DNA of 64,000 bases. It comes from Sinomicrobium soli (GTDB lineage Bacteria > Bacteroidota > Bacteroidia > Flavobacteriales > Flavobacteriaceae). Of the stretch, positions 1 to 64,000 are shown in pieces (the first letter of the stretch is position 1; each line of letters starts with the position of its first letter). The position numbers and the translations under genes were made by a program. The notes under the pieces are model-generated. The model worked only from the letters and a program-made list of their open reading frames with translations. It did not search any database and had not been told where the DNA came from. The stretch lies in assembly GCF_003285545.1 (NCBI RefSeq), contig NZ_QLNV01000005.1:248001-312000 (forward strand). The letters are read 5' to 3'.

Positions 1-479
1 TCGGAACCTCCGATACCTATATTGACTACGTCGGTAAATGCTTTCCCGGTATATCCTTTCTTTTCTCCGGAAATGACCGCTTCGGTAAAAGCCTTTATCT
101 TTTTCTTTACATCGTATATTTCAGGAATGATATTCGCACCGTCTACCCTGATATCGGCATCTCCGGCAGCCCGAAGGGCGGTGTGGAGCACAGCCCTGTT
201 CTCGGTCTCATTGATAAGGTCTCCGGAAAAATATTTTTGTATGGCATCCTTCAGCTGTACTTCTTCGGCAAGAGATAAAAGCAGGCCCATGGTTTCTTCC
301 GTAATACGGTTTTTGGAGTAATCCACAAAAAAATCGTTCCATTGCACGGTAAACCTGGAAGCTCTTCCGGGGTCGGTAGCGAAGAGGGTCTTCATTTTTG
401 TGTCATGGGTTTCCTGATAGTGATCCGCCAGTTTTTTCCAGGCCTGGGCCCGGGTCGGGTTTGTCTTTTGTAATGGCAT
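1..479 (-). CDS. pgi: Glucose-6-phosphate isomerase, N-terminal part (cut by window edge)
   Basis: Cytosolic glycolytic enzyme interconverting glucose-6-phosphate and fructose-6-phosphate. Translating the minus strand from the ATG at 479 gives 159 residues without a stop up to the edge. The segment contains the family pattern SKNRIT...LLSLAEE, then INETENRAVLHTALR, and ends in VNIGIGGS, the start of the sugar-phosphate binding SIS domain. About a third of a normal ~550-residue protein is present. It lies 113 bp downstream of the M23 peptidase gene on the same strand and is probably co-transcribed with it. Identity is confident; the rest of the gene is outside the window. Confidence 0.93.
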   Translation of the reverse strand, partial: MPLQKTNPTRAQAWKKLADHYQETHDTKMKTLFATDPGRASRFTVQWNDFFVDYSKNRITEETMGLLLSLAEEVQLKDAIQKYFSGDLINETENRAVLHTALRAAGDADIRVDGANIIPEIYDVKKKIKAFTEAVISGEKKGYTGKAFTDVVNIGIGGS

Positions 480-592
480 TGTGTTTTTCGTTTATTTCTT
501 TTTCTGCAGGGACCCGGTTTTTTCGAAGTTTCGGGGCTTTTTCTTTCGGACCCCTGCAATATGCAATAATTTTATCGGGTATGGCGAAGGAC

Positions 593-1861
593 CTATTCTG
601 CGGAAGTGACGAATTCTTCCTGGTCTTCCTCAAAAATGATATCGTCCAGCCTTGATTTAAGCGGCCGGATATATGTGAGGTAGCCTTCCTTGAGTTCTTT
701 TTCGATAGGCTCGGCAGAAGGCAGGTCCTGTTTGTAAGGGTCTACCTGCTTCCCGTTTTTCCAGAAGCGGTAGCACACGTGCGGGCCGGTAGCCAGTCCT
801 GTGCTTCCTACATAGCCGATCACTTCCCCCTGTTTTACATACTGCCCCACCCTGGCGGCTCTTTTCGACATGTGGAGGTATTGCGTTTCGTAAGTGCTGT
901 TGTGCCTTATCTTTACGTAATTCCCGTTTCCGGAGGTGTATCCCGATATGGTAACGGTACCGTTGGCCGTGGCCTTTATGGGAGTGCCGTGCGGGGCTGC
1001 ATAATCTGTTCCGAGATGTGCTTTCCAGCGTTTCTGAACCGGATGAAAACGCCGTGGATTGTAACGGGAGGAGATCCTGCTGTACTCCAGCGGGGCTTTC
1101 AGGAACGCCCTGCGGAGGGTATTGGCCTTTTCGTCGTAGTAATCGCTGACCTTGTTTACGGAGTCGGTCTGGAATTTAAAGGAATAAAAAGGTTTTTTGT
1201 TGTGCTCGAAATAGGCCGCCTTGATATTTCCTATGCCCGCATAGATGGTATCGTCGATATATTTTTCCTCAAAAATGATCTTGAACCGGTCGCCGCGCCG
1301 GAGCCTGAAAAAATCCACGGTCCAGGCGTAGATGTTGGAGAGTTCGTAAGCGACCTGGTAGTCCAGTTCCTGGTTCATAATGGCTTCCGAGAGCGAACTG
1401 GTGATAACCCCCGAGGCTTCCCTCTCCACTACGGTTACCGGTTTCTTGTCTTTATAGGTCTGTATGGAATCGGCAAAGTTGATCACCACATAATCTACCT
1501 TGTTGGGCTGGTAGATAAAGCATTGCGGGGTTTGTGTGGAGTCCTTGCTGAAGAGCAGGGTGTAGGGTTTGCCGACGCGAAGCCCCCTTACGATATCATA
1601 GGTGTCTTTGGCGGCTTCGGCGATCTGGTATACCTTGCCGTAATCCAGATTGTTTTTGGCGAGGATCTCTCCGAAGCTGTCTCCCGATTTTATGGTGTCC
1701 CTGCGAACGATATAATCATTGAGGTTGAATCCGAATTCCGTGATCTCAATAGGTTTTGAAACTTCCCTCTCCGCAGTTTCCGCATTTTTTTCCTCTTCCT
1801 TTTCCTTTTTGCAGGCCGTAAAAGTAACGGCCAGTGCAAGCAAAGCGACTTTTTTCAGCAT
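593..1861 (-). CDS. M23 family metallopeptidase, lipoprotein, with HxC instead of HxH
   Basis: Predicted envelope peptidoglycan endopeptidase of 422 residues. The N-terminus is a lipoprotein signal with Cys17 followed by a lysine/glutamate-rich linker. Residues about 50-110 resemble the OapA/LysM-like N-terminal region of cell-division-associated M23 proteins (RRDTIKSGDSFGEIL). The C-terminal peptidase domain carries HLGTD (His282, Asp286), YLHMS, and GPHVC (His361), where the usual final zinc ligand His is Cys363. The start ATG overlaps the stop of the upstream dioxygenase gene by one base (TAATG), so translation is probably coupled. Family assignment is confident; whether the Cys variant is active is not shown by the sequence. 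Confidence 0.9.
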   Translation of the reverse strand: MLKKVALLALAVTFTACKKEKEEEKNAETAEREVSKPIEITEFGFNLNDYIVRRDTIKSGDSFGEILAKNNLDYGKVYQIAEAAKDTYDIVRGLRVGKPYTLLFSKDSTQTPQCFIYQPNKVDYVVINFADSIQTYKDKKPVTVVEREASGVITSSLSEAIMNQELDYQVAYELSNIYAWTVDFFRLRRGDRFKIIFEEKYIDDTIYAGIGNIKAAYFEHNKKPFYSFKFQTDSVNKVSDYYDEKANTLRRAFLKAPLEYSRISSRYNPRRFHPVQKRWKAHLGTDYAAPHGTPIKATANGTVTISGYTSGNGNYVKIRHNSTYETQYLHMSKRAARVGQYVKQGEVIGYVGSTGLATGPHVCYRFWKNGKQVDPYKQDLPSAEPIEKELKEGYLTYIRPLKSRLDDIIFEEDQEEFVTSAE

Positions 1862-2829
1862 TAGTTTCTTGTGTTTTCCGGATTAAACCTGTGTGCTACC
1901 CATTCTTTTCCCCAGTCCTCTTTTTCATCTTCGTCCCAAATTTCAGGAAAAAAGATGACTTTTTGAAATCCGGGAGGTAAATATTCTCTCCAATTGGTTC
2001 CTCCTGAGGCTTCTATAGTGGTGTTGTCTTTCCTCAGATACCGGTAGGCCGACCCCAAATGTACGAGCGGCCAGTTTACATTGGCATTGGTATCGAGGGA
2101 TTTCATGCTCTCTGTCAGTTCGGGCCTGTTCCGTTCTTCGGGCGGAAGCTGAAGGTATTTATCGTATATGGTGGCATTTTTAACCATATGGGATATCCTC
2201 ATGAATCTGGGGGTATAGCGATATTCGAACTGCTTGAGTGTCAATGTCTTTTCTCCCGTGTCTTTGTCGGTAGCCCCCTTTTTCCAGTAGATGTTCTCAT
2301 AGAGCACTTCTGCAGGGGTATCAGAAGAAAAACGGTCTCTTACGGAGTGATGCACAAGGTTTTCCATGGGAGTGGCATACAGTTCTATCATTCTGTACTG
2401 GGCCGACTGGAAACCGCTTGCCGGAAGCAGCGACATGCGGAACTGCATGAACTGTTCCGGGTCCATACCGTGGATCATGACTTCGAAAGAGGTGATAAGT
2501 GCCTTGAAATAGCGGTTGATACGGTCTATCTTGCGTATAAAAAAATCTGCGGTTTGCAGTTTGTCGTCTATGATCTGTTTTTGCTCGTGAATGATCAGCT
2601 TGAAGTAGAGCTCGGTGATCTGGTGGTACATGATGAAGATCTCCTCATCGGGAAAATGCGTCCGGGGGATCTGCAGGCTGAGTAATGTGTCCAGTTGTAC
2701 ATAGTCCCAATAGGTGAGATAGCGCTGATGCAGCAGTCCGTCGAGATAGGCCCCCAGGTCCTGTCCGGAATTTTTATACTTTTCTTCTAACTGGTGAATT
2801 CTTTCCGCAATTTCCGGTTTTATCTCCAT
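1861..2829 (-). CDS. Tryptophan 2,3-dioxygenase family protein
   Basis: Predicted cytosolic haem dioxygenase of 322 residues opening the indole ring of tryptophan, the first step of the kynurenine pathway. Family features seen are TYWDYVQLDTLLSLQ, the DEEIFIMYHQITELYFK helix containing the substrate-pocket His, FRMSLLPASGFQS, and a late His in LVHLGSAYRYL at the haem-ligand position. The canonical C-terminal GTGGSSG loop is replaced by ASGGTNW, so this is a divergent member and its substrate is less certain than its fold. It starts 4 bp after the DUF3108 gene and overlaps the M23 gene by one base. No other kynurenine-pathway gene is in the window. Confidence 0.85.
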   Translation of the reverse strand: MEIKPEIAERIHQLEEKYKNSGQDLGAYLDGLLHQRYLTYWDYVQLDTLLSLQIPRTHFPDEEIFIMYHQITELYFKLIIHEQKQIIDDKLQTADFFIRKIDRINRYFKALITSFEVMIHGMDPEQFMQFRMSLLPASGFQSAQYRMIELYATPMENLVHHSVRDRFSSDTPAEVLYENIYWKKGATDKDTGEKTLTLKQFEYRYTPRFMRISHMVKNATIYDKYLQLPPEERNRPELTESMKSLDTNANVNWPLVHLGSAYRYLRKDNTTIEASGGTNWREYLPPGFQKVIFFPEIWDEDEKEDWGKEWVAHRFNPENTRN

Positions 2830-2833
2830 GATG

Positions 2834-3625
2834 TTAATCTGCTACTACTTTGAACTGGTGTTTCAGCCCTTTGAATGCCTCGAGGTCTGCCTTGATAGAC
2901 CCGACCCTCAGATCGGCCTTTATGCGCAGGGGAAGCTTGTTGTCGTCGTCAGAAACCCAGAGGGTGAGGCTTTCCTTTTCCTTGAAAACCCTTCCTGCCT
3001 GAACGTAAGGGCGAAACTTGATACACGAAATTTTGCCAAATTTAGTCTTTAATACTTCTTTGCCCAAGAACTTGAGCTTAAATTTAAAGGTCTTGTCGTC
3101 GTCGTAAAGCAGGTCCAGTTCTTTTTCAAGGCCCTCCTGCATATCTTCAGACTTATAGTGGTTGCGCAGATAGTACACTGCCGACAGCAGGTCCTGTATA
3201 TCGTTGTTTACCGGTATAGTGGTTGTTTTCTGATGTTTTTTGTTGTGCACCACGGCCTGTCCGGAGGCGTAATCAAAATCTATCTGCAGGTCTTTGGTAT
3301 ACCCCCCTTCATCGATCTGGCGGATAAAGCGGTAAGGGCGCCCGCTGTCTTTATCGAAATAACTTTCATAATTGTCATCCACCTTAAAGAATAACCGGGC
3401 AAGCCCCGTAGTGCGCCCCGTGCCGATAACGTGAAATACCTGTTTCCCCTCAAAGTGCTCTTCCTTGACCTCCAGGGTGGCATAGCTCGCATTGAAGATG
3501 CCGTAATGTACACGATACTGCAACCATTCGCCGGCAGCAAAGGCATTGTTATGTGTCGCGTCGCGTTGTGCATGGGCAGTGCTCAGGAGGCAACAGGTTA
3601 TGAAGGTTAAGATACATGTTCTCAT
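2834..3625 (-). CDS. DUF3108 domain-containing periplasmic protein
   Basis: A 263-residue protein with a cleavable signal peptide (cut near AHAQ, residue 20). The body has the beta-rich pattern of DUF3108 proteins: GEWLQYRVHYG at the start, then YDDDKTFKFKLKFLGKEVL, and a terminal LWVSDDDNKLPLRIKADLRVGSIKADL. The molecular role of this family is not established. It is the first gene of the apparent operon leading to the dioxygenase (4 bp gap), the M23 peptidase and pgi. The ATG at 3625 is directly followed by the signal peptide, which supports this start. Confidence 0.82.
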   Translation of the reverse strand: MRTCILTFITCCLLSTAHAQRDATHNNAFAAGEWLQYRVHYGIFNASYATLEVKEEHFEGKQVFHVIGTGRTTGLARLFFKVDDNYESYFDKDSGRPYRFIRQIDEGGYTKDLQIDFDYASGQAVVHNKKHQKTTTIPVNNDIQDLLSAVYYLRNHYKSEDMQEGLEKELDLLYDDDKTFKFKLKFLGKEVLKTKFGKISCIKFRPYVQAGRVFKEKESLTLWVSDDDNKLPLRIKADLRVGSIKADLEAFKGLKHQFKVVAD

Positions 3626-3686
3626 ACTACGGGTCGTAATTGATATGTAAAAATAATAAAAAGCAATGATTATGCCAGATAAACAG

Positions 3687-3706
3687 CGGGTTATTAATTT
3701 AACCCG
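3687..3706. other. Inverted repeat upstream of the DUF3108 operon
   Basis: Perfect 7 bp arms CGGGTTA/TAACCCG around a 6-base loop, about 60 bp upstream of the DUF3108 start. It could be an operator or an mRNA hairpin in the operon leader. No T-tract follows on either strand, so it is not a clear intrinsic terminator. Confidence 0.4.
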
Positions 3707-3816
3707 GAAGCCGTGAAAAAATTGTCCGGACGGTGTTTTTTGCCGGGGGGACCGGGAGATGGAGCGTTATGGGTGTCTGTGTATGATGCTTACGCAGGGG
3801 CGAAGAAAAACCGTAT

Positions 3817-3851
3817 AAAAAACGAAAGGCCCGGAAAACTCCGGGCCTTTC
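3817..3851 (-). terminator. Intrinsic terminator of the candidate small RNA
   Basis: Stem GAAAGGCCCGG/CCGGGCCTTTC with a 6-base loop (3824-3851). On the minus strand it is followed by G and six T, the order expected for minus-strand termination. On the plus strand no T-run follows. Confidence 0.8.
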
Positions 3852-3922
3852 AATTAACCAACCAAAACTTTAAATTATGAAAACTTTACTTAAAGTTACA
3901 AAAGGGCACCACCCCTTTTGCT
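3817..3922 (-). ncRNA. Candidate small structured RNA, about 105 nt
   Basis: Read on the minus strand, a -7-like TATATTTG (3934-3927) is followed by three successive hairpins: CAAAAGGG/CCCTTTTG (arms 3920-3913 and 3906-3899), ACTTTAA/TTAAAGT (3896-3890 and 3874-3868), and an 11 bp G+C-rich stem (3851-3824) followed by six T, a typical intrinsic terminator. No gene lies upstream on this strand because bioF is divergent, so the terminator needs its own transcript. It may be a free small RNA or a terminated leader of the DUF3108 operon, whose start is about 190 bp downstream. The -33 region is poor. I do not know the family. Confidence 0.55.
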
Positions 3923-3926
3923 GATA

Positions 3927-3934
3927 CAAATATA
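3927..3934 (-). promoter_or_regulatory. Candidate -7 element for the small RNA
   Basis: Plus-strand CAAATATA is TATATTTG on the minus strand, matching the Bacteroidetes TAnnTTTG consensus. A TTG is found only 13 bp upstream instead of about 19-23 bp, so the -33 element is uncertain. Confidence 0.45.
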
Positions 3935-4267
3935 TGTCAGAAAAATACAATTGGAAATGCTTTTAAGAAACTTTAACGCAAAGGAGGGTGAAACAATATT
4001 TTTTGTTAACGAACTTTGGTGTATCTGCAAAGAAAAACGACAAGGGTTAAAAGGTTGTTATACGCCGTCAATCCCAGTGTTATAAGGGGTTTAGCTACGA
4101 AAACGTTGTAGTTGCCCCCGGAAAAACCAATCGTTAATGAAACGTTTTAGCGAAAAACGGGTTTTGAACTCCAAAAATAACATTTCCGGGAAAAAGAACA
4201 GGGAATACCGGCTGTTTTTTTGGGTTATGCGATAGTCTTTTATGACGGTCGCTGTGTTGCTTTTTTA
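3935..4267. other. Intergenic stretch upstream of bioF
   Basis: AT-rich DNA between the candidate small RNA and the bioF promoter. I see no coding region or convincing terminator in it. It contains a GTTAAC palindrome at 4005-4010 and two loosely similar AACGTT blocks (around 4098 and 4141) of unknown meaning. Confidence 0.5.
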
Positions 4268-4275
4268 TACCTTTG
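4268..4275 (+). promoter_or_regulatory. bioF -7 promoter element, 4 bp before the ATG
   Basis: TACCTTTG matches TAnnTTTG exactly and ends 4 bases before the bioF ATG at 4280. If used, transcription would begin at or next to the start codon and give a leaderless mRNA. A clear TTG at the proper -33 spacing was not found. Confidence 0.5.
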
Positions 4276-4279
4276 GCTT

Positions 4280-5443
4280 ATGTTTTTTCCTGAAAAATTA
4301 GATAAGAAACTGCAGGACCGCGAAGAGCGCAATGCATTCCGGACTTTACCCGTGGCTTCGGGGGGAGCGGATTTTTACTCTAATGACTATCTCGGGCTTT
4401 CGGGGGATGCGTCCCTGTTTTACGGGGCGGCAGACCTTGTGGAGCAATGCGGGCAGCCCCGGAATGGCGCTACGGGATCGCGCCTTTTGTCGGGTAATCA
4501 TTCGTGGTACGGAAGGGCAGAACGGAAGCTTGCCGGGTTTCACCAGGCGGAAGCTGCGCTGGTGTTTAATTCGGGATATGATGCCAATGTCGGTTTGTTT
4601 TCCAGTGTGCTCCAGCGGGGAGATGTGGTGCTGTACGACGAGCTGATTCACGCGAGTATACGCGATGGCATACGTATGGGGCAGGGAAAGGGATTCCGGT
4701 TCAGGCACAATGACATTGCAGACCTGGAATCGCATCTCCGCAGGATCAGGGAAAAAGAAGGACAGCAGGCTACGGGACATTTGTATATTGTAACGGAGTC
4801 GGTCTTTTCTATGGACGGGGATATTCCCGACCTGGAAATGATGACGGAGGTTGCCGAAAAATATGGTGCATTTCTTATCGTAGACGAGGCTCATGCGGTA
4901 GGGGTCTTCGGGAATGGCGGGGAAGGAATGGTGCAGGCTCTCGGGTTGCAGGACAGGGTATTTGCAAGGATAGTGACCTTCGGCAAGGCTGTGGGTTGTC
5001 ACGGTGCCGCCGTGCTGGGACCGGCCAGGCTAAAGGATTATCTGGTCAATTTTGCCCGGAGTCTTATCTATACTACGGCCATGCCTCCTCATGCCCTGGC
5101 GGCCGTAATGGTAGCCTATGATAAGCTGGCAACGCCTGTAAGGGCTGAATTGCTGTACAATATCGGTTTCTTCAGGAAACAACTGGAAACGTTCCGGTTG
5201 CTGCCCCGTTTTATAGAAAGCCGTTCCGCCATACATTGTTGTGTAATTCCCGGGAACGACAAGGTAAAGCTGGTGTCGCAGGTGTTGGGAGAACAGGGTT
5301 TTTCGGTAAAGCCCATACTTTCGCCTACAGTGCCCGAAGGCCAGGAAAGATTGCGGTTCTGCCTTCACAGTTATAATACGGAAAAAGAGATCTCGGCCGT
5401 ACTGCATTTGCTTTCCGGCTGGTATGAAAAATGGAGTATATGA
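4280..5443 (+). CDS. bioF: 8-amino-7-oxononanoate synthase family
   Basis: PLP-dependent alpha-oxoamine synthase of 387 residues that condenses a pimeloyl thioester with L-alanine in biotin synthesis. Seen are FYSNDYLGLSGD near the N-terminus, NGATGSRLLSGNH, VTESVFSMDGDIPDL, DEAHAVGVFG and the PLP lysine (Lys236) in TFGKAVGCHG. The ATG at 4280 is preferred over a possible upstream TTG at 4220, because homology to the family begins just after it and the -7 element lies between the two. The stop overlaps the bioD ATG (ATGA). Function is supported by the adjacent bioD and nearby bioA. Confidence 0.93.
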   Translation: MFFPEKLDKKLQDREERNAFRTLPVASGGADFYSNDYLGLSGDASLFYGAADLVEQCGQPRNGATGSRLLSGNHSWYGRAERKLAGFHQAEAALVFNSGYDANVGLFSSVLQRGDVVLYDELIHASIRDGIRMGQGKGFRFRHNDIADLESHLRRIREKEGQQATGHLYIVTESVFSMDGDIPDLEMMTEVAEKYGAFLIVDEAHAVGVFGNGGEGMVQALGLQDRVFARIVTFGKAVGCHGAAVLGPARLKDYLVNFARSLIYTTAMPPHALAAVMVAYDKLATPVRAELLYNIGFFRKQLETFRLLPRFIESRSAIHCCVIPGNDKVKLVSQVLGEQGFSVKPILSPTVPEGQERLRFCLHSYNTEKEISAVLHLLSGWYEKWSI

Positions 5444-6063
5444 AAAAGAAATTCTTTATTACCGGGATATCCACCGAAGTGGGCAAGACCGTGGTGTCTG
5501 CGATGGTGGTCGAAGCTCTTGGGGCAGATTACTGGAAGCCCGTACAGGCGGGAGATCTGGATGAATCCGATACCCATAAGGTGTCCGGACTTATTTCCAA
5601 TACGAAAACAAAAATGCACCCTAATGCTTACGCACTGCACACTCCCATGAGCCCGCATGCGGCTGCCGGTATAGACGGGGTGCATATAGAAGCCGGAACG
5701 ATATCAGAACCCCGGACAGATAATCACTTGGTGATTGAAGGTGCCGGAGGGCTGCTGGTGCCGTTAAATGAAAAGGAGACCATTGCCGATCTTATCAGGC
5801 CGGATTACAGGGTATTGCTGGTTTCGAGGAACTACCTCGGGAGCATCAACCATACGTTGCTGACTGTCGAAGCCCTGAAGCGGAGGAATGCGAGGATTGC
5901 GGGGATCATTATCAGCGGAGCGGAAAACCCTTCGACGGAATCGGTCATTGAGAAAATGGGAGGGGTGCATATTGTATTCCGTATCCGGGAAGAGGAACAT
6001 TTTGACCGTGAGGTGGTGCGTAGATACGCCACCCGGCTCTTACCCGTACTGGAGGGGCTTTGA
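5440..6063 (+). CDS. bioD: Dethiobiotin synthetase
   Basis: ATP-dependent ligase of 207 residues that closes the ureido ring of dethiobiotin from 7,8-diaminononanoate and CO2. The N-terminal P-loop variant FITGISTEVGKT is intact, followed by YWKPVQAG, and VIEGAGGLLVPLNE is the family's second signature. The ATG at 5440 overlaps the bioF stop by four bases (ATGA) and gives the usual MKKKFFITG start; an in-frame ATG at 5431 would add three residues. Co-transcribed with bioF. It is followed by a convergent glycosyltransferase gene 20 bp away with no recognisable terminator between. Confidence 0.93.
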   Translation: MKKKFFITGISTEVGKTVVSAMVVEALGADYWKPVQAGDLDESDTHKVSGLISNTKTKMHPNAYALHTPMSPHAAAGIDGVHIEAGTISEPRTDNHLVIEGAGGLLVPLNEKETIADLIRPDYRVLLVSRNYLGSINHTLLTVEALKRRNARIAGIIISGAENPSTESVIEKMGGVHIVFRIREEEHFDREVVRRYATRLLPVLEGL

Positions 6064-6072
6064 GTTTGTGGT

Positions 6073-6105
6073 TTTTTAGTTCTTAGTTGTTAGTTCGTAG
6101 TTTGG
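6073..6105. repeat. Short TTAGTT-type intergenic repeat
   Basis: Imperfect tandem of TAGTT-like units (TTAGTTCTTAGTTGTTAG). The 13-mer TAGTTCTTAGTTG recurs at about 58338-58350 next to a larger palindromic repeat. On the minus strand it supplies the last residues (LRTNN) and stop of the glycosyltransferase gene. Confidence 0.5.
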
Positions 6106-7624
6106 GCCGTGGGACCATTGTCATGCTTGGCTTAAGTCGGTAGATCTCGGCTTCTCCTATTCGTTTGATAAGGCGGTATCTGCTGTCGAGGATATTCCTG
6201 AAATAAATGTTTTGGGCGGCATTGTCTTTCATAAAGGGGATCTTTCCTCTTTCGGTGATGATGAGTTCGGGACTTATTTCCGAGCAGATATATTTGAGTT
6301 CTTCAACACTGTTGAGGCGGGGGTTATCAAAAAAAGGATAAAGCTGTTCGCGGTTGAGGTTGGTGGGGTGGGTGACTGATTTTGTAGGGGGGAGCTCATC
6401 CGTCAGCCAGTACCCGATATGATTTTCCAGGAAAAAGACCGACCGTACGTCCCCTATGTTTTTTTCGATATATTCCGAAACCTCAATGCCCTCCCCGTTA
6501 TAGGGCGACTTTCCGTCCAATACCCTGTTGCCCACATGGTAGTATTCCCGCAGGGGCTCGAATTGTATCAGGAGCATGACCGTAAGGGCAATGAAAGGGG
6601 TGGCCTTTACAGTGTTGAACCAGGAAAAATGGCTTACGATAATGGCCAGGGGAAGGATAAGGAAGGGATATAGCTGTATGAGGTAATGACTGTTTACCTC
6701 TCCCGATTGTATAAAGGAGAACATGACCCCGAAAATGGACAACAGGATATAGGTGTAGTTCCTGCAGCGTTTCGGGAAACACTTCTTTTTGTGATTGAGC
6801 AGGATCAGGACAGCGGTAATAAAAATAAAGGGAAGCAGGTCTACAAAGGCATTTATATTGTTGGCAGGGTCCGGAGTATCGTAGTGCAGGGGGGCGAGGA
6901 TCACGGATTCCCACCATATGCCTAAAAGCCCGTTGAGATAGTAGGGAACAGCAGTACAAAGCACCGGGATAATGACCCCGAGACCGTAGTAGCAGCCTGT
7001 TTTCAGAGCACTTGCGAATCCTTTGTCCCGGTACTCGAAAAAGATGATGCCCAGCCCGGTAAACAATATGGGGTAGGCCAGGTTCAGCTTTATCATGGCG
7101 GCGATACCGAACAGAAACCCGGCAAAGAAAAGGTGCCTGTTCCCGGTAGCCTTGACAATCAGCCAGAAGCCGGGTACGGAGAAGAGCATCGAAAGGTGTT
7201 CGGTCATCACTCCCTGTATGTTTCCGAAGAGACTGGACAGGAAGACGTAAAGCATTCCGCACCAGAACCCCGTTTTTCGCCCTGACAGGCGGTCGCCGAT
7301 CTTATAGAGGAAGAGGGAGGTTATGGCAATGGCGATAGTACCGGCCAGGCGGATGGCGATAAAGCTCTTTCCGAAAACCGTGATCACGGCGGCAAAGAAG
7401 AGAAAGGCGAGCGGGGGTTTAAGGTCCCAGAGATAGGTATACGGGAGATGGCCTTCCGCCCAGGATTGTCCCATCAGGATAAATGTGCTTTCATCCCGGT
7501 CTATATAGTCCCGGAAAAAGAAGGGAAACCGTATAAACAGAGCCACTCCCAGAAAAATAAGGAAGATATGCAGTGGTTTTATCCTGTGATAATTAAGGGA
7601 TATCCCTTGCTTAAATAGGCTCAA
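6083..7624 (-). CDS. GT-C membrane glycosyltransferase (ArnT/PMT family 39-like)
   Basis: Integral membrane protein of 513 residues with about 11-12 hydrophobic segments. The first periplasmic loop contains FRDYIDRDES, with the acidic pair expected at the GT-C active site, and YLWDLKPPLAFLFFA matches the PMT_2 signature. Such enzymes transfer sugars from polyprenyl-phosphate donors to lipids or proteins on the periplasmic face; donor and acceptor cannot be read from sequence. The gene sits between bioD (convergent) and bioA (divergent) and has no obvious link to biotin. Its final codons lie in a short intergenic repeat, suggesting that the C-terminal tail is recent. Confidence 0.8.
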   Translation of the reverse strand: MSLFKQGISLNYHRIKPLHIFLIFLGVALFIRFPFFFRDYIDRDESTFILMGQSWAEGHLPYTYLWDLKPPLAFLFFAAVITVFGKSFIAIRLAGTIAIAITSLFLYKIGDRLSGRKTGFWCGMLYVFLSSLFGNIQGVMTEHLSMLFSVPGFWLIVKATGNRHLFFAGFLFGIAAMIKLNLAYPILFTGLGIIFFEYRDKGFASALKTGCYYGLGVIIPVLCTAVPYYLNGLLGIWWESVILAPLHYDTPDPANNINAFVDLLPFIFITAVLILLNHKKKCFPKRCRNYTYILLSIFGVMFSFIQSGEVNSHYLIQLYPFLILPLAIIVSHFSWFNTVKATPFIALTVMLLIQFEPLREYYHVGNRVLDGKSPYNGEGIEVSEYIEKNIGDVRSVFFLENHIGYWLTDELPPTKSVTHPTNLNREQLYPFFDNPRLNSVEELKYICSEISPELIITERGKIPFMKDNAAQNIYFRNILDSRYRLIKRIGEAEIYRLKPSMTMVPRPKLRTNN

Positions 7625-7683
7625 AGCTGGTCTGGTTTAACTACAATTCTCATCTTTGCAAGATAATATAAAAACGGTTTTAC

Positions 7684-8955
7684 ATGAAAAATATTTCAGC
7701 ACGCGATAAAAAGCATTTGTGGCACCCGCTTACACAGCATAAACTGCACCCCGACACCATTGCCATAACCCGTGCGAAAGGGGCCCTGCTTTATGATGAA
7801 GAGGGAAGGGAATACATCGATGGTATAGCTTCCTGGTATACCTGTATGTACGGCCATTGCCACCCTTATATTGCGGAAGCGGCACACCGGCAGATGACAC
7901 AACTGGACCAGGTGGTGTTCAGCGGTTTTACTCATGAGCCGGCAGTAAGGCTTTCGGAAGCCCTGATGGAAATATTACCGGAAAACCAGCAGAAACTGTT
8001 TTTTTCCGACAACGGTTCCACCGCATCCGATGTAGCGATCAAAATGGCCTTGCAGTACCATTTCAACCAGGGGAGGAAGCGGGATGTACTGGTCGCTTTC
8101 GAAGAAGGGTTTCACGGCGATACTTTCGGGGCGATGTCGGTTTCGGGATTGTCGGTGTATAACGGCCCTTTTTCGGATTTCTTCCTAAATGTGGAGCGTA
8201 TACCGGTACCGGACGGGAACAATAACCGGGAAGTGGCCGGGAAGTTCGAAAGGATACTCCGTGCGGGGAATGTGGCCGGATTTATTTACGAGCCGCTGGT
8301 GCAGGGCGCTGCGGCCATGAAAATGCACGATGCGGAAGGGCTGAATACCCTGATAGGATTGTGCAGGAAGTATGACGTTATTGCCATAGCAGATGAAGTG
8401 ATGACGGGTTTCGGAAAGACCGGAAGGAATTTTGCATCGGAGTATATGGACCACCTTCCGGATATCATCAGCATGTCGAAAGCACTTACGGCAGGGATGG
8501 TGCCCATGGCGCTGACCAGCTGTACCCGGGAGGTGTACGATGCCTTTTACAGTGACGATATAGGCAAGGGCCTTTTTCACGGGCATACGTATTCGGCAAA
8601 CCCTGTGGCCTGTACCGTAGCCCTGTCGGGAATAGAGCTCCTGAAATCGGGGGAAATGCAGGAGAATATCAGAAGGGTCTCCGCATCACATCGTCGTTTT
8701 GACGAAGATATCAGGAAACATCCCAAAGTGGCCCGGACAAGACAACTCGGGGTCATTTATGCGATGGATCTTGAGGTGAGCACGGAGCGTTACGGGGGGC
8801 TCAGGGACAAATTGTTCCGGTTCTTTATGGAGAAGGGAGTGTATCTGCGGCCTCTCGGGAATACCATTTATATTCTCGCGCCTTATGTGGTGACGGACGA
8901 ACAGTTGCAGAAAGTTTATGAAGTTATTAAAGCGGCGCTCGATGAGCTGTTGTGA
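7684..8955 (+). CDS. bioA: Adenosylmethionine-8-amino-7-oxononanoate aminotransferase
   Basis: Class III PLP aminotransferase of 423 residues making 7,8-diaminononanoate, the step between BioF and BioD. Seen are HLWHPLTQHK at the N-terminus, GIASWYTCMYGHCHP, FSDNGSTASDVAIKMALQY, EEGFHGDTFGAMSVSG, IADEVMTGFGKTG and the PLP lysine (Lys266) in MSKALTAG. The WHPLTQ start and the conserved Tyr in WYT are typical of BioA as opposed to ornithine-type aminotransferases. A weak -7 element (CATCTTTG, 7651-7658) lies 25 bp before the ATG. The ketoacyl synthase gene follows 58 bp downstream. Confidence 0.94.
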   Translation: MKNISARDKKHLWHPLTQHKLHPDTIAITRAKGALLYDEEGREYIDGIASWYTCMYGHCHPYIAEAAHRQMTQLDQVVFSGFTHEPAVRLSEALMEILPENQQKLFFSDNGSTASDVAIKMALQYHFNQGRKRDVLVAFEEGFHGDTFGAMSVSGLSVYNGPFSDFFLNVERIPVPDGNNNREVAGKFERILRAGNVAGFIYEPLVQGAAAMKMHDAEGLNTLIGLCRKYDVIAIADEVMTGFGKTGRNFASEYMDHLPDIISMSKALTAGMVPMALTSCTREVYDAFYSDDIGKGLFHGHTYSANPVACTVALSGIELLKSGEMQENIRRVSASHRRFDEDIRKHPKVARTRQLGVIYAMDLEVSTERYGGLRDKLFRFFMEKGVYLRPLGNTIYILAPYVVTDEQLQKVYEVIKAALDELL

Positions 8956-8993
8956 TGCGGGTTATTTTAAGCGTGTTAACTCAGACAGTTTTT

Positions 8994-9001
8994 TACCTTT
9001 G
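8994..9001 (+). promoter_or_regulatory. Candidate -7 promoter element before the ketoacyl synthase gene
   Basis: TACCTTTG matches TAnnTTTG and sits 12 bp before the ATG at 9014. It suggests the synthase gene can be transcribed separately from bioA. No well-spaced TTG is present upstream. Confidence 0.4.
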
Positions 9002-9013
9002 CCTTAAAAAGTC

Positions 9014-10180
9014 ATGGCAGAACCCATAGCCATAACAGCTATAGCATCGGTTTCCCCGCTGGGGGCGGAGGAGCGTGATATCTGGACATCTTATACGAGT
9101 CCGGAACATTGTATTGCAGAAAGGACCTTTGGTACGGATACTGCCCTTGTCGCTTCCCTGCCGGAAGAGGTACGCGGTGCTATAGACGAGTTAAGAAATG
9201 AAGACCTGAAATACAGGGGCCTGGACGATTCGGTACTTTTTGCTCTTTATGTTTCCCGAAAGGCCATAGCCCTGTCCGGCTGGGGCAGGGGGAGCACTTT
9301 CGGAATCAATATCGGCTCTTCGAGAGGGGCTACGGGCCTGTTTGAAACCTACCACAAGGATTTTCTCGAAAGGGGTAAGGCCCATACGCTTTCGTCGCCT
9401 ACCACCACCTTGGGAAATATATCGTCCTGGATCGCTCATGACCTGCAGAGCGATGGCCCGGAAATATCGCATTCCATTACCTGTGCCACGGCCCTGCACG
9501 CGGTACTCAACGGGGTCGCATGGCTGCGGGGCGGGATGGCCGGTAAATTCCTGGTAGGGGGTAGTGAAGCGCCGCTGACCCCCTTTACCATAGCGCAGAT
9601 GAAAGCCCTTAAGGTGTATGCCAGGGAAATGCCTGAAGATGGCTACCCCTGCCGGGCACTGGATACGGACAAGCAGCAGAACAGCATGGTGCTCGGGGAA
9701 GGGGCGGCCGTAGCCTGCCTGGAAAGGGGGATGAAGGATCATGCGCTGGCGTATATAGAAGGGGTGGGATATGCCACCGAGATGCTGCGCCACAATACCT
9801 CCATTACCGAGGATGCGGACTGTTTTCAGCGATCCATGAAAATGGCTTTGGGAACCATACGCCCTGAAGAAGTGGATGTGGTCGTAATGCATGCTCCCGG
9901 TACGATCAGGGGAGATGCTTCGGAGCGGAATGCCATAAAAAGGGTGTTCGGGGAAAAACTTCCGGCACTTACCACTAATAAATGGAAGGTGGGGCACAGT
10001 TTCGGGGCGTCCGGCATGCTGAGCCTGGAATTTGCCGTCCTGATGCTGAAAAACAGGCAATTTGTAAAGGTGCCGTTCGACCACGGGCAGGAGGCGCCGC
10101 AACACATCCGCAAAATTATGGTCAATGCAGTCGGGTTCGGCGGAAATGCCGTAAGTATACTTCTCGGGCTGTCCGGATGA
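9014..10180 (+). CDS. Beta-ketoacyl synthase (KAS I/II type) in the biotin locus
   Basis: Thiolase-fold condensing enzyme of 388 residues. The catalytic triad is in place: Cys157 in ITCATALHA, His293 in VMHAPGTIRGDASE, and His328 in KWKVGHSFGASGMLS. The N-terminus ITAIASVSPLG is the usual KAS opening. It is somewhat short for FabF (~410) and departs from the TACA.G nucleophile motif. Its position directly after bioA suggests a role in making the pimeloyl moiety, since bioC and bioH are not seen in this window, but this is inference. A bidirectional terminator follows. Confidence 0.85.
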   Translation: MAEPIAITAIASVSPLGAEERDIWTSYTSPEHCIAERTFGTDTALVASLPEEVRGAIDELRNEDLKYRGLDDSVLFALYVSRKAIALSGWGRGSTFGINIGSSRGATGLFETYHKDFLERGKAHTLSSPTTTLGNISSWIAHDLQSDGPEISHSITCATALHAVLNGVAWLRGGMAGKFLVGGSEAPLTPFTIAQMKALKVYAREMPEDGYPCRALDTDKQQNSMVLGEGAAVACLERGMKDHALAYIEGVGYATEMLRHNTSITEDADCFQRSMKMALGTIRPEEVDVVVMHAPGTIRGDASERNAIKRVFGEKLPALTTNKWKVGHSFGASGMLSLEFAVLMLKNRQFVKVPFDHGQEAPQHIRKIMVNAVGFGGNAVSILLGLSG

Positions 10181-10181
10181 T

Positions 10182-10226
10182 AAAAAAGGGAAAGCCCATT
10201 TCTAAAAAAACAGGCTTTCCCTTTTT
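10182..10226. terminator. Bidirectional intrinsic terminator
   Basis: Arms AAAAAGGGAAAGCC and GGCTTTCCCTTTTT with a 16-base loop, between the stops of the plus-strand synthase and the minus-strand sdhB. A-run and T-run on opposite sides allow it to act in both directions. Confidence 0.85.
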
Positions 10227-10249
10227 GGATATATGATGATTATTATGGC

Positions 10250-10993
10250 CTATTTAAGACTCGCCTTGAGGTATTCCCGGTTCATGCGGGCGATGTTCTC
10301 AAGTGATATTCCCTTGGGGCACTCTATTTCACAGGCCCCGGTATTGGTACAGTTTCCGAAACCTTCCAGGTCCATTTGCTTTACCATGTTCAGTACCCTT
10401 TCGGTAGCCTCTATGCGACCCTGCGGGAGCAGGGCGAACTGGGAGACTTTTGCAGAGGTAAACAGCATGGCGCTGGCATTCTTGCAGGCGGCAACACAGG
10501 CCCCGCAGCCTATGCAGGTAGCGGCATCAAAGGCCTTGTCTGCCTTGTGTTTTTCGACCGGGATCCCGTTGGCATCCTGGGTGTTTCCGGAAGTATTCAC
10601 CGAAATATACCCTCCTGCGTGCTGTATCCTGTCAAAAGAGGTGCGATCTACCACGAGGTCCTTGATCACGGGGAATGCTTTTGCCCGGAACGGCTCTATA
10701 AAGATGGTATCCCCGTCACTGAATTTACGCATGTGCAGCTGGCAGGTGGTAATTCCCCTTCCGGGGCCGTGAGGTTCGCCGTTGATCTGAAGTGAACACA
10801 TGCCGCATATTCCCTCTCGGCAATCGTGGTCGAAAGCCACAGGCTCCTTGCCTTCATTGATAAGCTGGTCATTGAGAATGTCCAGCATCTCGAGAAAAGA
10901 GCTGTCGGGTGAAATGTTCTCTACCTGGTATGTTTCCATGGCACCTTTGGCATCTGCATTTTTCTGGCGCCATATTTTTAGTGTGAGATTCAT
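10250..10993 (-). CDS. sdhB: Succinate dehydrogenase/fumarate reductase iron-sulfur subunit
   Basis: Membrane-peripheral subunit of 247 residues carrying electrons from the flavoprotein to the cytochrome b subunit. Three cluster motifs are complete: [15 protein letters not shown] for [2Fe-2S], [13 protein letters not shown], and [15 protein letters not shown] for the cubane and [3Fe-4S] clusters. The gene is last in the order sdhC-sdhA-sdhB, typical of Bacteroidota and of the class with a single five-helix cytochrome b. It starts 39 bp after sdhA and ends just before the bidirectional terminator. Confidence 0.95.
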
Positions 10994-11032
10994 TTGTTAT
11001 TTCATTATGCGTTATACGATACCAATAAATTA

Positions 11033-13042
11033 TTATTTATAGGAACGGGTTTTCAATTCCACGTTTTCAAATTTCAGGTCTTCCTTGTGCAGGACGGCCT
11101 CCGAGGGTTTCCCGGTGTATTCCCACGCGGCTACATAGGTGTAATGCTCGTCGTCCCTTCTGGCTTCTCCTTCTTCGGTCTGGTATTCTTCCCTGTAATG
11201 TCCGCCGCAGGATTCGTTTCTTTCCAGGGCGTCCCTGGCAAAGAGTTCGCCGAGTTCCAGGAAATCCGCAACACGGCCTGCCTTTTCCAGCTCCTGGTTA
11301 AATTCTCCGGCAGTGCCGGGTACGCGAACTTCCTTCCAGAATTGTTCCCGGAGTTCGGCGATCTCGTGGATGGCTTCGTTCAGCCCCTGGGCATTTCTGG
11401 CCATTCCCACCTTGTTCCACATGATATGGCCCAGTTGTTTGTGGAAATAGTCTACGGAGTGCTTCCCGTTATTGTTGATCAGCTTATCGATGCTGTCGGT
11501 CACATTCTTTTCTGCCTGTTCGAACTCGGGAGTATCTGTCGGGATGGGCCCCGTACGGATATCGTCGGCCAGGTAGTCTCCTATGGTATAGGGGAGTACA
11601 AAATACCCGTCTGCCAGTCCCTGCATCAGTGCGGATGCACCGAGCCGGTTGGCACCGTGATCGGAAAAATTGGCCTCTCCTATGGAGTAGAGCCCGGGCA
11701 CTGTGGTCATGAGGTTGTAATCTACCCATATGCCTCCCATGGTGTAGTGTACCGCAGGGTATATCTTCATGGGAGTTTTATAAGGGTTGTCGTCGGTGAT
11801 CTGCCGGTACATGTCGAAGAGGTTTCCGTATTTGGAAGCGATGACCTCTTCGCCCAGTTCGACAATCTTTTCTTTTGAAGGGTTATGTACACCCTTTATA
11901 TGGGCCTGTTCCTTCCCGTATCTTTCGATGGCCGAGGAAAAATCGAGGAAAACCCCCTCGTTGGTACTGTTGTTTACGACGCCGTAACCGGCATCACAGC
12001 GTTCCTTGGCTGCCCTGGACGCGACATCTCGCGGCACCAGGTTACCAAAAGAAGGGTAGCGTCTTTCCAGGTAATAGTCGCGATCTTCTTCGGCTATGTC
12101 GGTAGGTTTTAGTTTTCCTTCCCGAACGGCCTGTGCATCTTCTATTTTTTTCGGCACCCATATTCTCCCGTCATTACGCAGTGATTCCGACATCAGGGTC
12201 AGTTTGGACTGCTGGTCTCCGTGTACGGGGATACAGGTAGGGTGTATCTGGGTATAGCAGGGGTTTGCAAAGTAAGCACCCCTTTTGTGTATCTTCCAGG
12301 CGGCGGTGGCATTGGACCCCATGGCATTGGTGGAGAGGAAGAATACGTTTCCGTAACCACCCGTTGCAATAACTACGGCGTGTGCGGAGTGTCTTTCGAT
12401 CTCCCCCGTGATCAGGTTGCGGGCAATAATACCTCTTGCCTTGCCGTCTACAAGCACTACGTCGAGCATCTCGTGACGGTTGTACATGGTTATTTTTCCC
12501 TTGGCGATCTGCCTGTTCATGGCCGAATAGGCCCCCAGCAGCAACTGCTGCCCGGTCTGCCCTTTGGCATAGAAGGTACGGGATACCAGTACCCCGCCGA
12601 AAGAGCGGTTGTCCAGGAGCCCGCCATAGTCACGCGCAAAGGGAACCCCCTGGGCCACACACTGGTCTATGATGTTTCCGGAAACTTCGGCCAGACGGTA
12701 TACGTTGGCTTCCCTGGAGCGGTAATCACCCCCTTTTATGGTGTCGTAAAACAGGCGGTAAATCGAATCGCCGTCTCCCTGGTAATTTTTTGCGGCATTG
12801 ATCCCTCCCTGGGCGGCAATGGAGTGCGCTCTCCTGGGAGAATCCTGGTAGCAGAATGCCTTGACGTTATACCCCAGTTCCGCAAGAGTGGCAGCGGCAG
12901 AACCTCCGGCCAGTCCCGTTCCTACGATAATAACATCTATCTTACGCTTGTTGGCCGGGTTTACCAGTCTTATATTGTTCTTGTGATTGGTCCACTTATC
13001 GGCTAAAGGGCCTTCTGGTATTCTGGAGTCTAAAGTAGCCAT
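11033..13042 (-). CDS. sdhA: Succinate dehydrogenase/fumarate reductase flavoprotein subunit
   Basis: Catalytic FAD subunit of 669 residues that oxidises succinate to fumarate (or the reverse). Seen are the dinucleotide-binding [20 protein letters not shown] at about 41-60, His73 in [11 protein letters not shown], the site of covalent FAD attachment, HPTCIPVHG, and the catalytic region around [36 protein letters not shown] is the late FAD-contacting motif. Translation begins 9 bp after sdhC. Length is as expected for this non-proteobacterial class. Confidence 0.95.
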
Positions 13043-13051
13043 AATCGCGAA

Positions 13052-13714
13052 TTATAATGAGTTGAAATAATGGAAAAGCGCTATAAAGATAAATCCCAGC
13101 GGAATCAGTATGGCATAGGCTTTTCCGAGTTTTTTAACCGCGGGGGTATACTTGTTGTTGAAGCCCACCGACTGAAAGGCGGAACTGAAACCGTGCATCA
13201 GGTGCAGGGCCAGAAAGACAAATGCCAGACAGTACAACCCCACTCTTACGGGATTGTGGAACTTCACTACCATCTCGCCGTAGTACCTCCCCGGATCTTC
13301 GTGCAGGGCGTGGACGTATTTGTGCGCTATTTCGGGAAACCAGAAATCGTAAAAATGCAGTCCGAGGAATGCCAGGATCACAATTCCGCTGTAGATCATG
13401 TTTCTGGACATCCATGAGGCATTGGCCCCTCCGCTGTATTTGACATACTTGACGTTTCTCGCACTGTTGTTCCTGGCTTCCAGTATAAAGCCCATGACAA
13501 AGTGAAATACCACTCCTATGATCAGTATGGGTTGCATGAGAAACTGGATAAACGGATCGGTGCCCATAAAATGAGACAGCTCGTTAAAAGTGTCTGCACT
13601 GAATACCGAAGTAAAGTTGATCAGGAAATGTTGCAGAAGGAACACTAATAAAAAAAACGCAGAAAGAGCCATCGCTACTTTTCTCGCAATGGAAGATTTT
13701 ATGATCCCGCTCAT
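13052..13714 (-). CDS. sdhC: Succinate dehydrogenase cytochrome b subunit
   Basis: Membrane anchor of 220 residues with five predicted helices, the B-type (SdhC of Bacillus/Bacteroidetes style, b558-like) di-haem subunit that passes electrons to menaquinone. His residues at LLQHFLINF, VFHFVMGF, LGLHFYDF and LALHLMHGF are placed as haem ligands in the helices. It is the first gene of sdhCAB; a good promoter lies 25-55 bp upstream. Confidence 0.92.
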   Translation of the reverse strand: MSGIIKSSIARKVAMALSAFFLLVFLLQHFLINFTSVFSADTFNELSHFMGTDPFIQFLMQPILIIGVVFHFVMGFILEARNNSARNVKYVKYSGGANASWMSRNMIYSGIVILAFLGLHFYDFWFPEIAHKYVHALHEDPGRYYGEMVVKFHNPVRVGLYCLAFVFLALHLMHGFSSAFQSVGFNNKYTPAVKKLGKAYAILIPLGFIFIALFHYFNSL

Positions 13715-13738
13715 TGGTCTTGTAGTTTTTTAACCTGA

Positions 13739-13769
13739 CAAAAATACTGCGGAAGAAGGTTCTGGACAA
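13739..13769 (-). promoter_or_regulatory. sdhCAB promoter
   Basis: On the minus strand TTG (13769-13767), a 20 bp spacer, then TATTTTTG (13746-13739), matching the Bacteroidetes -33/-7 consensus. It is 24 bp upstream of the sdhC ATG and is the best-formed housekeeping promoter in the window. Confidence 0.75.
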
Positions 13770-13862
13770 ACTTTGTTTCTCCTTTTCCCGGGAATTTAGA
13801 ATGAGTATAAAGAAGATAACGGAATATGTATCGAGGAGGAGAATGCTACGGGCCAGCTGGTG

Positions 13863-14789
13863 TCAGCTGCCAAACCCGTCAAAATATTTTAATATCCCTT
13901 CTTTTTTCAGGGTTCTTTCAAATGCGATCAGTTCCTTTTCCGTCAGATTCCTGGCAGGTGTTCTCAGTGGTCCGCAGTCGATACCCGTAATTTTCATAAG
14001 GGGTTTTCCCCCGATGACCCCTCCGCCGTAACGGATAAGGATACGGATGAATCTCGCCGACAGTTCCTGCCATTTCCTGGCTTCTTCCAGGTCGTTTCCG
14101 GCGAATGCTTCCAGTATGGGACGATATAGTGCGGAGGCGTAATTATAAGTGCTTCCCACGGCTCCTTCCGCCCCGAGTGAGAGCCCGGCCAGCAGCGTTT
14201 CGTCCTGTCCGTGAAGAATGTCCCATTTCCGGTGTTTCCCGCGCATGCACACAAACATGTTCATCAGGTTGGCATGGGTGAATTTGATCCCTTTCAGGTT
14301 GGGTATTTCTGCTTCGGCCTGTTCTAAAAAATCGGGCATCGACAGATCGACACCGGAGATATCCGGGATGTGATAATAGTAAAAGGGAAGATCGGGTGCC
14401 GCTGCCGCAACTGTCTTGCAGTAGGCGACGAGGTCCGGTATCCCGGCCGGCTTGAGGAAGAGCGGCCCCATGGCCCCGATGGCATCGGCCCCGTGTGCCG
14501 CTGCATGTCCGGTAAGAGTGATGGCATCTTTGTAGGAAGTAGCCCCCACGTGTACCATGAATTTGAAATTTGGTGACCTGTGCAGGGCCCAGGCTTCGGT
14601 GAGCAACTTTCGTTCGTCCACGGTAAGCAACATGCCTTCTCCTGTGGTGCCACCTACGAAAACGCCGGAGATATTGTTGTTTTTCAACCGCTCGGCATAG
14701 GGGGATACCGCAGAAAGGTTGAGTTTACAATCAGGCGTAAAAGGGGTGTATGGGGCTGCGATCAGCCCCTTTATTTTGTTGTGATCCAT
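13863..14789 (-). CDS. nanA: N-acetylneuraminate lyase
   Basis: Class I aldolase of the DapA/NanA family, 308 residues, predicted to cleave N-acetylneuraminate to N-acetylmannosamine and pyruvate in the cytoplasm. Seen are GGTTGEG (46-52), the catalytic Tyr139 in YYYHIPD and the Schiff-base Lys169 in GIKFTH; the YYxxP-GVxLS context is that of NanA more than of DapA. The gene follows the GntR regulator by 53 bp and is the last gene of the sialic acid locus. A second, more divergent family member is encoded in the same locus at 19590-20531. Confidence 0.88.
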   Translation of the reverse strand: MDHNKIKGLIAAPYTPFTPDCKLNLSAVSPYAERLKNNNISGVFVGGTTGEGMLLTVDERKLLTEAWALHRSPNFKFMVHVGATSYKDAITLTGHAAAHGADAIGAMGPLFLKPAGIPDLVAYCKTVAAAAPDLPFYYYHIPDISGVDLSMPDFLEQAEAEIPNLKGIKFTHANLMNMFVCMRGKHRKWDILHGQDETLLAGLSLGAEGAVGSTYNYASALYRPILEAFAGNDLEEARKWQELSARFIRILIRYGGGVIGGKPLMKITGIDCGPLRTPARNLTEKELIAFERTLKKEGILKYFDGFGS

Positions 14790-14842
14790 GATATGTGTTT
14801 TTGTTTTTCCGGTAAAACGGCGGTGACCGTTTCGGTAGAAAA

Positions 14843-15604
14843 TTAATTGTCGGTTCGGTCTTCGGTATCTTCAGCCTTTTTCATGAAATCGAGATAGAGG
14901 GAAAGGTGCCCTTTTATGGCTTGGGAATATCCGGCCCTGTCGCCGTTTCTGATAAAGAGATAGAGATCTTCGTGGGTTACCAGTTTTCCCTGCTTTTTGA
15001 GTGTTTCGTTGATAGGTTTGAACAGGGAGTCATAGTGCGTTTTGGCAAATTCGAAAATGATATGGACAATATTCTGGAACTGGGTGATAAAAGGATTGCC
15101 GGCAATTTCGTATATCCTCTGGTGAAAGGCCTTTTCAAGTTCTACGGGCCAGTGGTTGTCTTCGTAGGTCTGCCCCTGTTCCACGATCTTTTTCAGGTCG
15201 TCGATATCGTCTGCGGTGCAGTTGTTGAATATAAAATCGACGATGCCTATTTCGAGCGCTATCCGCATCTCCATAATATCCTGTATCGTACGGATACTGA
15301 AAAGGTAGGGGTTGGTCACTTTTTCCAGGCCGGTGAGCAGGGGGGGTTCTACGACGGTAATCCCCTTTTTTGTCCGCGATTGGATAATGCCCAGCATGCG
15401 GAGGCGGCTCATGGCTTCCCGTATTACATTACGGCTTATACCCATGTTTTCGGAGAGAAGGGTTTCGTTGGGAAGGGTATCGCCGGGAGTGAGCCTGTTG
15501 TCCCGGATGTATTCCAGCAGCTTTTCTTCCACCTGGTCGACCAGGGTGGTTGTTGAGAATTTCAGCGGAGTTTTTGCCTTGAGATTTATTCCTTCATTAT
15601 TCAT
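14843..15604 (-). CDS. GntR-family transcriptional regulator, FadR/FCD type
   Basis: Protein of 253 residues. An N-terminal winged helix (about 20-85) contains LTPGDTLPNETLLSENMGISRNVIREAMSRLRMLGII, and an all-helical FCD ligand-binding domain occupies the rest. It is encoded between the symporter and nanA, so the likely effector is sialic acid or a breakdown product. Its own promoter and that of the distant susC gene carry the same palindrome ATTTGTA(G/C)TACAAAT, with a TTGT-NNN-ACAA core typical of FadR-type sites and overlapping the -7 element. This supports an autoregulated repressor of the whole locus (inference). Confidence 0.88.
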   Translation of the reverse strand: MNNEGINLKAKTPLKFSTTTLVDQVEEKLLEYIRDNRLTPGDTLPNETLLSENMGISRNVIREAMSRLRMLGIIQSRTKKGITVVEPPLLTGLEKVTNPYLFSIRTIQDIMEMRIALEIGIVDFIFNNCTADDIDDLKKIVEQGQTYEDNHWPVELEKAFHQRIYEIAGNPFITQFQNIVHIIFEFAKTHYDSLFKPINETLKKQGKLVTHEDLYLFIRNGDRAGYSQAIKGHLSLYLDFMKKAEDTEDRTDN

Positions 15605-15700
15605 TTTTCTGTTTTTAAGTTCTTCTCGTATCCGGGGTCTCGTAAAAAATATGCTCCTAAAATACGGGTTATATATCGATTGAATAAAAGTATAAATGTT

Positions 15701-15740
15701 ATTTGTACTACAAATATACGGAAAGCATAAATTTTAACAA
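15701..15740 (-). promoter_or_regulatory. gntR promoter with overlapping palindromic operator
   Basis: The 15 bp palindrome ATTTGTACTACAAAT is at 15701-15715. On the minus strand TTG (15740-15738), a 19 bp spacer and TATATTTG (15718-15711) form a consensus promoter whose -7 element runs into the palindrome. The same 15 bp sequence, with the central base inverted, overlaps the -7 element of the susC promoter at 29976-29990. Binding there would block RNA polymerase. Confidence 0.75.
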
Positions 15741-15760
15741 ATATAAATTATTATATACTG

Positions 15761-18436
15761 TCAGTTTTCATTGTAATCCCGGTTTTTCCTGATACTGTGT
15801 ATGTTTAGTCCTGTAATATCTTTTTGATACCCGGGAATGGCAAGGCTGCACAGGTAACTGAGCACAAAGCAGGAAACAAATCCCGTAGCTGCAAACAGCA
15901 GGGGATGCATATGGGTAAAGATGGTGAGCAGATACTGTATGACCGCGCTCAGCACCAGGCCGGACACAGCCCCGGGGCCATTGGCCTTACGGGTCACGAT
16001 CCCGAGCAGGAACAATGCGCCCAGCCCGCCTGCAAACCATCCTATAAACAACTGGAACTGGTCCCAGAGCGATTTTATGTTCCACGATGCCATTAAAAGG
16101 GCAAAGGCAATGCCCAGTATGCCGAAAACAAGGGTAGCCCAGCGCGCTGCGGACAATGTGCGGCCGGTATTCCTTTTTTTCATCCTGAAATAGAAATCGG
16201 TGATAAATGCGGTGGATACCGAATTCATGCTGCTGCTCAGGCTCGACATGGCTGCCGACAGCACCCCGGCAATAAGCAGCCCTGAGATCCCGGCCGGAAG
16301 CTGTGTGACGATATACCACGGAAATATGGCATCGTTGTTGGGAAGCGAAATATTCATATCGCCGGGATTTTCGCGATAAAACAGGAAAAGCAGGGTGCCT
16401 ATGCTGAAAAAGACAAGTGTTGCGGGAATGGCCATCAGGGCAAAGGTCCAGGCGCTTTGCGACGCTTCCTTTTCACCGGATGTAGTGAGATACCGCTGTA
16501 CCATGGTCTGATCTGTTCCGCTGGCGATAAGATTGGAGAAGATCCCTCCGAGAACGACTACCCAGATCGTGGGTTCCCTGAAATCGAGGGCCCAGTCCAG
16601 TATTCTGAGTTTATCATACTCACGGGCGATCTCTATTTCCTGTGCCATTCCGAGGTCCAGTTGCAGGGCAATGACAACGATGCTCAGTATGGCACCTCCC
16701 AGCAGGACCACAACCTGCAGTACGTCGGTCCAGATTACGGCTTCAATACCTCCCATCATGGTGTAAATGACGCTTACCGTACCCATTGAAAGAATGCACA
16801 ACTCTATATTGATACCTGTTACCAGGTTTATGGCCAGGGCGGGCAGCAGCAATACGATACCAACCCGGCCCAGCTGGAGTAGTATAAACGAGAGGCTTCC
16901 CATTAAGCGGGTGGCCAGGTTGAACCTTTTCTCCAGGTATTCATAGGCCGTAGTGATATTCAGCCTCCGGTAGAAGGGGATAAACAGGAATACGATAACA
17001 GGAGCCGTAAGCAGGGGGGTCATCTGGAAAAAGAAATAGGTCCAGTCTTCTGCATAGGTCTTGGCCGGAACAGCCATAAAGGTAATGGCACTGAGACTGG
17101 TACCGAACAGGCTGAGCCCTGCGGCCCACCAGGGGATACGCCCGCCCCCCTTGAAATAGTCGTCGGTAGACCTCTGTCTTTTCGAATACCTGACCCCGAT
17201 CAGTATCATGACAGCGAAGTACAGGATAATGACCGTATAATTCAGCCACCCGAAGGTTTTGCCGTGTGGCGCCATGCTGCCTTTCCAGATGTTCCTGGTA
17301 CGGACTCCGGGATGTATTTCCCCGCCGGGGATCAGGAAGCTGCCGTTGAGGGCTGCAATATTTGTCGTAACGGGCATATCGCCAGGGAAAGTGCCTGCTA
17401 TGGTCCAGGTATCGGTGATGGTATTGTAGGCGAGTATGTCTTTTGAAAACCCCCGGTGCTGTTCAAAAACCGAACCGAGGCTTTTTTTAAGGGCCTTCCG
17501 GTGTATACTGTCGGTAGCCCGGCGTATTCTTCTTTCCAGGGATTCCCGTTCCAGGAAATCCTTTCCGTCGTCACCACCGAAAACCAGGATGGTTGCAGAT
17601 CCCTTTTTTACTGCAGGGGCCGCCATAACACTATGCGGTTTTCCGCTACCGGTTGTTATATTTCCCAGGAGTGACCATGTTTTGAGTACGGGATCGTAAC
17701 GGTATCCGTCATACAATATGGCAGTTTGCTCCGGCCCCTGCGTTCTTCCCCCGAACAGAAAAAAGCTGTCTGTTTTGCCGTTGCTCTGCGTTGCTGCCGC
17801 AGGGTAGTTCCTGGGCGGTCCGGGACATCCGGGAAGTGTTGCCCATGTTCCGTCTTCACCGAGCTCCAGCAGTACGTTTTTATTGTTCCTGATACCGTGT
17901 ACCAGTACGGAACCCTGACAGACATCTCCGGCAACGGCCTTAAACCCTTCCGGGAGATCCTTCAGGGGAGTGATTTGCATGTTTTGTGTTACCGGGTCCC
18001 ACTCCAGTGCAATAACCTCAGGCACTATACCATTGCTGTTATCGCCTCCTATACACAGTAATCTGTTGTTCTGCACTACGGCGGCCCCGTATCCCATTCC
18101 GGAGGGGAGCCTGTACACCGTATCTTTCCATTGACGGTGGCCATCGGGTTGCAATTCGCATACGTAGATCTGGTCCCACCATTTTTTTTCTCCTCCTTTC
18201 CAGGGCATTTTCCCGGGAAAATTGGCACCGCCTGCAATGAGCAGGGTCCCGTTGGACACTCCGGAATAGCTACCTGCCAGTCCGGGCTGCCTGTCCGTAC
18301 CCTGCCCGGTGAGCCCGGGGTTTCCGGGAAGGGTATCCCAGAGTTCCCATTTTACATTCTGTTGTGCGGTCAGTACGGTAGTGTACAACACCAGAAAAAG
18401 AAAGGGGATAAGTGTTCTGTGGTACGGACTAATCAT
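15761..18436 (-). CDS. Sialic acid mutarotase-like Kelch domain fused to Na+/solute symporter
   Basis: Fusion protein of 891 residues. Residues 1-24 are a signal sequence. About 30-385 form a Kelch-type propeller with repeated GG/WD blades (LLIAGGANFPG, LCIGGDNSNG, FFLFGGRTQG, LVFGGDDGKD), resembling NanM and cyclically permuted mutarotases. From about 395 a sodium:solute symporter follows, with 13-14 hydrophobic helices and YFKGGGRIPWWAAGLSLFGTSLS near its start. The propeller would lie in the periplasm, where it could convert released alpha-sialic acid to the beta form at the mouth of the transporter. The gene overlaps the upstream sialidase gene by 8 bp. Substrate is inferred from context. 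Confidence 0.85.
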   Translation of the reverse strand: MISPYHRTLIPFLFLVLYTTVLTAQQNVKWELWDTLPGNPGLTGQGTDRQPGLAGSYSGVSNGTLLIAGGANFPGKMPWKGGEKKWWDQIYVCELQPDGHRQWKDTVYRLPSGMGYGAAVVQNNRLLCIGGDNSNGIVPEVIALEWDPVTQNMQITPLKDLPEGFKAVAGDVCQGSVLVHGIRNNKNVLLELGEDGTWATLPGCPGPPRNYPAAATQSNGKTDSFFLFGGRTQGPEQTAILYDGYRYDPVLKTWSLLGNITTGSGKPHSVMAAPAVKKGSATILVFGGDDGKDFLERESLERRIRRATDSIHRKALKKSLGSVFEQHRGFSKDILAYNTITDTWTIAGTFPGDMPVTTNIAALNGSFLIPGGEIHPGVRTRNIWKGSMAPHGKTFGWLNYTVIILYFAVMILIGVRYSKRQRSTDDYFKGGGRIPWWAAGLSLFGTSLSAITFMAVPAKTYAEDWTYFFFQMTPLLTAPVIVFLFIPFYRRLNITTAYEYLEKRFNLATRLMGSLSFILLQLGRVGIVLLLPALAINLVTGINIELCILSMGTVSVIYTMMGGIEAVIWTDVLQVVVLLGGAILSIVVIALQLDLGMAQEIEIAREYDKLRILDWALDFREPTIWVVVLGGIFSNLIASGTDQTMVQRYLTTSGEKEASQSAWTFALMAIPATLVFFSIGTLLFLFYRENPGDMNISLPNNDAIFPWYIVTQLPAGISGLLIAGVLSAAMSSLSSSMNSVSTAFITDFYFRMKKRNTGRTLSAARWATLVFGILGIAFALLMASWNIKSLWDQFQLFIGWFAGGLGALFLLGIVTRKANGPGAVSGLVLSAVIQYLLTIFTHMHPLLFAATGFVSCFVLSYLCSLAIPGYQKDITGLNIHSIRKNRDYNEN

Positions 18437-19586
18437 CGGTACCGATCTTCAGGGTGTGAAAAATGATCTGTTCGTAGGGATTTGCCGTTCCTCCTTCATA
18501 GAGCAATGCTACCGTATTGTTTTTGAGTACAGTCATGCTGGAATAGGCTGATGGTCCGGGGAAAACGGTTCGGATAAACGGCCAGGTCTTACCTTCGTCA
18601 AGGCTCATCCGGAGGCTCATGTTCCGCCGTCCGCCGGAGGTGGCCGGGTTGAGGAAGAGGAGAATGCCGGGCTGTTCCCCGCCGGGCCACCGGTATCTCA
18701 GTATACTGGCCTGGCATACGGGCTCCACCAGTTCGTCAACGGTATAGGGGGCCGTCCAGGAAAGACCGCCGTCGTAACTGATGGCGTGGGTGCGCTTATT
18801 TTTCCCGAAATAGGATCGCATGTTCATCAGCAAGGTGCCGTTTCCGTCTGCGAGTTCTACCACTTGGCATTCGTTTACTTTCGGCCGGATCGTACCACCC
18901 AGTTTCCAGGTGTCGCCGTGATCGTCGCTATAGATCACATGAGACCCGTATTCGAACGGCCCGTTCCGTACCTTGCCGCCGGGATCGTCGTAGCTGTGAT
19001 CTGAAGGAATGATGAGTCTTCCCTTACACGGCCCGTGTTTTACCTGGATACCGATGCCGGGTCCGGTTGCGTACCATCCCCACTCCTTCTTTTTAGTAGT
19101 GGGAGTGATCTCTTTCGGTGCCGACCAGCTTTTGCCGTCGTCACTGCTTTTCATGGCCCAGACGGTTCTTGTGGATTCCGATTTTTTGTGAATGATATCC
19201 GTCTCATGGTCATCGCCAAGGTTGTGGGTGAGCAGGAGGTGGATATCGCCGGTTTGCTCGTCGACCACCGGGCAGGGATTCCCGCAGGTATTGCTGCCAT
19301 CATCCCAGATCACGACCTGCTCGCTCCATGTTTTTCCGTTATCTTCGGAGCGCCTGAGCAGGATATCGATATTTCCGGCATCACCTCCGTCGTCCTTTCG
19401 TCCTTCACAGAAGGCCAGTAGCGTGCCTTTGCCGGTGGTGACCAGGGCAGGGATACGGTAAGTGTCGTAGTCACTGGTTCCCGATATGAATAAAGCAGAA
19501 GAATCCAGTGTTCTGACACTTTGGGCGCAGAGCGCGGGAATTTCTATCAGTAGTATTAACAAGACAAGATGAACTTTATGATTCAT
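18429..19586 (-). CDS. Exo-alpha-sialidase, GH33
   Basis: Secreted or periplasmic sialidase of 385 residues with a signal peptide ending near ALCAQ. The catalytic arginine motif YRIP is at 43-46, and five Asp-box motifs are visible (SEDNGKTW, SSDDGKSW, SDDHGDTW, SYDGGLSW, SLDEGKTW), marking the six-bladed propeller. It removes terminal sialic acids from glycans. It begins 3 bp after the lyase-like gene and overlaps the symporter fusion gene by 8 bp, so release, mutarotation and uptake are translated in tandem. A second sialidase with an extra N-terminal domain is two genes upstream. Confidence 0.92.
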   Translation of the reverse strand: MNHKVHLVLLILLIEIPALCAQSVRTLDSSALFISGTSDYDTYRIPALVTTGKGTLLAFCEGRKDDGGDAGNIDILLRRSEDNGKTWSEQVVIWDDGSNTCGNPCPVVDEQTGDIHLLLTHNLGDDHETDIIHKKSESTRTVWAMKSSDDGKSWSAPKEITPTTKKKEWGWYATGPGIGIQVKHGPCKGRLIIPSDHSYDDPGGKVRNGPFEYGSHVIYSDDHGDTWKLGGTIRPKVNECQVVELADGNGTLLMNMRSYFGKNKRTHAISYDGGLSWTAPYTVDELVEPVCQASILRYRWPGGEQPGILLFLNPATSGGRRNMSLRMSLDEGKTWPFIRTVFPGPSAYSSMTVLKNNTVALLYEGGTANPYEQIIFHTLKIGTDD

Positions 19587-19589
19587 GAT

Positions 19590-20531
19590 TTAAGGGTTTG
19601 TTTTTTGTATGAATTCCGGAATGATTAAGGAAGCCTGTTCTCTTAAACGAATTACCGTTTCATGTCCGGCTCCCTGGTAAGGCCATCGGAGTCTGGTGGA
19701 AACAGGTCCCCAATTACCTATTGCAGCCATTAATTTATCTGCTCCCTGGTTGGAAAGACCATGTTTAGTGATCAGGGGGGTGATACATGCATGGATAAAG
19801 GTCTGTATACGCTTTTCCAGTTGAAGCGCCAGATCGGCATTTTGGATAGCATTATTGTACCATTGCTGGGCAACATAGGGATTAAGGCAAGCTACGTTGG
19901 AATATGTTCCATGCATGCCTCTCCTGATTCCCGTGGCCATAAAGTGACCAGGGATAAATACTGAAATATAAGAGGTGAGGACATTCATTTCTTCATACCA
20001 CTGTTCGTTACCGCCACTTGTCTTGCATCCTGCAATCGGGATTTTGTTTTCGATGATTTTCCTGTAGTCTTCTGGAAGCAGGAATTTTTTGGAATGGGGA
20101 GGATTGTACAGGACTATTCTGACAGGGGCCGCTTCTCCGGTTACAGTGTCAAGAAAACTTTTAATCTCCGGGGTCGAAGGAGGAAACCAATCGGGGAGTA
20201 TCACCTGGATAGCGGTGGGATTTAGTGTTTTTGCCCTCTTTATCCTTTCAAGAGAGATTACAGGGCTCATATGGCTGCACCCTATTTGGAAAGGAATATT
20301 CTTTTTCAGGCATTTTTCCGATAGTATTAATTGTATCCGATCGAACTCCGATTCGGTCTGGTTGTAAAACTCTCCGGCAGTGCCATTGGAATAGATTCCA
20401 TTGGATTTTGCATCTATCAGGAGGTCAATCTCTTCTTCAAGGGCATACCAGTCTATGCCATTGTCTTTGTTAACGGGGAGTAATAATGTAGCCCAGTTGC
20501 CGAAGATATCATGTTGTCTTTTGTGTTGCAT
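19590..20531 (-). CDS. DapA/NanA-family aldolase, second and divergent
   Basis: Predicted cytosolic class I aldolase of 313 residues. It keeps a GTAGE version of the substrate loop (50-54), Tyr142 in LYNPPHS and the Schiff-base Lys170 in AGCKTSGG, so it should be active. It is clearly different from the nanA product of the same locus. Its place between two sialidase genes (14 bp and 3 bp spacing) ties it to sialic acid or a related keto-deoxy sugar acid, for instance a modified sialic acid or KDN; this is inference. Annotation as dihydrodipicolinate synthase would be misleading here. Confidence 0.8.
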   Translation of the reverse strand: MQHKRQHDIFGNWATLLLPVNKDNGIDWYALEEEIDLLIDAKSNGIYSNGTAGEFYNQTESEFDRIQLILSEKCLKKNIPFQIGCSHMSPVISLERIKRAKTLNPTAIQVILPDWFPPSTPEIKSFLDTVTGEAAPVRIVLYNPPHSKKFLLPEDYRKIIENKIPIAGCKTSGGNEQWYEEMNVLTSYISVFIPGHFMATGIRRGMHGTYSNVACLNPYVAQQWYNNAIQNADLALQLEKRIQTFIHACITPLITKHGLSNQGADKLMAAIGNWGPVSTRLRWPYQGAGHETVIRLREQASLIIPEFIQKTNP

Positions 20532-20545
20532 GCCTGTTTATTCCG

Positions 20546-22231
20546 TTACTTTCCGATCAGATCACTTAAAGCGATTTTCTGGAAAACCATATCTGCTTTG
20601 CTGCCTTCATAGAGTATACCTATGGTCTCTTCATCTACGGAGGTAAGACAGGAATACCCTCTTCCCTTTCCTTTGTCCAGCAACAGCCAGTACGCTTCCG
20701 GCCAGGTCTGCCCGTCGTCAAAGCTTACCTTTATGGTCATGTGGTCGCGGGCTGTTCTGGAATTGGGGTTGGAGAACAGCAAGATACTCTTCTTTTCTCC
20801 TCCTTCAAAATATTCGTGTTTGTGGATGCTGGCCATACAGGCGGGCTCTATAAGGGCTCCCCGTGATGTGGGGTGTTCCGACCAGGTTTCCCCGAGGTCG
20901 GCAGTGACCGAGATCACCCTTCCGTTTGTTCCGGAGGTGTTTCCCTTGTTTTTACCATCGCGTGCATTGAGCATGAGGGTACCGTCGGAAAGCTGTACGA
21001 CCATGTTTTCCGTAGTGCCGTGGCTGGCCATGTTGCTGGTAGTCCAGGTGCTCCCGTCCCTGCTCCAGGTGATATTGGAAAAGCTTTTGCCCTGGCTGTC
21101 CCTTCCCTGGGTCGGGAATACAAGGGTGCCGTCTTCGAGGGTAATTCCCTGTCCGGGAGCCGGGGCCCATAACCACCAGGATTCCTTTTTACACATTTCG
21201 GTAAGGTTTGTGGCACGGGCCCAGGTCTGTCCGTCATCAGTGCTTTTGGTGATGAGAAACTGGGAAGTTTCCTTTACGCCGAACCCGGGTTGTGACCCCC
21301 TGTTTTTCCACTGGTGGTTCCAGTCTTCGGAAGCTTCGGTAAGCCCTTCTACCCATTGTCCGCCGGAATTGATCACTCCATGCATCCAGAGCCCGGCTAC
21401 AAATATTGTATTGGTATTTTGATCTACCAGGACACAGGCATCACTGACGCCGTTAAACTTTTCGGGGAGGCCGCCCCATGCCCCCTGGTCCAGCACGATT
21501 TGCATGGGTTCCCAGCTTTGACCGCCATCGGTGCTTCTGCTCAGCCCGATATCTATATTGCCCTGCAGGTCCCTGCTTTTGTCCCGGCGAACATCGTATA
21601 TGGCCAGCAGGGTACCGTTTGCCGTGGTAGCCAGACCGGGAATGCGATAGGTGTTTACCCCGTCGTCTCCCGGTTTTCTCAGCGCTGTTCCCAGTCTGAG
21701 GGCTCCTTCGGGCGATTTGATATCCGGGGTTACGGCACTGTCGTTGACCGTAACCGACTCACAGGAAGCATCTATCCTGTGCAGGAGATTTGCTTCGTCC
21801 CTGAGCTTTACGGACAACCTGAAAAAGGCAGCTTTGTTCTTTACCTCGAGCTGGTCTGTGAACGTAATTTCGGAAGCGGGTTCCATCGTTTCGCCAAACT
21901 GGAGGTTTGCATTCGGTTTTGATGCATCTGTTCCCGTATAGATAAGCCTGAGCGACTCGATATCCCGGATATCGGTGGTGCCGTCGAGGGTTATTTTGAC
22001 ATTGCTGATTGTAAAAGAAGACAAACTGTTGGGGTGTAGTTTTATGTTCAGCAAAGTGTTATCTTCCATCTTGGTGAGGACGGGCACCTTGTCCTGGTAA
22101 GTAGTGGCTGTTATCTCTTGTTGTCGGTGCGGTAAATCCGGCGACTGTTTTTCCTTTTTACAGGCGAAAAAAGGCATACAGAGGACCAGTATGAAGAATA
22201 TGGGTCTGATTGTAATAGCGGTGGTTTGCAT
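20546..22231 (-). CDS. Exo-alpha-sialidase, GH33, lipoprotein with N-terminal domain
   Basis: Surface or periplasmic sialidase of 561 residues anchored as a lipoprotein (FFAC, Cys24). Residues about 40-175 form a beta-rich N-terminal domain as in Bacteroides-type sialidases. The catalytic region starts near 185 with TYRIPGL (Arg196) and contains Asp-boxes SRSTDGGQSW, TKSTDDGQTW, SRDGSTW, and SFDDGQTW. It lies 73 bp after the sulfatase gene and 14 bp before the lyase-like gene. With its different architecture it may act outside the cell while the smaller sialidase works in the periplasm. Confidence 0.92.
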   Translation of the reverse strand: MQTTAITIRPIFFILVLCMPFFACKKEKQSPDLPHRQQEITATTYQDKVPVLTKMEDNTLLNIKLHPNSLSSFTISNVKITLDGTTDIRDIESLRLIYTGTDASKPNANLQFGETMEPASEITFTDQLEVKNKAAFFRLSVKLRDEANLLHRIDASCESVTVNDSAVTPDIKSPEGALRLGTALRKPGDDGVNTYRIPGLATTANGTLLAIYDVRRDKSRDLQGNIDIGLSRSTDGGQSWEPMQIVLDQGAWGGLPEKFNGVSDACVLVDQNTNTIFVAGLWMHGVINSGGQWVEGLTEASEDWNHQWKNRGSQPGFGVKETSQFLITKSTDDGQTWARATNLTEMCKKESWWLWAPAPGQGITLEDGTLVFPTQGRDSQGKSFSNITWSRDGSTWTTSNMASHGTTENMVVQLSDGTLMLNARDGKNKGNTSGTNGRVISVTADLGETWSEHPTSRGALIEPACMASIHKHEYFEGGEKKSILLFSNPNSRTARDHMTIKVSFDDGQTWPEAYWLLLDKGKGRGYSCLTSVDEETIGILYEGSKADMVFQKIALSDLIGK

Positions 22232-22304
22232 GAATTTAGGATTGGCTTAAAGAGATTAATTTTTAAACATGATATTGTACAGAAAATGTTTCCTATGGTT
22301 GTGT

Positions 22305-23711
22305 TTATGGCGACTGGATTTTCCTTTCCGGAAATTCCGGATTGGGAATGGCGAAACGGGCATTTGCTTTTTTAAGGTGTTTCATTAAAAGGGCTTTTAA
22401 TTTTTCGGTGATCTCCGGCATTTCAGAGCTGAGATCTGTGCTTTCTCCGATGTCGTTTGCCAGATCGTACAGTTCGGTCTGCTTATCCTCATAGAAATAT
22501 ATTAATTTATAGTCTCCCTGGCGAATTGCAGAACACGGCTTGGTGCCTTCATAAGATTTCGGAGGATGGTAATACGGAAAATGCCAGTAAAGAGATTTCC
22601 GTTTCAGTGCCGGTATTTTTCCGGTCCATAAGGGCAACAGGCTTTTACCGTCCGTATTTTCCGGATCGGGTTGCTCCATCAGTTCACATAGTGTTGGCAT
22701 GATATCCCACTGGATAACCGGTTCTGACGATTCCGTGTTTTTGTCGATCACACCGGGCCATTTTACCATAAATGGTTCCCGGATTCCTCCTTCGTACAGA
22801 TTCCATTTGTTGCCCCGTAAGGGAGCATTATCGGTATATTTGGGATGTCCTCCGTTGTCTGAGGTGAAAATGACCACGGTATTTTTTTCCAGGCCGTAAT
22901 GTTTCAAAGCTTTCAGTATCTGGCCGTAATAATAATCCATCGTTTCTACAAAAGCAGCGTATTTGATCCTGTCTTCCGATGCTCCCGGCATGCGTTTTCT
23001 ATATTTTTCGATCAGCCAGGAATTATTAGGTATAACGGGAGTATGTACATAATAGCTGGAGAAGAACATAAAGAAAGGCTGCTGTTCCTGTTGCTGTTTT
23101 TTGAGGAAACCTATGGCTTTTTGTACCAGCGTATCTATAGGAAATTCTCCTTCTTTCAGTTGTGCGGGTATCCTGTTCCTCTCATCGTACGGATGAGACC
23201 CGTAATGGTCGCTTCCTGTGGCAAACCCCTGTTGTAAGGGGCCGTGAGTATTGCTCCATTTCAGGTATTTCCCATTGTGTTTTGCAATATGCCATTTTCC
23301 GAAATATGCCGTATTGTAACCAGCCTTCTCTGCTATTTCTCCCAGTGTTATTTCTTCCAGGGGAAGTTCTAATGTCCTCTTTGGAGGAAGCAGGGGTTTG
23401 TCTGAGATACGTGCTTCGGTAGCGACAAATTCAAAGTGAAGCCGGGCGGGGCTTTTTCCCGTAATGATCGATGCCCGTGATGCCGAACAGATAGGAGCAG
23501 GGGCATAGGCATTCGTATATTTTATCCCTTCCGAGGCCAGTTGGTTCATGGAAGGGGTGTCGTGGTCATTATTACCGAAACATCCTATGTCCGACCATCC
23601 CAGGTCGTCTGCATACAGGATGAGGATGTTGGGACGGGATTGTTTTTCAGAGGTTGAACATCCGAATGCTGTTATTGCCGAAACACTGAACAGGAAGATT
23701 ATCTTTTTCAC
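22305..23711 (-). CDS. Sulfatase, family S1, lipoprotein
   Basis: Arylsulfatase-fold enzyme of 468 residues. The maturation motif is CSASR (Cys75), where Cys becomes formylglycine; ILYADDLGWSDIGCFG holds the metal-binding aspartates. YFGKWHI and FTSDNGGHP are further active-site segments. I place the start at the GTG at 23711, because the lipoprotein signal (ITAFGC) follows at once and the upstream gene stops at 23737; an in-frame ATG at 23777 would overlap that gene by 41 bp. The sulfated substrate is unknown, but the neighbouring sialidases point to sulfated sialoglycans. Confidence 0.88.
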   Translation of the reverse strand: MKKIIFLFSVSAITAFGCSTSEKQSRPNILILYADDLGWSDIGCFGNNDHDTPSMNQLASEGIKYTNAYAPAPICSASRASIITGKSPARLHFEFVATEARISDKPLLPPKRTLELPLEEITLGEIAEKAGYNTAYFGKWHIAKHNGKYLKWSNTHGPLQQGFATGSDHYGSHPYDERNRIPAQLKEGEFPIDTLVQKAIGFLKKQQQEQQPFFMFFSSYYVHTPVIPNNSWLIEKYRKRMPGASEDRIKYAAFVETMDYYYGQILKALKHYGLEKNTVVIFTSDNGGHPKYTDNAPLRGNKWNLYEGGIREPFMVKWPGVIDKNTESSEPVIQWDIMPTLCELMEQPDPENTDGKSLLPLWTGKIPALKRKSLYWHFPYYHPPKSYEGTKPCSAIRQGDYKLIYFYEDKQTELYDLANDIGESTDLSSEMPEITEKLKALLMKHLKKANARFAIPNPEFPERKIQSP

Positions 23712-23736
23712 AGAGAGATGCTTTACGGGATCGAAA

Positions 23737-25209
23737 TTAATGAGGAGTAGCCTTTTGCCATCCGGCTTTAAGTACATGACTCAATCGATCTACCTGTTCC
23801 GAAAACCTGTTATTGTTAGCCAGGTTCCTTGTTTCGCGAGGGTCATTGCGATGATTGTAGAGTTCTCTTGCTTTTACCTCTCTTGTCCTGAAATCCAGCC
23901 ATTCCGTATACCGGTAATTTCGCGTTCTTACGGAGTACCCCATAATTTCTGGTTCGTCCTTGTAAAACCACGGTCGGGGAAACTGGCTGAAGACTGCTTT
24001 TTTCCATTTCTTGTCTGGGTGGCTGAGCAGTGGGCCCATACTAATTCCTTCTACACCTTCGGGAGCGGGTAATCCTGCCAGTTCTGCCAATGTGGGATAG
24101 AGGTCAACGAGTTCTACAAGGGCATCTGTGTGTTCTCCATGTTGTTTTTGTCCCGGGACGGAGAGGATCAAAGGCACCCGGGTATCCAGTTCAAAATTGG
24201 TGGTTTTGCTCCAGAGGTTGTGTTCGCCCAAATGGTAACCGTGGTCACTCCACAATACGATTATGGTATTTTCCATGAGGTGGAGCTGCTCCAACCTGTC
24301 GAGAAGTTTTCCTATTTGAGCATCTATAAAGGAAGTACTCGCATAGTATCCGTGAATGAGCTCCCTTATCTTTTGCCGGGGAATCGGGCCTGATTCCGGA
24401 ATATCGGTATACCCTCTCAATTCTTTAGATGAATGCAATGCTACTTCCGGAGTACCGTCGGGTGTGTCGGGATTAGCCGGTAGCGGCAGGGATTCCCTGT
24501 CGTACATAGACCAGTATTTTTGCGGGGCACTGAAAGGCAGATGCGGCCTTCGGAATCCCACGGCCAGGAAAAACGGTTTATCTTTTATGGTATTGAGGAT
24601 ATTCACTGCTGCCCGCGACACTTTTCCGTCTACATAGGCGCTGTCTTCTACATTGGCATTTTCGGTAGCTGCTGCTTTCCATGAACCCTTTTTATTGGTG
24701 TTGATGTCAAGCACGTATTTTGGGCCGGCTTTCCCAGTAACAGCCAGGGTCTCCGGTACTGACCAGGAAACCAGGTCCTGTGCCTGTTCCGGGTCGTGAT
24801 ATATCTTGCCTACGCATTCGGTATGGTACCCGTGCTGTTTAAAATATTGTGGTAGGGTAACCACGTCAGGTAAAGCTTTACGGAAATGAGTGTTCAGATT
24901 CCATACTTTTGTACGGTCTGGCCGGCGTCCTGTCATAAGGGAGGCCCTGGAAGGGGCACATACAGCCTGCTGGCAATAAGCATTATCGAAAACAATGCCC
25001 CGGGCTGCCAGCCTGTCAATGTTCGGAGTAATTGCTACAGAGTTTCCATAGCACCCCAGATTGGGACGCAAATCATCTACGGCGATAAAAAGTATGTTAG
25101 GTTTATTCTTTACTGCTCTCTTTTGAGCATTGCACGTAATACTCAATATCAGGGTAAGAATAAGAAACAATAGAAGATTGTTTTTGTACATTTTTTTCAT
25201 GATAAACAC
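23737..25209 (-). CDS. Sulfatase, family S1, iduronate-2-sulfatase-like
   Basis: Sulfatase of 490 residues with a signal peptide ending near CNAQ (28-29). The FGly motif CAPSR begins at Cys84, and AVDDLRPNLGCYG, CVGKIYH and WSDHGYHLGEH are intact. The DDLRPNLGCYG plus GKIYH combination is that of iduronate-2-sulfatase-like enzymes rather than arylsulfatase A types, so the two sulfatases in the locus should have different targets. It starts 30 bp after the susD gene. Three in-frame ATGs occur within the first seven codons; the first is used here. Confidence 0.88.
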   Translation of the reverse strand: MFIMKKMYKNNLLLFLILTLILSITCNAQKRAVKNKPNILFIAVDDLRPNLGCYGNSVAITPNIDRLAARGIVFDNAYCQQAVCAPSRASLMTGRRPDRTKVWNLNTHFRKALPDVVTLPQYFKQHGYHTECVGKIYHDPEQAQDLVSWSVPETLAVTGKAGPKYVLDINTNKKGSWKAAATENANVEDSAYVDGKVSRAAVNILNTIKDKPFFLAVGFRRPHLPFSAPQKYWSMYDRESLPLPANPDTPDGTPEVALHSSKELRGYTDIPESGPIPRQKIRELIHGYYASTSFIDAQIGKLLDRLEQLHLMENTIIVLWSDHGYHLGEHNLWSKTTNFELDTRVPLILSVPGQKQHGEHTDALVELVDLYPTLAELAGLPAPEGVEGISMGPLLSHPDKKWKKAVFSQFPRPWFYKDEPEIMGYSVRTRNYRYTEWLDFRTREVKARELYNHRNDPRETRNLANNNRFSEQVDRLSHVLKAGWQKATPH

Positions 25210-25239
25210 TTTGAATAGAAGCAGGCACTGTGCCTGATT

Positions 25240-26730
25240 TTAATAACCTTCGGTCTGTTTGATATTGAAGTTTCTGCTCAACACGTCCTGTGCGACGGGA
25301 AACAGTAATATGTTGCCTTCATTTTCACCTTCTCTTCCGATTAAGGAAGGGATGATTTGAAACGACTGACCGAAACGCTGTATGTCGTACCAGGATTTGC
25401 CTTCGAGTACAAACTCCAGGATGCGTTCCTTCAGTATGGCATTATCAATTTCCGAAGTTCCCAACCCTGTGTAGTAGTTGTCTACATTATAGGCGCGTTT
25501 GGCTATTTTATTCAGATAAGTTATTGCTTCGCCGGTATTGTCCAGTGCATTCTCAATTTCCGCCTTGAAGAGAATGGCTTCGGCAAAACGATAGATAATA
25601 AGATCCGAAGTGGACAGCCTTGTACCGGAAACTTCTTCACCTATATACTTGTTGATCCAGGTAGTCACACTTCCGTTTTGGGCGGTGGCACTTTTCCAGG
25701 TAACGTCCGTTCTGGAATCCACACTTGCCGGATTCAAAACATTATTTAAAAAATAATCCGAAAGATCGAGCCATTGGGGGTTTGGAGCTACGGGGATCGT
25801 ATTGTGAAGGTCCGAAGGCACTACGTTTAATGAAGGAAGTGTAATATATGAGGGGTGAGTACCCGTTTGACTCCTCCCGGAACTACCATTCCTGTTCCCA
25901 TTACCGACTTCGAGGTCTGAATAGAAAACAGAGAGAATGATCTCGGAACTGTTTTCATCCCTGAAGACGGTTTCAAAATCAGGTTCCAAAGTATATCCGG
26001 CAGCCAGAACCTCGTCGATAGCGGTTTGAGCTTCCTGGAGGTAGGAGTCGCCTCCTCCTTCAATTTTGGCTATCCATAAATAGATGTCAGCCTTTAACAT
26101 ATTGGCAGCATTGGATCCTATATAATTGACAGAGGCTTCATCCCCTAACAGATTAAGAGCCTCGCTTATATCTTGTTTGACAAGTTCAAGGATTTCAGCT
26201 TTAGGACTTCTGGAGGGTTCCAGTTCTTGTCCGGTAGATTCAAAACCTTCGGTAACTAATGGAGCATCTCCCCATAGCTTGACAATCTGAAAATAGGCGA
26301 AAGCCCGTACAAAATGAGCTTGCCCGAGAGTATGGTCTTTTTCCGACGGATCAGAGAAGGGGATTTCGGCCCCTTTAGACAGGAGTAGGTTAGCATCATT
26401 GATCAACAGGTAGAGATCACTCCAGTTTGTGCCTGAAGAGGTCGGGTTTAACTGGTTTTCCCATATTTCATTCCATTCTGTGGCACTGGAAGCACCTTGT
26501 CCGTAATGCCCTGACCTGAATTCTCCCCATATCACAGTTTTCATGTCAAAGGTAGATCTGAACTGGTTGTACATACCGTAAAGAGCAGACCGGACATCAT
26601 CTTCGTTTTGCCAAAAAGATTCACTGGAGATGTTGCTTACGGGTTTGAGGTCTACGGTGTCCTCGCATCCTGTTAGGAATAGGATTGACAGGGAAATAAT
26701 TAAGGTGACAAGATTTATTTTTGTTTTCAT
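25240..26730 (-). CDS. SusD/RagB-family glycan-binding lipoprotein
   Basis: Outer-membrane surface lipoprotein of 496 residues with lipobox LTGC (Cys22). The TPR-like SusD fold is indicated by SESFWQNEDDVRSALYGMYNQFR, GQAHFVRAFAYFQIVKLWGDAPLVTE and the C-terminal ILKERILEFVLEGKSWYDIQRFG. It caps the SusC channel encoded 23 bp upstream and binds the oligosaccharide to be imported. The locus content suggests sialylated and possibly sulfated glycans. Confidence 0.93.
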   Translation of the reverse strand: MKTKINLVTLIISLSILFLTGCEDTVDLKPVSNISSESFWQNEDDVRSALYGMYNQFRSTFDMKTVIWGEFRSGHYGQGASSATEWNEIWENQLNPTSSGTNWSDLYLLINDANLLLSKGAEIPFSDPSEKDHTLGQAHFVRAFAYFQIVKLWGDAPLVTEGFESTGQELEPSRSPKAEILELVKQDISEALNLLGDEASVNYIGSNAANMLKADIYLWIAKIEGGGDSYLQEAQTAIDEVLAAGYTLEPDFETVFRDENSSEIILSVFYSDLEVGNGNRNGSSGRSQTGTHPSYITLPSLNVVPSDLHNTIPVAPNPQWLDLSDYFLNNVLNPASVDSRTDVTWKSATAQNGSVTTWINKYIGEEVSGTRLSTSDLIIYRFAEAILFKAEIENALDNTGEAITYLNKIAKRAYNVDNYYTGLGTSEIDNAILKERILEFVLEGKSWYDIQRFGQSFQIIPSLIGREGENEGNILLFPVAQDVLSRNFNIKQTEGY

Positions 26731-26753
26731 GTTTTTCTTTTTTTGACGTTAGA

Positions 26754-29700
26754 TCAAAGCCCTATTCTGGCGCCGATAGTGAATGTTCTGAAGGGAGGAT
26801 ATTGGCCATCCTGATGTCCTATGGTACCGCCCCTTTCAGGGTTCGGCCCTTTGTACTTTGTGAAGTAATACAGATTATTGCCGGTAACATAGAGCTCCAA
26901 CCGGCTGAGTTTGTTTTTGAGAACATCCGCCGGAACTTTATACGTTAGGCTTATGTTTCTCAAGCTGAGGTAGTCGCCCTTTACAGCGTAAAAATCACTT
27001 TTTCTCAGGTTGTCCTGATGATTTTGGTCGTGGAAATCCGATCTGGGCTGATTGGTATGTGCCGCATCACCCGGTTGCTGCCATGCGTTCAGTACACTGG
27101 TTGTTGTGGCAACTCTTCTGGTCTTATTCCCGTCCATCCACGCATGTACCATGTCTACAACAGTATGTCCCAATGCGTAGTCCATAAAAATATCCAGGGT
27201 GAAATTTTTATAGGATAAGGTATTGGTTATTCCACCTGTAGTAGTGGGAATCGAATTTCCTATTACAAACTGGTCAAGATTGGTAATGCTTCCGTCACCG
27301 TCGCGGTCTACCCATTCAAAGTCCCCCGCAAATTTTGTGCCCCTGCCAACTAATTGACCAGTTTGTGGATCATATCCGTTAGCGGATTGATCATAACGGG
27401 CATTGGCTGCCTGCTCCGGAGTGTCGATGAGGTAATCTACCTTATACCCGGTGATAGCTCCGAGGCTTTCTCCTTCTGCAATACCGCCTACACCTGAACC
27501 GTCGGGAAGTATGATGCCATTGATCCTGTTTTTATCGATACCTTCCCGATATGGTAATTTTTTCACCTTATTGGTATTGTAAGCAAAATTGAGGTTGGAA
27601 GTCCAGGAAAAATTTTCCGTGGCTATATTTGTCGATGTAATTCCGAATTCAATTCCCTGATACTCGACGGTTCCTATGTTTTGTTCTACAGAATTAAAAC
27701 CGGACTCCCGGGGAAGCTGGACCGTAAACAGCAGATCGTCTGTTCTCCTTTTGTATATATCCGCAGATACCTGAATTCTGCTTTGGTCTAAAAGCCCGAT
27801 TTCGATCCCGAGGTCGGTTTGCGTGGTTTTTTCCCAGGTTAACGCTGAGTTGGGCATAGCTGTTGCCGAAGTACCGGCATTTCCTCCATAGCGATATGCT
27901 GCCTGATAGACCCCCTGAGCTACAAACCTGCCTATATCATTATTTCCGGTGACACCATAACTCGCTCTTACTTTTAAGAAATCGAGCAGTTTTCCCTGGG
28001 AAAAAAAATTCTCTTTAGATATAATCCAGCCAAGTGATACACTTGGGAAATACCCGAAACGGTTACCTTTGCCAAATTTGGAAGAGCCATCTCGTCTTAA
28101 AGAAGCAGAAAACAGATACTTGAGATCGTAATTGTAATTCAGCCGGAAGAATTGGCTTACCAGTCTTTCCTTGGTTAGAGAGGTACTGGCGTCCTGTTTT
28201 GTGGGAGCTGCATTTAAGGTGGGGATATTGTCAGTAGCTCCTCCGTTTGCAGCCAGGGCCGCATTGTCGGTTTTCATGTACAGATCGGTAAAACCAAGCA
28301 GGAAATCAAAATTATGTTTCTCTGCAAGGATCTTTTTATAAGTCAGGAGTAATTCCGATTGTGTTGTTGTATAGGTATTCCGGTCTGCAGTAGCATTTCT
28401 GAGTTGGTTGAACTGATGTGCCTTTTCAAAATAGTCATAAGCATTTAACCGCACCTGAAGAAAAGTGCTACCTTTTATTACAAAATCATCTATGGGTTCC
28501 CAGCTCGCATTAACCCCGAAGGTGCCAAAAGTTCTCTGTGTCTTTGCATCTCGTGTTTCCACTATGAATTGCGGATTGGCCAATGTGGCATTGGTTCCCC
28601 AACCCGGTGAGCCATCGGGGAATCTCGATCTCAGGGTGGGAGCATTATGAACTCCGCGAGTAAAGATCGCCGCTTCATTTGGAAAACTATTTGTCTTACT
28701 GTAAGAGAAATCTGTTTTTGTGCCTATTTTTATACGTTCGTTGACCTTGAAATCCAGATTAACCCGCCCGTTTAAACGTTGGTATTTGGTTCCGATAGCA
28801 ATACCTTCCTGGTCGGTATATCCCAGTCCTGCCGCATATTTTATATTTTCATTACCTCCGGTAGCCGACAGGTTATAGTTTGACTGGAGTGCATCGCGAT
28901 AAAGGTGACCGGGAAGATCAGCATCCTGAAAGGTGATGGTTTCTCCTGTTAGGGGATCGACCATACTCTGCCATCCGTCCGGAACCGCTTCGCCTGATTG
29001 CAGTAGTCTTGGAGTCCATGTGCTGGCTTCGTCGTTTCCGATACCTGTAGGTTGAGCACCATCAAGCCATCCTTCTGTGTTACCGTAGCGGGAGGTTGCG
29101 ATTCTCGGTCGCCACCACTCCAGATATTCCCGGGCAGACAGTAGATCGTACTGCCGGTTAAAACTTTGTATTCCGGTAGTTACGTTCAGGTCGAGTCTTG
29201 ATTTACCATCCTTCCCCCGTTTGGTGGTTACGAGGATTACTCCATTAGAGGCCCTGGAACCATAGATGGAAGTGGCTGAAGCATCTTTCAACACATCTAT
29301 CGATTCGATATCTTCAGCATTGAGGTCGTTAAGAGTTCTTTGAAACCCATCGACCAGGACGAGAGGGGCATTGCTCTTGTTTATGGACGATCCTCCCCTG
29401 ATCCTTATCTGAAGCTCCTGTCCGGGCTGGCCTCCAATGGTTTTGACAGACACACCGGGTAGACGGCCCTGCAATTTGGAGCTAACAGTATTGGTGGGAA
29501 CGTCGGCCAGTTTTTCACCTTTTACCGTGCTTATTGCCGAAGTGACCGTTGCTTTTGACTGGGTTCCATACCCTACTACAACCACCTCATCAAGCGCTTG
29601 GGCATCGGTTTGCAGTGTGATCTCAAGATCACGGTCTTCGGTAACGACCACTTCCTGTGAAAGAAAGCCGATGTAGGAGACTACCAGAGTTGCCGTGGGC

Positions 29701-29942
29701 GTTACGTTTAGTTCGAACCTTCCGTCAAAATCGGTAGACGTACCGTTGGAGGTTCCTTTTATCATTACAGTGGCTCCCGGGAGAAGATTTCCTTCATTAT
29801 CCGTTACAGTCCCAGACGCGGTAAAGGTATTCTGGGCCAGTATCCCTTGTACTGATAGAAGAACAGCCAGAACAACCGCATATTGCCAGATGAATATCCT
29901 GTTTCTGCCCTTGTAGTTTTGGTCGGTGTTTTGTCGTTTCAT
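26754..29942 (-). CDS. SusC/RagA-family TonB-dependent transporter
   Basis: Outer-membrane receptor of 1062 residues. A signal peptide ends near GILAQ. A carboxypeptidase-like regulatory domain follows (GTVTDNEGNLLPGATVMIKGT), then the plug with SusC hallmarks (LDEVVVVGYGTQSK, VLKDASATSIYGSRASNGVILVTT) and a long beta-barrel ending in GARIGL. It imports the glycan bound by the adjacent SusD protein. It is the first gene of the sialic acid locus, with a consensus promoter overlapped by the GntR-type palindrome 34-75 bp upstream. Confidence 0.95.
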   Translation of the reverse strand: MKRQNTDQNYKGRNRIFIWQYAVVLAVLLSVQGILAQNTFTASGTVTDNEGNLLPGATVMIKGTSNGTSTDFDGRFELNVTPTATLVVSYIGFLSQEVVVTEDRDLEITLQTDAQALDEVVVVGYGTQSKATVTSAISTVKGEKLADVPTNTVSSKLQGRLPGVSVKTIGGQPGQELQIRIRGGSSINKSNAPLVLVDGFQRTLNDLNAEDIESIDVLKDASATSIYGSRASNGVILVTTKRGKDGKSRLDLNVTTGIQSFNRQYDLLSAREYLEWWRPRIATSRYGNTEGWLDGAQPTGIGNDEASTWTPRLLQSGEAVPDGWQSMVDPLTGETITFQDADLPGHLYRDALQSNYNLSATGGNENIKYAAGLGYTDQEGIAIGTKYQRLNGRVNLDFKVNERIKIGTKTDFSYSKTNSFPNEAAIFTRGVHNAPTLRSRFPDGSPGWGTNATLANPQFIVETRDAKTQRTFGTFGVNASWEPIDDFVIKGSTFLQVRLNAYDYFEKAHQFNQLRNATADRNTYTTTQSELLLTYKKILAEKHNFDFLLGFTDLYMKTDNAALAANGGATDNIPTLNAAPTKQDASTSLTKERLVSQFFRLNYNYDLKYLFSASLRRDGSSKFGKGNRFGYFPSVSLGWIISKENFFSQGKLLDFLKVRASYGVTGNNDIGRFVAQGVYQAAYRYGGNAGTSATAMPNSALTWEKTTQTDLGIEIGLLDQSRIQVSADIYKRRTDDLLFTVQLPRESGFNSVEQNIGTVEYQGIEFGITSTNIATENFSWTSNLNFAYNTNKVKKLPYREGIDKNRINGIILPDGSGVGGIAEGESLGAITGYKVDYLIDTPEQAANARYDQSANGYDPQTGQLVGRGTKFAGDFEWVDRDGDGSITNLDQFVIGNSIPTTTGGITNTLSYKNFTLDIFMDYALGHTVVDMVHAWMDGNKTRRVATTTSVLNAWQQPGDAAHTNQPRSDFHDQNHQDNLRKSDFYAVKGDYLSLRNISLTYKVPADVLKNKLSRLELYVTGNNLYYFTKYKGPNPERGGTIGHQDGQYPPFRTFTIGARIGL

Positions 29943-29947
29943 GAGTT

Positions 29948-29960
29948 ATTCGTTACGAAT
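29948..29960. other. Palindrome in the susC translation-initiation region
   Basis: ATTCGTTACGAAT, a 13 bp perfect palindrome with one central base, lies 6-18 bp upstream of the susC ATG where a ribosome would load. It could form a weak hairpin over the initiation region or be a DNA site. It differs from the GntR-type palindrome. Confidence 0.35.
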
Positions 29961-29975
29961 TATCATTTAAATACT

Positions 29976-30017
29976 ATTTGTAGTACAAATATAAATAAAG
30001 AGTTTTTTAACCTGCAA
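29976..30017 (-). promoter_or_regulatory. susC promoter with overlapping palindromic operator
   Basis: Palindrome ATTTGTAGTACAAAT at 29976-29990. On the minus strand TTG (30017-30015), a 21 bp spacer, and TATATTTG (29993-29986) whose TTTG lies inside the palindrome. The arrangement copies that upstream of gntR. The rest of the 309 bp gap between susC and pepP holds only the pepP promoter and AT-rich DNA without coding potential. Confidence 0.75.
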
Positions 30018-30171
30018 GGATTTTTTCATAAAAATTTGTCCTGTGTTGCATATATGTCAAAATAAGAAGTGTTATTTTGTTGTTGTGATACTATTGTCGG
30101 GTGTTTTTTTGATATGGGCTTGTTTAAGGTAACCGCCTGTCGGGTATGAGAAGAAAGGAGAACCGGTATTA

Positions 30172-30205
30172 TTGCCTGGTTTTATGGCTTAAATTCATAG
30201 TTTTG
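30172..30205 (+). promoter_or_regulatory. pepP promoter
   Basis: TTG at 30172-30174, a 23 bp spacer, and TAGTTTTG at 30198-30205, a match to TAnnTTTG. It is about 46 bp before the pepP ATG. Confidence 0.5.
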
Positions 30206-30251
30206 TATGGAGGCGATAATGTCTTAAAATCTTCAAATAGTAAATTTCAGT

Positions 30252-31544
30252 ATGAAATACCATCCCATAGATCCGGCCCTTTTTGTGAAAAACCGGGCAA
30301 AGTTTACGGCTAAGATGAAGCCGGGCAGTATAGCCGTTTTTAACAGTAATGATATCTATCCCATAGGGGCCGACAGTACCATGCCTTTTGAACAGGCCAG
30401 GGACCTTTTTTATCTTTCCGGGGCCGACCAGGAGGAGACCATTCTACTGCTTTTTCCGGATGCCATTGAACCCAAACACAGGGAGATATTGTTTGTACGG
30501 GAAACCAACGAACACATAGCGATATGGGAAGGGGCCAAACTGACGAAGGAAAAGGGTTATGAAGTGAGTGGCATAAAAACGGTGTATTGGTTAAAAGATT
30601 TCGAAAAGATATTTTTCGGTTTGATGACGGAGGCCGATACCGTGTATTTCAATACGAATGAACACTACCGGCAATCGGTGGAAACCCAGACCCGGGAAGA
30701 CCGTTTTATAAAATGGTGCAAGGAAAAATTCCCGGCGCACAAATGGGAGAAGAGCAATCCCATACTCCAGAATATCAGGGGGACCAAGGAACCCCGGGAA
30801 ATCGCATTGATCGGGCAGGCCTGCAAGATTACCGGAAAGGGGTTCAGGAGGGTTCTGGAATTTGTTAAGCCCGGCGTTTGGGAATACGAGATAGAGGCCG
30901 AATACATGCATGAGTTCCTGCGGAACCGCTCCAGGGGATTTGCCTATACGCCCATAGTGGGATCGGGTTTCAGCGCCTGTGTGCTGCACTATATAGAGAA
31001 TAACCAGCAGTGTAAGGATGGCGATATGCTGTTGATGGATGTAGGTGCCGAATATGCCAACTATGCCAGCGACATGACGCGTACCATCCCGGTAAACGGG
31101 CGTTTTACCGCCCGGCAGAAGGAAGTGTATAGCGCCGTATTACGCGTCAAGAAAGAAGCGACCAAAATGCTGGTTCCCGGAACGCTGTGGGGGGAGTACC
31201 ACCAGGAAGTAGGGAAGATCATGACCTCGGAGTTGCTCGGACTGGGGCTGCTGGACAAGGCCGATGTGCAGAACGAGAACCCGGACTGGCCGGCGTATAA
31301 AAAATACTTTATGCACGGTACATCACACCACATGGGCCTGGACACCCACGATTACGGTCCGCTGAAAACCCCGATGCAGGCCAATATGGTGTTTACCGTA
31401 GAACCGGGGATTTACCTGCCCGGAGAAAACATGGGAATACGCCTGGAAGACGATGTGGTGATACAGGAACAGGGAGAACCGCTGAACCTGATGCAGGATA
31501 TCCCGCTTGAAATAGAAGAGATCGAGGAGTATATGAATAAATAA
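30252..31544 (+). CDS. pepP: Xaa-Pro aminopeptidase (aminopeptidase P, M24B)
   Basis: Cytosolic metallopeptidase of 430 residues removing N-terminal residues that precede proline. The pita-bread domain has all five metal-ligand segments: MDVGAEYANYASDMTRT (two Asp), HGTSHHMGLDTHD (His), FTVEPGIYLPG (Glu) and GIRLEDDVV (Glu). The N-terminal aminopeptidase P domain (about 1-165) is complete. It is single in its transcription unit, with a promoter upstream and a strong terminator 34 bp after the stop. Confidence 0.94.
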   Translation: MKYHPIDPALFVKNRAKFTAKMKPGSIAVFNSNDIYPIGADSTMPFEQARDLFYLSGADQEETILLLFPDAIEPKHREILFVRETNEHIAIWEGAKLTKEKGYEVSGIKTVYWLKDFEKIFFGLMTEADTVYFNTNEHYRQSVETQTREDRFIKWCKEKFPAHKWEKSNPILQNIRGTKEPREIALIGQACKITGKGFRRVLEFVKPGVWEYEIEAEYMHEFLRNRSRGFAYTPIVGSGFSACVLHYIENNQQCKDGDMLLMDVGAEYANYASDMTRTIPVNGRFTARQKEVYSAVLRVKKEATKMLVPGTLWGEYHQEVGKIMTSELLGLGLLDKADVQNENPDWPAYKKYFMHGTSHHMGLDTHDYGPLKTPMQANMVFTVEPGIYLPGENMGIRLEDDVVIQEQGEPLNLMQDIPLEIEEIEEYMNK

Positions 31545-31577
31545 GCTTTTGTTATAAAGGTAAAAAACGGAGCAGGG

Positions 31578-31603
31578 GGCCGGTCATGAAGCCGGCCTTT
31601 TTT
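31578..31603 (+). terminator. Intrinsic terminator of pepP
   Basis: GGCCGG/CCGGCC stem with an 8-base loop followed by six T, 34 bp after the pepP stop and before the tRNA gene. Confidence 0.85.
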
Positions 31604-31694
31604 AAATTTTTTCTACCGCAAAACAAAAAAAATCCGTAATATTGCCCCTCGAAACGGAAAAGGCACCTTAAAGGCCGTTACCGGATGACATTAC

Positions 31695-31768
31695 GGGGAT
31701 GTAGCTCAGTTGGCTAGAGCGTTTGACTGGCAGTCAAAAGGTCGTGGGTTCGAATCCCATCTTCTCCA
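31695..31768 (+). tRNA. tRNA-Ala (anticodon GGC)
   Basis: 74-base cloverleaf. The acceptor GGGGATG pairs with CTTCTCC allowing one G-U and one T-T mismatch, the D-arm is GCTC...GAGC, the anticodon stem TTTGA/TCAAA encloses loop CTGGCAG with anticodon GGC, and the T-arm is GTGGG-TTCGAAT-CCCAT. Discriminator A is at 31768; CCA is not encoded. Anticodon GGC reads GCC/GCU alanine codons. It is followed closely by an intrinsic terminator and a recombinase-like gene fragment. Confidence 0.88.
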
Positions 31769-31771
31769 CAT

Positions 31772-31804
31772 AGCGGGATTTCCTTGTGAAATTCCGCTTT
31801 TTTT
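31772..31804 (+). terminator. Intrinsic terminator of tRNA-Ala
   Basis: Stem AGCGGGATTTC/GAAATTCCGCT (one G-T pair) with a 5-base loop followed by a run of T, starting 4 bases after the tRNA. Confidence 0.8.
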
Positions 31805-32058
31805 TCATAAACAAGCAATCCTTTTTCTTTCATTTTCAGATGGTTATGACTAAGTAAGTTTAGCATTGTAGGTGTTCGATAGATGCCATTTTTATAGTAT
31901 AAGTTATTATCGAACACCGTTTTGACAAACTCTCTTTTCTTTAAAGTATCTGCTGAAGTGTAGATATAAGCCATATCCGTTAGAAGGTCAATGTTGTTAT
32001 TTAGGAGATCAAATACCTGGCTTTGATTATTGGTTGTCCGATTTATAGAATTCTCCAA
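31798..32058 (-). pseudogene. C-terminal fragment of a serine-recombinase-like protein
   Basis: About 87 residues whose pattern, NNIDLLTDMAYIY...KKREFVKTVFDNNLYYKNGIYRTPTMLNLLSHNHL, resembles the extreme C-terminus of large serine recombinases in Bacteroidota. No catalytic serine domain is present. The reading frame continues artificially through the terminator and antisense of tRNA-Ala. Upstream it runs into the truncated AraC gene. Base composition is more AT-rich than the surroundings. I read it as the remnant of an integrated element beside the tRNA. The family assignment is from pattern memory only. Confidence 0.55.
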
Positions 32059-32560
32059 TTTTTCGTATGGTTGACAGTATTTTTAAAAAACGGATGATCA
32101 ATTCTTCTTCCCTCACATGCGACATTTTCAGAATCTGATCATTTACCTCTTTCCTTAAACCTCCGGAAAGCGAGATCCCTCTTTTGCAATTTTGAAGCAA
32201 CGAGCCGATATTAGTCAACTCCGGAATGTTAAAAAACTGTTTCCCAAAGGTATTCCTGTTAAAAAAGAGTGAAACGGAATATACTCCGCCCGATTTTGAG
32301 GAGAAATAGTTTTTCGAACTCTTCATGAGATGGGGAATATTGGACCCCAGGATAAAGACATCACCCGGTTTAAACCGGACCATATCATTTCCATGGTACA
32401 GGATCCCCTCCCCTTTTTTTATCGCGGTAATCTGGAATTCCGGATGATAATGGAGGTGGTCATAGAAATGCGGCCCCTTATCGATCTGAACCCTCAATGA
32501 AGATTGTTGTGATTTTGGGATTTTAAAGGGGATCGCATGTATTTGTATTGAGTCGACCAT
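32027..32560 (-). pseudogene. AraC-family regulator lacking its DNA-binding domain
   Basis: 177 residues from the ATG at 32560. An N-terminal cupin sensor domain is recognisable (HFYDHLHYHPEFQITAIKKGEGILYHGNDMVRFKPGDVFILGSNIPHLM), followed by a helical linker, and then the frame stops. The ~100-residue double helix-turn-helix expected next is absent; instead the recombinase-like fragment begins. In-frame codons exist upstream of 32560 but are not family-like. It is probably non-functional as a transcription factor; a residual sensor-only protein cannot be excluded. Confidence 0.65.
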
Positions 32561-32636
32561 GATATTCACAAAAACATAGAACACCCCAAATTTAATATCT
32601 AAAATATTTGCTTTTATGCTGATATTGCGATTGTAG

Positions 32637-32651
32637 TATTTTTGTAGTACG
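32637..32651 (+). promoter_or_regulatory. Possible third copy of the sialic-locus operator, degraded
   Basis: TATTTTTGTAGTACG combines a -7-like TATTTTTG with TTGTAGTACGA, one mismatch from the TTGTAGTACAA core of the GntR-type palindromes at 15701 and 29976. It points to the plus strand, where no gene now follows. It may be a relic of a lost divergent gene. Confidence 0.3.
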
Positions 32652-32707
32652 ATGTCATGGAGGAATATCCGCAAACTCAGAAAGATCATCGTGATCCCCG
32701 AAACACG

Positions 32708-32745
32708 AAAAAACCCCCATAAAACCGGTGTTTATGAGGGTTTTT
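32708..32745. terminator. Bidirectional intrinsic terminator
   Basis: Arms AAAAACCCCCATAAA and TTTATGAGGGTTTTT with a short loop. A second hairpin (CCATTCC/GGAATGG) lies just beyond at about 32757-32776. They sit downstream of the collagen-like lipoprotein gene on the minus strand. Confidence 0.75.
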
Positions 32746-32807
32746 GTTTGAGCTGACCATTCCGGAAGGGAATGGCCGGCAGTACTGTGCCCTGTAACCC
32801 TTTTTTC

Positions 32808-33770
32808 TTAATCTTTCAGTCCGAACATGGATTTCGCATCGTTATAACTCACCTTGCTCCAGTCGGTATTTTTGCCATGGTCCCGTCCCGATGAGCCGGA
32901 AAGCGCTCGTTCCGCCGGAATAAACACCATACGTATTTGAAAACTGGGCACTCCGCCGGTACCACTGGTTCTCTCAATATAAACCGTAACACGGTTGTTT
33001 GTAGCAACATCCCAACCTGTGAGACTGTATTCACTGTTGTTTTGATTGAGCACTGCAGGGAGTTGGGAGACCGGCATTGCATCATTTTCCCTGATGTATA
33101 CGAGCATGGTGCCATTTCCGTTCATTAAAAAGTCAGATATTGATGTTGCACCGGTAAAGGTCCTGAAATTAGCCAGGTGACTGCTGTTAAGTGTCCAGTA
33201 TCTATGGCCATTTCCTGATGTGCTGCTGAACTTAGACCCGCTCCCCCCCTGGTATGAAGTATACCACGGTGAAGATATGACATTCGCCGTACCGGGATCT
33301 CCCTTGTCCCCCTTCGGTCCCCTCAGGTTCACGCCGGTCCCCCAGCCGTTATTTGTCTTTGGCCCGTATAATAAGGCGGTTGTCGTCAGGAAATAGAAAT
33401 CACCCGCTTTCCCCGTGGCAGATGTGGGTACTGTTGTCCCGCTCAGGATCTGGCTTCCGTCCTGTCCGTCCTGTCCATCCTGTCCGTCTTCACCTTTCAG
33501 ATCAATGGCACTTCCCCAGTCCTGCCCGTTTTTTGGTCCGAAAAGCATACTGTTTTGCAGGTTGATATAAAAATCACCTTCCATACCGTCTGAGGCCGTA
33601 GGCGGCTGATTGCCGTACAGTAACATATTGCCATCGGTTCCGGGAATACCTTGTGCCCCGGTTTCTCCTTTTTCTCCCTGTGGTCCTTCCGGCCCCGTGT
33701 CGCCATCACAGGACGAGAGACTAAATATCAGGCACAATGCCCCTGTCAGGCTGTAAAAAAATGTTTTCAT
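32808..33770 (-). CDS. Lipoprotein with collagen-like Gly-x-y repeats
   Basis: 320-residue surface-type lipoprotein (lipobox LSSC, Cys21). Three short collagen-like tracts (GDTGPEGPQGEKGETGAQG, GEDGQDGQDGQDG and GPKGDKGDPG) alternate with two related segments of the form GDFY...LLYGPK...WG..V.L.G. A non-collagenous C-terminal domain of about 150 residues ends in SMFGLKD. Function is unknown; such repeats suggest a fibrous or adhesive surface protein. It is the last gene of a six-gene minus-strand group of envelope proteins. Confidence 0.75.
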   Translation of the reverse strand: MKTFFYSLTGALCLIFSLSSCDGDTGPEGPQGEKGETGAQGIPGTDGNMLLYGNQPPTASDGMEGDFYINLQNSMLFGPKNGQDWGSAIDLKGEDGQDGQDGQDGSQILSGTTVPTSATGKAGDFYFLTTTALLYGPKTNNGWGTGVNLRGPKGDKGDPGTANVISSPWYTSYQGGSGSKFSSTSGNGHRYWTLNSSHLANFRTFTGATSISDFLMNGNGTMLVYIRENDAMPVSQLPAVLNQNNSEYSLTGWDVATNNRVTVYIERTSGTGGVPSFQIRMVFIPAERALSGSSGRDHGKNTDWSKVSYNDAKSMFGLKD

Positions 33771-33815
33771 GATTGTTGTTTTAGTTATATAAGTTGATTG
33801 ATAACCGGGAGCAGA

Positions 33816-35114
33816 TTAATTCCCGGTTTTTTTCACCACGACAATATCCCCGGCATATCCGTTGAATTCCTGATCGGACAACCTGACCGTTTCGCCATTT
33901 TTCCAATACGTAGCCGATCTCTGTTCCATATATTCTACCCCGGCGACATATACTTCACCATCCAGAACAAAGATGCTGTTTGCTTCCGCGCGGTATGAAC
34001 CGTCTGTCAGGTCTGTAGCCTCCCCGTTTTTCCAGTACCGGGCTACGGAAACCGTTCCCGACCCGGAAGGGCGCCGTATTTTCTCCCAGCCCGTGACGTA
34101 TACATCGTTGTCCTCTATAAATATGTCCCTCGCTTCAGACTCCTGGTCCCCGGTGCCCAAAACAATGCTCTCTCCGTTCTTCCAGTATTTGGCAATGGTT
34201 TTATTACCCTTCCATTCATACCCGGAAATATACACATCACCGTTGTCGGTCACGTTTATGGATGTCACTTCCCCCGGGCCTCCCTGCAGGGAGACTCCCG
34301 TGCCGTTTTTCCAGTACATCAATGCGCCATCCAGCATTCCCGCCATGTACACATCATTTCCCTTTACTGCTATGGGGCCACCTGCGGTTGCACCGACGGC
34401 TCCGCTCGCTACCGTAACCGGTTCCCCGTTTTTCCAGTACACTACAGAAATGACAGAACCCGACTCGTTTTTAATCCCTCCTGTATAAACATCGCCATTT
34501 GTCACGCAGATATCAAGTGCCTTGGCATAACCATCGGAACCTGTTAATTCTTCATGGCTGTCATCTGCCCAGTAGAAAGCTGCGGCACGGCTGGAAGAAT
34601 ATATTCGTTCACCTGCAGCATATATATTATCGTTCGCGACGTCCATGCTGTAGTATATCATGGAACCAGGTGTTTCATGGCTGAATGCCACGGCTTCCCC
34701 GTTTTTCCAATAGAGAGGTCGATAGTCGTGTAAACCTGAAGTCCCTTCCTGTCCGAGGACATAAATATCCACATCAGCAGGCTTTTCCTCAATGGTAATG
34801 GTTAAGGGGGCACTGTCTTTATAACCCGTTTTCCTTGCCTGTACGGTTTTCGTGCCTGTTTCGTCAAACACGTGCTGATAACCGGCTGTTCTCTCACCGT
34901 CGATGTAAAGATCGGCATCGGAGACAGATTGTCCTCCGGCGGTTACTTCAAATAGTACCGTCGAACCGGTTTCTACGGTGGTCCCGGCTGTAGTAAGTTC
35001 CAACTGCTGTTGATCTTCGTTTCCAAGGGTATCATCAGGATCGTCTTCACTACAGGAAAGCATGATCATGGCCGCGGTTAAAAGGGCCAATAGGATAATA
35101 GGTGTTTTTTTCAT
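33816..35114 (-). CDS. Lipoprotein with seven YWKNG-type repeats, predicted beta-propeller
   Basis: 432 residues, lipobox LSC (Cys21). Residues 35-110 look like an Ig-like domain (TGSTVLFEVTAGG...ARKTGYKDSAPLTITI). Then seven repeats of 41-50 residues follow, each with a YWKNG-like motif (Trp at 136, 182, 227, 268, 311, 361 and 403; the second is degenerate, YWADD) and a following strand of the form DVYVAG. Seven such units suit a seven-bladed propeller. I do not recognise a named family or function. It lies 45 bp upstream of the collagen-like gene and 57 bp after the next lipoprotein gene. Confidence 0.75.
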   Translation of the reverse strand: MKKTPIILLALLTAAMIMLSCSEDDPDDTLGNEDQQQLELTTAGTTVETGSTVLFEVTAGGQSVSDADLYIDGERTAGYQHVFDETGTKTVQARKTGYKDSAPLTITIEEKPADVDIYVLGQEGTSGLHDYRPLYWKNGEAVAFSHETPGSMIYYSMDVANDNIYAAGERIYSSSRAAAFYWADDSHEELTGSDGYAKALDICVTNGDVYTGGIKNESGSVISVVYWKNGEPVTVASGAVGATAGGPIAVKGNDVYMAGMLDGALMYWKNGTGVSLQGGPGEVTSINVTDNGDVYISGYEWKGNKTIAKYWKNGESIVLGTGDQESEARDIFIEDNDVYVTGWEKIRRPSGSGTVSVARYWKNGEATDLTDGSYRAEANSIFVLDGEVYVAGVEYMEQRSATYWKNGETVRLSDQEFNGYAGDIVVVKKTGN

Positions 35115-35171
35115 GATTATTTCTATGGTATTCGTTAAACGAACAGAACCGTATAAAAGACAACTGCCATA

Positions 35172-35717
35172 CTAAGGTGCAGCAGAAACTATGGTTCCCG
35201 TTACCTTAACAGGCTCACCGTTCTGTCCCGATTTGAATGTTCCTTCAAACTTTAAGGTGTACGATGCGCCCGTACCCGATGCTCCGGCAAAAGTGATATC
35301 ATGTTCCTTATAGTGTTCTATCGTCATATCGATTTCTCCTGCCGGAGTATATTTATGCTCGCTTCCCCATTCACCGAAAACCAGGCCGGGACCACTTCCC
35401 TCAAGGCCTGGTTTATTATTTTCGTCGAGGGTAAAACCTACTCCCACCTGAAATTTTCCGGCATCGAGGAGCGTCCCTGCCAATACCTTGCTGCCGGTCT
35501 CATCACTGTATTCCACCAACGAGAACGGCCAGAAAACCCCGCCCTGCGATTTGGCAACTCCACCGGTATAGGTTTTTCCACCGTCTATGACGATGTGATA
35601 CGTGTGCTCATCTGCCCCCGTATCCGTTTTTTCATTTTTATCATCGCTGCCGGAGCAAGCCACAACGAGACATAGAGTGACGATATACATGGCTGCATGT
35701 ACTACTGTTTTTCCCAT
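35172..35717 (-). CDS. Small lipoprotein of unknown function
   Basis: 181 residues with lipobox VVAC (Cys21) and an acidic linker. The mature part is rich in glycine and beta strand (YHIVIDGGKTYTGG, DETGSKVLAGTLLDAGKFQVGVGFTL, ASYTLKFEGTFKSG), suggesting a single beta-sandwich domain. I do not recognise the family. Gaps of 59 and 57 bp to its neighbours suggest the same transcript. Confidence 0.65.
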   Translation of the reverse strand: MGKTVVHAAMYIVTLCLVVACSGSDDKNEKTDTGADEHTYHIVIDGGKTYTGGVAKSQGGVFWPFSLVEYSDETGSKVLAGTLLDAGKFQVGVGFTLDENNKPGLEGSGPGLVFGEWGSEHKYTPAGEIDMTIEHYKEHDITFAGASGTGASYTLKFEGTFKSGQNGEPVKVTGTIVSAAP

Positions 35718-35776
35718 AATTGTAATTTTTATTCCGGTTGCCCGGTTATGTTAATTTCTGTTATTCTCCTTCTTTT

Positions 35777-36106
35777 TCACAGACCTTTAAACCACTTCGC
35801 GTATTTTTCACCCAGCAAGGGAATGGGCTTTTGTTTCGCATTCATGGCATTCATAAGTCCTGCAATCCACATATAGAGCAATAGAAAACTGCCGAGAATG
35901 GCAATAATCCATCCGAGGATGGGAATAATATTTACAACGCTCAGTATCAGCCCTGTGACTGCCAATCCTGCAGATTGCCTGATATGATAGGAGGTAAGCG
36001 GTACCCTTTTTTCCCTGTTTGTGATAAAAGCTATAATCAGGCCGACGATGGTCATATAGGCGATAATAGCCATGGTCTTTTCCTTCTTGTCCGTTTCCTG
36101 TGGCAT
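35777..36106 (-). CDS. Small membrane protein, DUF4870-like
   Basis: 109 residues with three to four hydrophobic helices. The pattern KTMAIIAYMTIVGLIIAFITNRE...YHIRQSAGLAVTGLILSVVNIIPILGWIIAILG matches DUF4870/Tic20-like small membrane proteins, in which the HIRQS segment is characteristic. Function is unknown. It is 11 bp downstream of the DUF4412-like gene. Confidence 0.7.
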   Translation of the reverse strand: MPQETDKKEKTMAIIAYMTIVGLIIAFITNREKRVPLTSYHIRQSAGLAVTGLILSVVNIIPILGWIIAILGSFLLLYMWIAGLMNAMNAKQKPIPLLGEKYAKWFKGL

Positions 36107-36117
36107 AATCCTGAATT

Positions 36118-36957
36118 TTACAATCCTTTTTTATAGTCCCTGGTGTCCAGTGTATAACCGGAAGGCGACAGTTCCAGGCATTCCATGGTAACGTGCTGTT
36201 TTTTGCCCGTTTTCTCTGTGATTTCCATATACATGATCAGACTGTCCGGATCAAACAGACCTTTTAACTCCCCGGGTAAGATCTGCTGGCTTTTTTCTCT
36301 GTCAAAGAGGTTAAGCTGCACCCCTTTTATCTGTGTGTAATAAAAAATGATGACATTTTTGTGGTCCTCCAGCTGTTTACCCTTGCAGGAGTGCCCTGCA
36401 ATGATTTTGTCGGGAAGGCTGGTAATATTGTAATCCAGCAGGTTTGCGTCATTCGGAATGTCGTCTTCCCCTTCGCCGTCATACCGGGTAGATGTCGTGC
36501 TTGCCATTTTATTGCCGTTAACACTTATAAACGAATGCATAGCCCCGGCTTTTGAGTCTGATATGGTAAACATCTCCATGCCCTGCCGGTTCATTTCCAT
36601 TCCGGTATAGGAAACGTCAGGGGCCAGGTAATAATTAAGTACGACGTCTGCACCCGTTTTCTCTCCTGAAACCTTCATCACATACCGGTGTGTAAAAGTA
36701 TAGGTGTCAGCGTATGTAACATCCCTGTGGGCGTTAGCGCCCTGTCGTGGTTTCTTCTTTCTCTCCGGTTTGCCATCGACGGCATCGTCAATACCTTCTC
36801 CCACTTTTTCGGAGATCTTCTGGTCGGTCTTGTTCAGTATTGTCCGTTCCACAGCTTTGCCTGCGCGCTCTCCTATTTTTTTTAGCAATTGCGCATGAGC
36901 AGGCAGTATAAGCCCTATGGCGATGACCGTGAAGACTGTTTTTTTGATCAGATCCAT
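36118..36957 (-). CDS. Secreted protein, DUF4412-like
   Basis: 279 residues from the ATG at 36957, which is followed directly by a signal peptide (LILPAHAQ). In-frame codons further upstream are not signal-like and are left out. The mature protein begins with a basic region (KKIGERAGKAVERTILNKTDQKISEKVGEGIDDAVDGKPERKKK) and continues as a beta-rich domain containing YDGEGEDDIPNDANLLDYNIT and HSCKGKQLEDHKNVIIFYYT, the pattern of DUF4412 proteins. Role unknown. It is 11 bp upstream of the DUF4870-like gene. Confidence 0.65.
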   Translation of the reverse strand: MDLIKKTVFTVIAIGLILPAHAQLLKKIGERAGKAVERTILNKTDQKISEKVGEGIDDAVDGKPERKKKPRQGANAHRDVTYADTYTFTHRYVMKVSGEKTGADVVLNYYLAPDVSYTGMEMNRQGMEMFTISDSKAGAMHSFISVNGNKMASTTSTRYDGEGEDDIPNDANLLDYNITSLPDKIIAGHSCKGKQLEDHKNVIIFYYTQIKGVQLNLFDREKSQQILPGELKGLFDPDSLIMYMEITEKTGKKQHVTMECLELSPSGYTLDTRDYKKGL

Positions 36958-37018
36958 AATTTTGTTTTTTGCAGCGGCGCAGTATATTGCACCGCTGCCG
37001 TTTGAATTGCCGTGCTTG

Positions 37019-37558
37019 TCACAGCGAGAAATTATACGCTGCACGTACTGCAAGGAACCCCATACCCGAGCCTCCTTGTGACAGCCCCTGATAACGGGCT
37101 GACAGGTCGATATCCCCTAACATATACCCGATTCCTGCAGCATAGCCAAATGAAGTTTCCGAAGCCGATCCGCCAAAGCTGCCCCAACCGGTTGTTTCCG
37201 TCTCCAGTTTTACCTTATTGCTGGAGAACCCTATTTGAGGCTCTACATACAGGTTGCCGAAATGATGCCGGTATACGGCAAAAACCGGGATAATCCCCAG
37301 AGAACCGCTCAGGTTTTCGTCGTATTCATCTTTGAGTCCGAACCGGATATACCCCAGGGTAAGACCTATCTGTCCGTTCTCACTGATGCCGTACAAGCCT
37401 TTGACGGTGGCACCAAATCCCATGTTATAGACTTCTCCGAAATCTCCTGTGGGAAGGGCTATATCCACACCGGCATTGATGTTGATATCGCCTTTCTGGG
37501 CGTATATGCCCGTTGAAAAAGCAGCAGTACACAAACATGCAAATAGTAATTTTTTCAT
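37019..37558 (-). CDS. Outer-membrane beta-barrel protein
   Basis: 179 residues from the ATG at 37558, with a signal peptide (FSTGIYAQ). The rest alternates in short amphipathic strands with glycine and aromatic girdles (INAGVDIALPTGDFGEVYNMGFGATVKG, FGYAAGIGYMLGDIDLSARYQG) and ends in a terminal aromatic strand, AAYNFSL. It resembles the eight-stranded OmpW/OmpX-like 'outer membrane protein beta-barrel domain' group. It is probably the first gene of the envelope group and is divergent from the LytS-type kinase genes. Confidence 0.75.
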   Translation of the reverse strand: MKKLLFACLCTAAFSTGIYAQKGDININAGVDIALPTGDFGEVYNMGFGATVKGLYGISENGQIGLTLGYIRFGLKDEYDENLSGSLGIIPVFAVYRHHFGNLYVEPQIGFSSNKVKLETETTGWGSFGGSASETSFGYAAGIGYMLGDIDLSARYQGLSQGGSGMGFLAVRAAYNFSL

Positions 37559-37796
37559 TTTTACTGTCATTTAAATGATTTTTGGTTTTGTGGTACAAGA
37601 TTAAGGCTTGTAAAGACAGGGGGCAATAGGGAATGAGTATAGGGGCTGTTCCGTTTAGTGCGTATAAAAAAGGACGGATAATCAGGAAAAACCTGCAAAT
37701 ACTCTCTCAAATCCCTTAAAAACTAATTGAAGTTGCCCTGAAGTATGTATTTTGGATTATCTTCGGGTTTTAGCTATTTCTTAAACCGGGCAGGTG

Positions 37797-39341
37797 ATGA
37801 AATTTTATACCATGGTCATGAAAGACCAATCCGTAGCCGCTTTCACCATTTCAGACTCTATGGGGGTGTTTTTTTGCGGTGCCATAACCCTGCTCTTGTT
37901 TATCATCTTCGTGGTATATCTCAAAACATCTGAAAGGATCTACCTGTACTACAGCCTGTTTCTGCTCTTCAGCCTGTTCTACGGGTTTGCGATGCTTCGG
38001 GATATAAGCGGGTTCGACAACCTGGTTTTAAATTATCTCCGGGGGAAAACCCGGTATATAGAGCCGTTTACCATACTTTCCTTTTCGTGTTATATCTTTT
38101 TCGCCATAGCCCTGGTCAATATCAGGCGCCAAAACAGGATATTGTCAAGGCAATTACATGTTTTTGGTATGGTTGCAGTAATATATTCGCTGCTTTATTT
38201 TGTATTTTATCCCTATATAGCATCTCATCACCTGTTTATATTTGTGGGTACCCGGATCCTTATTTTCTCCCTGTGTTCTTATTTTCTGTACCGTATCTAC
38301 AGGAAAATCCAGTCGCCGGTAAAAGGGTTTTTTATTGCCGGGAGCCTTTTTTATCTTGTGGGTTCCGTGATAGCCTCCGTGCGGTATAGTGACCTGGAAG
38401 TGCCTTTCCGTGCATTTTACGATCTTTCCTCCACGTCGTATTTTCAACTGGGGATTTTATTTCAGGCTCTTTTTTTCGCGTTGGCCCTGGGCGAACGGGT
38501 TGTGTTTCTTCACCAGGAACACGACAGGGGACAAAGAGTGCTGATCGAGCAGCTTTCTGTACAGGAACGTGTAGTCAGTGAGGCAAACAGGCAGCTGGAG
38601 GAGGAAATACAGCTGCGGGTGAATGAAATTATAGCGATCAAGGAGGATCTCCAGGAACAGGAGCGAAAACGACTGGCTGCTGAGTATGAACGGAACCTGA
38701 TCCGGTCTGAAATACAGGCAAAACAGGCACAAATCAATCCGCATTTTATTTTTAATAACCTCAATGCTATCAAATACCTGATCTTACAGCAGGAAAGCGG
38801 GAAAGCCATCAAATACCTCGTGAGGTTCAGCCGGTTTATAAGAGCGGTTCTGGACCGGGCAGAAGAAGATATAATCCCCCTGGAAAGAGAGTTGATGATG
38901 GTTTATGACTATCTGGAACTTGAAAAAAAACGGTTTAATGACGACTTTACATTCCGGATTGAAAACCACATTGACAATTCCGGGTGTTATATCCCCCCGC
39001 TGTTGTTGTTGCCCTTTATAGAAAATGCCATCTGGCATGGGCTTCTCACCAGTGAAAAAGAGGAAAAACAATTGCTTATCACTGTCGGAAATACGTGTCC
39101 GGGGATCAAAATTACCATCGAAGACAATGGAGTAGGACGCGACAGGATATTATCGGGGACTTCAGGGAAAACACAGGGTTCCATGGGAATCCCGCTGACC
39201 CGGGAAAGAATAAGGCTGTTTAACCACAATAATAACGACAAAAAGATAACGCTAAACATCGTAGACCTGAAAGACGAATACAATAACGCTTTGGGTACAC
39301 GGGTAGAACTGCTCCTGGATTTTTACGAGAAACCGGAATAA
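37797..39341 (+). CDS. LytS-type sensor histidine kinase with 7TM N-terminus
   Basis: 514 residues from the ATG at 37797; a GTG directly before it is less likely. Residues about 20-235 contain seven hydrophobic helices as in 7TMR-DISM receptors, then a coiled coil (about 240-300) leads into the His-kinase domain of the LytS/YehU class. The phospho-acceptor box is QAQINPHFIFNNLNAIKYL, and the ATPase part has PFIENAIWHGL and IEDNGVGRD. No N-terminal ligand-binding domain is present. The second kinase gene follows 13 bp downstream, then the regulator gene. Confidence 0.88.
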   Translation: MKFYTMVMKDQSVAAFTISDSMGVFFCGAITLLLFIIFVVYLKTSERIYLYYSLFLLFSLFYGFAMLRDISGFDNLVLNYLRGKTRYIEPFTILSFSCYIFFAIALVNIRRQNRILSRQLHVFGMVAVIYSLLYFVFYPYIASHHLFIFVGTRILIFSLCSYFLYRIYRKIQSPVKGFFIAGSLFYLVGSVIASVRYSDLEVPFRAFYDLSSTSYFQLGILFQALFFALALGERVVFLHQEHDRGQRVLIEQLSVQERVVSEANRQLEEEIQLRVNEIIAIKEDLQEQERKRLAAEYERNLIRSEIQAKQAQINPHFIFNNLNAIKYLILQQESGKAIKYLVRFSRFIRAVLDRAEEDIIPLERELMMVYDYLELEKKRFNDDFTFRIENHIDNSGCYIPPLLLLPFIENAIWHGLLTSEKEEKQLLITVGNTCPGIKITIEDNGVGRDRILSGTSGKTQGSMGIPLTRERIRLFNHNNNDKKITLNIVDLKDEYNNALGTRVELLLDFYEKPE

Positions 39342-39354
39342 ATTAAAAAACGAT

Positions 39355-41403
39355 TTGAAAGAACAGGTGGATATAAAATACAAAAGAAAATGCTTTTGGG
39401 TTGGGTGTTTAAGGAATGCTATTCTCTGCTTCCTGTTTACTCCCATCGTATCAGCGCAATCCGAAATAGACAGTTTGTACGATAAACTCGCGGCCGAACA
39501 TGAGGATTCGGCACGCGTAGTGGTTATGATTGAATTGTCCCGGGAGCTGCATCGCATGTCCCGAAACGATGACGAAGATCTCCGCGTAGCTATAGAGGCT
39601 ATGGAAACCGCAGAAACACAGTCTCCCGTGCTGTATGCCCGTGCCGTGGATAATCTGGGATTGCTCTACCGCTTTTATCAGCAATACCGGGAAGCTATTA
39701 CGCTACATGCCAGGGCGTATGAATTGATAGCTGATCTGGAGGGGCATGCTGTCGACAAGATGCGGTATGCCAACAATGCAGGAGTTGCCTGCCGGTATAA
39801 CTCCGACTACGATATGGCTGTTACCTATCACATGAAAGCACTTCACCTTGCCGAAAAGGAAAACAATACACGGAATATCGAGATCGCCTGTAACGGGATA
39901 GGGAATACGCTTATAGCCATCCCGGGTAAGGAAGAAGAGGGGCTTGCCTACCTGGAGAAAGCACTGGGCATGGCAAAGCAGGTGGGAAACCAGCGGGGGA
40001 TAGCAATTCAGAACCTGACGATCGGAGGATATTACGATCAGTTGGGGCAGCACGATAAAGCGCGGGCCTACTTCGGTGAAATATTGAAAATTAACGAAAC
40101 GCGGAAAGATGCCAAAGGGAGGGCCATGGGGCTAAAGGCATTGGGAGAAAGCTATCTGGCGGAAGGCACAGACCTGGAGAAATCAGCACGTTATTTCAAT
40201 GACGCCCTAACTGTTTTCAAAGAGATAGGCGACCGGCAGCAACAGGCGTATACCTTACTCGAATTAGGCGATTTGAATTCGAGAAAAATGAATTATGCCC
40301 GGAGCCTTGCTTTATTTGACCAGGTCAATGAAATTGCAGAAGACCTGAATGACAAGGCGCTTCTGCAATCAACCTCAGAAAAAACATCAAGGATATATGA
40401 GGCCCTGCACAATTACCCCCTCGCTTTGGCCCATTATAAAAAAGCGAGGGATTACCAGGACAGTATTAACCTCACGAACCAGATGGTACAGATCTCTGCG
40501 ATAAGCCGGCGGTACGACCTGGATAAAAAGGAATCGGAAATAGCACTGTTAAAAAAAGAGCAGTCCATCCAGGAAATGCAGCTCGAAAGGCACAGTAGCA
40601 GGCTTAAGAGCCGGGGGATTATCATCGTGCTGCTCATTGCTCTGTTTGTAGCATTGCTTATAGTGCTCTTCCTGCAGAAAAAAAACCGCAATGCGAGAAA
40701 GAAAACAGAAGAATTGCTGATTGAGGCGGAAAGTGAACGTCTTAAGGCGGTATATGAAAAAAACCTTGCAGAAGCCGAGATCCTGGCGAGCCAGATGCGG
40801 ATCAACCCTCACTTTCTGTTCAACTGCCTGAATTCGATCAAAAACCTTATTCAGCATAACAGGAATAAGCAGGCCATAAAATATCTCGTTATGCTTGCCC
40901 GGTTTTCGCGACTGGTATTGGAAACGGCAAGTAAACCGGTGCATTCCCTCAGTGAGGAACTGGACCTGATAAAATATTATATCGAACTGGAAAAAAACAG
41001 GTTCGACGACAGTTTTTCCTACACCATCGATAATCCTTTGGAAGAACAGGGGGAGCAAATCTGCCTGCCGAGCCTTCTTCTGCAGCCCTTTGTGGAAAAT
41101 GCGATATGGCATGGGCTACTGCCGGGCAACAAGGAGGTCAAGATCCTTTCGATCGCTGTTGAAGGTACGGAATATGAGACAAAGATCAGGATAGATGATA
41201 CCGGGGTAGGGAGGTTTTTTGCTTCGCGAACCGGAAAGCAACACAAGAGCCGGGGAACAGAGATCAATGACAAACGGATCAGTTTATTCAATAAAAACCA
41301 TCCGAATACCATATATTACGAGTATATAGATAAAAAAGATGACCTGGGCAATGCGCTGGGTACAACTGTTATTATCCATATTAAAACCACCTGTCAATCA
41401 TGA
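39355..41403 (+). CDS. TPR-containing LytS-type sensor histidine kinase
   Basis: 682 residues, starting at TTG 39355; GTG 39367 is an alternative and no ATG fits before the signal peptide. After the signal peptide (IVSAQ) come about six to seven tetratricopeptide repeats (80-400), then a membrane helix at about 420-440 (GIIIVLLIALFVALLIVLFLQ), a coiled coil and a LytS-class kinase domain with ASQMRINPHFLFNCLNSIKNL, PFVENAIWHGLLPG and IDDTGVGR. The stop overlaps the ATG of the response regulator gene by four bases. Confidence 0.88.
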   Translation: MKEQVDIKYKRKCFWVGCLRNAILCFLFTPIVSAQSEIDSLYDKLAAEHEDSARVVVMIELSRELHRMSRNDDEDLRVAIEAMETAETQSPVLYARAVDNLGLLYRFYQQYREAITLHARAYELIADLEGHAVDKMRYANNAGVACRYNSDYDMAVTYHMKALHLAEKENNTRNIEIACNGIGNTLIAIPGKEEEGLAYLEKALGMAKQVGNQRGIAIQNLTIGGYYDQLGQHDKARAYFGEILKINETRKDAKGRAMGLKALGESYLAEGTDLEKSARYFNDALTVFKEIGDRQQQAYTLLELGDLNSRKMNYARSLALFDQVNEIAEDLNDKALLQSTSEKTSRIYEALHNYPLALAHYKKARDYQDSINLTNQMVQISAISRRYDLDKKESEIALLKKEQSIQEMQLERHSSRLKSRGIIIVLLIALFVALLIVLFLQKKNRNARKKTEELLIEAESERLKAVYEKNLAEAEILASQMRINPHFLFNCLNSIKNLIQHNRNKQAIKYLVMLARFSRLVLETASKPVHSLSEELDLIKYYIELEKNRFDDSFSYTIDNPLEEQGEQICLPSLLLQPFVENAIWHGLLPGNKEVKILSIAVEGTEYETKIRIDDTGVGRFFASRTGKQHKSRGTEINDKRISLFNKNHPNTIYYEYIDKKDDLGNALGTTVIIHIKTTCQS

Positions 41404-42158
41404 GAATTGCTATCCTGGACGATGAATTACACTGTGTTGAAAGCCTGGTATTACACATCCGGAGCCTGTTTCCGGAACTACCTATTGTGTATAAAAGTAC
41501 AAAAGCGACCGAGGCTCTGGAAGCCTTACAACGCTTAGACATCGACCTGCTTTTTCTCGATGTGGAAATGCCGCAGATGAACGGTTTCGATTTTCTGGAA
41601 CAGTTTGATGAGCTGACATTCGACGTGATCTTTACCACGGCCTATAGCCAGTATGCCGTAAAAGCATTCAGGGCACAGGCTGTTAATTATCTTTTAAAGC
41701 CTGTAGACGAAGACGAACTCAGGGATGCCATTTCCCAATGTATGGAGAAGCAGAATACCCCGGGCGATCCGTCACAGGAAATAGCACGTTTATTAAAACA
41801 CCTGAAAGACGGGGAGGTACTGAAGAACAAAATAGCCATTCCCACGGCAGAAGGCCTGGAGTTCATAGAAATACCCAGTATTGTTTATTGTCAGAGTCAG
41901 AGTAACTATACGACGATCTACACTGATGACGGCCGGTCGCTGGTTATTAGCCGGACACTGAAGGAAGTAGAAAAATCCCTGAAAAAATTTCTGTTTGCCC
42001 GGGTACATCAGTCCTACCTGGTCAATCCGAATTACATGGAAAAATACAGCAGAAATGATGGGGGATATCTGGTCATGACCAATAAGAAGAGGATCCCCAT
42101 CAGTAACTCGAAACGGAATGTCATTATCGATATTTTTGAGAGTCTGAGAAGGTCATAG
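41400..42158 (+). CDS. LytTR response regulator
   Basis: 252 residues. The receiver domain (1-120) has the phospho-acceptor Asp in DLLFLDVEMPQMNG, and the C-terminal LytTR DNA-binding domain (about 145-250) contains IEIPSIVYCQSQSNYTTIYTDDG and FARVHQSYLVNPNYMEKY. Overlap with the upstream kinase gene by ATGA indicates coupled expression. It is the sole obvious output for both kinases. Its targets cannot be read directly; the divergent envelope group and the downstream receptor gene are the nearest candidates. Confidence 0.93.
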   Translation: MRIAILDDELHCVESLVLHIRSLFPELPIVYKSTKATEALEALQRLDIDLLFLDVEMPQMNGFDFLEQFDELTFDVIFTTAYSQYAVKAFRAQAVNYLLKPVDEDELRDAISQCMEKQNTPGDPSQEIARLLKHLKDGEVLKNKIAIPTAEGLEFIEIPSIVYCQSQSNYTTIYTDDGRSLVISRTLKEVEKSLKKFLFARVHQSYLVNPNYMEKYSRNDGGYLVMTNKKRIPISNSKRNVIIDIFESLRRS

Positions 42159-42185
42159 TGTTTTTTCCGTTTTTAAGCGATAGGG

Positions 42186-44660
42186 TCAAAACTCCTTTTT
42201 GCCAAATTCGCTGTCAATAAACCGGGATTTGTTATTGCCTGTCTTTAGGATATACGACAGATTGAGTACCACCATATCAACTTCATATATATAATTTGTA
42301 GTGGTGTAAAACTGGCCCGACGTGGAAGTGCTTATCCGCTGTTCGTTGGTTTTTAATAACCCCAGGTCCATGTTAAGCCACTGAAGTGTGGCCTTTAGCC
42401 GGTTGTCAAGAAACGATTTCTGAAATGTCAGATTCGGGGAATAAAACCGGGAATCCTCACCTTGTGCGGTCACCCTGTCTGATAAGTAATTGAAATTAAA
42501 CTGGACTGAAGCTGTTTCCCCGAACTCATACGTAGAATTTATGTTCAGCGAATACATCGTAGAGGTAGTGTTAACGGGCCTGCCGTCAAAGGTCCCTTTT
42601 AATTTATAGTGATTGAGGTTTCCGCCAATAAAGTTACTCCATTTTTCCGTAATGTTGAATTGAGAACCCATTTCGAGCCCCCAGGTTTTGGCATTTCCCA
42701 CATTGGAATAAATTCTGTTTAAAATAGTGTCGTTGTATACGGTGTTTACCCTGTTCACCACGTTTTTAACATGCCGGTAATATCCGGTAGCATAGATACT
42801 ATTTCCACAATGAAGATCCTTGCTGATGCCGATCTCTGCAAGGTCGATAAATTCGGGTTTGAGTGTGGGGTCTCCCTGCTCTAAGGTCTCCGAATGTTCT
42901 CTTTCCGGAAAAGGGTTCATCTTAAATGTCGTAGTTCTCTCAATACGTCTGCTGTACGCTGCTCTGAGGTCCGTACTTTCGTTAAAGCTATACTGAAGGC
43001 TTGCCGATGGAAATAGTTTTACGAAGTCGTAACTGTAGGTAGTATCGATCGTACCTGTCTTATCTTTCAGGTCGTATTCCCGGTTCATGGCTTCCAGCCG
43101 TACACCTGCGCTATACTGCCATTTTTTTCTGGTGTTCCCAAGCTGTACATAACCGGAGTGGATGTTTCTTTTAAGGTCTGCATCACTCGAAAATTCCGGG
43201 ACAAGTTCAAACTCACCGGTGTTGTTGTTCTGCCGTTCATACACAAAATCCCCGGTGTGATCCAGACCTCTGTACTGATAACCGATTTCCAGGGTTCCGA
43301 ATGATAAAGGCTTAAAATCGTAATCCAGTTGCAGTCTTGTTCCATGTAGCGGGTTGTCATTGGTATTGTATTCATCCTGGTAAACCACGGAGGCGTCCGG
43401 ATATCCCAGATTCTGATTTACCGTGGGGCCGCCAAGCAGGGTGTATTCATACAGCAGCGACCCCGACAATCTGGATTCATTATTAAAAATGTGGTTATAA
43501 TCAAGGCTTCCTAAAATGAAATCTCCTTTCCTGGTACGCAGATTATGGTTGAAATACCGGAAGGTATATATTCTGCTTCCTTCTTCTGCAGGCGTAATGG
43601 CATGATTGTCATAATACACAATATCTGCCAACCGGTCTTTGGTACGTTTACCTCCGTAAAAGCCTAATGAGAAGCTATTGCTTTCGTTCGGATTGTAATC
43701 TGCCGTAAGGCGACCATTATAGCTGATTTCGTCAAAACTCCGTTCCCCGGTAGAGGGAAAACGTGTTAAGGTGTCGTTGTTTACGGTATATACATCACCT
43801 TCGCGTCGTCCGCCAAGATCGTTTTTTTGATAACTGGCTCCAACGGATATATTCCATCGATCATTCCTCATATTATACGTAAGATCTCCGCCATAGCGCC
43901 TGTGAAGGTCTTCATTCCCGTAGGTTTCGATCGAAGGGAAGCCCCCTTTAATATTGACCTGCGCAAAAGAACCGTTCAGGACTTCTTTCCTGGTATAAAT
44001 ATTTATTATCCCCGCTTTTCCCTCCGGATCGTACTTGGCGGAAGGGGCCGTGATGACTTCAACTCTTTCTATGGCATTGGCAGGAAGCTGACTTATAAAT
44101 GCCACAGGGTCGCCCTGTAAAGGTTTCCCGTTGAATAAAACCACAAAACCGGTGGTACCGCGTACACTTATTTCCCCCTGGCCATTAATACTGACTGCAG
44201 GAAGGTTTCGGATGACATCCGACCCGGAACCGCCCTGTGTACTGTTGAACTGACTGGTTTCAAATACCTGCCGGTCAATTTTACTGATCATTGATTTTTT
44301 GTCAGCCTGAACAACTACTTCCGAAAGCCGGTTTCCCGGTATTAACCGGATAGTCCCGAGATCTTTGCTGCCCTTCTGTTTGTCAATAACAATGTGATTA
44401 ATATACCTGGTTTCAAATCCGATAAATGACGCCTTTAAAAAGAATTTTCCCTTTTTCAGGCCGTCAATTTCAAAGATTCCCTCATAGTCAGTGATCACAC
44501 CACCTGCCAGTGTACTGTCTGCTTGCTGATAAACGGCAACAGTAGCATATTCCAGGGGGGTACCGGCATCATCTATAACCTTACCTTTGATTTGTGATCT
44601 GGCATGTATACTGTAAAAAAGAATAAGAAACAACAGGTACCGGGGGTTAAAACTTTTCAT
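42186..44660 (-). CDS. Outer-membrane beta-barrel receptor with CarboxypepD_reg domain
   Basis: TonB-dependent-receptor-like protein of 824 residues. The signal peptide is followed by a carboxypeptidase-like domain (IKGKVIDDAGTPLEYATVAVYQQADSTLAGG), then a plug (SDVIRNLPAVSINGQGEISVRG...FNGKPLQGD) and a large barrel. The missing SusC signature and absent SusD partner place it in the 'outer membrane beta-barrel family' group (OMP_b-brl_3), often tied to peptide or metal uptake. Substrate unknown. It is convergent with the response regulator gene, 27 bp apart. Confidence 0.85.
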   Translation of the reverse strand: MKSFNPRYLLFLILFYSIHARSQIKGKVIDDAGTPLEYATVAVYQQADSTLAGGVITDYEGIFEIDGLKKGKFFLKASFIGFETRYINHIVIDKQKGSKDLGTIRLIPGNRLSEVVVQADKKSMISKIDRQVFETSQFNSTQGGSGSDVIRNLPAVSINGQGEISVRGTTGFVVLFNGKPLQGDPVAFISQLPANAIERVEVITAPSAKYDPEGKAGIINIYTRKEVLNGSFAQVNIKGGFPSIETYGNEDLHRRYGGDLTYNMRNDRWNISVGASYQKNDLGGRREGDVYTVNNDTLTRFPSTGERSFDEISYNGRLTADYNPNESNSFSLGFYGGKRTKDRLADIVYYDNHAITPAEEGSRIYTFRYFNHNLRTRKGDFILGSLDYNHIFNNESRLSGSLLYEYTLLGGPTVNQNLGYPDASVVYQDEYNTNDNPLHGTRLQLDYDFKPLSFGTLEIGYQYRGLDHTGDFVYERQNNNTGEFELVPEFSSDADLKRNIHSGYVQLGNTRKKWQYSAGVRLEAMNREYDLKDKTGTIDTTYSYDFVKLFPSASLQYSFNESTDLRAAYSRRIERTTTFKMNPFPEREHSETLEQGDPTLKPEFIDLAEIGISKDLHCGNSIYATGYYRHVKNVVNRVNTVYNDTILNRIYSNVGNAKTWGLEMGSQFNITEKWSNFIGGNLNHYKLKGTFDGRPVNTTSTMYSLNINSTYEFGETASVQFNFNYLSDRVTAQGEDSRFYSPNLTFQKSFLDNRLKATLQWLNMDLGLLKTNEQRISTSTSGQFYTTTNYIYEVDMVVLNLSYILKTGNNKSRFIDSEFGKKEF

Positions 44661-44744
44661 GGAAGTGCTTTATAATTAAAACGCCATCAAAAGTACATCT
44701 TCACGGTTCCGGAAAATGGTGTAAATGAAAAATAAATGGTTGTT

Positions 44745-45575
44745 TTAGTGTTCCGGATCTGTTTTTCTGTATTTAAACGGGGTCAATCCGGTATGTCGTT
44801 TAAAGTATCTGATAAAATTGGAGGTATCCTGAAAACTTAATTTACAAGCAATGTCAGCTACCGCAAGATCTGTATAAACAAGTAAGTATTTGACCTCTTT
44901 TATAATATGGCGTGCAATAACCTCGGAAGCTGTCTGGTTAAATAATTTTTTACATAGGTTATTCAGATTTTGGGGGGTCATATTCAATGTTTCTGCATAG
45001 TGCCTGACATTGACCTTAAGGTCGGCAGAGATCATATTTAAAAACAGCAAGCCTGTATTCTGAGGATTGCCATTCAGGCGATTCGCATAATCGGTTAAAC
45101 TCATTAGTATGACATTGAAAATACCTTCAAAGATTGCTGTTTTAGGGTGAGATCCTTCAAATTCATGACACAATGCCCTGAAAAGGTTTTCCAGTTGTCC
45201 TGCTTTTTCAGAAGGGATTCTTAGTTCGTTAATCCCGTTCAATTGAAGAAGCCTGGTATTTATAGATTTATCTTTGGTCGTTTCCAGGTAAGATTCCTTT
45301 ATAATTATTACATAACCCCGGGGAGCAGTATTTATCTCCCAATGATGTACCTGGTTTTTATGGATAAAAAAAAGTACCGGGGGATCGATCTTGTAGTTTT
45401 TCAGATCGAGGAAATGATGTCCCTCTCCGCCTGTAAAAAAAACGATCTCCAGGTACTTATTGTGTTTATGGGGTTTGGTGTAACGTTTATTTACATCGAA
45501 TTTTGCTACTTTAATGGCAGCCAAAGAACTGGTTTTATCAACAACAGGGATGTCTTCTTTCATAATCATTGCCAA
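44745..45575 (-). CDS. AraC-family transcriptional regulator
   Basis: 276 residues: an N-terminal cupin sensor (KPHKHNKYLEIVFFTGGEGHHFLDL) and a C-terminal AraC domain (about 175-272) with YAETLNMTPQNLNNLCKKLF and VADIACKLSFQDTSNFIRYFKRHTGLTPFKYR. The first ATG is used; the ATG four codons later fits equally. It lies 84 bp upstream of the beta-barrel receptor gene on the same strand and may control it. It is divergent from the HutC-type regulator gene. Confidence 0.9.
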   Translation of the reverse strand: MAMIMKEDIPVVDKTSSLAAIKVAKFDVNKRYTKPHKHNKYLEIVFFTGGEGHHFLDLKNYKIDPPVLFFIHKNQVHHWEINTAPRGYVIIIKESYLETTKDKSINTRLLQLNGINELRIPSEKAGQLENLFRALCHEFEGSHPKTAIFEGIFNVILMSLTDYANRLNGNPQNTGLLFLNMISADLKVNVRHYAETLNMTPQNLNNLCKKLFNQTASEVIARHIIKEVKYLLVYTDLAVADIACKLSFQDTSNFIRYFKRHTGLTPFKYRKTDPEH

Positions 45576-45792
45576 TGGATCCCTTCAAAAGTAATAAATG
45601 AATTTTGTTTTGGCCAGGGTTGTTATGGTGTTCACAGTTGGCAGGCGAATTGTTTGTATCTCTTTATCGTTTTTCCGGTAAAATGCGTAGAGGCAGGTAG
45701 CCTTCCCGGATAAACCGGAATTTTAATGTATAAACAAACCTACCAAACAAAAAAAATTAGTAGTATTGCCTGCACATACCAATAAACAAGCT

Positions 45793-46521
45793 ATGAAATT
45801 TGCGATTGACCACAAAAGCCCCGTGCCCTTACACGCCCAGGTGGAGGCCCTGTTGCGGGAACTCATAGAGCGGGAGGAATATCAGAACGGCAAGACCCTT
45901 CCGAGCGAGGTCGAGCTCTCCAGAAAACTCGCTATTTCACGTACTACGGTCCGGCAGGCCATAAAGAAGCTGGTTTTCGAGGGGTTGCTGGTACGAAAAA
46001 AAAGGGCGGGTACCAAGGTAGCCCCTAAACCGGTAAGCTCGAAATCAAATAACTGGCTCAGTTTTTCACAGGAGATGAAACTCCGGGGCATCCCGATCAG
46101 GAATTTCGAGCTGCATATCAGTTGGGTGGCTGCAGATGAAGCGCTCGCCGGTTTTTTTGAAATCAGAAAGGGAAGTAAAGTGCTGAAAATGGAACGGGTA
46201 CGCGGAAAGCCGGAAGAGCCGTTTGTGTATTTTGCTTCCTATTTCCACCCCCGTGTAGAACTTACAGGAGACGAAGATTTCAAAAAGCCCCTGTACGAAA
46301 TGCTGGAACAGGAGCATTCCGTAATTGCTACACTTTCCAAAGAGGAGATCAGTGCAACCGCTGCAGATGCTTTTATTGCCGAAAAACTTCAGATCCCACA
46401 GGGATTCCCGGTGTTATTCAGAAAACGTCATGTCTTTGACCAGGGAGAAAGGCCCATCGAATATAATCTGGGGTACTATAAGGCAGACAGCTTTATTTAT
46501 ACCGTGGAGAGCACACGATAA
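45793..46521 (+). CDS. GntR-family regulator, HutC/UTRA type
   Basis: 242 residues from the ATG at 45793. Winged helix at 8-75 (VPLHAQVEALLRELI...GKTLPSEVELSRKLAISRTTVRQAIKKLVFEGLL) and a UTRA ligand domain (about 95-240) with KMERVRGKPEEPFVYFASYFHP. An in-frame TTG at 45766 is rejected as start because a -7-like TAGTATTG covers it. A GTATAAAC motif, the GTnTAnAC pattern of HutC-type sites, lies upstream at 45728-45735. The GH92 gene follows 246 bp downstream and is the probable target. Confidence 0.88.
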   Translation: MKFAIDHKSPVPLHAQVEALLRELIEREEYQNGKTLPSEVELSRKLAISRTTVRQAIKKLVFEGLLVRKKRAGTKVAPKPVSSKSNNWLSFSQEMKLRGIPIRNFELHISWVAADEALAGFFEIRKGSKVLKMERVRGKPEEPFVYFASYFHPRVELTGDEDFKKPLYEMLEQEHSVIATLSKEEISATAADAFIAEKLQIPQGFPVLFRKRHVFDQGERPIEYNLGYYKADSFIYTVESTR

Positions 46522-46683
46522 CCGGATTGCCTTTGCGGTTTCTTCCGGGCTTTAGGTAGTGCCAGGACACTTCCGGTCGTCCGTATTTTTGATTTTTTAT
46601 TGAGATTCCGATCGTTTTTCGATAAGAGGACAGAGAATATTGAAAACATTCACACTCATAATTGCAGAAAACAAAAAATAATA

Positions 46684-46701
46684 AATATGTTTGTACATAT
46701 T
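46684..46701. promoter_or_regulatory. Palindrome upstream of the GH92 gene, candidate regulator site
   Basis: AATATGT-TTGT-ACATATT, two perfect 7 bp arms around four bases, 66 bp before the GH92 ATG in an otherwise empty 246 bp gap. Its core TGTTTGTACA shares TGTnT...ACA with TGTATAAACA upstream of the HutC-type regulator. Confidence 0.45.
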
Positions 46702-46767
46702 AACATTATTAAAAGAATGGTCCCTTGCCGGATTTTCGAATGAATCAAAAGAACACTTTATTTTCAG

Positions 46768-49700
46768 ATGATGAAAAACCCAATCTTATATCAGAAAATA
46801 GTATATATACTTACGGGGAGCTTTATTCTGTCAGGAATGCTATCCGGCTGTAACAGTTATAACTCTGGGAATATGCAGAACAAGGCATTGTCACCGATCT
46901 CCGGGAGTGTCGCCGTGCCCCTGTGGAGTATCGGAACCGATGACGGTTCAGGGGCCGACCTGGCCCTGGGTCCCTCAGACTATAAAAAATTCCTGAGTGA
47001 GGATTTCGGTTATGAAGATCGCTATTATCTCATAGGGAAATCGGAAGCTTCTGACGATTTTCCATATGTATTGCCGGGGCCCGATGATACCTGGGGGGGT
47101 ACATGGCGAACTGCCGGGTGGCGGACCCACGAGATCAATATACTTTTCGGCGTGGAGGAACTCCCGGCCAAGGGAGAGTGGTTCCTCGTTGTAGACCTCG
47201 TAGATTCCGCCCCTTCCGGATCACTTTTTAAAGTCAGTATCAACGACCAGCACGAAAAATTTTCGCTCCGCGGGATTTCAGACAGTACTGTTACCCGGGT
47301 GCCGGATACCAAAACCGAACGGGTGTTGAGAATCCCGGTCAGGGAAGGGGAAGTGCGCAGCGGGGGTAATAAGGTGACACTGACCATCCTGGAAGGAAGC
47401 TGGGTGGTTTTTGACCATATCCGCCTGGAAGGTCCGTCCGGAGCCACTGTACTCGTCCCGGATGAGATCTTTATTCGCGCTGTGGAACCGGCTGCCTATG
47501 AGTTAAAGGAGGAATCAGGCAGGTATCAGCCCCTTCTTCTGGATGTGGAACACCTGTCCGGGACCCCTACCGTAGAGGTGGAACTGGACCACCGGCGTAT
47601 TTTTCAGAAACAGCTGGATACGGCGGGATACCGGCTGGAAGTCCCGATGCCGGCAGTGTCTTCTGCCCGGCAAAGTGAATACCGTATCCTGGTCAATGGT
47701 GAGGAGATCGAGTCCGGAAGTATTTCCCGGGAACCCCAACCCCTGCAAACACCCGCAGACTATGTAGACACCCGGATGGGCACCGCCCATTCCAGGTGGA
47801 TGATCGCCCCCGGCCCGTGGATGCCGTTCAGTATGGTGAAGCTTAGCCCTGATAACCAGAACAGGGGATGGCAGGCAGGTTACCAGCCTTCTTTCGAAAG
47901 TTTGGGGACTTTCAGTCATATTCACGAGTGGACCATGGCCGGTCTCGGAATGATGCCTACCAACGGGGGCCTCCGGATTGAAGTTGGTGATGAGGCGGAT
48001 CCGGATTCCGGGTATCGTTCCCGGATCGACAAATCATCGGAGGAAGCCCCGCTCGGACATTACAAGGTACATCTTACGGATTCCGATATCCTGGCCGAAG
48101 TTACCGCCACTACCCGTGGTGCCTTCCACCGCTATACCTTCCCGGAGGATAAGGACGGAAGGGTAATGATAGACCTCCATATAGAGGCCGAATACGATTA
48201 CAGCCTGGAAGCTGTCGAAATGACACAGGTGAGTGATTACCGTATCGAAGGAAAAAGCCACCAGTTATCTCCCCGGGTATGGAGCAGTGATGCGGATCAG
48301 GAATACACGGTGAACTTTGTGATCGAATTCGACCGCCCGATTAAAAAACTCGGGGGGTGGATCAATGATTCCATTGTCAGAAATCCCGGAATTGCGGGAA
48401 CAGGCCTGAAGGATGCCGGGATGTTTGCGGAGTTTGATACCCGTGAGCACAATGTAGTACAGGCCCGTATCGGGATTTCCCTGGTGAGTATTGACAATGC
48501 GGCTGAAAACCTGGAAACGGAGATCTCTCAGCCGTTTAAATGGAATTATGAAGCGGTGGTGGCACACCAGAAAAAAGTGTGGAACGAATATCTTTCCCGG
48601 GTCCGTATCACCACTGATGACTACCGGGAGAAAAAAAGGTTTTACACCAATTTTTACCGTTCGCTATGCCGCAATATATGGAGCGATGTCAATGGTGAAT
48701 GGGTGGCTGCGGATGAGAGGGTCCGGCAGCTTGCGAACCCGGAACATGTGGTCCTGGGCTGTGATGCATTCTGGAATACCTTCTGGAACCTCAACCAGTT
48801 CTGGAATATGGTTACCCCCGAATGGTCGTCTAAATGGGTCAACTCCCAGCTTGCGATGTACGATGCCAACGGCTGGCTGTCCAAGGGCCCGGCAGGAATG
48901 GAATATATTCCCGTAATGGTGGCCGAGCACGAAATTCCGCTTATAGTATCGGCTTACCAGATGGGGATCCGGGATTTTGATACCGAGAAAGCCTTTGAAG
49001 CTGTAAAGAAGATGCAGACTACCCCTGCCGGACCTGTAGCCGGAGGGTATGCAGGGAACAGGGATCTGGAGGCTTACCTTAAATATAACTATGTTCCTCA
49101 TGACAAGGGACGTTTCTCCAATACCCTGGAATACTCGTATGACGACTGGACAGTGGCCCAGTTTGCCAAAGCCCTCGGAAAAAAAGAGGATTATGAGATA
49201 TTCCTGGAACGCGGAAGCTGGTGGAGAAATGCCTTTAACCCCGAAACCGGCTATGCCCAGCTACGCGATAGTGAGGGAAATTTCGAAGAACCGTTCGATC
49301 CCTTTCAGTCCGGCAGGAACAAGGAATATGTGGAAGGGAATGCCTGGCAGCTCAGCTATTTTGTCCCCCAGGATATTCCGGCCATGGCACAGATCACCGG
49401 TAAAGACAGTTTCGTGGAACGTCTCGACTGGGGGTTCCGGGCCAGTGAGCCCTGGCGGTATAATGCGCCAAATGACCAGTACTGGGATTACCCGGTCGTT
49501 CAGGGAAATCAGCAGTCCATGCATTTTGCGTTCCTTTTCAACTGGGTGGACCATCCCTGGTTGACCCAGAAATGGAGCCGTTCGATCCTGGATAAATATT
49601 ACGGTTATGATGAGGGAAATGCCTATCTCGGTGATGAAGACCAGGGACAGATGAGCGCCTGGTTCGTCATGGCATCTCTCGGGCTTTTTCAGACGGACGG

Positions 49701-49977
49701 GGGAACCCGGGAAGCACCCATCTACGAAATATCCAGTCCGCTATACGGGAAAACCGTCATCGACCTCGGCGAACGCTACGGGCGTGGCAAGCAGTTTGTC
49801 ATTGAAGCCAGAAATGTATCCAGGGTCAATAAATACGTACAGTCGGCCATACTCAACGGTAAAGCGCTGACTTCATTCTGGTTCCCTTCCGGAGAATTGC
49901 TGAAAGGAGGGACCCTGATTCTTGAAATGGGCCCCGAACCGAATCGTGAATGGGGAAGAGGAAAGCTTCCCGAATAA
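46768..49977 (+). CDS. GH92-family glycoside hydrolase (predicted alpha-mannosidase), lipoprotein
   Basis: 1069 residues with lipobox LSGC (Cys28). Residues about 45-230 form an additional beta-sandwich, with GTWRTAGWRTHEINILFGV, like accessory domains of exported lyases and hydrolases. The GH92 part starts near 330 (VDTRMGTAHSRWMIAPGPWMPFSMVKLSPDNQN, then SHIHEWTMAGLGMMPTNG) and contains NLNQFWNMVTPEW. It ends with GDEDQGQMSAWFVMASLG (955 on) and a terminal domain. GH92 enzymes are calcium-dependent exo-alpha-mannosidases, often acting on N-glycans; linkage cannot be set here. Confidence 0.88.
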   Translation: MMKNPILYQKIVYILTGSFILSGMLSGCNSYNSGNMQNKALSPISGSVAVPLWSIGTDDGSGADLALGPSDYKKFLSEDFGYEDRYYLIGKSEASDDFPYVLPGPDDTWGGTWRTAGWRTHEINILFGVEELPAKGEWFLVVDLVDSAPSGSLFKVSINDQHEKFSLRGISDSTVTRVPDTKTERVLRIPVREGEVRSGGNKVTLTILEGSWVVFDHIRLEGPSGATVLVPDEIFIRAVEPAAYELKEESGRYQPLLLDVEHLSGTPTVEVELDHRRIFQKQLDTAGYRLEVPMPAVSSARQSEYRILVNGEEIESGSISREPQPLQTPADYVDTRMGTAHSRWMIAPGPWMPFSMVKLSPDNQNRGWQAGYQPSFESLGTFSHIHEWTMAGLGMMPTNGGLRIEVGDEADPDSGYRSRIDKSSEEAPLGHYKVHLTDSDILAEVTATTRGAFHRYTFPEDKDGRVMIDLHIEAEYDYSLEAVEMTQVSDYRIEGKSHQLSPRVWSSDADQEYTVNFVIEFDRPIKKLGGWINDSIVRNPGIAGTGLKDAGMFAEFDTREHNVVQARIGISLVSIDNAAENLETEISQPFKWNYEAVVAHQKKVWNEYLSRVRITTDDYREKKRFYTNFYRSLCRNIWSDVNGEWVAADERVRQLANPEHVVLGCDAFWNTFWNLNQFWNMVTPEWSSKWVNSQLAMYDANGWLSKGPAGMEYIPVMVAEHEIPLIVSAYQMGIRDFDTEKAFEAVKKMQTTPAGPVAGGYAGNRDLEAYLKYNYVPHDKGRFSNTLEYSYDDWTVAQFAKALGKKEDYEIFLERGSWWRNAFNPETGYAQLRDSEGNFEEPFDPFQSGRNKEYVEGNAWQLSYFVPQDIPAMAQITGKDSFVERLDWGFRASEPWRYNAPNDQYWDYPVVQGNQQSMHFAFLFNWVDHPWLTQKWSRSILDKYYGYDEGNAYLGDEDQGQMSAWFVMASLGLFQTDGGTREAPIYEISSPLYGKTVIDLGERYGRGKQFVIEARNVSRVNKYVQSAILNGKALTSFWFPSGELLKGGTLILEMGPEPNREWGRGKLPE

Positions 49978-49996
49978 TCCTGAAACAATAGTTCAA

Positions 49997-50705
49997 ATGA
50001 AATACACAGTTCTGATATCATTGCCGCTGTTCCTCTGTTTTTTCTCATGTGGCGGGGAGAAACAAAAGACAAACGGTGAAAAGGGAACGGCAACCGAAAG
50101 CACTTATAAAGACCCGAAACTCGGTCTTGTCAGGGAAAAGGCACTGCAGCTGGCAAGGAACGGGTTTAATGCCGGAGACGGATATATGGAAGTGTGGATA
50201 AGGGATTACAACACTTTTATAAACCTGGCGGCCGAAGTCAATGACAGGGAATTGCTAAAAGAAAACCTCAGGGTGTTTTTCCGGTTGCAGGGAGAAGACG
50301 GAAACATTGTAGACGGCTTTATTCCCAAAAGCAAGGCTGTTGTTTCCGATGGTGGATAATATGAAAAAGGCAGGGGCCTCTACCATAGGGCTTACCCTGT
50401 ATCCTCCCTATCCCGAAGGGACTTTTTTAAATGAGGGAATGCACCCGTACGGTTATCAGAACGGGGGCGACTGGACCTGGTTTGGCGGTCGCATGATCAT
50501 TGCCCTTTTTGAGAACGGCTTCAGGAAAGCGGCCTTTGAGCATCTCCGGCCTATGCTGGACAGGGTGATTGCCAACGATGGTTTTTACGAGTGGTATACC
50601 CCGGATAATTCCCCCAGGGGCTCAGCTTCTTTTAAGGGCTCGGCGGGGGTCTTGTACGATGCTATCGAACTGTTTCTTGACGATCCGGAACCCAAACGTC
50701 CGTAA
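49997..50705 (+). pseudogene. Decayed lipoprotein glycoside hydrolase (MGH1-like), internal deletion
   Basis: From the ATG at 49997 a lipoprotein signal (FFSC) leads to KDPKLGLVREKALQLARNGFNAGDGYMEVWIRDYNTFI...LQGEDGNIVDGFIPKSKAVV, the N-terminal part of a family related to mannosylglycerate-hydrolase-like (alpha/alpha)6 enzymes. The frame stops at 50359. From about 50350, in another frame, the C-terminal part follows (VDNMKKAGASTIGLTLYPPYPEG...GGDWTWFGGRMIIALFENGF...WYTPDNSPRGS), ending at 50705. Together they make about 240 residues where family members, as I recall, have 450-500. The middle appears deleted with a frame change near 50340-50350. It starts 20 bp after the GH92 gene. Confidence 0.75.
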
Positions 50706-50807
50706 ACGGTTTCCTGTTTAAAGGATACCAATTAATTATGCAATGAGTTTCTCTTATCCCAGGTTCTGATTTTCCCGGTCTGCAATAATGCCGGGCCTAT
50801 CCGGGGT

Positions 50808-51722
50808 TTACCCTCTCTTCCCGCCCATCAGTGTTTTCAGCCGGTCTTTGTCGATGACCGGGTTGGCTCCTTCGTTCTCCGCAACCAGGGCCCCCATGGC
50901 ACAGGCGGTGTCTATGGCCTGCTGCGGGCCGGAGCTGTGGTGGAACAGGTGGGTGAGCAGGGTGGCGAGAAAGGAGTCGCCCGCCCCTACGGTATCCTTT
51001 ACCGTGATGTTGTACCCGCTGTTGTAGAACCACTTTCCGCTCTGCCAGAGTACAGCCCCGTGCCTGCCCTTGGTAACACATATCGACGGTGTTCCCGTTT
51101 TGCGGGAGATATAGGTGATGTTCTGCTCCAGGGAATAATACGGGGAGCCCAGGGCTTCGGCGATCTCGTAGAGCTCGTCGTCGTTGAATTTTATAAAATC
51201 GGCCTTGGCCATAAGTCCGGTGATGGTTTCTGCAGTGTAATGAGGGCTCCGCAGGTTGACATCAAAAACCTTGAATACGGGAGCTGAGAGAAGATGGTGC
51301 AGGGTGCTTTCGGAGATACTGTCGCGGCAGGCCAGGCTTCCGTAAACCAGGAGGTCGGAAGAGGATACCAGCCGTATGGCCGTTTCGGTAAGCGGGATAC
51401 TGTCCCACGCCGAAGGATAGGTAATGTCGTAAGTGGCAGACCCCCGGTCGTTCAGGCTTACCTGTACCGTTCCGGTAGGACATTCTGCAATGGTGCTGAT
51501 ACCCGTAGTGCCTACTCCGTGTTTTTCGAGAAAGGCCTTTATCTCACTCCCGTCGGTATCCTCGCCGATAGCGCTTATCATATTTACATCACATCCCAGC
51601 GACTGCATGCGCAGGGCTGCATTGAGCGGCGCCCCTCCGATATTCCGGTAACCGGGAAAACAGTCCCACAAAACCTCTCCGTATGATATGACCCTGAGTT
51701 TCTTTTCCTTGTTCATCTTCAC
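50808..51722 (-). CDS. PfkB-family carbohydrate kinase, predicted fructokinase
   Basis: Cytosolic sugar kinase of 304 residues. N-terminal SYGEVLWDCFPGYRNIGGAPLNAALRMQSLG is typical of fructokinases of this family, and the anion-hole motif DTVGAGDSFLATLL holds the catalytic Asp. It would phosphorylate fructose released and imported by the upstream genes. It is the last gene of the fructan locus, 36 bp after the stop of the GH32 gene. Confidence 0.9.
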   Translation of the reverse strand: MKMNKEKKLRVISYGEVLWDCFPGYRNIGGAPLNAALRMQSLGCDVNMISAIGEDTDGSEIKAFLEKHGVGTTGISTIAECPTGTVQVSLNDRGSATYDITYPSAWDSIPLTETAIRLVSSSDLLVYGSLACRDSISESTLHHLLSAPVFKVFDVNLRSPHYTAETITGLMAKADFIKFNDDELYEIAEALGSPYYSLEQNITYISRKTGTPSICVTKGRHGAVLWQSGKWFYNSGYNITVKDTVGAGDSFLATLLTHLFHHSSGPQQAIDTACAMGALVAENEGANPVIDKDRLKTLMGGKRG

Positions 51723-51758
51723 GATTTTATAATGCCAAAATTCATATATTTCATCAAA

Positions 51759-53450
51759 TTACCTCCAGATACTCCTCAACTGATATACTTCGCTTTCAGT
51801 CCGGAGACTTCCTCCCTTTACCTTGATCCCGATATCTTTATTATTGCTGTCGACATTAATATTGACAGGCATAAAGTAGACCCCCTTATTTGCAAAAAGT
51901 TCTATCCCGGTTCTATCCACATATAAGGTGAGTTCCAATTGGTTGTTGGTCAATGGTAAATGCATATCAACTCCGTCGATACTTAAAGTTTCGTCTTTTA
52001 CATTGTAAATCACATCCACACCTTTGATCGAAAATATAATTTGTTCAGAAGTAATAGAAGAAAAGCGGGTATGAATTTCCAGAAAGTCATCTTTGATTTT
52101 TTTCAGGAGAAAGGACTCCCCGTCACGAAGCTGACGATTTTCAAATACGTGATGCTTCTTTCTCAATTTCTTCAACTCTTCAACCGGCTGGCGGGCAATT
52201 TTCAGTCCCTCTTCTGTTTCAAGCAGCTTTATTTCCATGGGTATGCTCATGGACTGGTTAAAATTATTGCCATGTCCGGTAGTTTTGGTACGCCACCAAC
52301 CCATTTCTATTCTGCGACCCTTGGGCTCATTATTGAAGGTCTGCGCAGCATAAAAATCCCTGCCATGCTGTCCGTTGAGCCTTTCAGATTCAGGAGTAAA
52401 TTTTTCACCGTCAAACGTACCAATGGCATACTCGCTGTTTGCCCCCGTTAAAATCCATTTCTTTACCCCGGGCTTTCCCTCCACCTGCAGCTCATAGAAT
52501 TCCGGGCATTCGAATAAATAGGTGTCACTGTCTGTTCCTCCCTTTACCACATCGGTTGTTTCCCAGTCCTTTAGGTTTGATGATGTTAAAAAGTACATGG
52601 AATGCTGTTTGCCCTCGAGCTCCACATAAAGCACCATTACCCACTTTTGTGACGGTTCATGCCAGATCACCTTGGGGTCCCTGTTCCCATCGGTAATCTT
52701 CGGGACTACCGGGGTCTCCGCCTTTTTGAATTTCCGGCCATCGGTACTGTATGCCAGTCCCTGTACCCACGATCCTTCAGCAGTATAAAACAAAACCATC
52801 GGGGGATCTGAACCATCACCCATTCCGCTGGTATTATTCTTATCCACTACTGCACTCCCGCTAAACATCGTTCCGTAACTATCCGGGTATAACGCTTCTC
52901 CGATTTCTCTCCAGTGTACCAGATCTTTACTTACTGCATGTCCCCAATGCATATTGCCCCATTCTGTACCATATGGGTTATGCTGGAAAAACAAATGATA
53001 TTCACCGTTGTAATACACCAGGCCATTAGGGTCGTTATTCCATCCCCTTTTGGGTGAAAAATGAAACCGGGCCCTATTCTTCTCCCGGTACAAGGTTTTT
53101 TTATCTATCTCCTTATCAGATTGTTTTATCAAAGAGAGCGCCCGGGACATATCTGTCCCTGTATGTACATCAAGGCTTAGGGTTTTACCCCTCCACGCGC
53201 TGACATCCAGGTACGCATACCAATCCGGGTCCTGATCAGTCAATTCTATATCAAAAGACCGCAGCTGTTTGTCGCCGTCACGTAAGACCATTTTTTTTCG
53301 TTCTTCCCCGTTTTTTACAGGAAGCAACAGCCATTTTTTATCGATTTGAACATTCAGGAGATTATCCCGTGATGATTTGTCCTGGCTATCTTGGGCCTTA
53401 CCCAGGATGGGCATGGCCGTTACGAATATTCCTATCAGGAATTTTTTCAT
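51759..53450 (-). CDS. GH32 fructan hydrolase with N-terminal DUF4980-like domain
   Basis: 563 residues from the ATG at 53450, just before a signal peptide (PILGKAQ). Residues 30-115 are a beta-rich extra domain of the DUF4980 type. The GH32 five-bladed propeller has the nucleophile Asp140 in GWNNDPNG, the transition-state RDP in NRDPKVIW, and the acid/base Glu in FECPEFY, followed by the C-terminal beta-sandwich. It splits beta-fructosides such as levan, inulin or sucrose. No lipobox, so it is probably periplasmic. It starts 62 bp after the susD gene. Confidence 0.92.
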   Translation of the reverse strand: MKKFLIGIFVTAMPILGKAQDSQDKSSRDNLLNVQIDKKWLLLPVKNGEERKKMVLRDGDKQLRSFDIELTDQDPDWYAYLDVSAWRGKTLSLDVHTGTDMSRALSLIKQSDKEIDKKTLYREKNRARFHFSPKRGWNNDPNGLVYYNGEYHLFFQHNPYGTEWGNMHWGHAVSKDLVHWREIGEALYPDSYGTMFSGSAVVDKNNTSGMGDGSDPPMVLFYTAEGSWVQGLAYSTDGRKFKKAETPVVPKITDGNRDPKVIWHEPSQKWVMVLYVELEGKQHSMYFLTSSNLKDWETTDVVKGGTDSDTYLFECPEFYELQVEGKPGVKKWILTGANSEYAIGTFDGEKFTPESERLNGQHGRDFYAAQTFNNEPKGRRIEMGWWRTKTTGHGNNFNQSMSIPMEIKLLETEEGLKIARQPVEELKKLRKKHHVFENRQLRDGESFLLKKIKDDFLEIHTRFSSITSEQIIFSIKGVDVIYNVKDETLSIDGVDMHLPLTNNQLELTLYVDRTGIELFANKGVYFMPVNINVDSNNKDIGIKVKGGSLRTESEVYQLRSIWR

Positions 53451-53512
53451 CTGAAAATTAAGATCTAAAATCATTCTACCCTATACTTTAACATTTTACA
53501 ATTACTACCGAT

Positions 53513-55213
53513 CTAATATCCGAAATTTTGTTGATACAGCCCCTGACTGAAATTGATCTGGGCCAGTGGAATGGGGCAGAATTCTTCCTTGCCGTGGTCG
53601 AACCCGGCATCCTGGTAATAGGTTCTTTTTTCCTTTTCCCCGGTGTAATAGGTATTCAGGGTTTCGGTAGCGGTCCCCCAGCGCACCAGGTCAAAGAACC
53701 GGCTTCCTTCCATGGCGAATTCCAGCCTGCGTTCCCAGCGCAGGGCCTGACGCGCAAAATCCTGTGTCCAGTTGCAGTTTACCCCGTCTTCATACCGGCT
53801 TACCCGCGTATTGTCTGCATAGCCGGAGGTAAGTGTGGTACTGGCTGCGGCGCGTTCCCTGATGGTATTGATGAGTGGAAGTGCTTCCGAGTGCTGCCCG
53901 AGTTCAATAAGGGCCTCGGCCCTCATGAGCATTACATCGGCATAGCGGATCAGTATCCTGTTTTTGGAATTTCCGTAAAAAGGGTCAATATTTACAAAAC
54001 AGCTGCAATCGGGCGGAACATTTTCTTTTAGCGAGGCATAATGACCGTAGGTACCGGGCGAGCGGTTCCAGCTTTCCTTATAAATATAGTCGGGGTGGTA
54101 CTTATAGGGCAGCCCGGGAATGGCTACGGTATGATAGAGCCTCGGGTCTACCTCGTAGTTGTCCAGCTGGTTGTAGTCCAGGTCGGCATCGTTGAAGGTG
54201 TCGAACATCGGGAGGCCGTCTGCCCCGGTCTTAAAGGCGTTGACCAGGTTCTGGCTGGGTTTGTGAAAGTCACAGCACCCGAGTCCCTGAGGAGTAGACA
54301 GTACATCGCTGTAGTTCAGCCGGCCGTGCAGGGTTCCGTCGTTGTCGGAATACTGTATGGCAAATACGGATTCCGGGCCGTTCTCATAGCTTCCGGGCAT
54401 AAAGTTGAAACCGAGATCGGCTTCCAGCGTATACGCCCCCATCACCTGGTCTGTTGCTGCAATGACCTTTTGCAGGGTTTCCGTGTTGATGTTTACCACA
54501 TTGTAATTGTCGTCCTGTTCATAAGCCTGGTATAAGCGGGTTTTGGCCAGGTATGCATTGGCGGCATAGCTGTTTACCCGTCCCACCTCTTCCTGGCTTG
54601 AGGGCAGATGTGCTGCGGCATACGCGAAATCCGAAGCTATGGCTTCCCAGAGTTCGTTGTCGGTAAGGTCGCGGTTCGAAATATCGCCGTATTCGCCGGT
54701 AGCGATCTCATCGGTAATATAGGGCACGTATTTAAACATGATCTTGAGTGTAAAATAGAAATGTGCCCGGATAAAATGCATTTCTCCCAGCCGGGTTTCC
54801 TTCGGGGGAAATTCGCTTTCATCGATCCGGTTCAGGGCATTTATGGCCTTGTTGGCCCTCGAGATCCCTACATAGCAATCGTACCAGAACCTGTCCAGTT
54901 CATCAAAGTCGGTACGGATGTTGTTTGAGATCTCGAAAAAGTGAAATGTCTGGATATCATTGGTGCCGCTCCCGCCTTTGTATGCATCGTCCGATCTTAC
55001 ATTTCCGTAAGGCCAGAGACTGAAAGGAGTGTCGTAGTGATCGTTGCCCAGAGCGGCATAGGCCGAGGTTATGAAGGTCTCCACATTTTCGGGGGTAACG
55101 AGGTCCTCTTCCGCCACAACCCCTTTGGGATCGGCTTCAAGGAAGTCCCCGCACGACCATGTTGTCAGTACAACAAGGTAGCAGAAGGTATATACAATCT
55201 TTTTCATGATCAT
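53513..55213 (-). CDS. SusD/RagB-family lipoprotein of the fructan locus
   Basis: 566 residues with lipobox TWSC (Cys21). Typical SusD segments are TPENVETFITSAYAALGND, RLGEMHFIRAHFYFTLKIMFKYVPYI and the C-terminal ALRWERRLEFAMEGSRFFDLVRWG. It is the surface binding partner of the SusC protein encoded 10 bp upstream. Fructan specificity is inferred from the two flanking GH32 genes. Confidence 0.93.
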   Translation of the reverse strand: MIMKKIVYTFCYLVVLTTWSCGDFLEADPKGVVAEEDLVTPENVETFITSAYAALGNDHYDTPFSLWPYGNVRSDDAYKGGSGTNDIQTFHFFEISNNIRTDFDELDRFWYDCYVGISRANKAINALNRIDESEFPPKETRLGEMHFIRAHFYFTLKIMFKYVPYITDEIATGEYGDISNRDLTDNELWEAIASDFAYAAAHLPSSQEEVGRVNSYAANAYLAKTRLYQAYEQDDNYNVVNINTETLQKVIAATDQVMGAYTLEADLGFNFMPGSYENGPESVFAIQYSDNDGTLHGRLNYSDVLSTPQGLGCCDFHKPSQNLVNAFKTGADGLPMFDTFNDADLDYNQLDNYEVDPRLYHTVAIPGLPYKYHPDYIYKESWNRSPGTYGHYASLKENVPPDCSCFVNIDPFYGNSKNRILIRYADVMLMRAEALIELGQHSEALPLINTIRERAAASTTLTSGYADNTRVSRYEDGVNCNWTQDFARQALRWERRLEFAMEGSRFFDLVRWGTATETLNTYYTGEKEKRTYYQDAGFDHGKEEFCPIPLAQINFSQGLYQQNFGY

Positions 55214-55223
55214 TGTTTTTGTG

Positions 55224-58200
55224 TTAAAGAGAAAGGTTTAGCCCGAGGGTAAAGGTGAGCGGCAGCGGGTATCCGAACCCCGGTGCTTCGGGATCTACAC
55301 CGGTAAAACCGGATGAGGTAATGGTCCACAGGTTTTGCGCATTGGCATATAGCCGGAACGTGGCGATACCGTACTTTTCGAGAATATTTTCCGGCAGGGA
55401 ATACCCCAGTTGCAGCACCCGGAGTTTCAGGTAGCTGCCGTTTTCCACGTAATAGGAGGAGAACCTGGATTCGGCATTGCTGTCTATGGTGGTCAGTGCG
55501 GGGATGTCAGATCCCGGGTTTTCGGGAGACCACGCATGGAGCAGCCGGGTACCCTTGTTAGACCCTACGTCGTCCACGCTCCAGAAGTCGGTCTGGTACT
55601 TGGTCTGATTGATGATGTCGACATTTCCCACGCCTTGCCAGAAAGCGGACAGGTCGAAATTTCCGTATTCGAGGGAAATATTAAACCCGTAAGAAAAACC
55701 GGGGTTCGGATTTCCTATCCAGGCCCTGTCCTTGTCATCGATGATCCCGTCATCGTTCAGGTCGCTGTACCGGATGCGCCCCAGGCCCTTTCCTTCCTGA
55801 ACGGCAGAGTTCTCCACTTCCTGGGCCGTCCTGAAGAGGCCGTCGGCCACATATCCGTACATGGAGTTGATGGGGCGCCCCAGGATATTGTCGTCCTGTC
55901 CGTCACCGCCGTAATTATTCCTCACCTCTTCGGGGAGGCCGGTGATCTTGTTTTTGTTGGCGGCAATATTCCCCGAAATGTCGTATTGCAGTCCCCATTC
56001 CGTACTGTTCCGGTATTGCAGGGCCAGTTCGATGCCTTCGTTTTCCATGGTGGCGCCGTTTACCCAGCGGTCTCCGCCTTCTCCTATAACCCCGAGATAG
56101 GGAGGAAGCACCAGGATGTCTTTCGTCACCTTTTTATAGAGGTCGACACTTCCGGAAAGGGACTGGTTCAGGAAACCGAAATCCAGCCCTATATTGGTCT
56201 GTGTGGTGGTTTCCCATTTCAGGTCGTCATTCCCGGTCTGGATGGCAATAAACCCGGACGGCAGCAGGCCGTTCCCGTTTCCTGCGAGGTCATAGGCCGT
56301 TCCGTAGGAGGTGTTCCAGGTAGGGTCTTCCCCGGCGTAATTGGCCCGGTACAGTGAGTAGATCGCTTCATTGCTTATTTCCTGGTTCCCGGTCTGCCCC
56401 CATCCGAGCCGGAGTTTCAGGTCGGAAAAGAAAGGCAGGGATTTTCCGGCAAAGGCCTCGTTGCTTATTCTCCATCCGGCAGAAAAAGCGGGAAACGTAC
56501 CGAAGCGGTTGTTTTTCCCGAACCTCGAAGAACCGTCGTGGCGCAGGGTAGCTGAAAACAGGTACCTGGCATCGTAGTCATAGGAAATTTTTCCGAAATA
56601 GGACAGCAGGCTGTATGCAGTGGCCGATCCTCCGTTATAGGCTTCCCCCGTACCGGCATCGGGATACATATAATCGGGGGTTTCGATGAGGAAATCTTCT
56701 TTTCGCTGCCAGGTGTTTTCGTAGTCTTCCCTGAACATCTCCATTCCAGCCAGGAAATTCAGGGTATGTTTGTCGAGGGCCAGATCGTACTGGGCAGTAT
56801 TGGTCCAGGTCCATTTTACGGTAGTGGCTTTATCTATGTTTACGGCATTTTTATCGTTTTTCAGGTAACCGGATACATAGCTGCGCTGCAGGGTACGCTG
56901 GTAATAGTCGTTGTAGTCTATGCCGTAGCTCGTTTTTAACAGCAGGTTTTCTACCGGCTTCAGCTCGGCATAGGCATTGCCAAAGAGCCTGAGGTATTTG
57001 TACCCGTTGTCCTTGTTGTATTCCAGGAGCCTGACTGGGTTCTGGCGGTCGTTCATCCCACCGACGGGTCCACCCCATCCCCGACCGTCTACAGTGCGTA
57101 CGGGGAGAACGGGAAGTGCCCTTAATGCAGGGTCCAGCACCCCGGGGTCCTGTACTTCACTGGTCCTGTTCAGGGTGAAGTTCTCCCCTATCTTCAGCTT
57201 GCCGTCCAGGAAGTTGTACGAGGAGTTCATACGGGCGGATAACCTTTTGAATTCGGTGGTCTTTATGATACCCTTATTGTCGTAATAGCCGAGAGAGAAC
57301 ATGTAGTTCCCTTTTTCGGAGCCGTTGGACACGGACAGGTCCAGGGAATTGGCAATTCCCTGTTGCGATATCTCGTCGTACCAGTTGGTGTTTGCCGATT
57401 TCAGGGTTTTTTCGCCATCCAGGTATTCGGGTATGAGTATATTGTGCAGGGTAGGGGTGCCGTCGACAACTCCCCAGTCGAACTGGTAGCTCAGGTTGTT
57501 GGTATTGGGCTCTATCCCGTCGTTGATATTGGCCTGCCATAAGACCCTTCCGTACTCCCTGGCATTGAGTACCTCCTGCCTGTTGGCATAACTGGAAAAG
57601 GAGGAATAGTAGTTGAAGTTTACCCTCATTTTTCCCGTCTTTCCCTGCTTGGTCGTGATAATGATGACCCCGTTGGAGGCCCTGGAACCGTATATACTTG
57701 CCGAAGAGGCATCCTTAAGGACCTGTATGGATGCTATGTCGTTGGGGTTGAGTTCGTGCATTCCGGATTTGGTGGGAACTCCGTCGATAACATAGAGCGG
57801 ATCGGTATTGTTGAGGGTCCCCACTCCCCGGATGGTAATGGAGGTATTGCCCCCGCTCGGAGAACCGTCGGTGGAAATGTTCACGCCGGGGATACGTCCC
57901 TGTAATGCCTTTATGGGGTTGGGTTCTGTCTGTTTGCTCATTTCTTCTATATCCACTACAGACACTGCCCCGGTGATATCCGCTTTTCGCTGTGTGGAAT
58001 ACCCTACAACCACGACTTCATCAAGGAGCTTGCTGTCGGGTTCCAGTACAATGTCGATACGCGTTTCCCCGTCTGCCGGGATCGTTATGGTCTTAAATCC
58101 TACATAACTGATCTCCAGTTCGTTTCCCGGGGAGACCCCGATGCTGTAGTTTCCGTCAAAATCGGTGACAGTACCCCTGGTAGTGCCCTTGACAAGAATG

Positions 58201-58319
58201 GAAGCCCCGGGCAGGGGAAGTCCGTCCTCCGAGGAGGTCACCGTACCGTTTACGGTGATCTCCTGTGCAAACAGGTAGCCTTGTGCCAGTAACAGAAGGC
58301 ATAATAAGAATTGTTTCAT
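55224..58319 (-). CDS. SusC/RagA-family TonB-dependent transporter of the fructan locus
   Basis: 1031 residues with a signal peptide ending LFAQ. CarboxypepD_reg domain (NGTVTSSEDGLPLPGASILVKGT), plug with LLDEVVVVGYSTQRKADITGAVS and VLKDASSASIYGSRASNGVIIITTK, then a beta-barrel ending LTFTLGLNLSL. It imports fructo-oligosaccharides together with the adjacent SusD protein. A palindromic repeat fills the 183 bp gap to the upstream GH32 gene. Confidence 0.95.
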   Translation of the reverse strand: MKQFLLCLLLLAQGYLFAQEITVNGTVTSSEDGLPLPGASILVKGTTRGTVTDFDGNYSIGVSPGNELEISYVGFKTITIPADGETRIDIVLEPDSKLLDEVVVVGYSTQRKADITGAVSVVDIEEMSKQTEPNPIKALQGRIPGVNISTDGSPSGGNTSITIRGVGTLNNTDPLYVIDGVPTKSGMHELNPNDIASIQVLKDASSASIYGSRASNGVIIITTKQGKTGKMRVNFNYYSSFSSYANRQEVLNAREYGRVLWQANINDGIEPNTNNLSYQFDWGVVDGTPTLHNILIPEYLDGEKTLKSANTNWYDEISQQGIANSLDLSVSNGSEKGNYMFSLGYYDNKGIIKTTEFKRLSARMNSSYNFLDGKLKIGENFTLNRTSEVQDPGVLDPALRALPVLPVRTVDGRGWGGPVGGMNDRQNPVRLLEYNKDNGYKYLRLFGNAYAELKPVENLLLKTSYGIDYNDYYQRTLQRSYVSGYLKNDKNAVNIDKATTVKWTWTNTAQYDLALDKHTLNFLAGMEMFREDYENTWQRKEDFLIETPDYMYPDAGTGEAYNGGSATAYSLLSYFGKISYDYDARYLFSATLRHDGSSRFGKNNRFGTFPAFSAGWRISNEAFAGKSLPFFSDLKLRLGWGQTGNQEISNEAIYSLYRANYAGEDPTWNTSYGTAYDLAGNGNGLLPSGFIAIQTGNDDLKWETTTQTNIGLDFGFLNQSLSGSVDLYKKVTKDILVLPPYLGVIGEGGDRWVNGATMENEGIELALQYRNSTEWGLQYDISGNIAANKNKITGLPEEVRNNYGGDGQDDNILGRPINSMYGYVADGLFRTAQEVENSAVQEGKGLGRIRYSDLNDDGIIDDKDRAWIGNPNPGFSYGFNISLEYGNFDLSAFWQGVGNVDIINQTKYQTDFWSVDDVGSNKGTRLLHAWSPENPGSDIPALTTIDSNAESRFSSYYVENGSYLKLRVLQLGYSLPENILEKYGIATFRLYANAQNLWTITSSGFTGVDPEAPGFGYPLPLTFTLGLNLSL

Positions 58320-58324
58320 AATTT

Positions 58325-58355
58325 AGTTTATTAGTTTGTAGTTCTTAGTTGCAGG
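58325..58355. repeat. Second copy of the TTAGTT-type intergenic repeat
   Basis: TTTGTAGTTCTTAGTTGC shares the 13-mer TAGTTCTTAGTTG with the repeat at 6073-6105. It lies directly before the larger palindromic element. Confidence 0.45.
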
Positions 58356-58368
58356 TTGCAATCATCAA

Positions 58369-58465
58369 TGTCATTCAGAATGCAGGGAAGAATATCCGAC
58401 CCAGCACGAAGGAATTTTAGCAGCATAACAAAAGTCCCGGAGATTCCTCCTTCGTCGGAATGACA
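58369..58465. repeat. REP-like imperfect palindrome, about 97 bp
   Basis: Outer arms TGTCATTC (58369-58376) and GAATGACA (58458-58465) continue inward as imperfect complements (left GGGAAGAATATCCG, right CGGAGATTCCTCC). The sequence type resembles dispersed intergenic palindromes common in Bacteroidota genomes. It is followed by a direct repeat of ACTTCCGACTCC (two copies, 58466-58500). No gene is seen in it. Confidence 0.7.
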
Positions 58466-58502
58466 ACTTCCGACTCCGGACTTTGGACTTCCGACTCCCT
58501 GG

Positions 58503-60119
58503 TTAATTGAATTTCAGCTGGTGAATGGTGATGTTCTTTAAAGTGGTTTCAGGATCTGTCGATCGGATGTCGAAATGATCAAAAGGGCTTTTGAGGAAGA
58601 ATATTTCCGTCATTGCCGCAGTGCCGCTGTCGTAAAATACCTCGATGGAAGTCTTGTCGAGTACAATACGTACATCGAGGGTGCCTGAGGAAGTAAAACG
58701 GGGGGCAGTAGAGGCTTTTTCAGCGAATTTTTCCGAAAAATCCGTTTGTCCTGCCCTGGTCCTGTCTGTAAAAAATTCCTTTTTGACACTGTTCAGCCCG
58801 AATGAAAGGGTATCTCCCTCCGTGTTATACAAGCGGAATTCCACGATACTGTTGCCCGTTTTTTCCAGGGAGAGCAAAATTTCGGTGCTGTTGAGCCCGC
58901 CGCCGTTTTCACTCTTGTATACAAAAGGCGCGGAGAGGGAAACATCTTGCTCTTCAGTAATTTTGTTGCGAAAGCTTTCCAGTTCCCTGACGGGAGAAGA
59001 AGCCAGCAGGAAGAGGCCTCCGTCCCTGATAAGCCTGAGTTCCCTGGGTACCGTCATGGCACTTCGCCAGGTGGTAGTGGGTACCTGCTGGGCGTATTCC
59101 CAGTTAGACATCCAGCCGATAAAGAGTTTTCTCCCGTCACTGTCGGGGATACCGGACCAGGTAACCCCGGCATAGTTGTCCTTTCCGTAGTCTATCCAGA
59201 AGGCTTTTCGTTTGTCCAGCGCCGTTTTAAAACCAGGGTCGAGGGTAAAGGAAGTGCCGTTAAAATCTCCCACAAAATACTGGGTTGCCGACCCTCCGTT
59301 GGGGCCACCCGGGTTCAGGCTCTGTATCAGTACCCATTTGGTTTCCCCCGTACCTTCAATGGTCATGGGGAAGAAATCGGGGCATTCCCATACGCCGCCG
59401 TGCGCCCCGGTATCCATCCCGAAATCAGAGAGGAATTCCCAGTTTTTCAGATTGCCGGAACGATAGAATTTGGCCCGATCCTGGGCTGCAAGAACCATGA
59501 CCCATTGGTCGTGAATGGTATCGCGTACTATTTTGGGGTCGCGGAAGTCGCGTATCCCGGGGTTTCCGACCACGGGGTTTCCGTCGTATTTGGTCCAGGT
59601 CATGCCTTTGTCCGTACTGTAGGCAATACCCTGTGTTTCCACGTCTGTCTGCCCGTTTTTCTCTTTTTCCGGGTCGTGAATGGTGTACATGGCTACTACC
59701 GGAGGGTGGTTGCCGGTACCGAAACCGGAAGTGTTCTCTTCGTCGACCACGGCACTGCCCGAGAAAATATATCCTTCTTCACCGGGGTAAAGTGCTATGG
59801 GGAGTTCTTCCCAGTGGAGCAGGTCCCTGCTCACGGCATGCCCCCAGTGCATCGGCCCCCATACCGCAGCATCGGGATAGTGCTGGAAGAAAAGGTGGTA
59901 ATAGCCGTCGTAGTAGAACATCCCGTTAGGGTCGTTCATCCAGTTCTTTTCCGGGGTAAAATGGAAATGAGGCCGGTAGTGTTTATTTTCTTCAGAAGCT
60001 ATTGTGTCATTTACAGGGACTTCCCCGGTTTCCTTTTTCCCGTCTTTCCGTCCGCAGGCCATAAAGACGAGCAGGAATGCGGGCAATATTACGGTTTTTG
60101 TGATTACAGTATTTTTCAT
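58503..60119 (-). CDS. GH32 fructan hydrolase, lipoprotein
   Basis: 538 residues with lipobox FMAC (Cys22). The GH32 domain starts at once: nucleophile Asp63 in WMNDPNG, RDP in DFRDPKIV, and acid/base Glu in WECPDFF, with a C-terminal beta-sandwich ending in ITIHQLKFN. Without the extra N-terminal domain of the other GH32 enzyme and with a lipid anchor, it is probably at the cell surface and may start fructan cutting while the other works in the periplasm (inference). It lies 49 bp after the MFS gene. Confidence 0.93.
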   Translation of the reverse strand: MKNTVITKTVILPAFLLVFMACGRKDGKKETGEVPVNDTIASEENKHYRPHFHFTPEKNWMNDPNGMFYYDGYYHLFFQHYPDAAVWGPMHWGHAVSRDLLHWEELPIALYPGEEGYIFSGSAVVDEENTSGFGTGNHPPVVAMYTIHDPEKEKNGQTDVETQGIAYSTDKGMTWTKYDGNPVVGNPGIRDFRDPKIVRDTIHDQWVMVLAAQDRAKFYRSGNLKNWEFLSDFGMDTGAHGGVWECPDFFPMTIEGTGETKWVLIQSLNPGGPNGGSATQYFVGDFNGTSFTLDPGFKTALDKRKAFWIDYGKDNYAGVTWSGIPDSDGRKLFIGWMSNWEYAQQVPTTTWRSAMTVPRELRLIRDGGLFLLASSPVRELESFRNKITEEQDVSLSAPFVYKSENGGGLNSTEILLSLEKTGNSIVEFRLYNTEGDTLSFGLNSVKKEFFTDRTRAGQTDFSEKFAEKASTAPRFTSSGTLDVRIVLDKTSIEVFYDSGTAAMTEIFFLKSPFDHFDIRSTDPETTLKNITIHQLKFN

Positions 60120-60168
60120 AAGGATTAAAATAGATGGATTAAAGCGTTGTTTTTTGAATATGATCCGG

Positions 60169-61500
60169 TCAGGTACTCCGCCTTCGGGGCATTTTTAACC
60201 GGGCCTGTATATCCTCCAGGGAAATCCCTTTGGTCTCGGGCATGACCAGCCAGACAAAGAGGAGTTGTATCAGCATCATGACCGTAAAGAACATGAATAC
60301 CGGCCAGGCACCTATGGCGCCGAACAGCATGGGAATGAGCGAGGGGATTATGGCAGCGAGTACCCAGTGTACCGACGACCCGAAAGCCTGCCCGGAAGAC
60401 CTCAGGTGGTTGGGAAAAATTTCGGAGATATAGACCCATATCACGGCGCCTTGCCCTATGGCATGTGAAGCAATGAACAGGAACAGGGACAACGGAACCG
60501 AATACCCTCCCCAGCCGAAGTAAAAAGCTGCCGTTACCATGGAAAGGGAGATAATATACCCGAACGACCCGTATAGCAGCAATGTCTTCCTGCCCAGCCG
60601 GTCTATAAGCATGACCCCGAGGAGCGTAAAGAGCAGGTTTACCAGCCCTATACCCACACTGCTCAACAGGGCAGTGTTCTGGGCCAGCCCGGCTTCTTCG
60701 AATATCCGGGGAGCGTAATAGAGAAAGGCATTGATCCCCGAGAGCTGGTTGAACATGGCGATGAGAAAGGCCAGGATAAGCGGGAACCGGTATTTTTTTA
60801 TAAAAATGGTTTCCCCTGTGCGGTTTGCTCCTGAACCCTGGCGGATCTCTTCTATCAGCTGTTCAGGATCTTTACCGGGGTTGATGACCTTGAGTACGGC
60901 CCGTGCCGATTCTACCTGTTTTCTGGAGATCAGCCATCTCGGGCTTTTGGGAAGGTTGAATGCAAAAACAAGGTAGATCAGGGCAGGAAAAGCTTCTACT
61001 CCCATCATCCACCGCCAGGAATCCGGCCCCGTATTGCGGAGCAGGTAATTGGAGATAAAGGCGATGAGTATTCCGAGTACGATATTGAACTGGTACAGCG
61101 ATACCAGTCGGCCCCGGCTTTTTGCAGGTGCAATTTCCGATACGTATGCGGGAGCGGCAATGGTCGATGCACCTACCCCCAGCCCGCCGATAAACCGGAA
61201 GAAGGCAAAGGTATAAGGGTCATTTGCCAGTGCAGACCCGAGAGAAGAAAGCAGGTATAATCCCCCTATTATGATAAGAGTGTTTTTCCGGCCTATCCTG
61301 TTGGTCGGAATGCCGCCGAACAGGGCACCCACCACCGTACCCCATAAGGCCATGGCCATCACCACGGAACCGTGAAAGGCATCGGAAGACTTCCACAGCA
61401 ATTGCAATTGTTTGTCGGCGCCCGAGATTACCACGGTGTCGAACCCGAACAGAAAACCGGCCAGTGCGGCCGTAACAGACCAGAGAATAATTTTGTTCAT
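60169..61500 (-). CDS. MFS sugar porter family transporter
   Basis: Inner-membrane protein of 443 residues with 12 predicted helices. Sugar-porter signatures: GFDTVVISGADKQLQ in helix 1, NRIGRKNTLIIGG-like loop 2-3, LPKSPRWLISR after helix 6, DRLGRKTLLLYGS in loop 8-9 and PETKGISLEDIQ at the end. It would take up fructose (or sucrose) released in the periplasm. It is the first gene of the MFS-GH32-susC-susD-GH32-kinase series; a pair of direct repeats lies 165-201 bp upstream. Confidence 0.92.
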   Translation of the reverse strand: MNKIILWSVTAALAGFLFGFDTVVISGADKQLQLLWKSSDAFHGSVVMAMALWGTVVGALFGGIPTNRIGRKNTLIIIGGLYLLSSLGSALANDPYTFAFFRFIGGLGVGASTIAAPAYVSEIAPAKSRGRLVSLYQFNIVLGILIAFISNYLLRNTGPDSWRWMMGVEAFPALIYLVFAFNLPKSPRWLISRKQVESARAVLKVINPGKDPEQLIEEIRQGSGANRTGETIFIKKYRFPLILAFLIAMFNQLSGINAFLYYAPRIFEEAGLAQNTALLSSVGIGLVNLLFTLLGVMLIDRLGRKTLLLYGSFGYIISLSMVTAAFYFGWGGYSVPLSLFLFIASHAIGQGAVIWVYISEIFPNHLRSSGQAFGSSVHWVLAAIIPSLIPMLFGAIGAWPVFMFFTVMMLIQLLFVWLVMPETKGISLEDIQARLKMPRRRST

Positions 61501-61664
61501 CTCATATTTAATTGTGACGAATGCTAAACTATTCTTAAAAAAACCGATATATGTTTAGTAATGTTTCAAATAATTCATTTATATAATTTTTATTGCTCTT
61601 ATTTTTTAATTTATTACAAATCAGGGGCTTTGTTTTTTGTAAAATCATTACGATAACGATATAG

Positions 61665-61701
61665 TTACACTCAGGTAACAGCAAATTACACTGAGGTTAC
61701 A
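61665..61701. promoter_or_regulatory. Two 16 bp direct repeats, 21 bp period: candidate AraC-type activator site
   Basis: TTACACTCAGGTAACA (61665-61680) and TTACACTGAGGTTACA (61686-61701) differ at two positions. The 21 bp period places them on the same face of the helix two turns apart, as expected for AraC-family dimers. They lie between the regulator stop (61753) and the MFS gene start (61500). I see no other gene or terminator in this 252 bp gap. Confidence 0.65.
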
Positions 61702-61752
61702 TGATTTTTATCCCGTGTTTAAGCCGGTACCTGCCATATTCCGCCATACCGG

Positions 61753-63291
61753 TCAGGTATTGCTTTTGTATTCCTTGGGTGTGATCCCGTATTTGTTCTT
61801 AAAGGAGGTGGAAAAATAATTGGGAGATGAAAAACCACAGGCATAGGCTATTTCGGCAATATTAAGCGAGGTGTCCCGGAGCATTTCCCTGGATTTTTCG
61901 AGCCTGATGCCGCTGATATACTCATTGACACTCGCACCGGACATGGCTTTTATCTTGCGGTAAAGCTGAACGCGGGACAGATTGAGCTTTTGGGCCAGTT
62001 CTTCTACGGTAAACCCGGGGTTATCTATGTGTTGTGTAATGATGGTGTCGAGCCTGGTACGGAATTCCTCTCCGGTGATCTTCCTGATCTTGTCCTGCTG
62101 CAGGGTGATTTTCTGACTCTGGAGTTCCAGCAGCTTTTTCTTTTTGCTTATGATATAGGTCGAGTAAATCCCGTAAATGGCCAGGGCCAGGATGAGCACC
62201 AGAAAGAAGGTGAGTATTTTGATGAGGTTGGCCTGGGTAGCATATTTTTCTTCCTGTTCGGAAAGTTTTTGCAGCTGGTGTTCTATACTGGCCTGCTGGC
62301 GGTCTATCTTGTCCAGCTGATTTTTCATGATATCGGCGTTGACCGCATCGATCACGGTAGTGTTCAGCAGGTGGTTTTTGGGAACAGGGTCTTTTTTCAG
62401 GATCCGGAGGGCGAGTTTTATGGCTTCATTCCCGCCGGTAGGATAGAAAATGGTGGCCTGTAATACCCCTTCCTGTACCAGTTGTATGCCCCCGTTTTCG
62501 GTATTGAGCCCGTCCACTCCTATAAATTTTATACTGTTCTCTATACCGTTTTCCCTGGCCACCTCCCAGGCACTCAGGGCCATGCGATCGTTGTGACAGA
62601 AGATGTAATCGATCTTTTTTTCCTGCTTCAGTACATCTCTCAGCGGTGCTTTTACCGATCCGCTTTCCCAGTCCCCGTCTATGGCAGCCACAATCTCAAG
62701 TTTTTCAAAGCGGTTGACGATCTGGCTAAACCCCAGGCTTCTCTCGTAGGCCGGGGAAGACCCTTTAAGCCCTTTGATTTCCACGATCCTGATCTTCCCT
62801 TCGTGATGGGGGACAACCGATGCAATGTACCGCCCTGCATTTCTGCCCACTTCAATATTATCTGCCCCGATATAGGCCGTATAGCTTTCGTTCCCGATTT
62901 TCCGGTCGATGACAATAACCGGGATACCGGCCTTTACGGACTTTTCCACAACCGCAGTAAGGGGGCGCGACTGTATGGGCGATACGATAATGATGTCTGT
63001 CCCGTTCCGGATGAGAGATTCGATATCCGAAATCTGTTTTTCCACATCGTCACGGGCATCCAGTACGGTAAGGGCTACATCGTCGTGTAAAGACGCTTCC
63101 AGCTGCATCGACTTGTTCATTTGCTTTCGCCAGTCGTCTGTAGTCATGGCCTGGGAAAAACCGATTTTTACAGGGCCCTTGTCCCCGGTGCCGCTGCAGG
63201 ACAAGAAAAATGCCGTCAGCCAGAAACCGATGAAAATAAAAAAAAGACGGTTGATATCGTGTTTGCAATGAATCAGCATTAGTTTAAACAA
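61753..63291 (-). CDS. Membrane one-component regulator: periplasmic sugar-binding domain plus AraC domain
   Basis: 512 residues. After an N-terminal signal/anchor (FFLSC, Cys32), residues about 40-320 form a ribose-type periplasmic binding protein (KIGFSQAMTTDDWRKQMNKSM, IIVSPIQSRPLTAVV, IPVIVIDRKIG, IDYIFCHNDRMALSAWEVA, FIGVDGLN). A coiled coil (330-355) and a membrane helix (about 360-381) lead to a cytoplasmic AraC domain (408-512) with FTVEELAQKLNLSRVQLYRKIK and IAEIAYACGFSSPNYFSTSFKNKYG. Hybrid two-component sensors for fructose have kinase and receiver domains between such parts; here both are absent. It probably senses fructose and activates the downstream genes. Confidence 0.88.
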   Translation of the reverse strand: MFKLMLIHCKHDINRLFFIFIGFWLTAFFLSCSGTGDKGPVKIGFSQAMTTDDWRKQMNKSMQLEASLHDDVALTVLDARDDVEKQISDIESLIRNGTDIIIVSPIQSRPLTAVVEKSVKAGIPVIVIDRKIGNESYTAYIGADNIEVGRNAGRYIASVVPHHEGKIRIVEIKGLKGSSPAYERSLGFSQIVNRFEKLEIVAAIDGDWESGSVKAPLRDVLKQEKKIDYIFCHNDRMALSAWEVARENGIENSIKFIGVDGLNTENGGIQLVQEGVLQATIFYPTGGNEAIKLALRILKKDPVPKNHLLNTTVIDAVNADIMKNQLDKIDRQQASIEHQLQKLSEQEEKYATQANLIKILTFFLVLILALAIYGIYSTYIISKKKKLLELQSQKITLQQDKIRKITGEEFRTRLDTIITQHIDNPGFTVEELAQKLNLSRVQLYRKIKAMSGASVNEYISGIRLEKSREMLRDTSLNIAEIAYACGFSSPNYFSTSFKNKYGITPKEYKSNT

Positions 63292-63379
63292 GCTCTTACT
63301 TTAAAAATTGTCCCGGACCGACAGGGTGAAATATTTTGCCCAATTTATAAAATTACCACCACTTTGGGCCGTATTTATT

Positions 63380-63387
63380 TACTTTTG
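63380..63387 (+). promoter_or_regulatory. Candidate -7 element upstream of GH43
   Basis: TACTTTTG fits TAnnTTTG but a TTG is only 13 bp upstream, and the GH43 start is 178 bp away. The 273 bp gap to the regulator gene otherwise shows no clear coding region. Confidence 0.3.
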
Positions 63388-63564
63388 CGCCGAATACCCC
63401 GGATGTAAAAGCTTTTCGGGGATTCATGCCTTTCCCAGCCTGTTACGGGAAGTACACCGATCACTTGCCGGTAGTAGGGTATTCAGAGCGATAAATATTT
63501 AAGTGTTTTAAATACAATTATAAAAAATAAATCCTATATTTACCTGTATCATAATCGGAAAAAA

Positions 63565-64000
63565 ATGAAAAGAGTCTCTGGTTTTTTCAGCATGTTGCCG
63601 AACCCTTGTGGCGGAATGCAGGTAATACGGGTGAATTATGCGAATATCGTATGTGCCGTTATACTGCTTGTCGGCGGGATTACGGGGAATGCCCAGCCCG
63701 CGGATAAAAACGGGTATAAGAGCCCGCTGGTCCTGCAAAGGGCAGATCCGTTTGTGACCAAAGCCGGCGGGATGTATTACTTTATCGCCACCGTACCGGA
63801 GTACGACCGTATCGAGATTCGCAAATCTGAAACCATTAACGGTATAGCAGCGGCGGAACCGGTGGTGATATGGCGCAAGCACGATAAGGGCCCGATGGGA
63901 AACCATATCTGGGCGCCCGAACTTCACCGTATTGACGGAAAGTGGTATGTGTATTTCGCAGCGGGATCGGCTGAGGAAAAATGGAAAATACGCATGTATG
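63565..64000 (+). CDS. GH43-family glycoside hydrolase, N-terminal part (cut by window edge)
   Basis: 145 codons from the ATG at 63565 to the window edge. A signal peptide (CAVILLVGGITGNAQ) precedes the start of a five-bladed GH43 propeller: LQRADPFVTKAGGMYYFIATVPEYDRIEIRKSE, whose Asp in ADPF is the expected catalytic base, and IWAPELHRIDGKWYVYFAAG. GH43 enzymes act on arabinans, xylans or related galactosides; specificity cannot be given. It is divergent from the one-component regulator gene, so it may start another glycan locus. A second ATG at 63616 could also be used. Confidence 0.88.
   Translation, partial: MKRVSGFFSMLPNPCGGMQVIRVNYANIVCAVILLVGGITGNAQPADKNGYKSPLVLQRADPFVTKAGGMYYFIATVPEYDRIEIRKSETINGIAAAEPVVIWRKHDKGPMGNHIWAPELHRIDGKWYVYFAAGSAEEKWKIRMY

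Follow-up and report, generated by a model that had tools for sequence, protein, structure and literature searches.

Two copies of one palindrome, ATTTGTASTACAAAT, precede the two putative operons of a sialic-acid cluster in Sinomicrobium soli, and it is highly probable that they are the operators of a FadR-type NanR analogue (encoded at 14843-15604) that would repress both operons by blocking their promoters. The components are each of a type already known. Since similar pairs of sites are also present next to relatives of the regulator gene in many Bacteroidota, they very probably make up a genuine repressor system of a familiar type. The window referred to below is the whole 64,000-nt stretch of DNA that was analysed.

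Both copies were found with 0 mismatches (15701-15715 and 29976-29990), as the first-pass annotation had reported. Read on the minus strand, each site is TATATTTGTASTACAAATA, in the form TATATTTGTA(G/C)TACAAATA. The features of the cluster are collected in Table 1. susC is followed by seven minus-strand genes with small gaps or overlaps between neighbours, nanA lies 53 bp behind gntR, and we infer that the eight-gene susC run and gntR-nanA are operons. The susC-side site is 34 bp before susC. The gntR-side site lies within the 156-bp gap that separates the eight-gene run from gntR-nanA, at the claimed 97 bp from the regulator gene (15701 minus 15604, the gntR start codon). The proposed regulon of about 10 genes likewise agrees with the number of closely spaced genes downstream of the sites (8 + 2 = 10).

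Table 1. Genes, putative operators and putative -7 boxes of the sialic-acid cluster
Feature	Coordinates	Strand	Basis
Putative operator before susC, ATTTGTASTACAAAT	29976..29990, centre 29983	-	exact match; counterpart 5' of susC in closest related cluster
Putative -7 box TATATTTG, susC promoter, overlaps operator	29986..29993	-	sequence; consensus TAnnTTTG
SusC TonB-dependent receptor, first gene of apparent eight-gene operon	26754..29942	-	TIGR04056
SusD	25240..26730	-	Pfam/domain match
Sulfatase	23737..25209	-	domain match
Sulfatase	22305..23777	-	domain match
BNR sialidase with BNR_assoc_N domain	20546..22231	-	domain match
Divergent DHDPS-family protein	19590..20531	-	domain match 4.9e-15
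BNR sialidase	18429..19586	-	domain match
NanM mutarotase and sodium:solute symporter fusion	15761..18436	-	PF24996, PF00474
Putative operator before gntR, ATTTGTASTACAAAT	15701..15715, centre 15708	-	exact match; counterparts 5' of gntR relatives
Putative -7 box TATATTTG, gntR promoter, overlaps operator	15711..15718	-	sequence; consensus TAnnTTTG
GntR/FCD (FadR-type) regulator, proposed NanR analogue	14843..15604	-	Pfam GntR 2.2e-16, FCD 5e-16
DHDPS-family protein, probable N-acetylneuraminate lyase (nanA)	13863..14789	-	NCBIfam N-acetylneuraminate lyase 2e-45, below cut-off

The genome (4,611,183 bases, 43 contigs, 99.7% complete) has the core TTGTASTACAA nowhere but at these two places, which excludes the many unrelated copies that would have spoken against a regulon; the reversed pattern, run as a control, was found three times on each strand of the same genome. 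With up to 1 mismatch allowed, the 15-mer WTWTGTASTACAWAW was found at five genome places, namely the two window sites and three asymmetric ones, and its control at 15. A search of the window with up to 3 mismatches gave no further copy of ATTTGTASTACAAAT; because 1.64 chance matches are expected at that tolerance, weak matches in the window are uninformative, and the case depends on the exact copies together with conservation. GlcNAc 2-epimerase family matches were also found outside the window contig (1.9e-68 and a weak 1.7e-4, on contigs C1 and C22); neither of these contigs has a palindrome site at up to 1 mismatch.

To follow the sites into other genomes, we collected relatives of the regulator in two ways. 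Among 60 genomes (S. soli included), the best regulator matches were 32-36% identical and gave eight loci in seven genomes. All eight have susC and susD matches (susD being short in L038), and in each a palindrome lies beside gntR and one or more others beside susC or nanA; seven have sialidase and nanA matches, L038 being the locus without. From a scan of named genomes the best 80 of at least 540 confirmed regulator relatives were kept. The 89 upstream regions, less six near-duplicates (L085, L086, L096, L106, L109 and L110), left 83 non-redundant loci, window included. In this set, nanA was matched in 64 loci, sialidase in 54, NanM/symporter in 56 and susC in 76. A match to one or more of the three nan genes (nanA, sialidase, NanM/symporter) is present in 72 of the 83.

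We then tested 576 palindromes alike (64 half-sites with spacers of 0 to 8) in the 350-bp stretch that precedes the gntR match. TGT-N3-ACA, which had already been noticed in related loci before this test, had the top observed/expected ratio of all 576, being present in 72/83 loci versus 8.9 expected from base composition. The conservation at related nan loci that had been put forward as a check is thus borne out for a related palindrome. Upstream of 22 more distant GntR genes, the motif was found in none (0/22); these controls are loci outside the closer group and include several short partial matches, whose true starts may lie further upstream. Eleven of the 83 loci have no TGT-N3-ACA within 350 bp upstream of gntR; five of these are without a nan gene, and three (L091, L103 and L112) have a strong site further upstream.

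We derived a matrix from 69 sites in the 80 named loci, retaining near-duplicates and leaving out the window and L034-L041. Its consensus is TATTATGTNNNACATAATA, of which the window sites are a variant with TTTGT half-sites. For this reason they score low: 14.3 for the gntR site and 12.8 for the susC site, with 106 and 113, respectively, of the 137 assigned sites scoring higher. A site scoring at least 10 precedes gntR in 73/83 loci, and of the 73 loci with a susC start in view 60 have one before susC, although in divergent loci the two may be one and the same site. To avoid circularity, only sites outside the gntR upstream regions, which had not been used for the matrix, were then counted. 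Most of these precede susC, nanA or another gene of the cluster. At scores of at least 14, 37/41 were upstream of another cluster gene, at least 12, 39/50, and at least 10, 42/63; such upstream stretches make up 10.2% of the sequence (binomial 1.4e-32 for 37/41, relatedness ignored). Three non-gntR sites with scores of at least 12, and seven with at least 10, lie inside genes. Sites away from gntR are thus less clean at lower scores, and the window susC site scores only 12.8.

The palindrome had also been said to overlap a consensus -7 element. At both window sites this stands: TATATTTG fits TAnnTTTG, the sigma-A -7 consensus given for a flavobacterium (PMC9723704). As a general rule it does not, since the overlap as seen in the window was found at only 10 of the 135 distinct sites that precede cluster genes, i.e. 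both window sites and 8 of 133 others (one each in L039, L040, L041, L049, L050, L051, L054 and L067). The TTG 21 nt upstream of the susC -7 box and the TTTG 19 nt upstream of the gntR -7 box we take to be possible -33 elements. A further 23 of the 135 sites have TAnnTTTG directly upstream (start 15 to 19 bases 5' of the centre), and the remainder have it at neither place. The overlap is therefore a minority arrangement among related sites. Across 195 site-gene pairs, TAnnTTTG was present 10 times at the overlapping offset versus a mean of 0.68 per offset, and TTTGT half-sites were preceded by TAnn in 9/21 cases on the promoter side and 0/14 on the far side (Fisher p 0.005, relatedness ignored). 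At least five changes on the regulator tree are needed to account for the overlapping type at gntR (9/83 loci); this type is spread over five loci in the window clade of eight, three loci of the same genus and one Chitinophaga. Scans for sigma-70-type promoters and terminators (20 versus 22.2 and 27 versus 20.5 in shuffles, respectively) were left unused.

The window regulator has an N-terminal GntR winged helix and a C-terminal FCD domain (Pfam 59.7 each; cut-offs 27 and 24.3). FadR-subfamily operators are described as an A+T-rich palindrome with TKGT/ACMA boxes (PMC4494728), and the window palindromes are likewise A+T-rich with boxes of this type. In line with this published consensus and with the GntR and FCD domains, the earlier suggestion that the TTGT-NNN-ACAA core suits a FadR-type GntR protein holds up. 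A putative palindromic operator with the GT-N3-AC core of the subfamily lies near gntR, and by its domains and operator we assign the regulator to the FadR subfamily of GntR proteins.

E. coli NanR holds Neu5Ac via Arg128 and a zinc whose ligands are Asp172, His176, His222 and His244 (PMC8012715). In our reading of the alignment, these residues are matched by R114, E157, H161, H211 and H233, i.e. with Glu157 in place of Asp172; E. coli Gln221 stands opposite a Thr. With most of these Zn/Neu5Ac anchor residues matched in the alignment, a sialic acid is plausible as the inducer. The regulator has the GntR and FCD domains of E. coli NanR, its putative targets are likewise nan genes, and it probably works like NanR. 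The operators differ: in E. coli, three NanR dimers bind to direct GGTATA repeats (PMC8012715), whereas those proposed here are palindromes. Operator repeats of the E. coli type were rejected, as the window has no exact GGTATA direct-repeat pair (gap 0-6 bp), and the match to the NCBIfam NanR model (1.9e-26) reaches 93.2 bits against a cut-off of 260.

In the model that we propose, a dimer of the GntR protein would sit on each TGT-N3-ACA palindrome and cover the -7 box TATATTTG at both promoters, so that RNA polymerase could start neither the susC-to-symporter operon nor the gntR-nanA operon; the regulator would thereby limit its own synthesis too. Once in the cell, a sialic acid or one of its first breakdown products would bind the FCD domain, the repressor would leave, and both operons would switch on, inducing uptake and breakdown. 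What is observed is that the two sites are present, that the genome has no further perfect copies, that such sites recur at the regulator and transport operons of related loci, and that the two overlap a -7-like element; binding, repression rather than activation and the inducer are what the sequence comparisons lead us to expect.

It is unlikely that the GntR protein, while bound to the palindromes, acts as an activator or brings about repression by another geometry, such as a loop between the sites 14 kb apart. Many loci do have at least two sites, and most related sites are without a consensus -7 box on the operator, both of which would suit such readings. However, an operator on or just 3' of the -7 box would suit occlusion better than activation, and a 14-kb loop is not needed. 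Binding by another regulator is less probable still, and we regard it as very unlikely. The candidate would be a Crp-like protein, given that the predicted Bacteroides motif wwwTATGTTnTAnAACATAwww (PMC3878776) has TATGT and ACATA arms that resemble those of the family consensus. That motif was rejected on spacing, having six bases between TGT and ACA where the present sites have three. Moreover, the sites go together with this gntR subfamily, none being found before the 22 more distant GntR genes, and a global regulator would be expected to have more than two copies in the genome.

A chance match in A+T-rich promoter DNA would be in keeping with sites at up to 1 mismatch being rarer than the control pattern (5 versus 15 places), i.e. 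with no genome-wide excess of the palindrome. Yet the sole two perfect copies precede both transcription units of one cluster and related loci carry similar sites, which contradicts this reading; we give chance almost no weight. Repression by promoter block at the two palindromes is the reading that we carry forward.

In the same phylum, the sialic-acid-use regulator predicted for Bacteroides, NanR (BT0433), belongs to the ROK family (PMC3878776), whereas the window regulator, with its GntR and FCD domains, does not qualify as a ROK protein. The survey of the FadR subfamily shows no Bacteroidetes protein in its table and, according to its text, sets NanR aside owing to the direct repeats (PMC4494728). 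In the open-licence literature, covered as titles and the starts of abstracts, we found no description of a GntR sialic-acid regulon in Bacteroidota. The present pair of regulator and operator is a testable one for sialic-acid loci in a phylum whose described NanR, in the sources covered, is a ROK protein, and the motif can be used to find such loci and their operons. The evidence leaves us evenly divided on a broader proposal: that many Bacteroidota control sialic-acid use in a third way, through a FadR-type regulator whose palindromic operators are found both at its own gene and at the SusC operon, and that in several branches (the window clade, three loci of its genus and one Chitinophaga) TTATGT has given way to TATATTTGT as the promoter-side half-site, so that a single sequence acts as a repressor half-site and as the special -7 box of the phylum. 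The shared -7 box and half-site offer a case for studying the joint evolution of an operator and an unusual promoter.

Among the matches listed, the closest cluster is that of Membranihabitans marinus, with a regulator 66% identical to that of the window and the order susC, susD, sulfatases, second DHDPS, sialidase, NanM-symporter, gntR, nanA. Both operators are kept: TATATTTGTCCTACAA before susC and TAATATTGTAGGACAA before gntR (also written TTGTCCTACAA and TTGTAGGACAA, respectively). In the regulator tree, the window regulator groups with Membranihabitans (Saprospiraceae) and three Prolixibacteraceae (support 100/96) and sits apart from the regulators of its own genus included in the tree. 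That its nearest regulator relatives are in Saprospiraceae and Prolixibacteraceae, and not in its own genus, suggests that the cluster (13863-29942) was acquired horizontally.

Several further features were seen. In some divergent gntR/susC loci, a second, weaker palindrome of the TTAAGTAATACATA type lies right at the gntR start (L063 9936, L082 9937 and L097 9938). The NanM-symporter fusion (15761-18436) is 891 aa long, with at least 750 aligned positions in 20/83 loci, window included. The second DHDPS-family protein (19590-20531, minus strand) sits between the two sialidases, and five related loci (L048, L051, L054, L103 and L112) have matches to it at 47-59% identity. The sialic-acid cluster also includes two sulfatases (22305-25209, minus strand), which suggest sulfated sialoglycans as its substrate.
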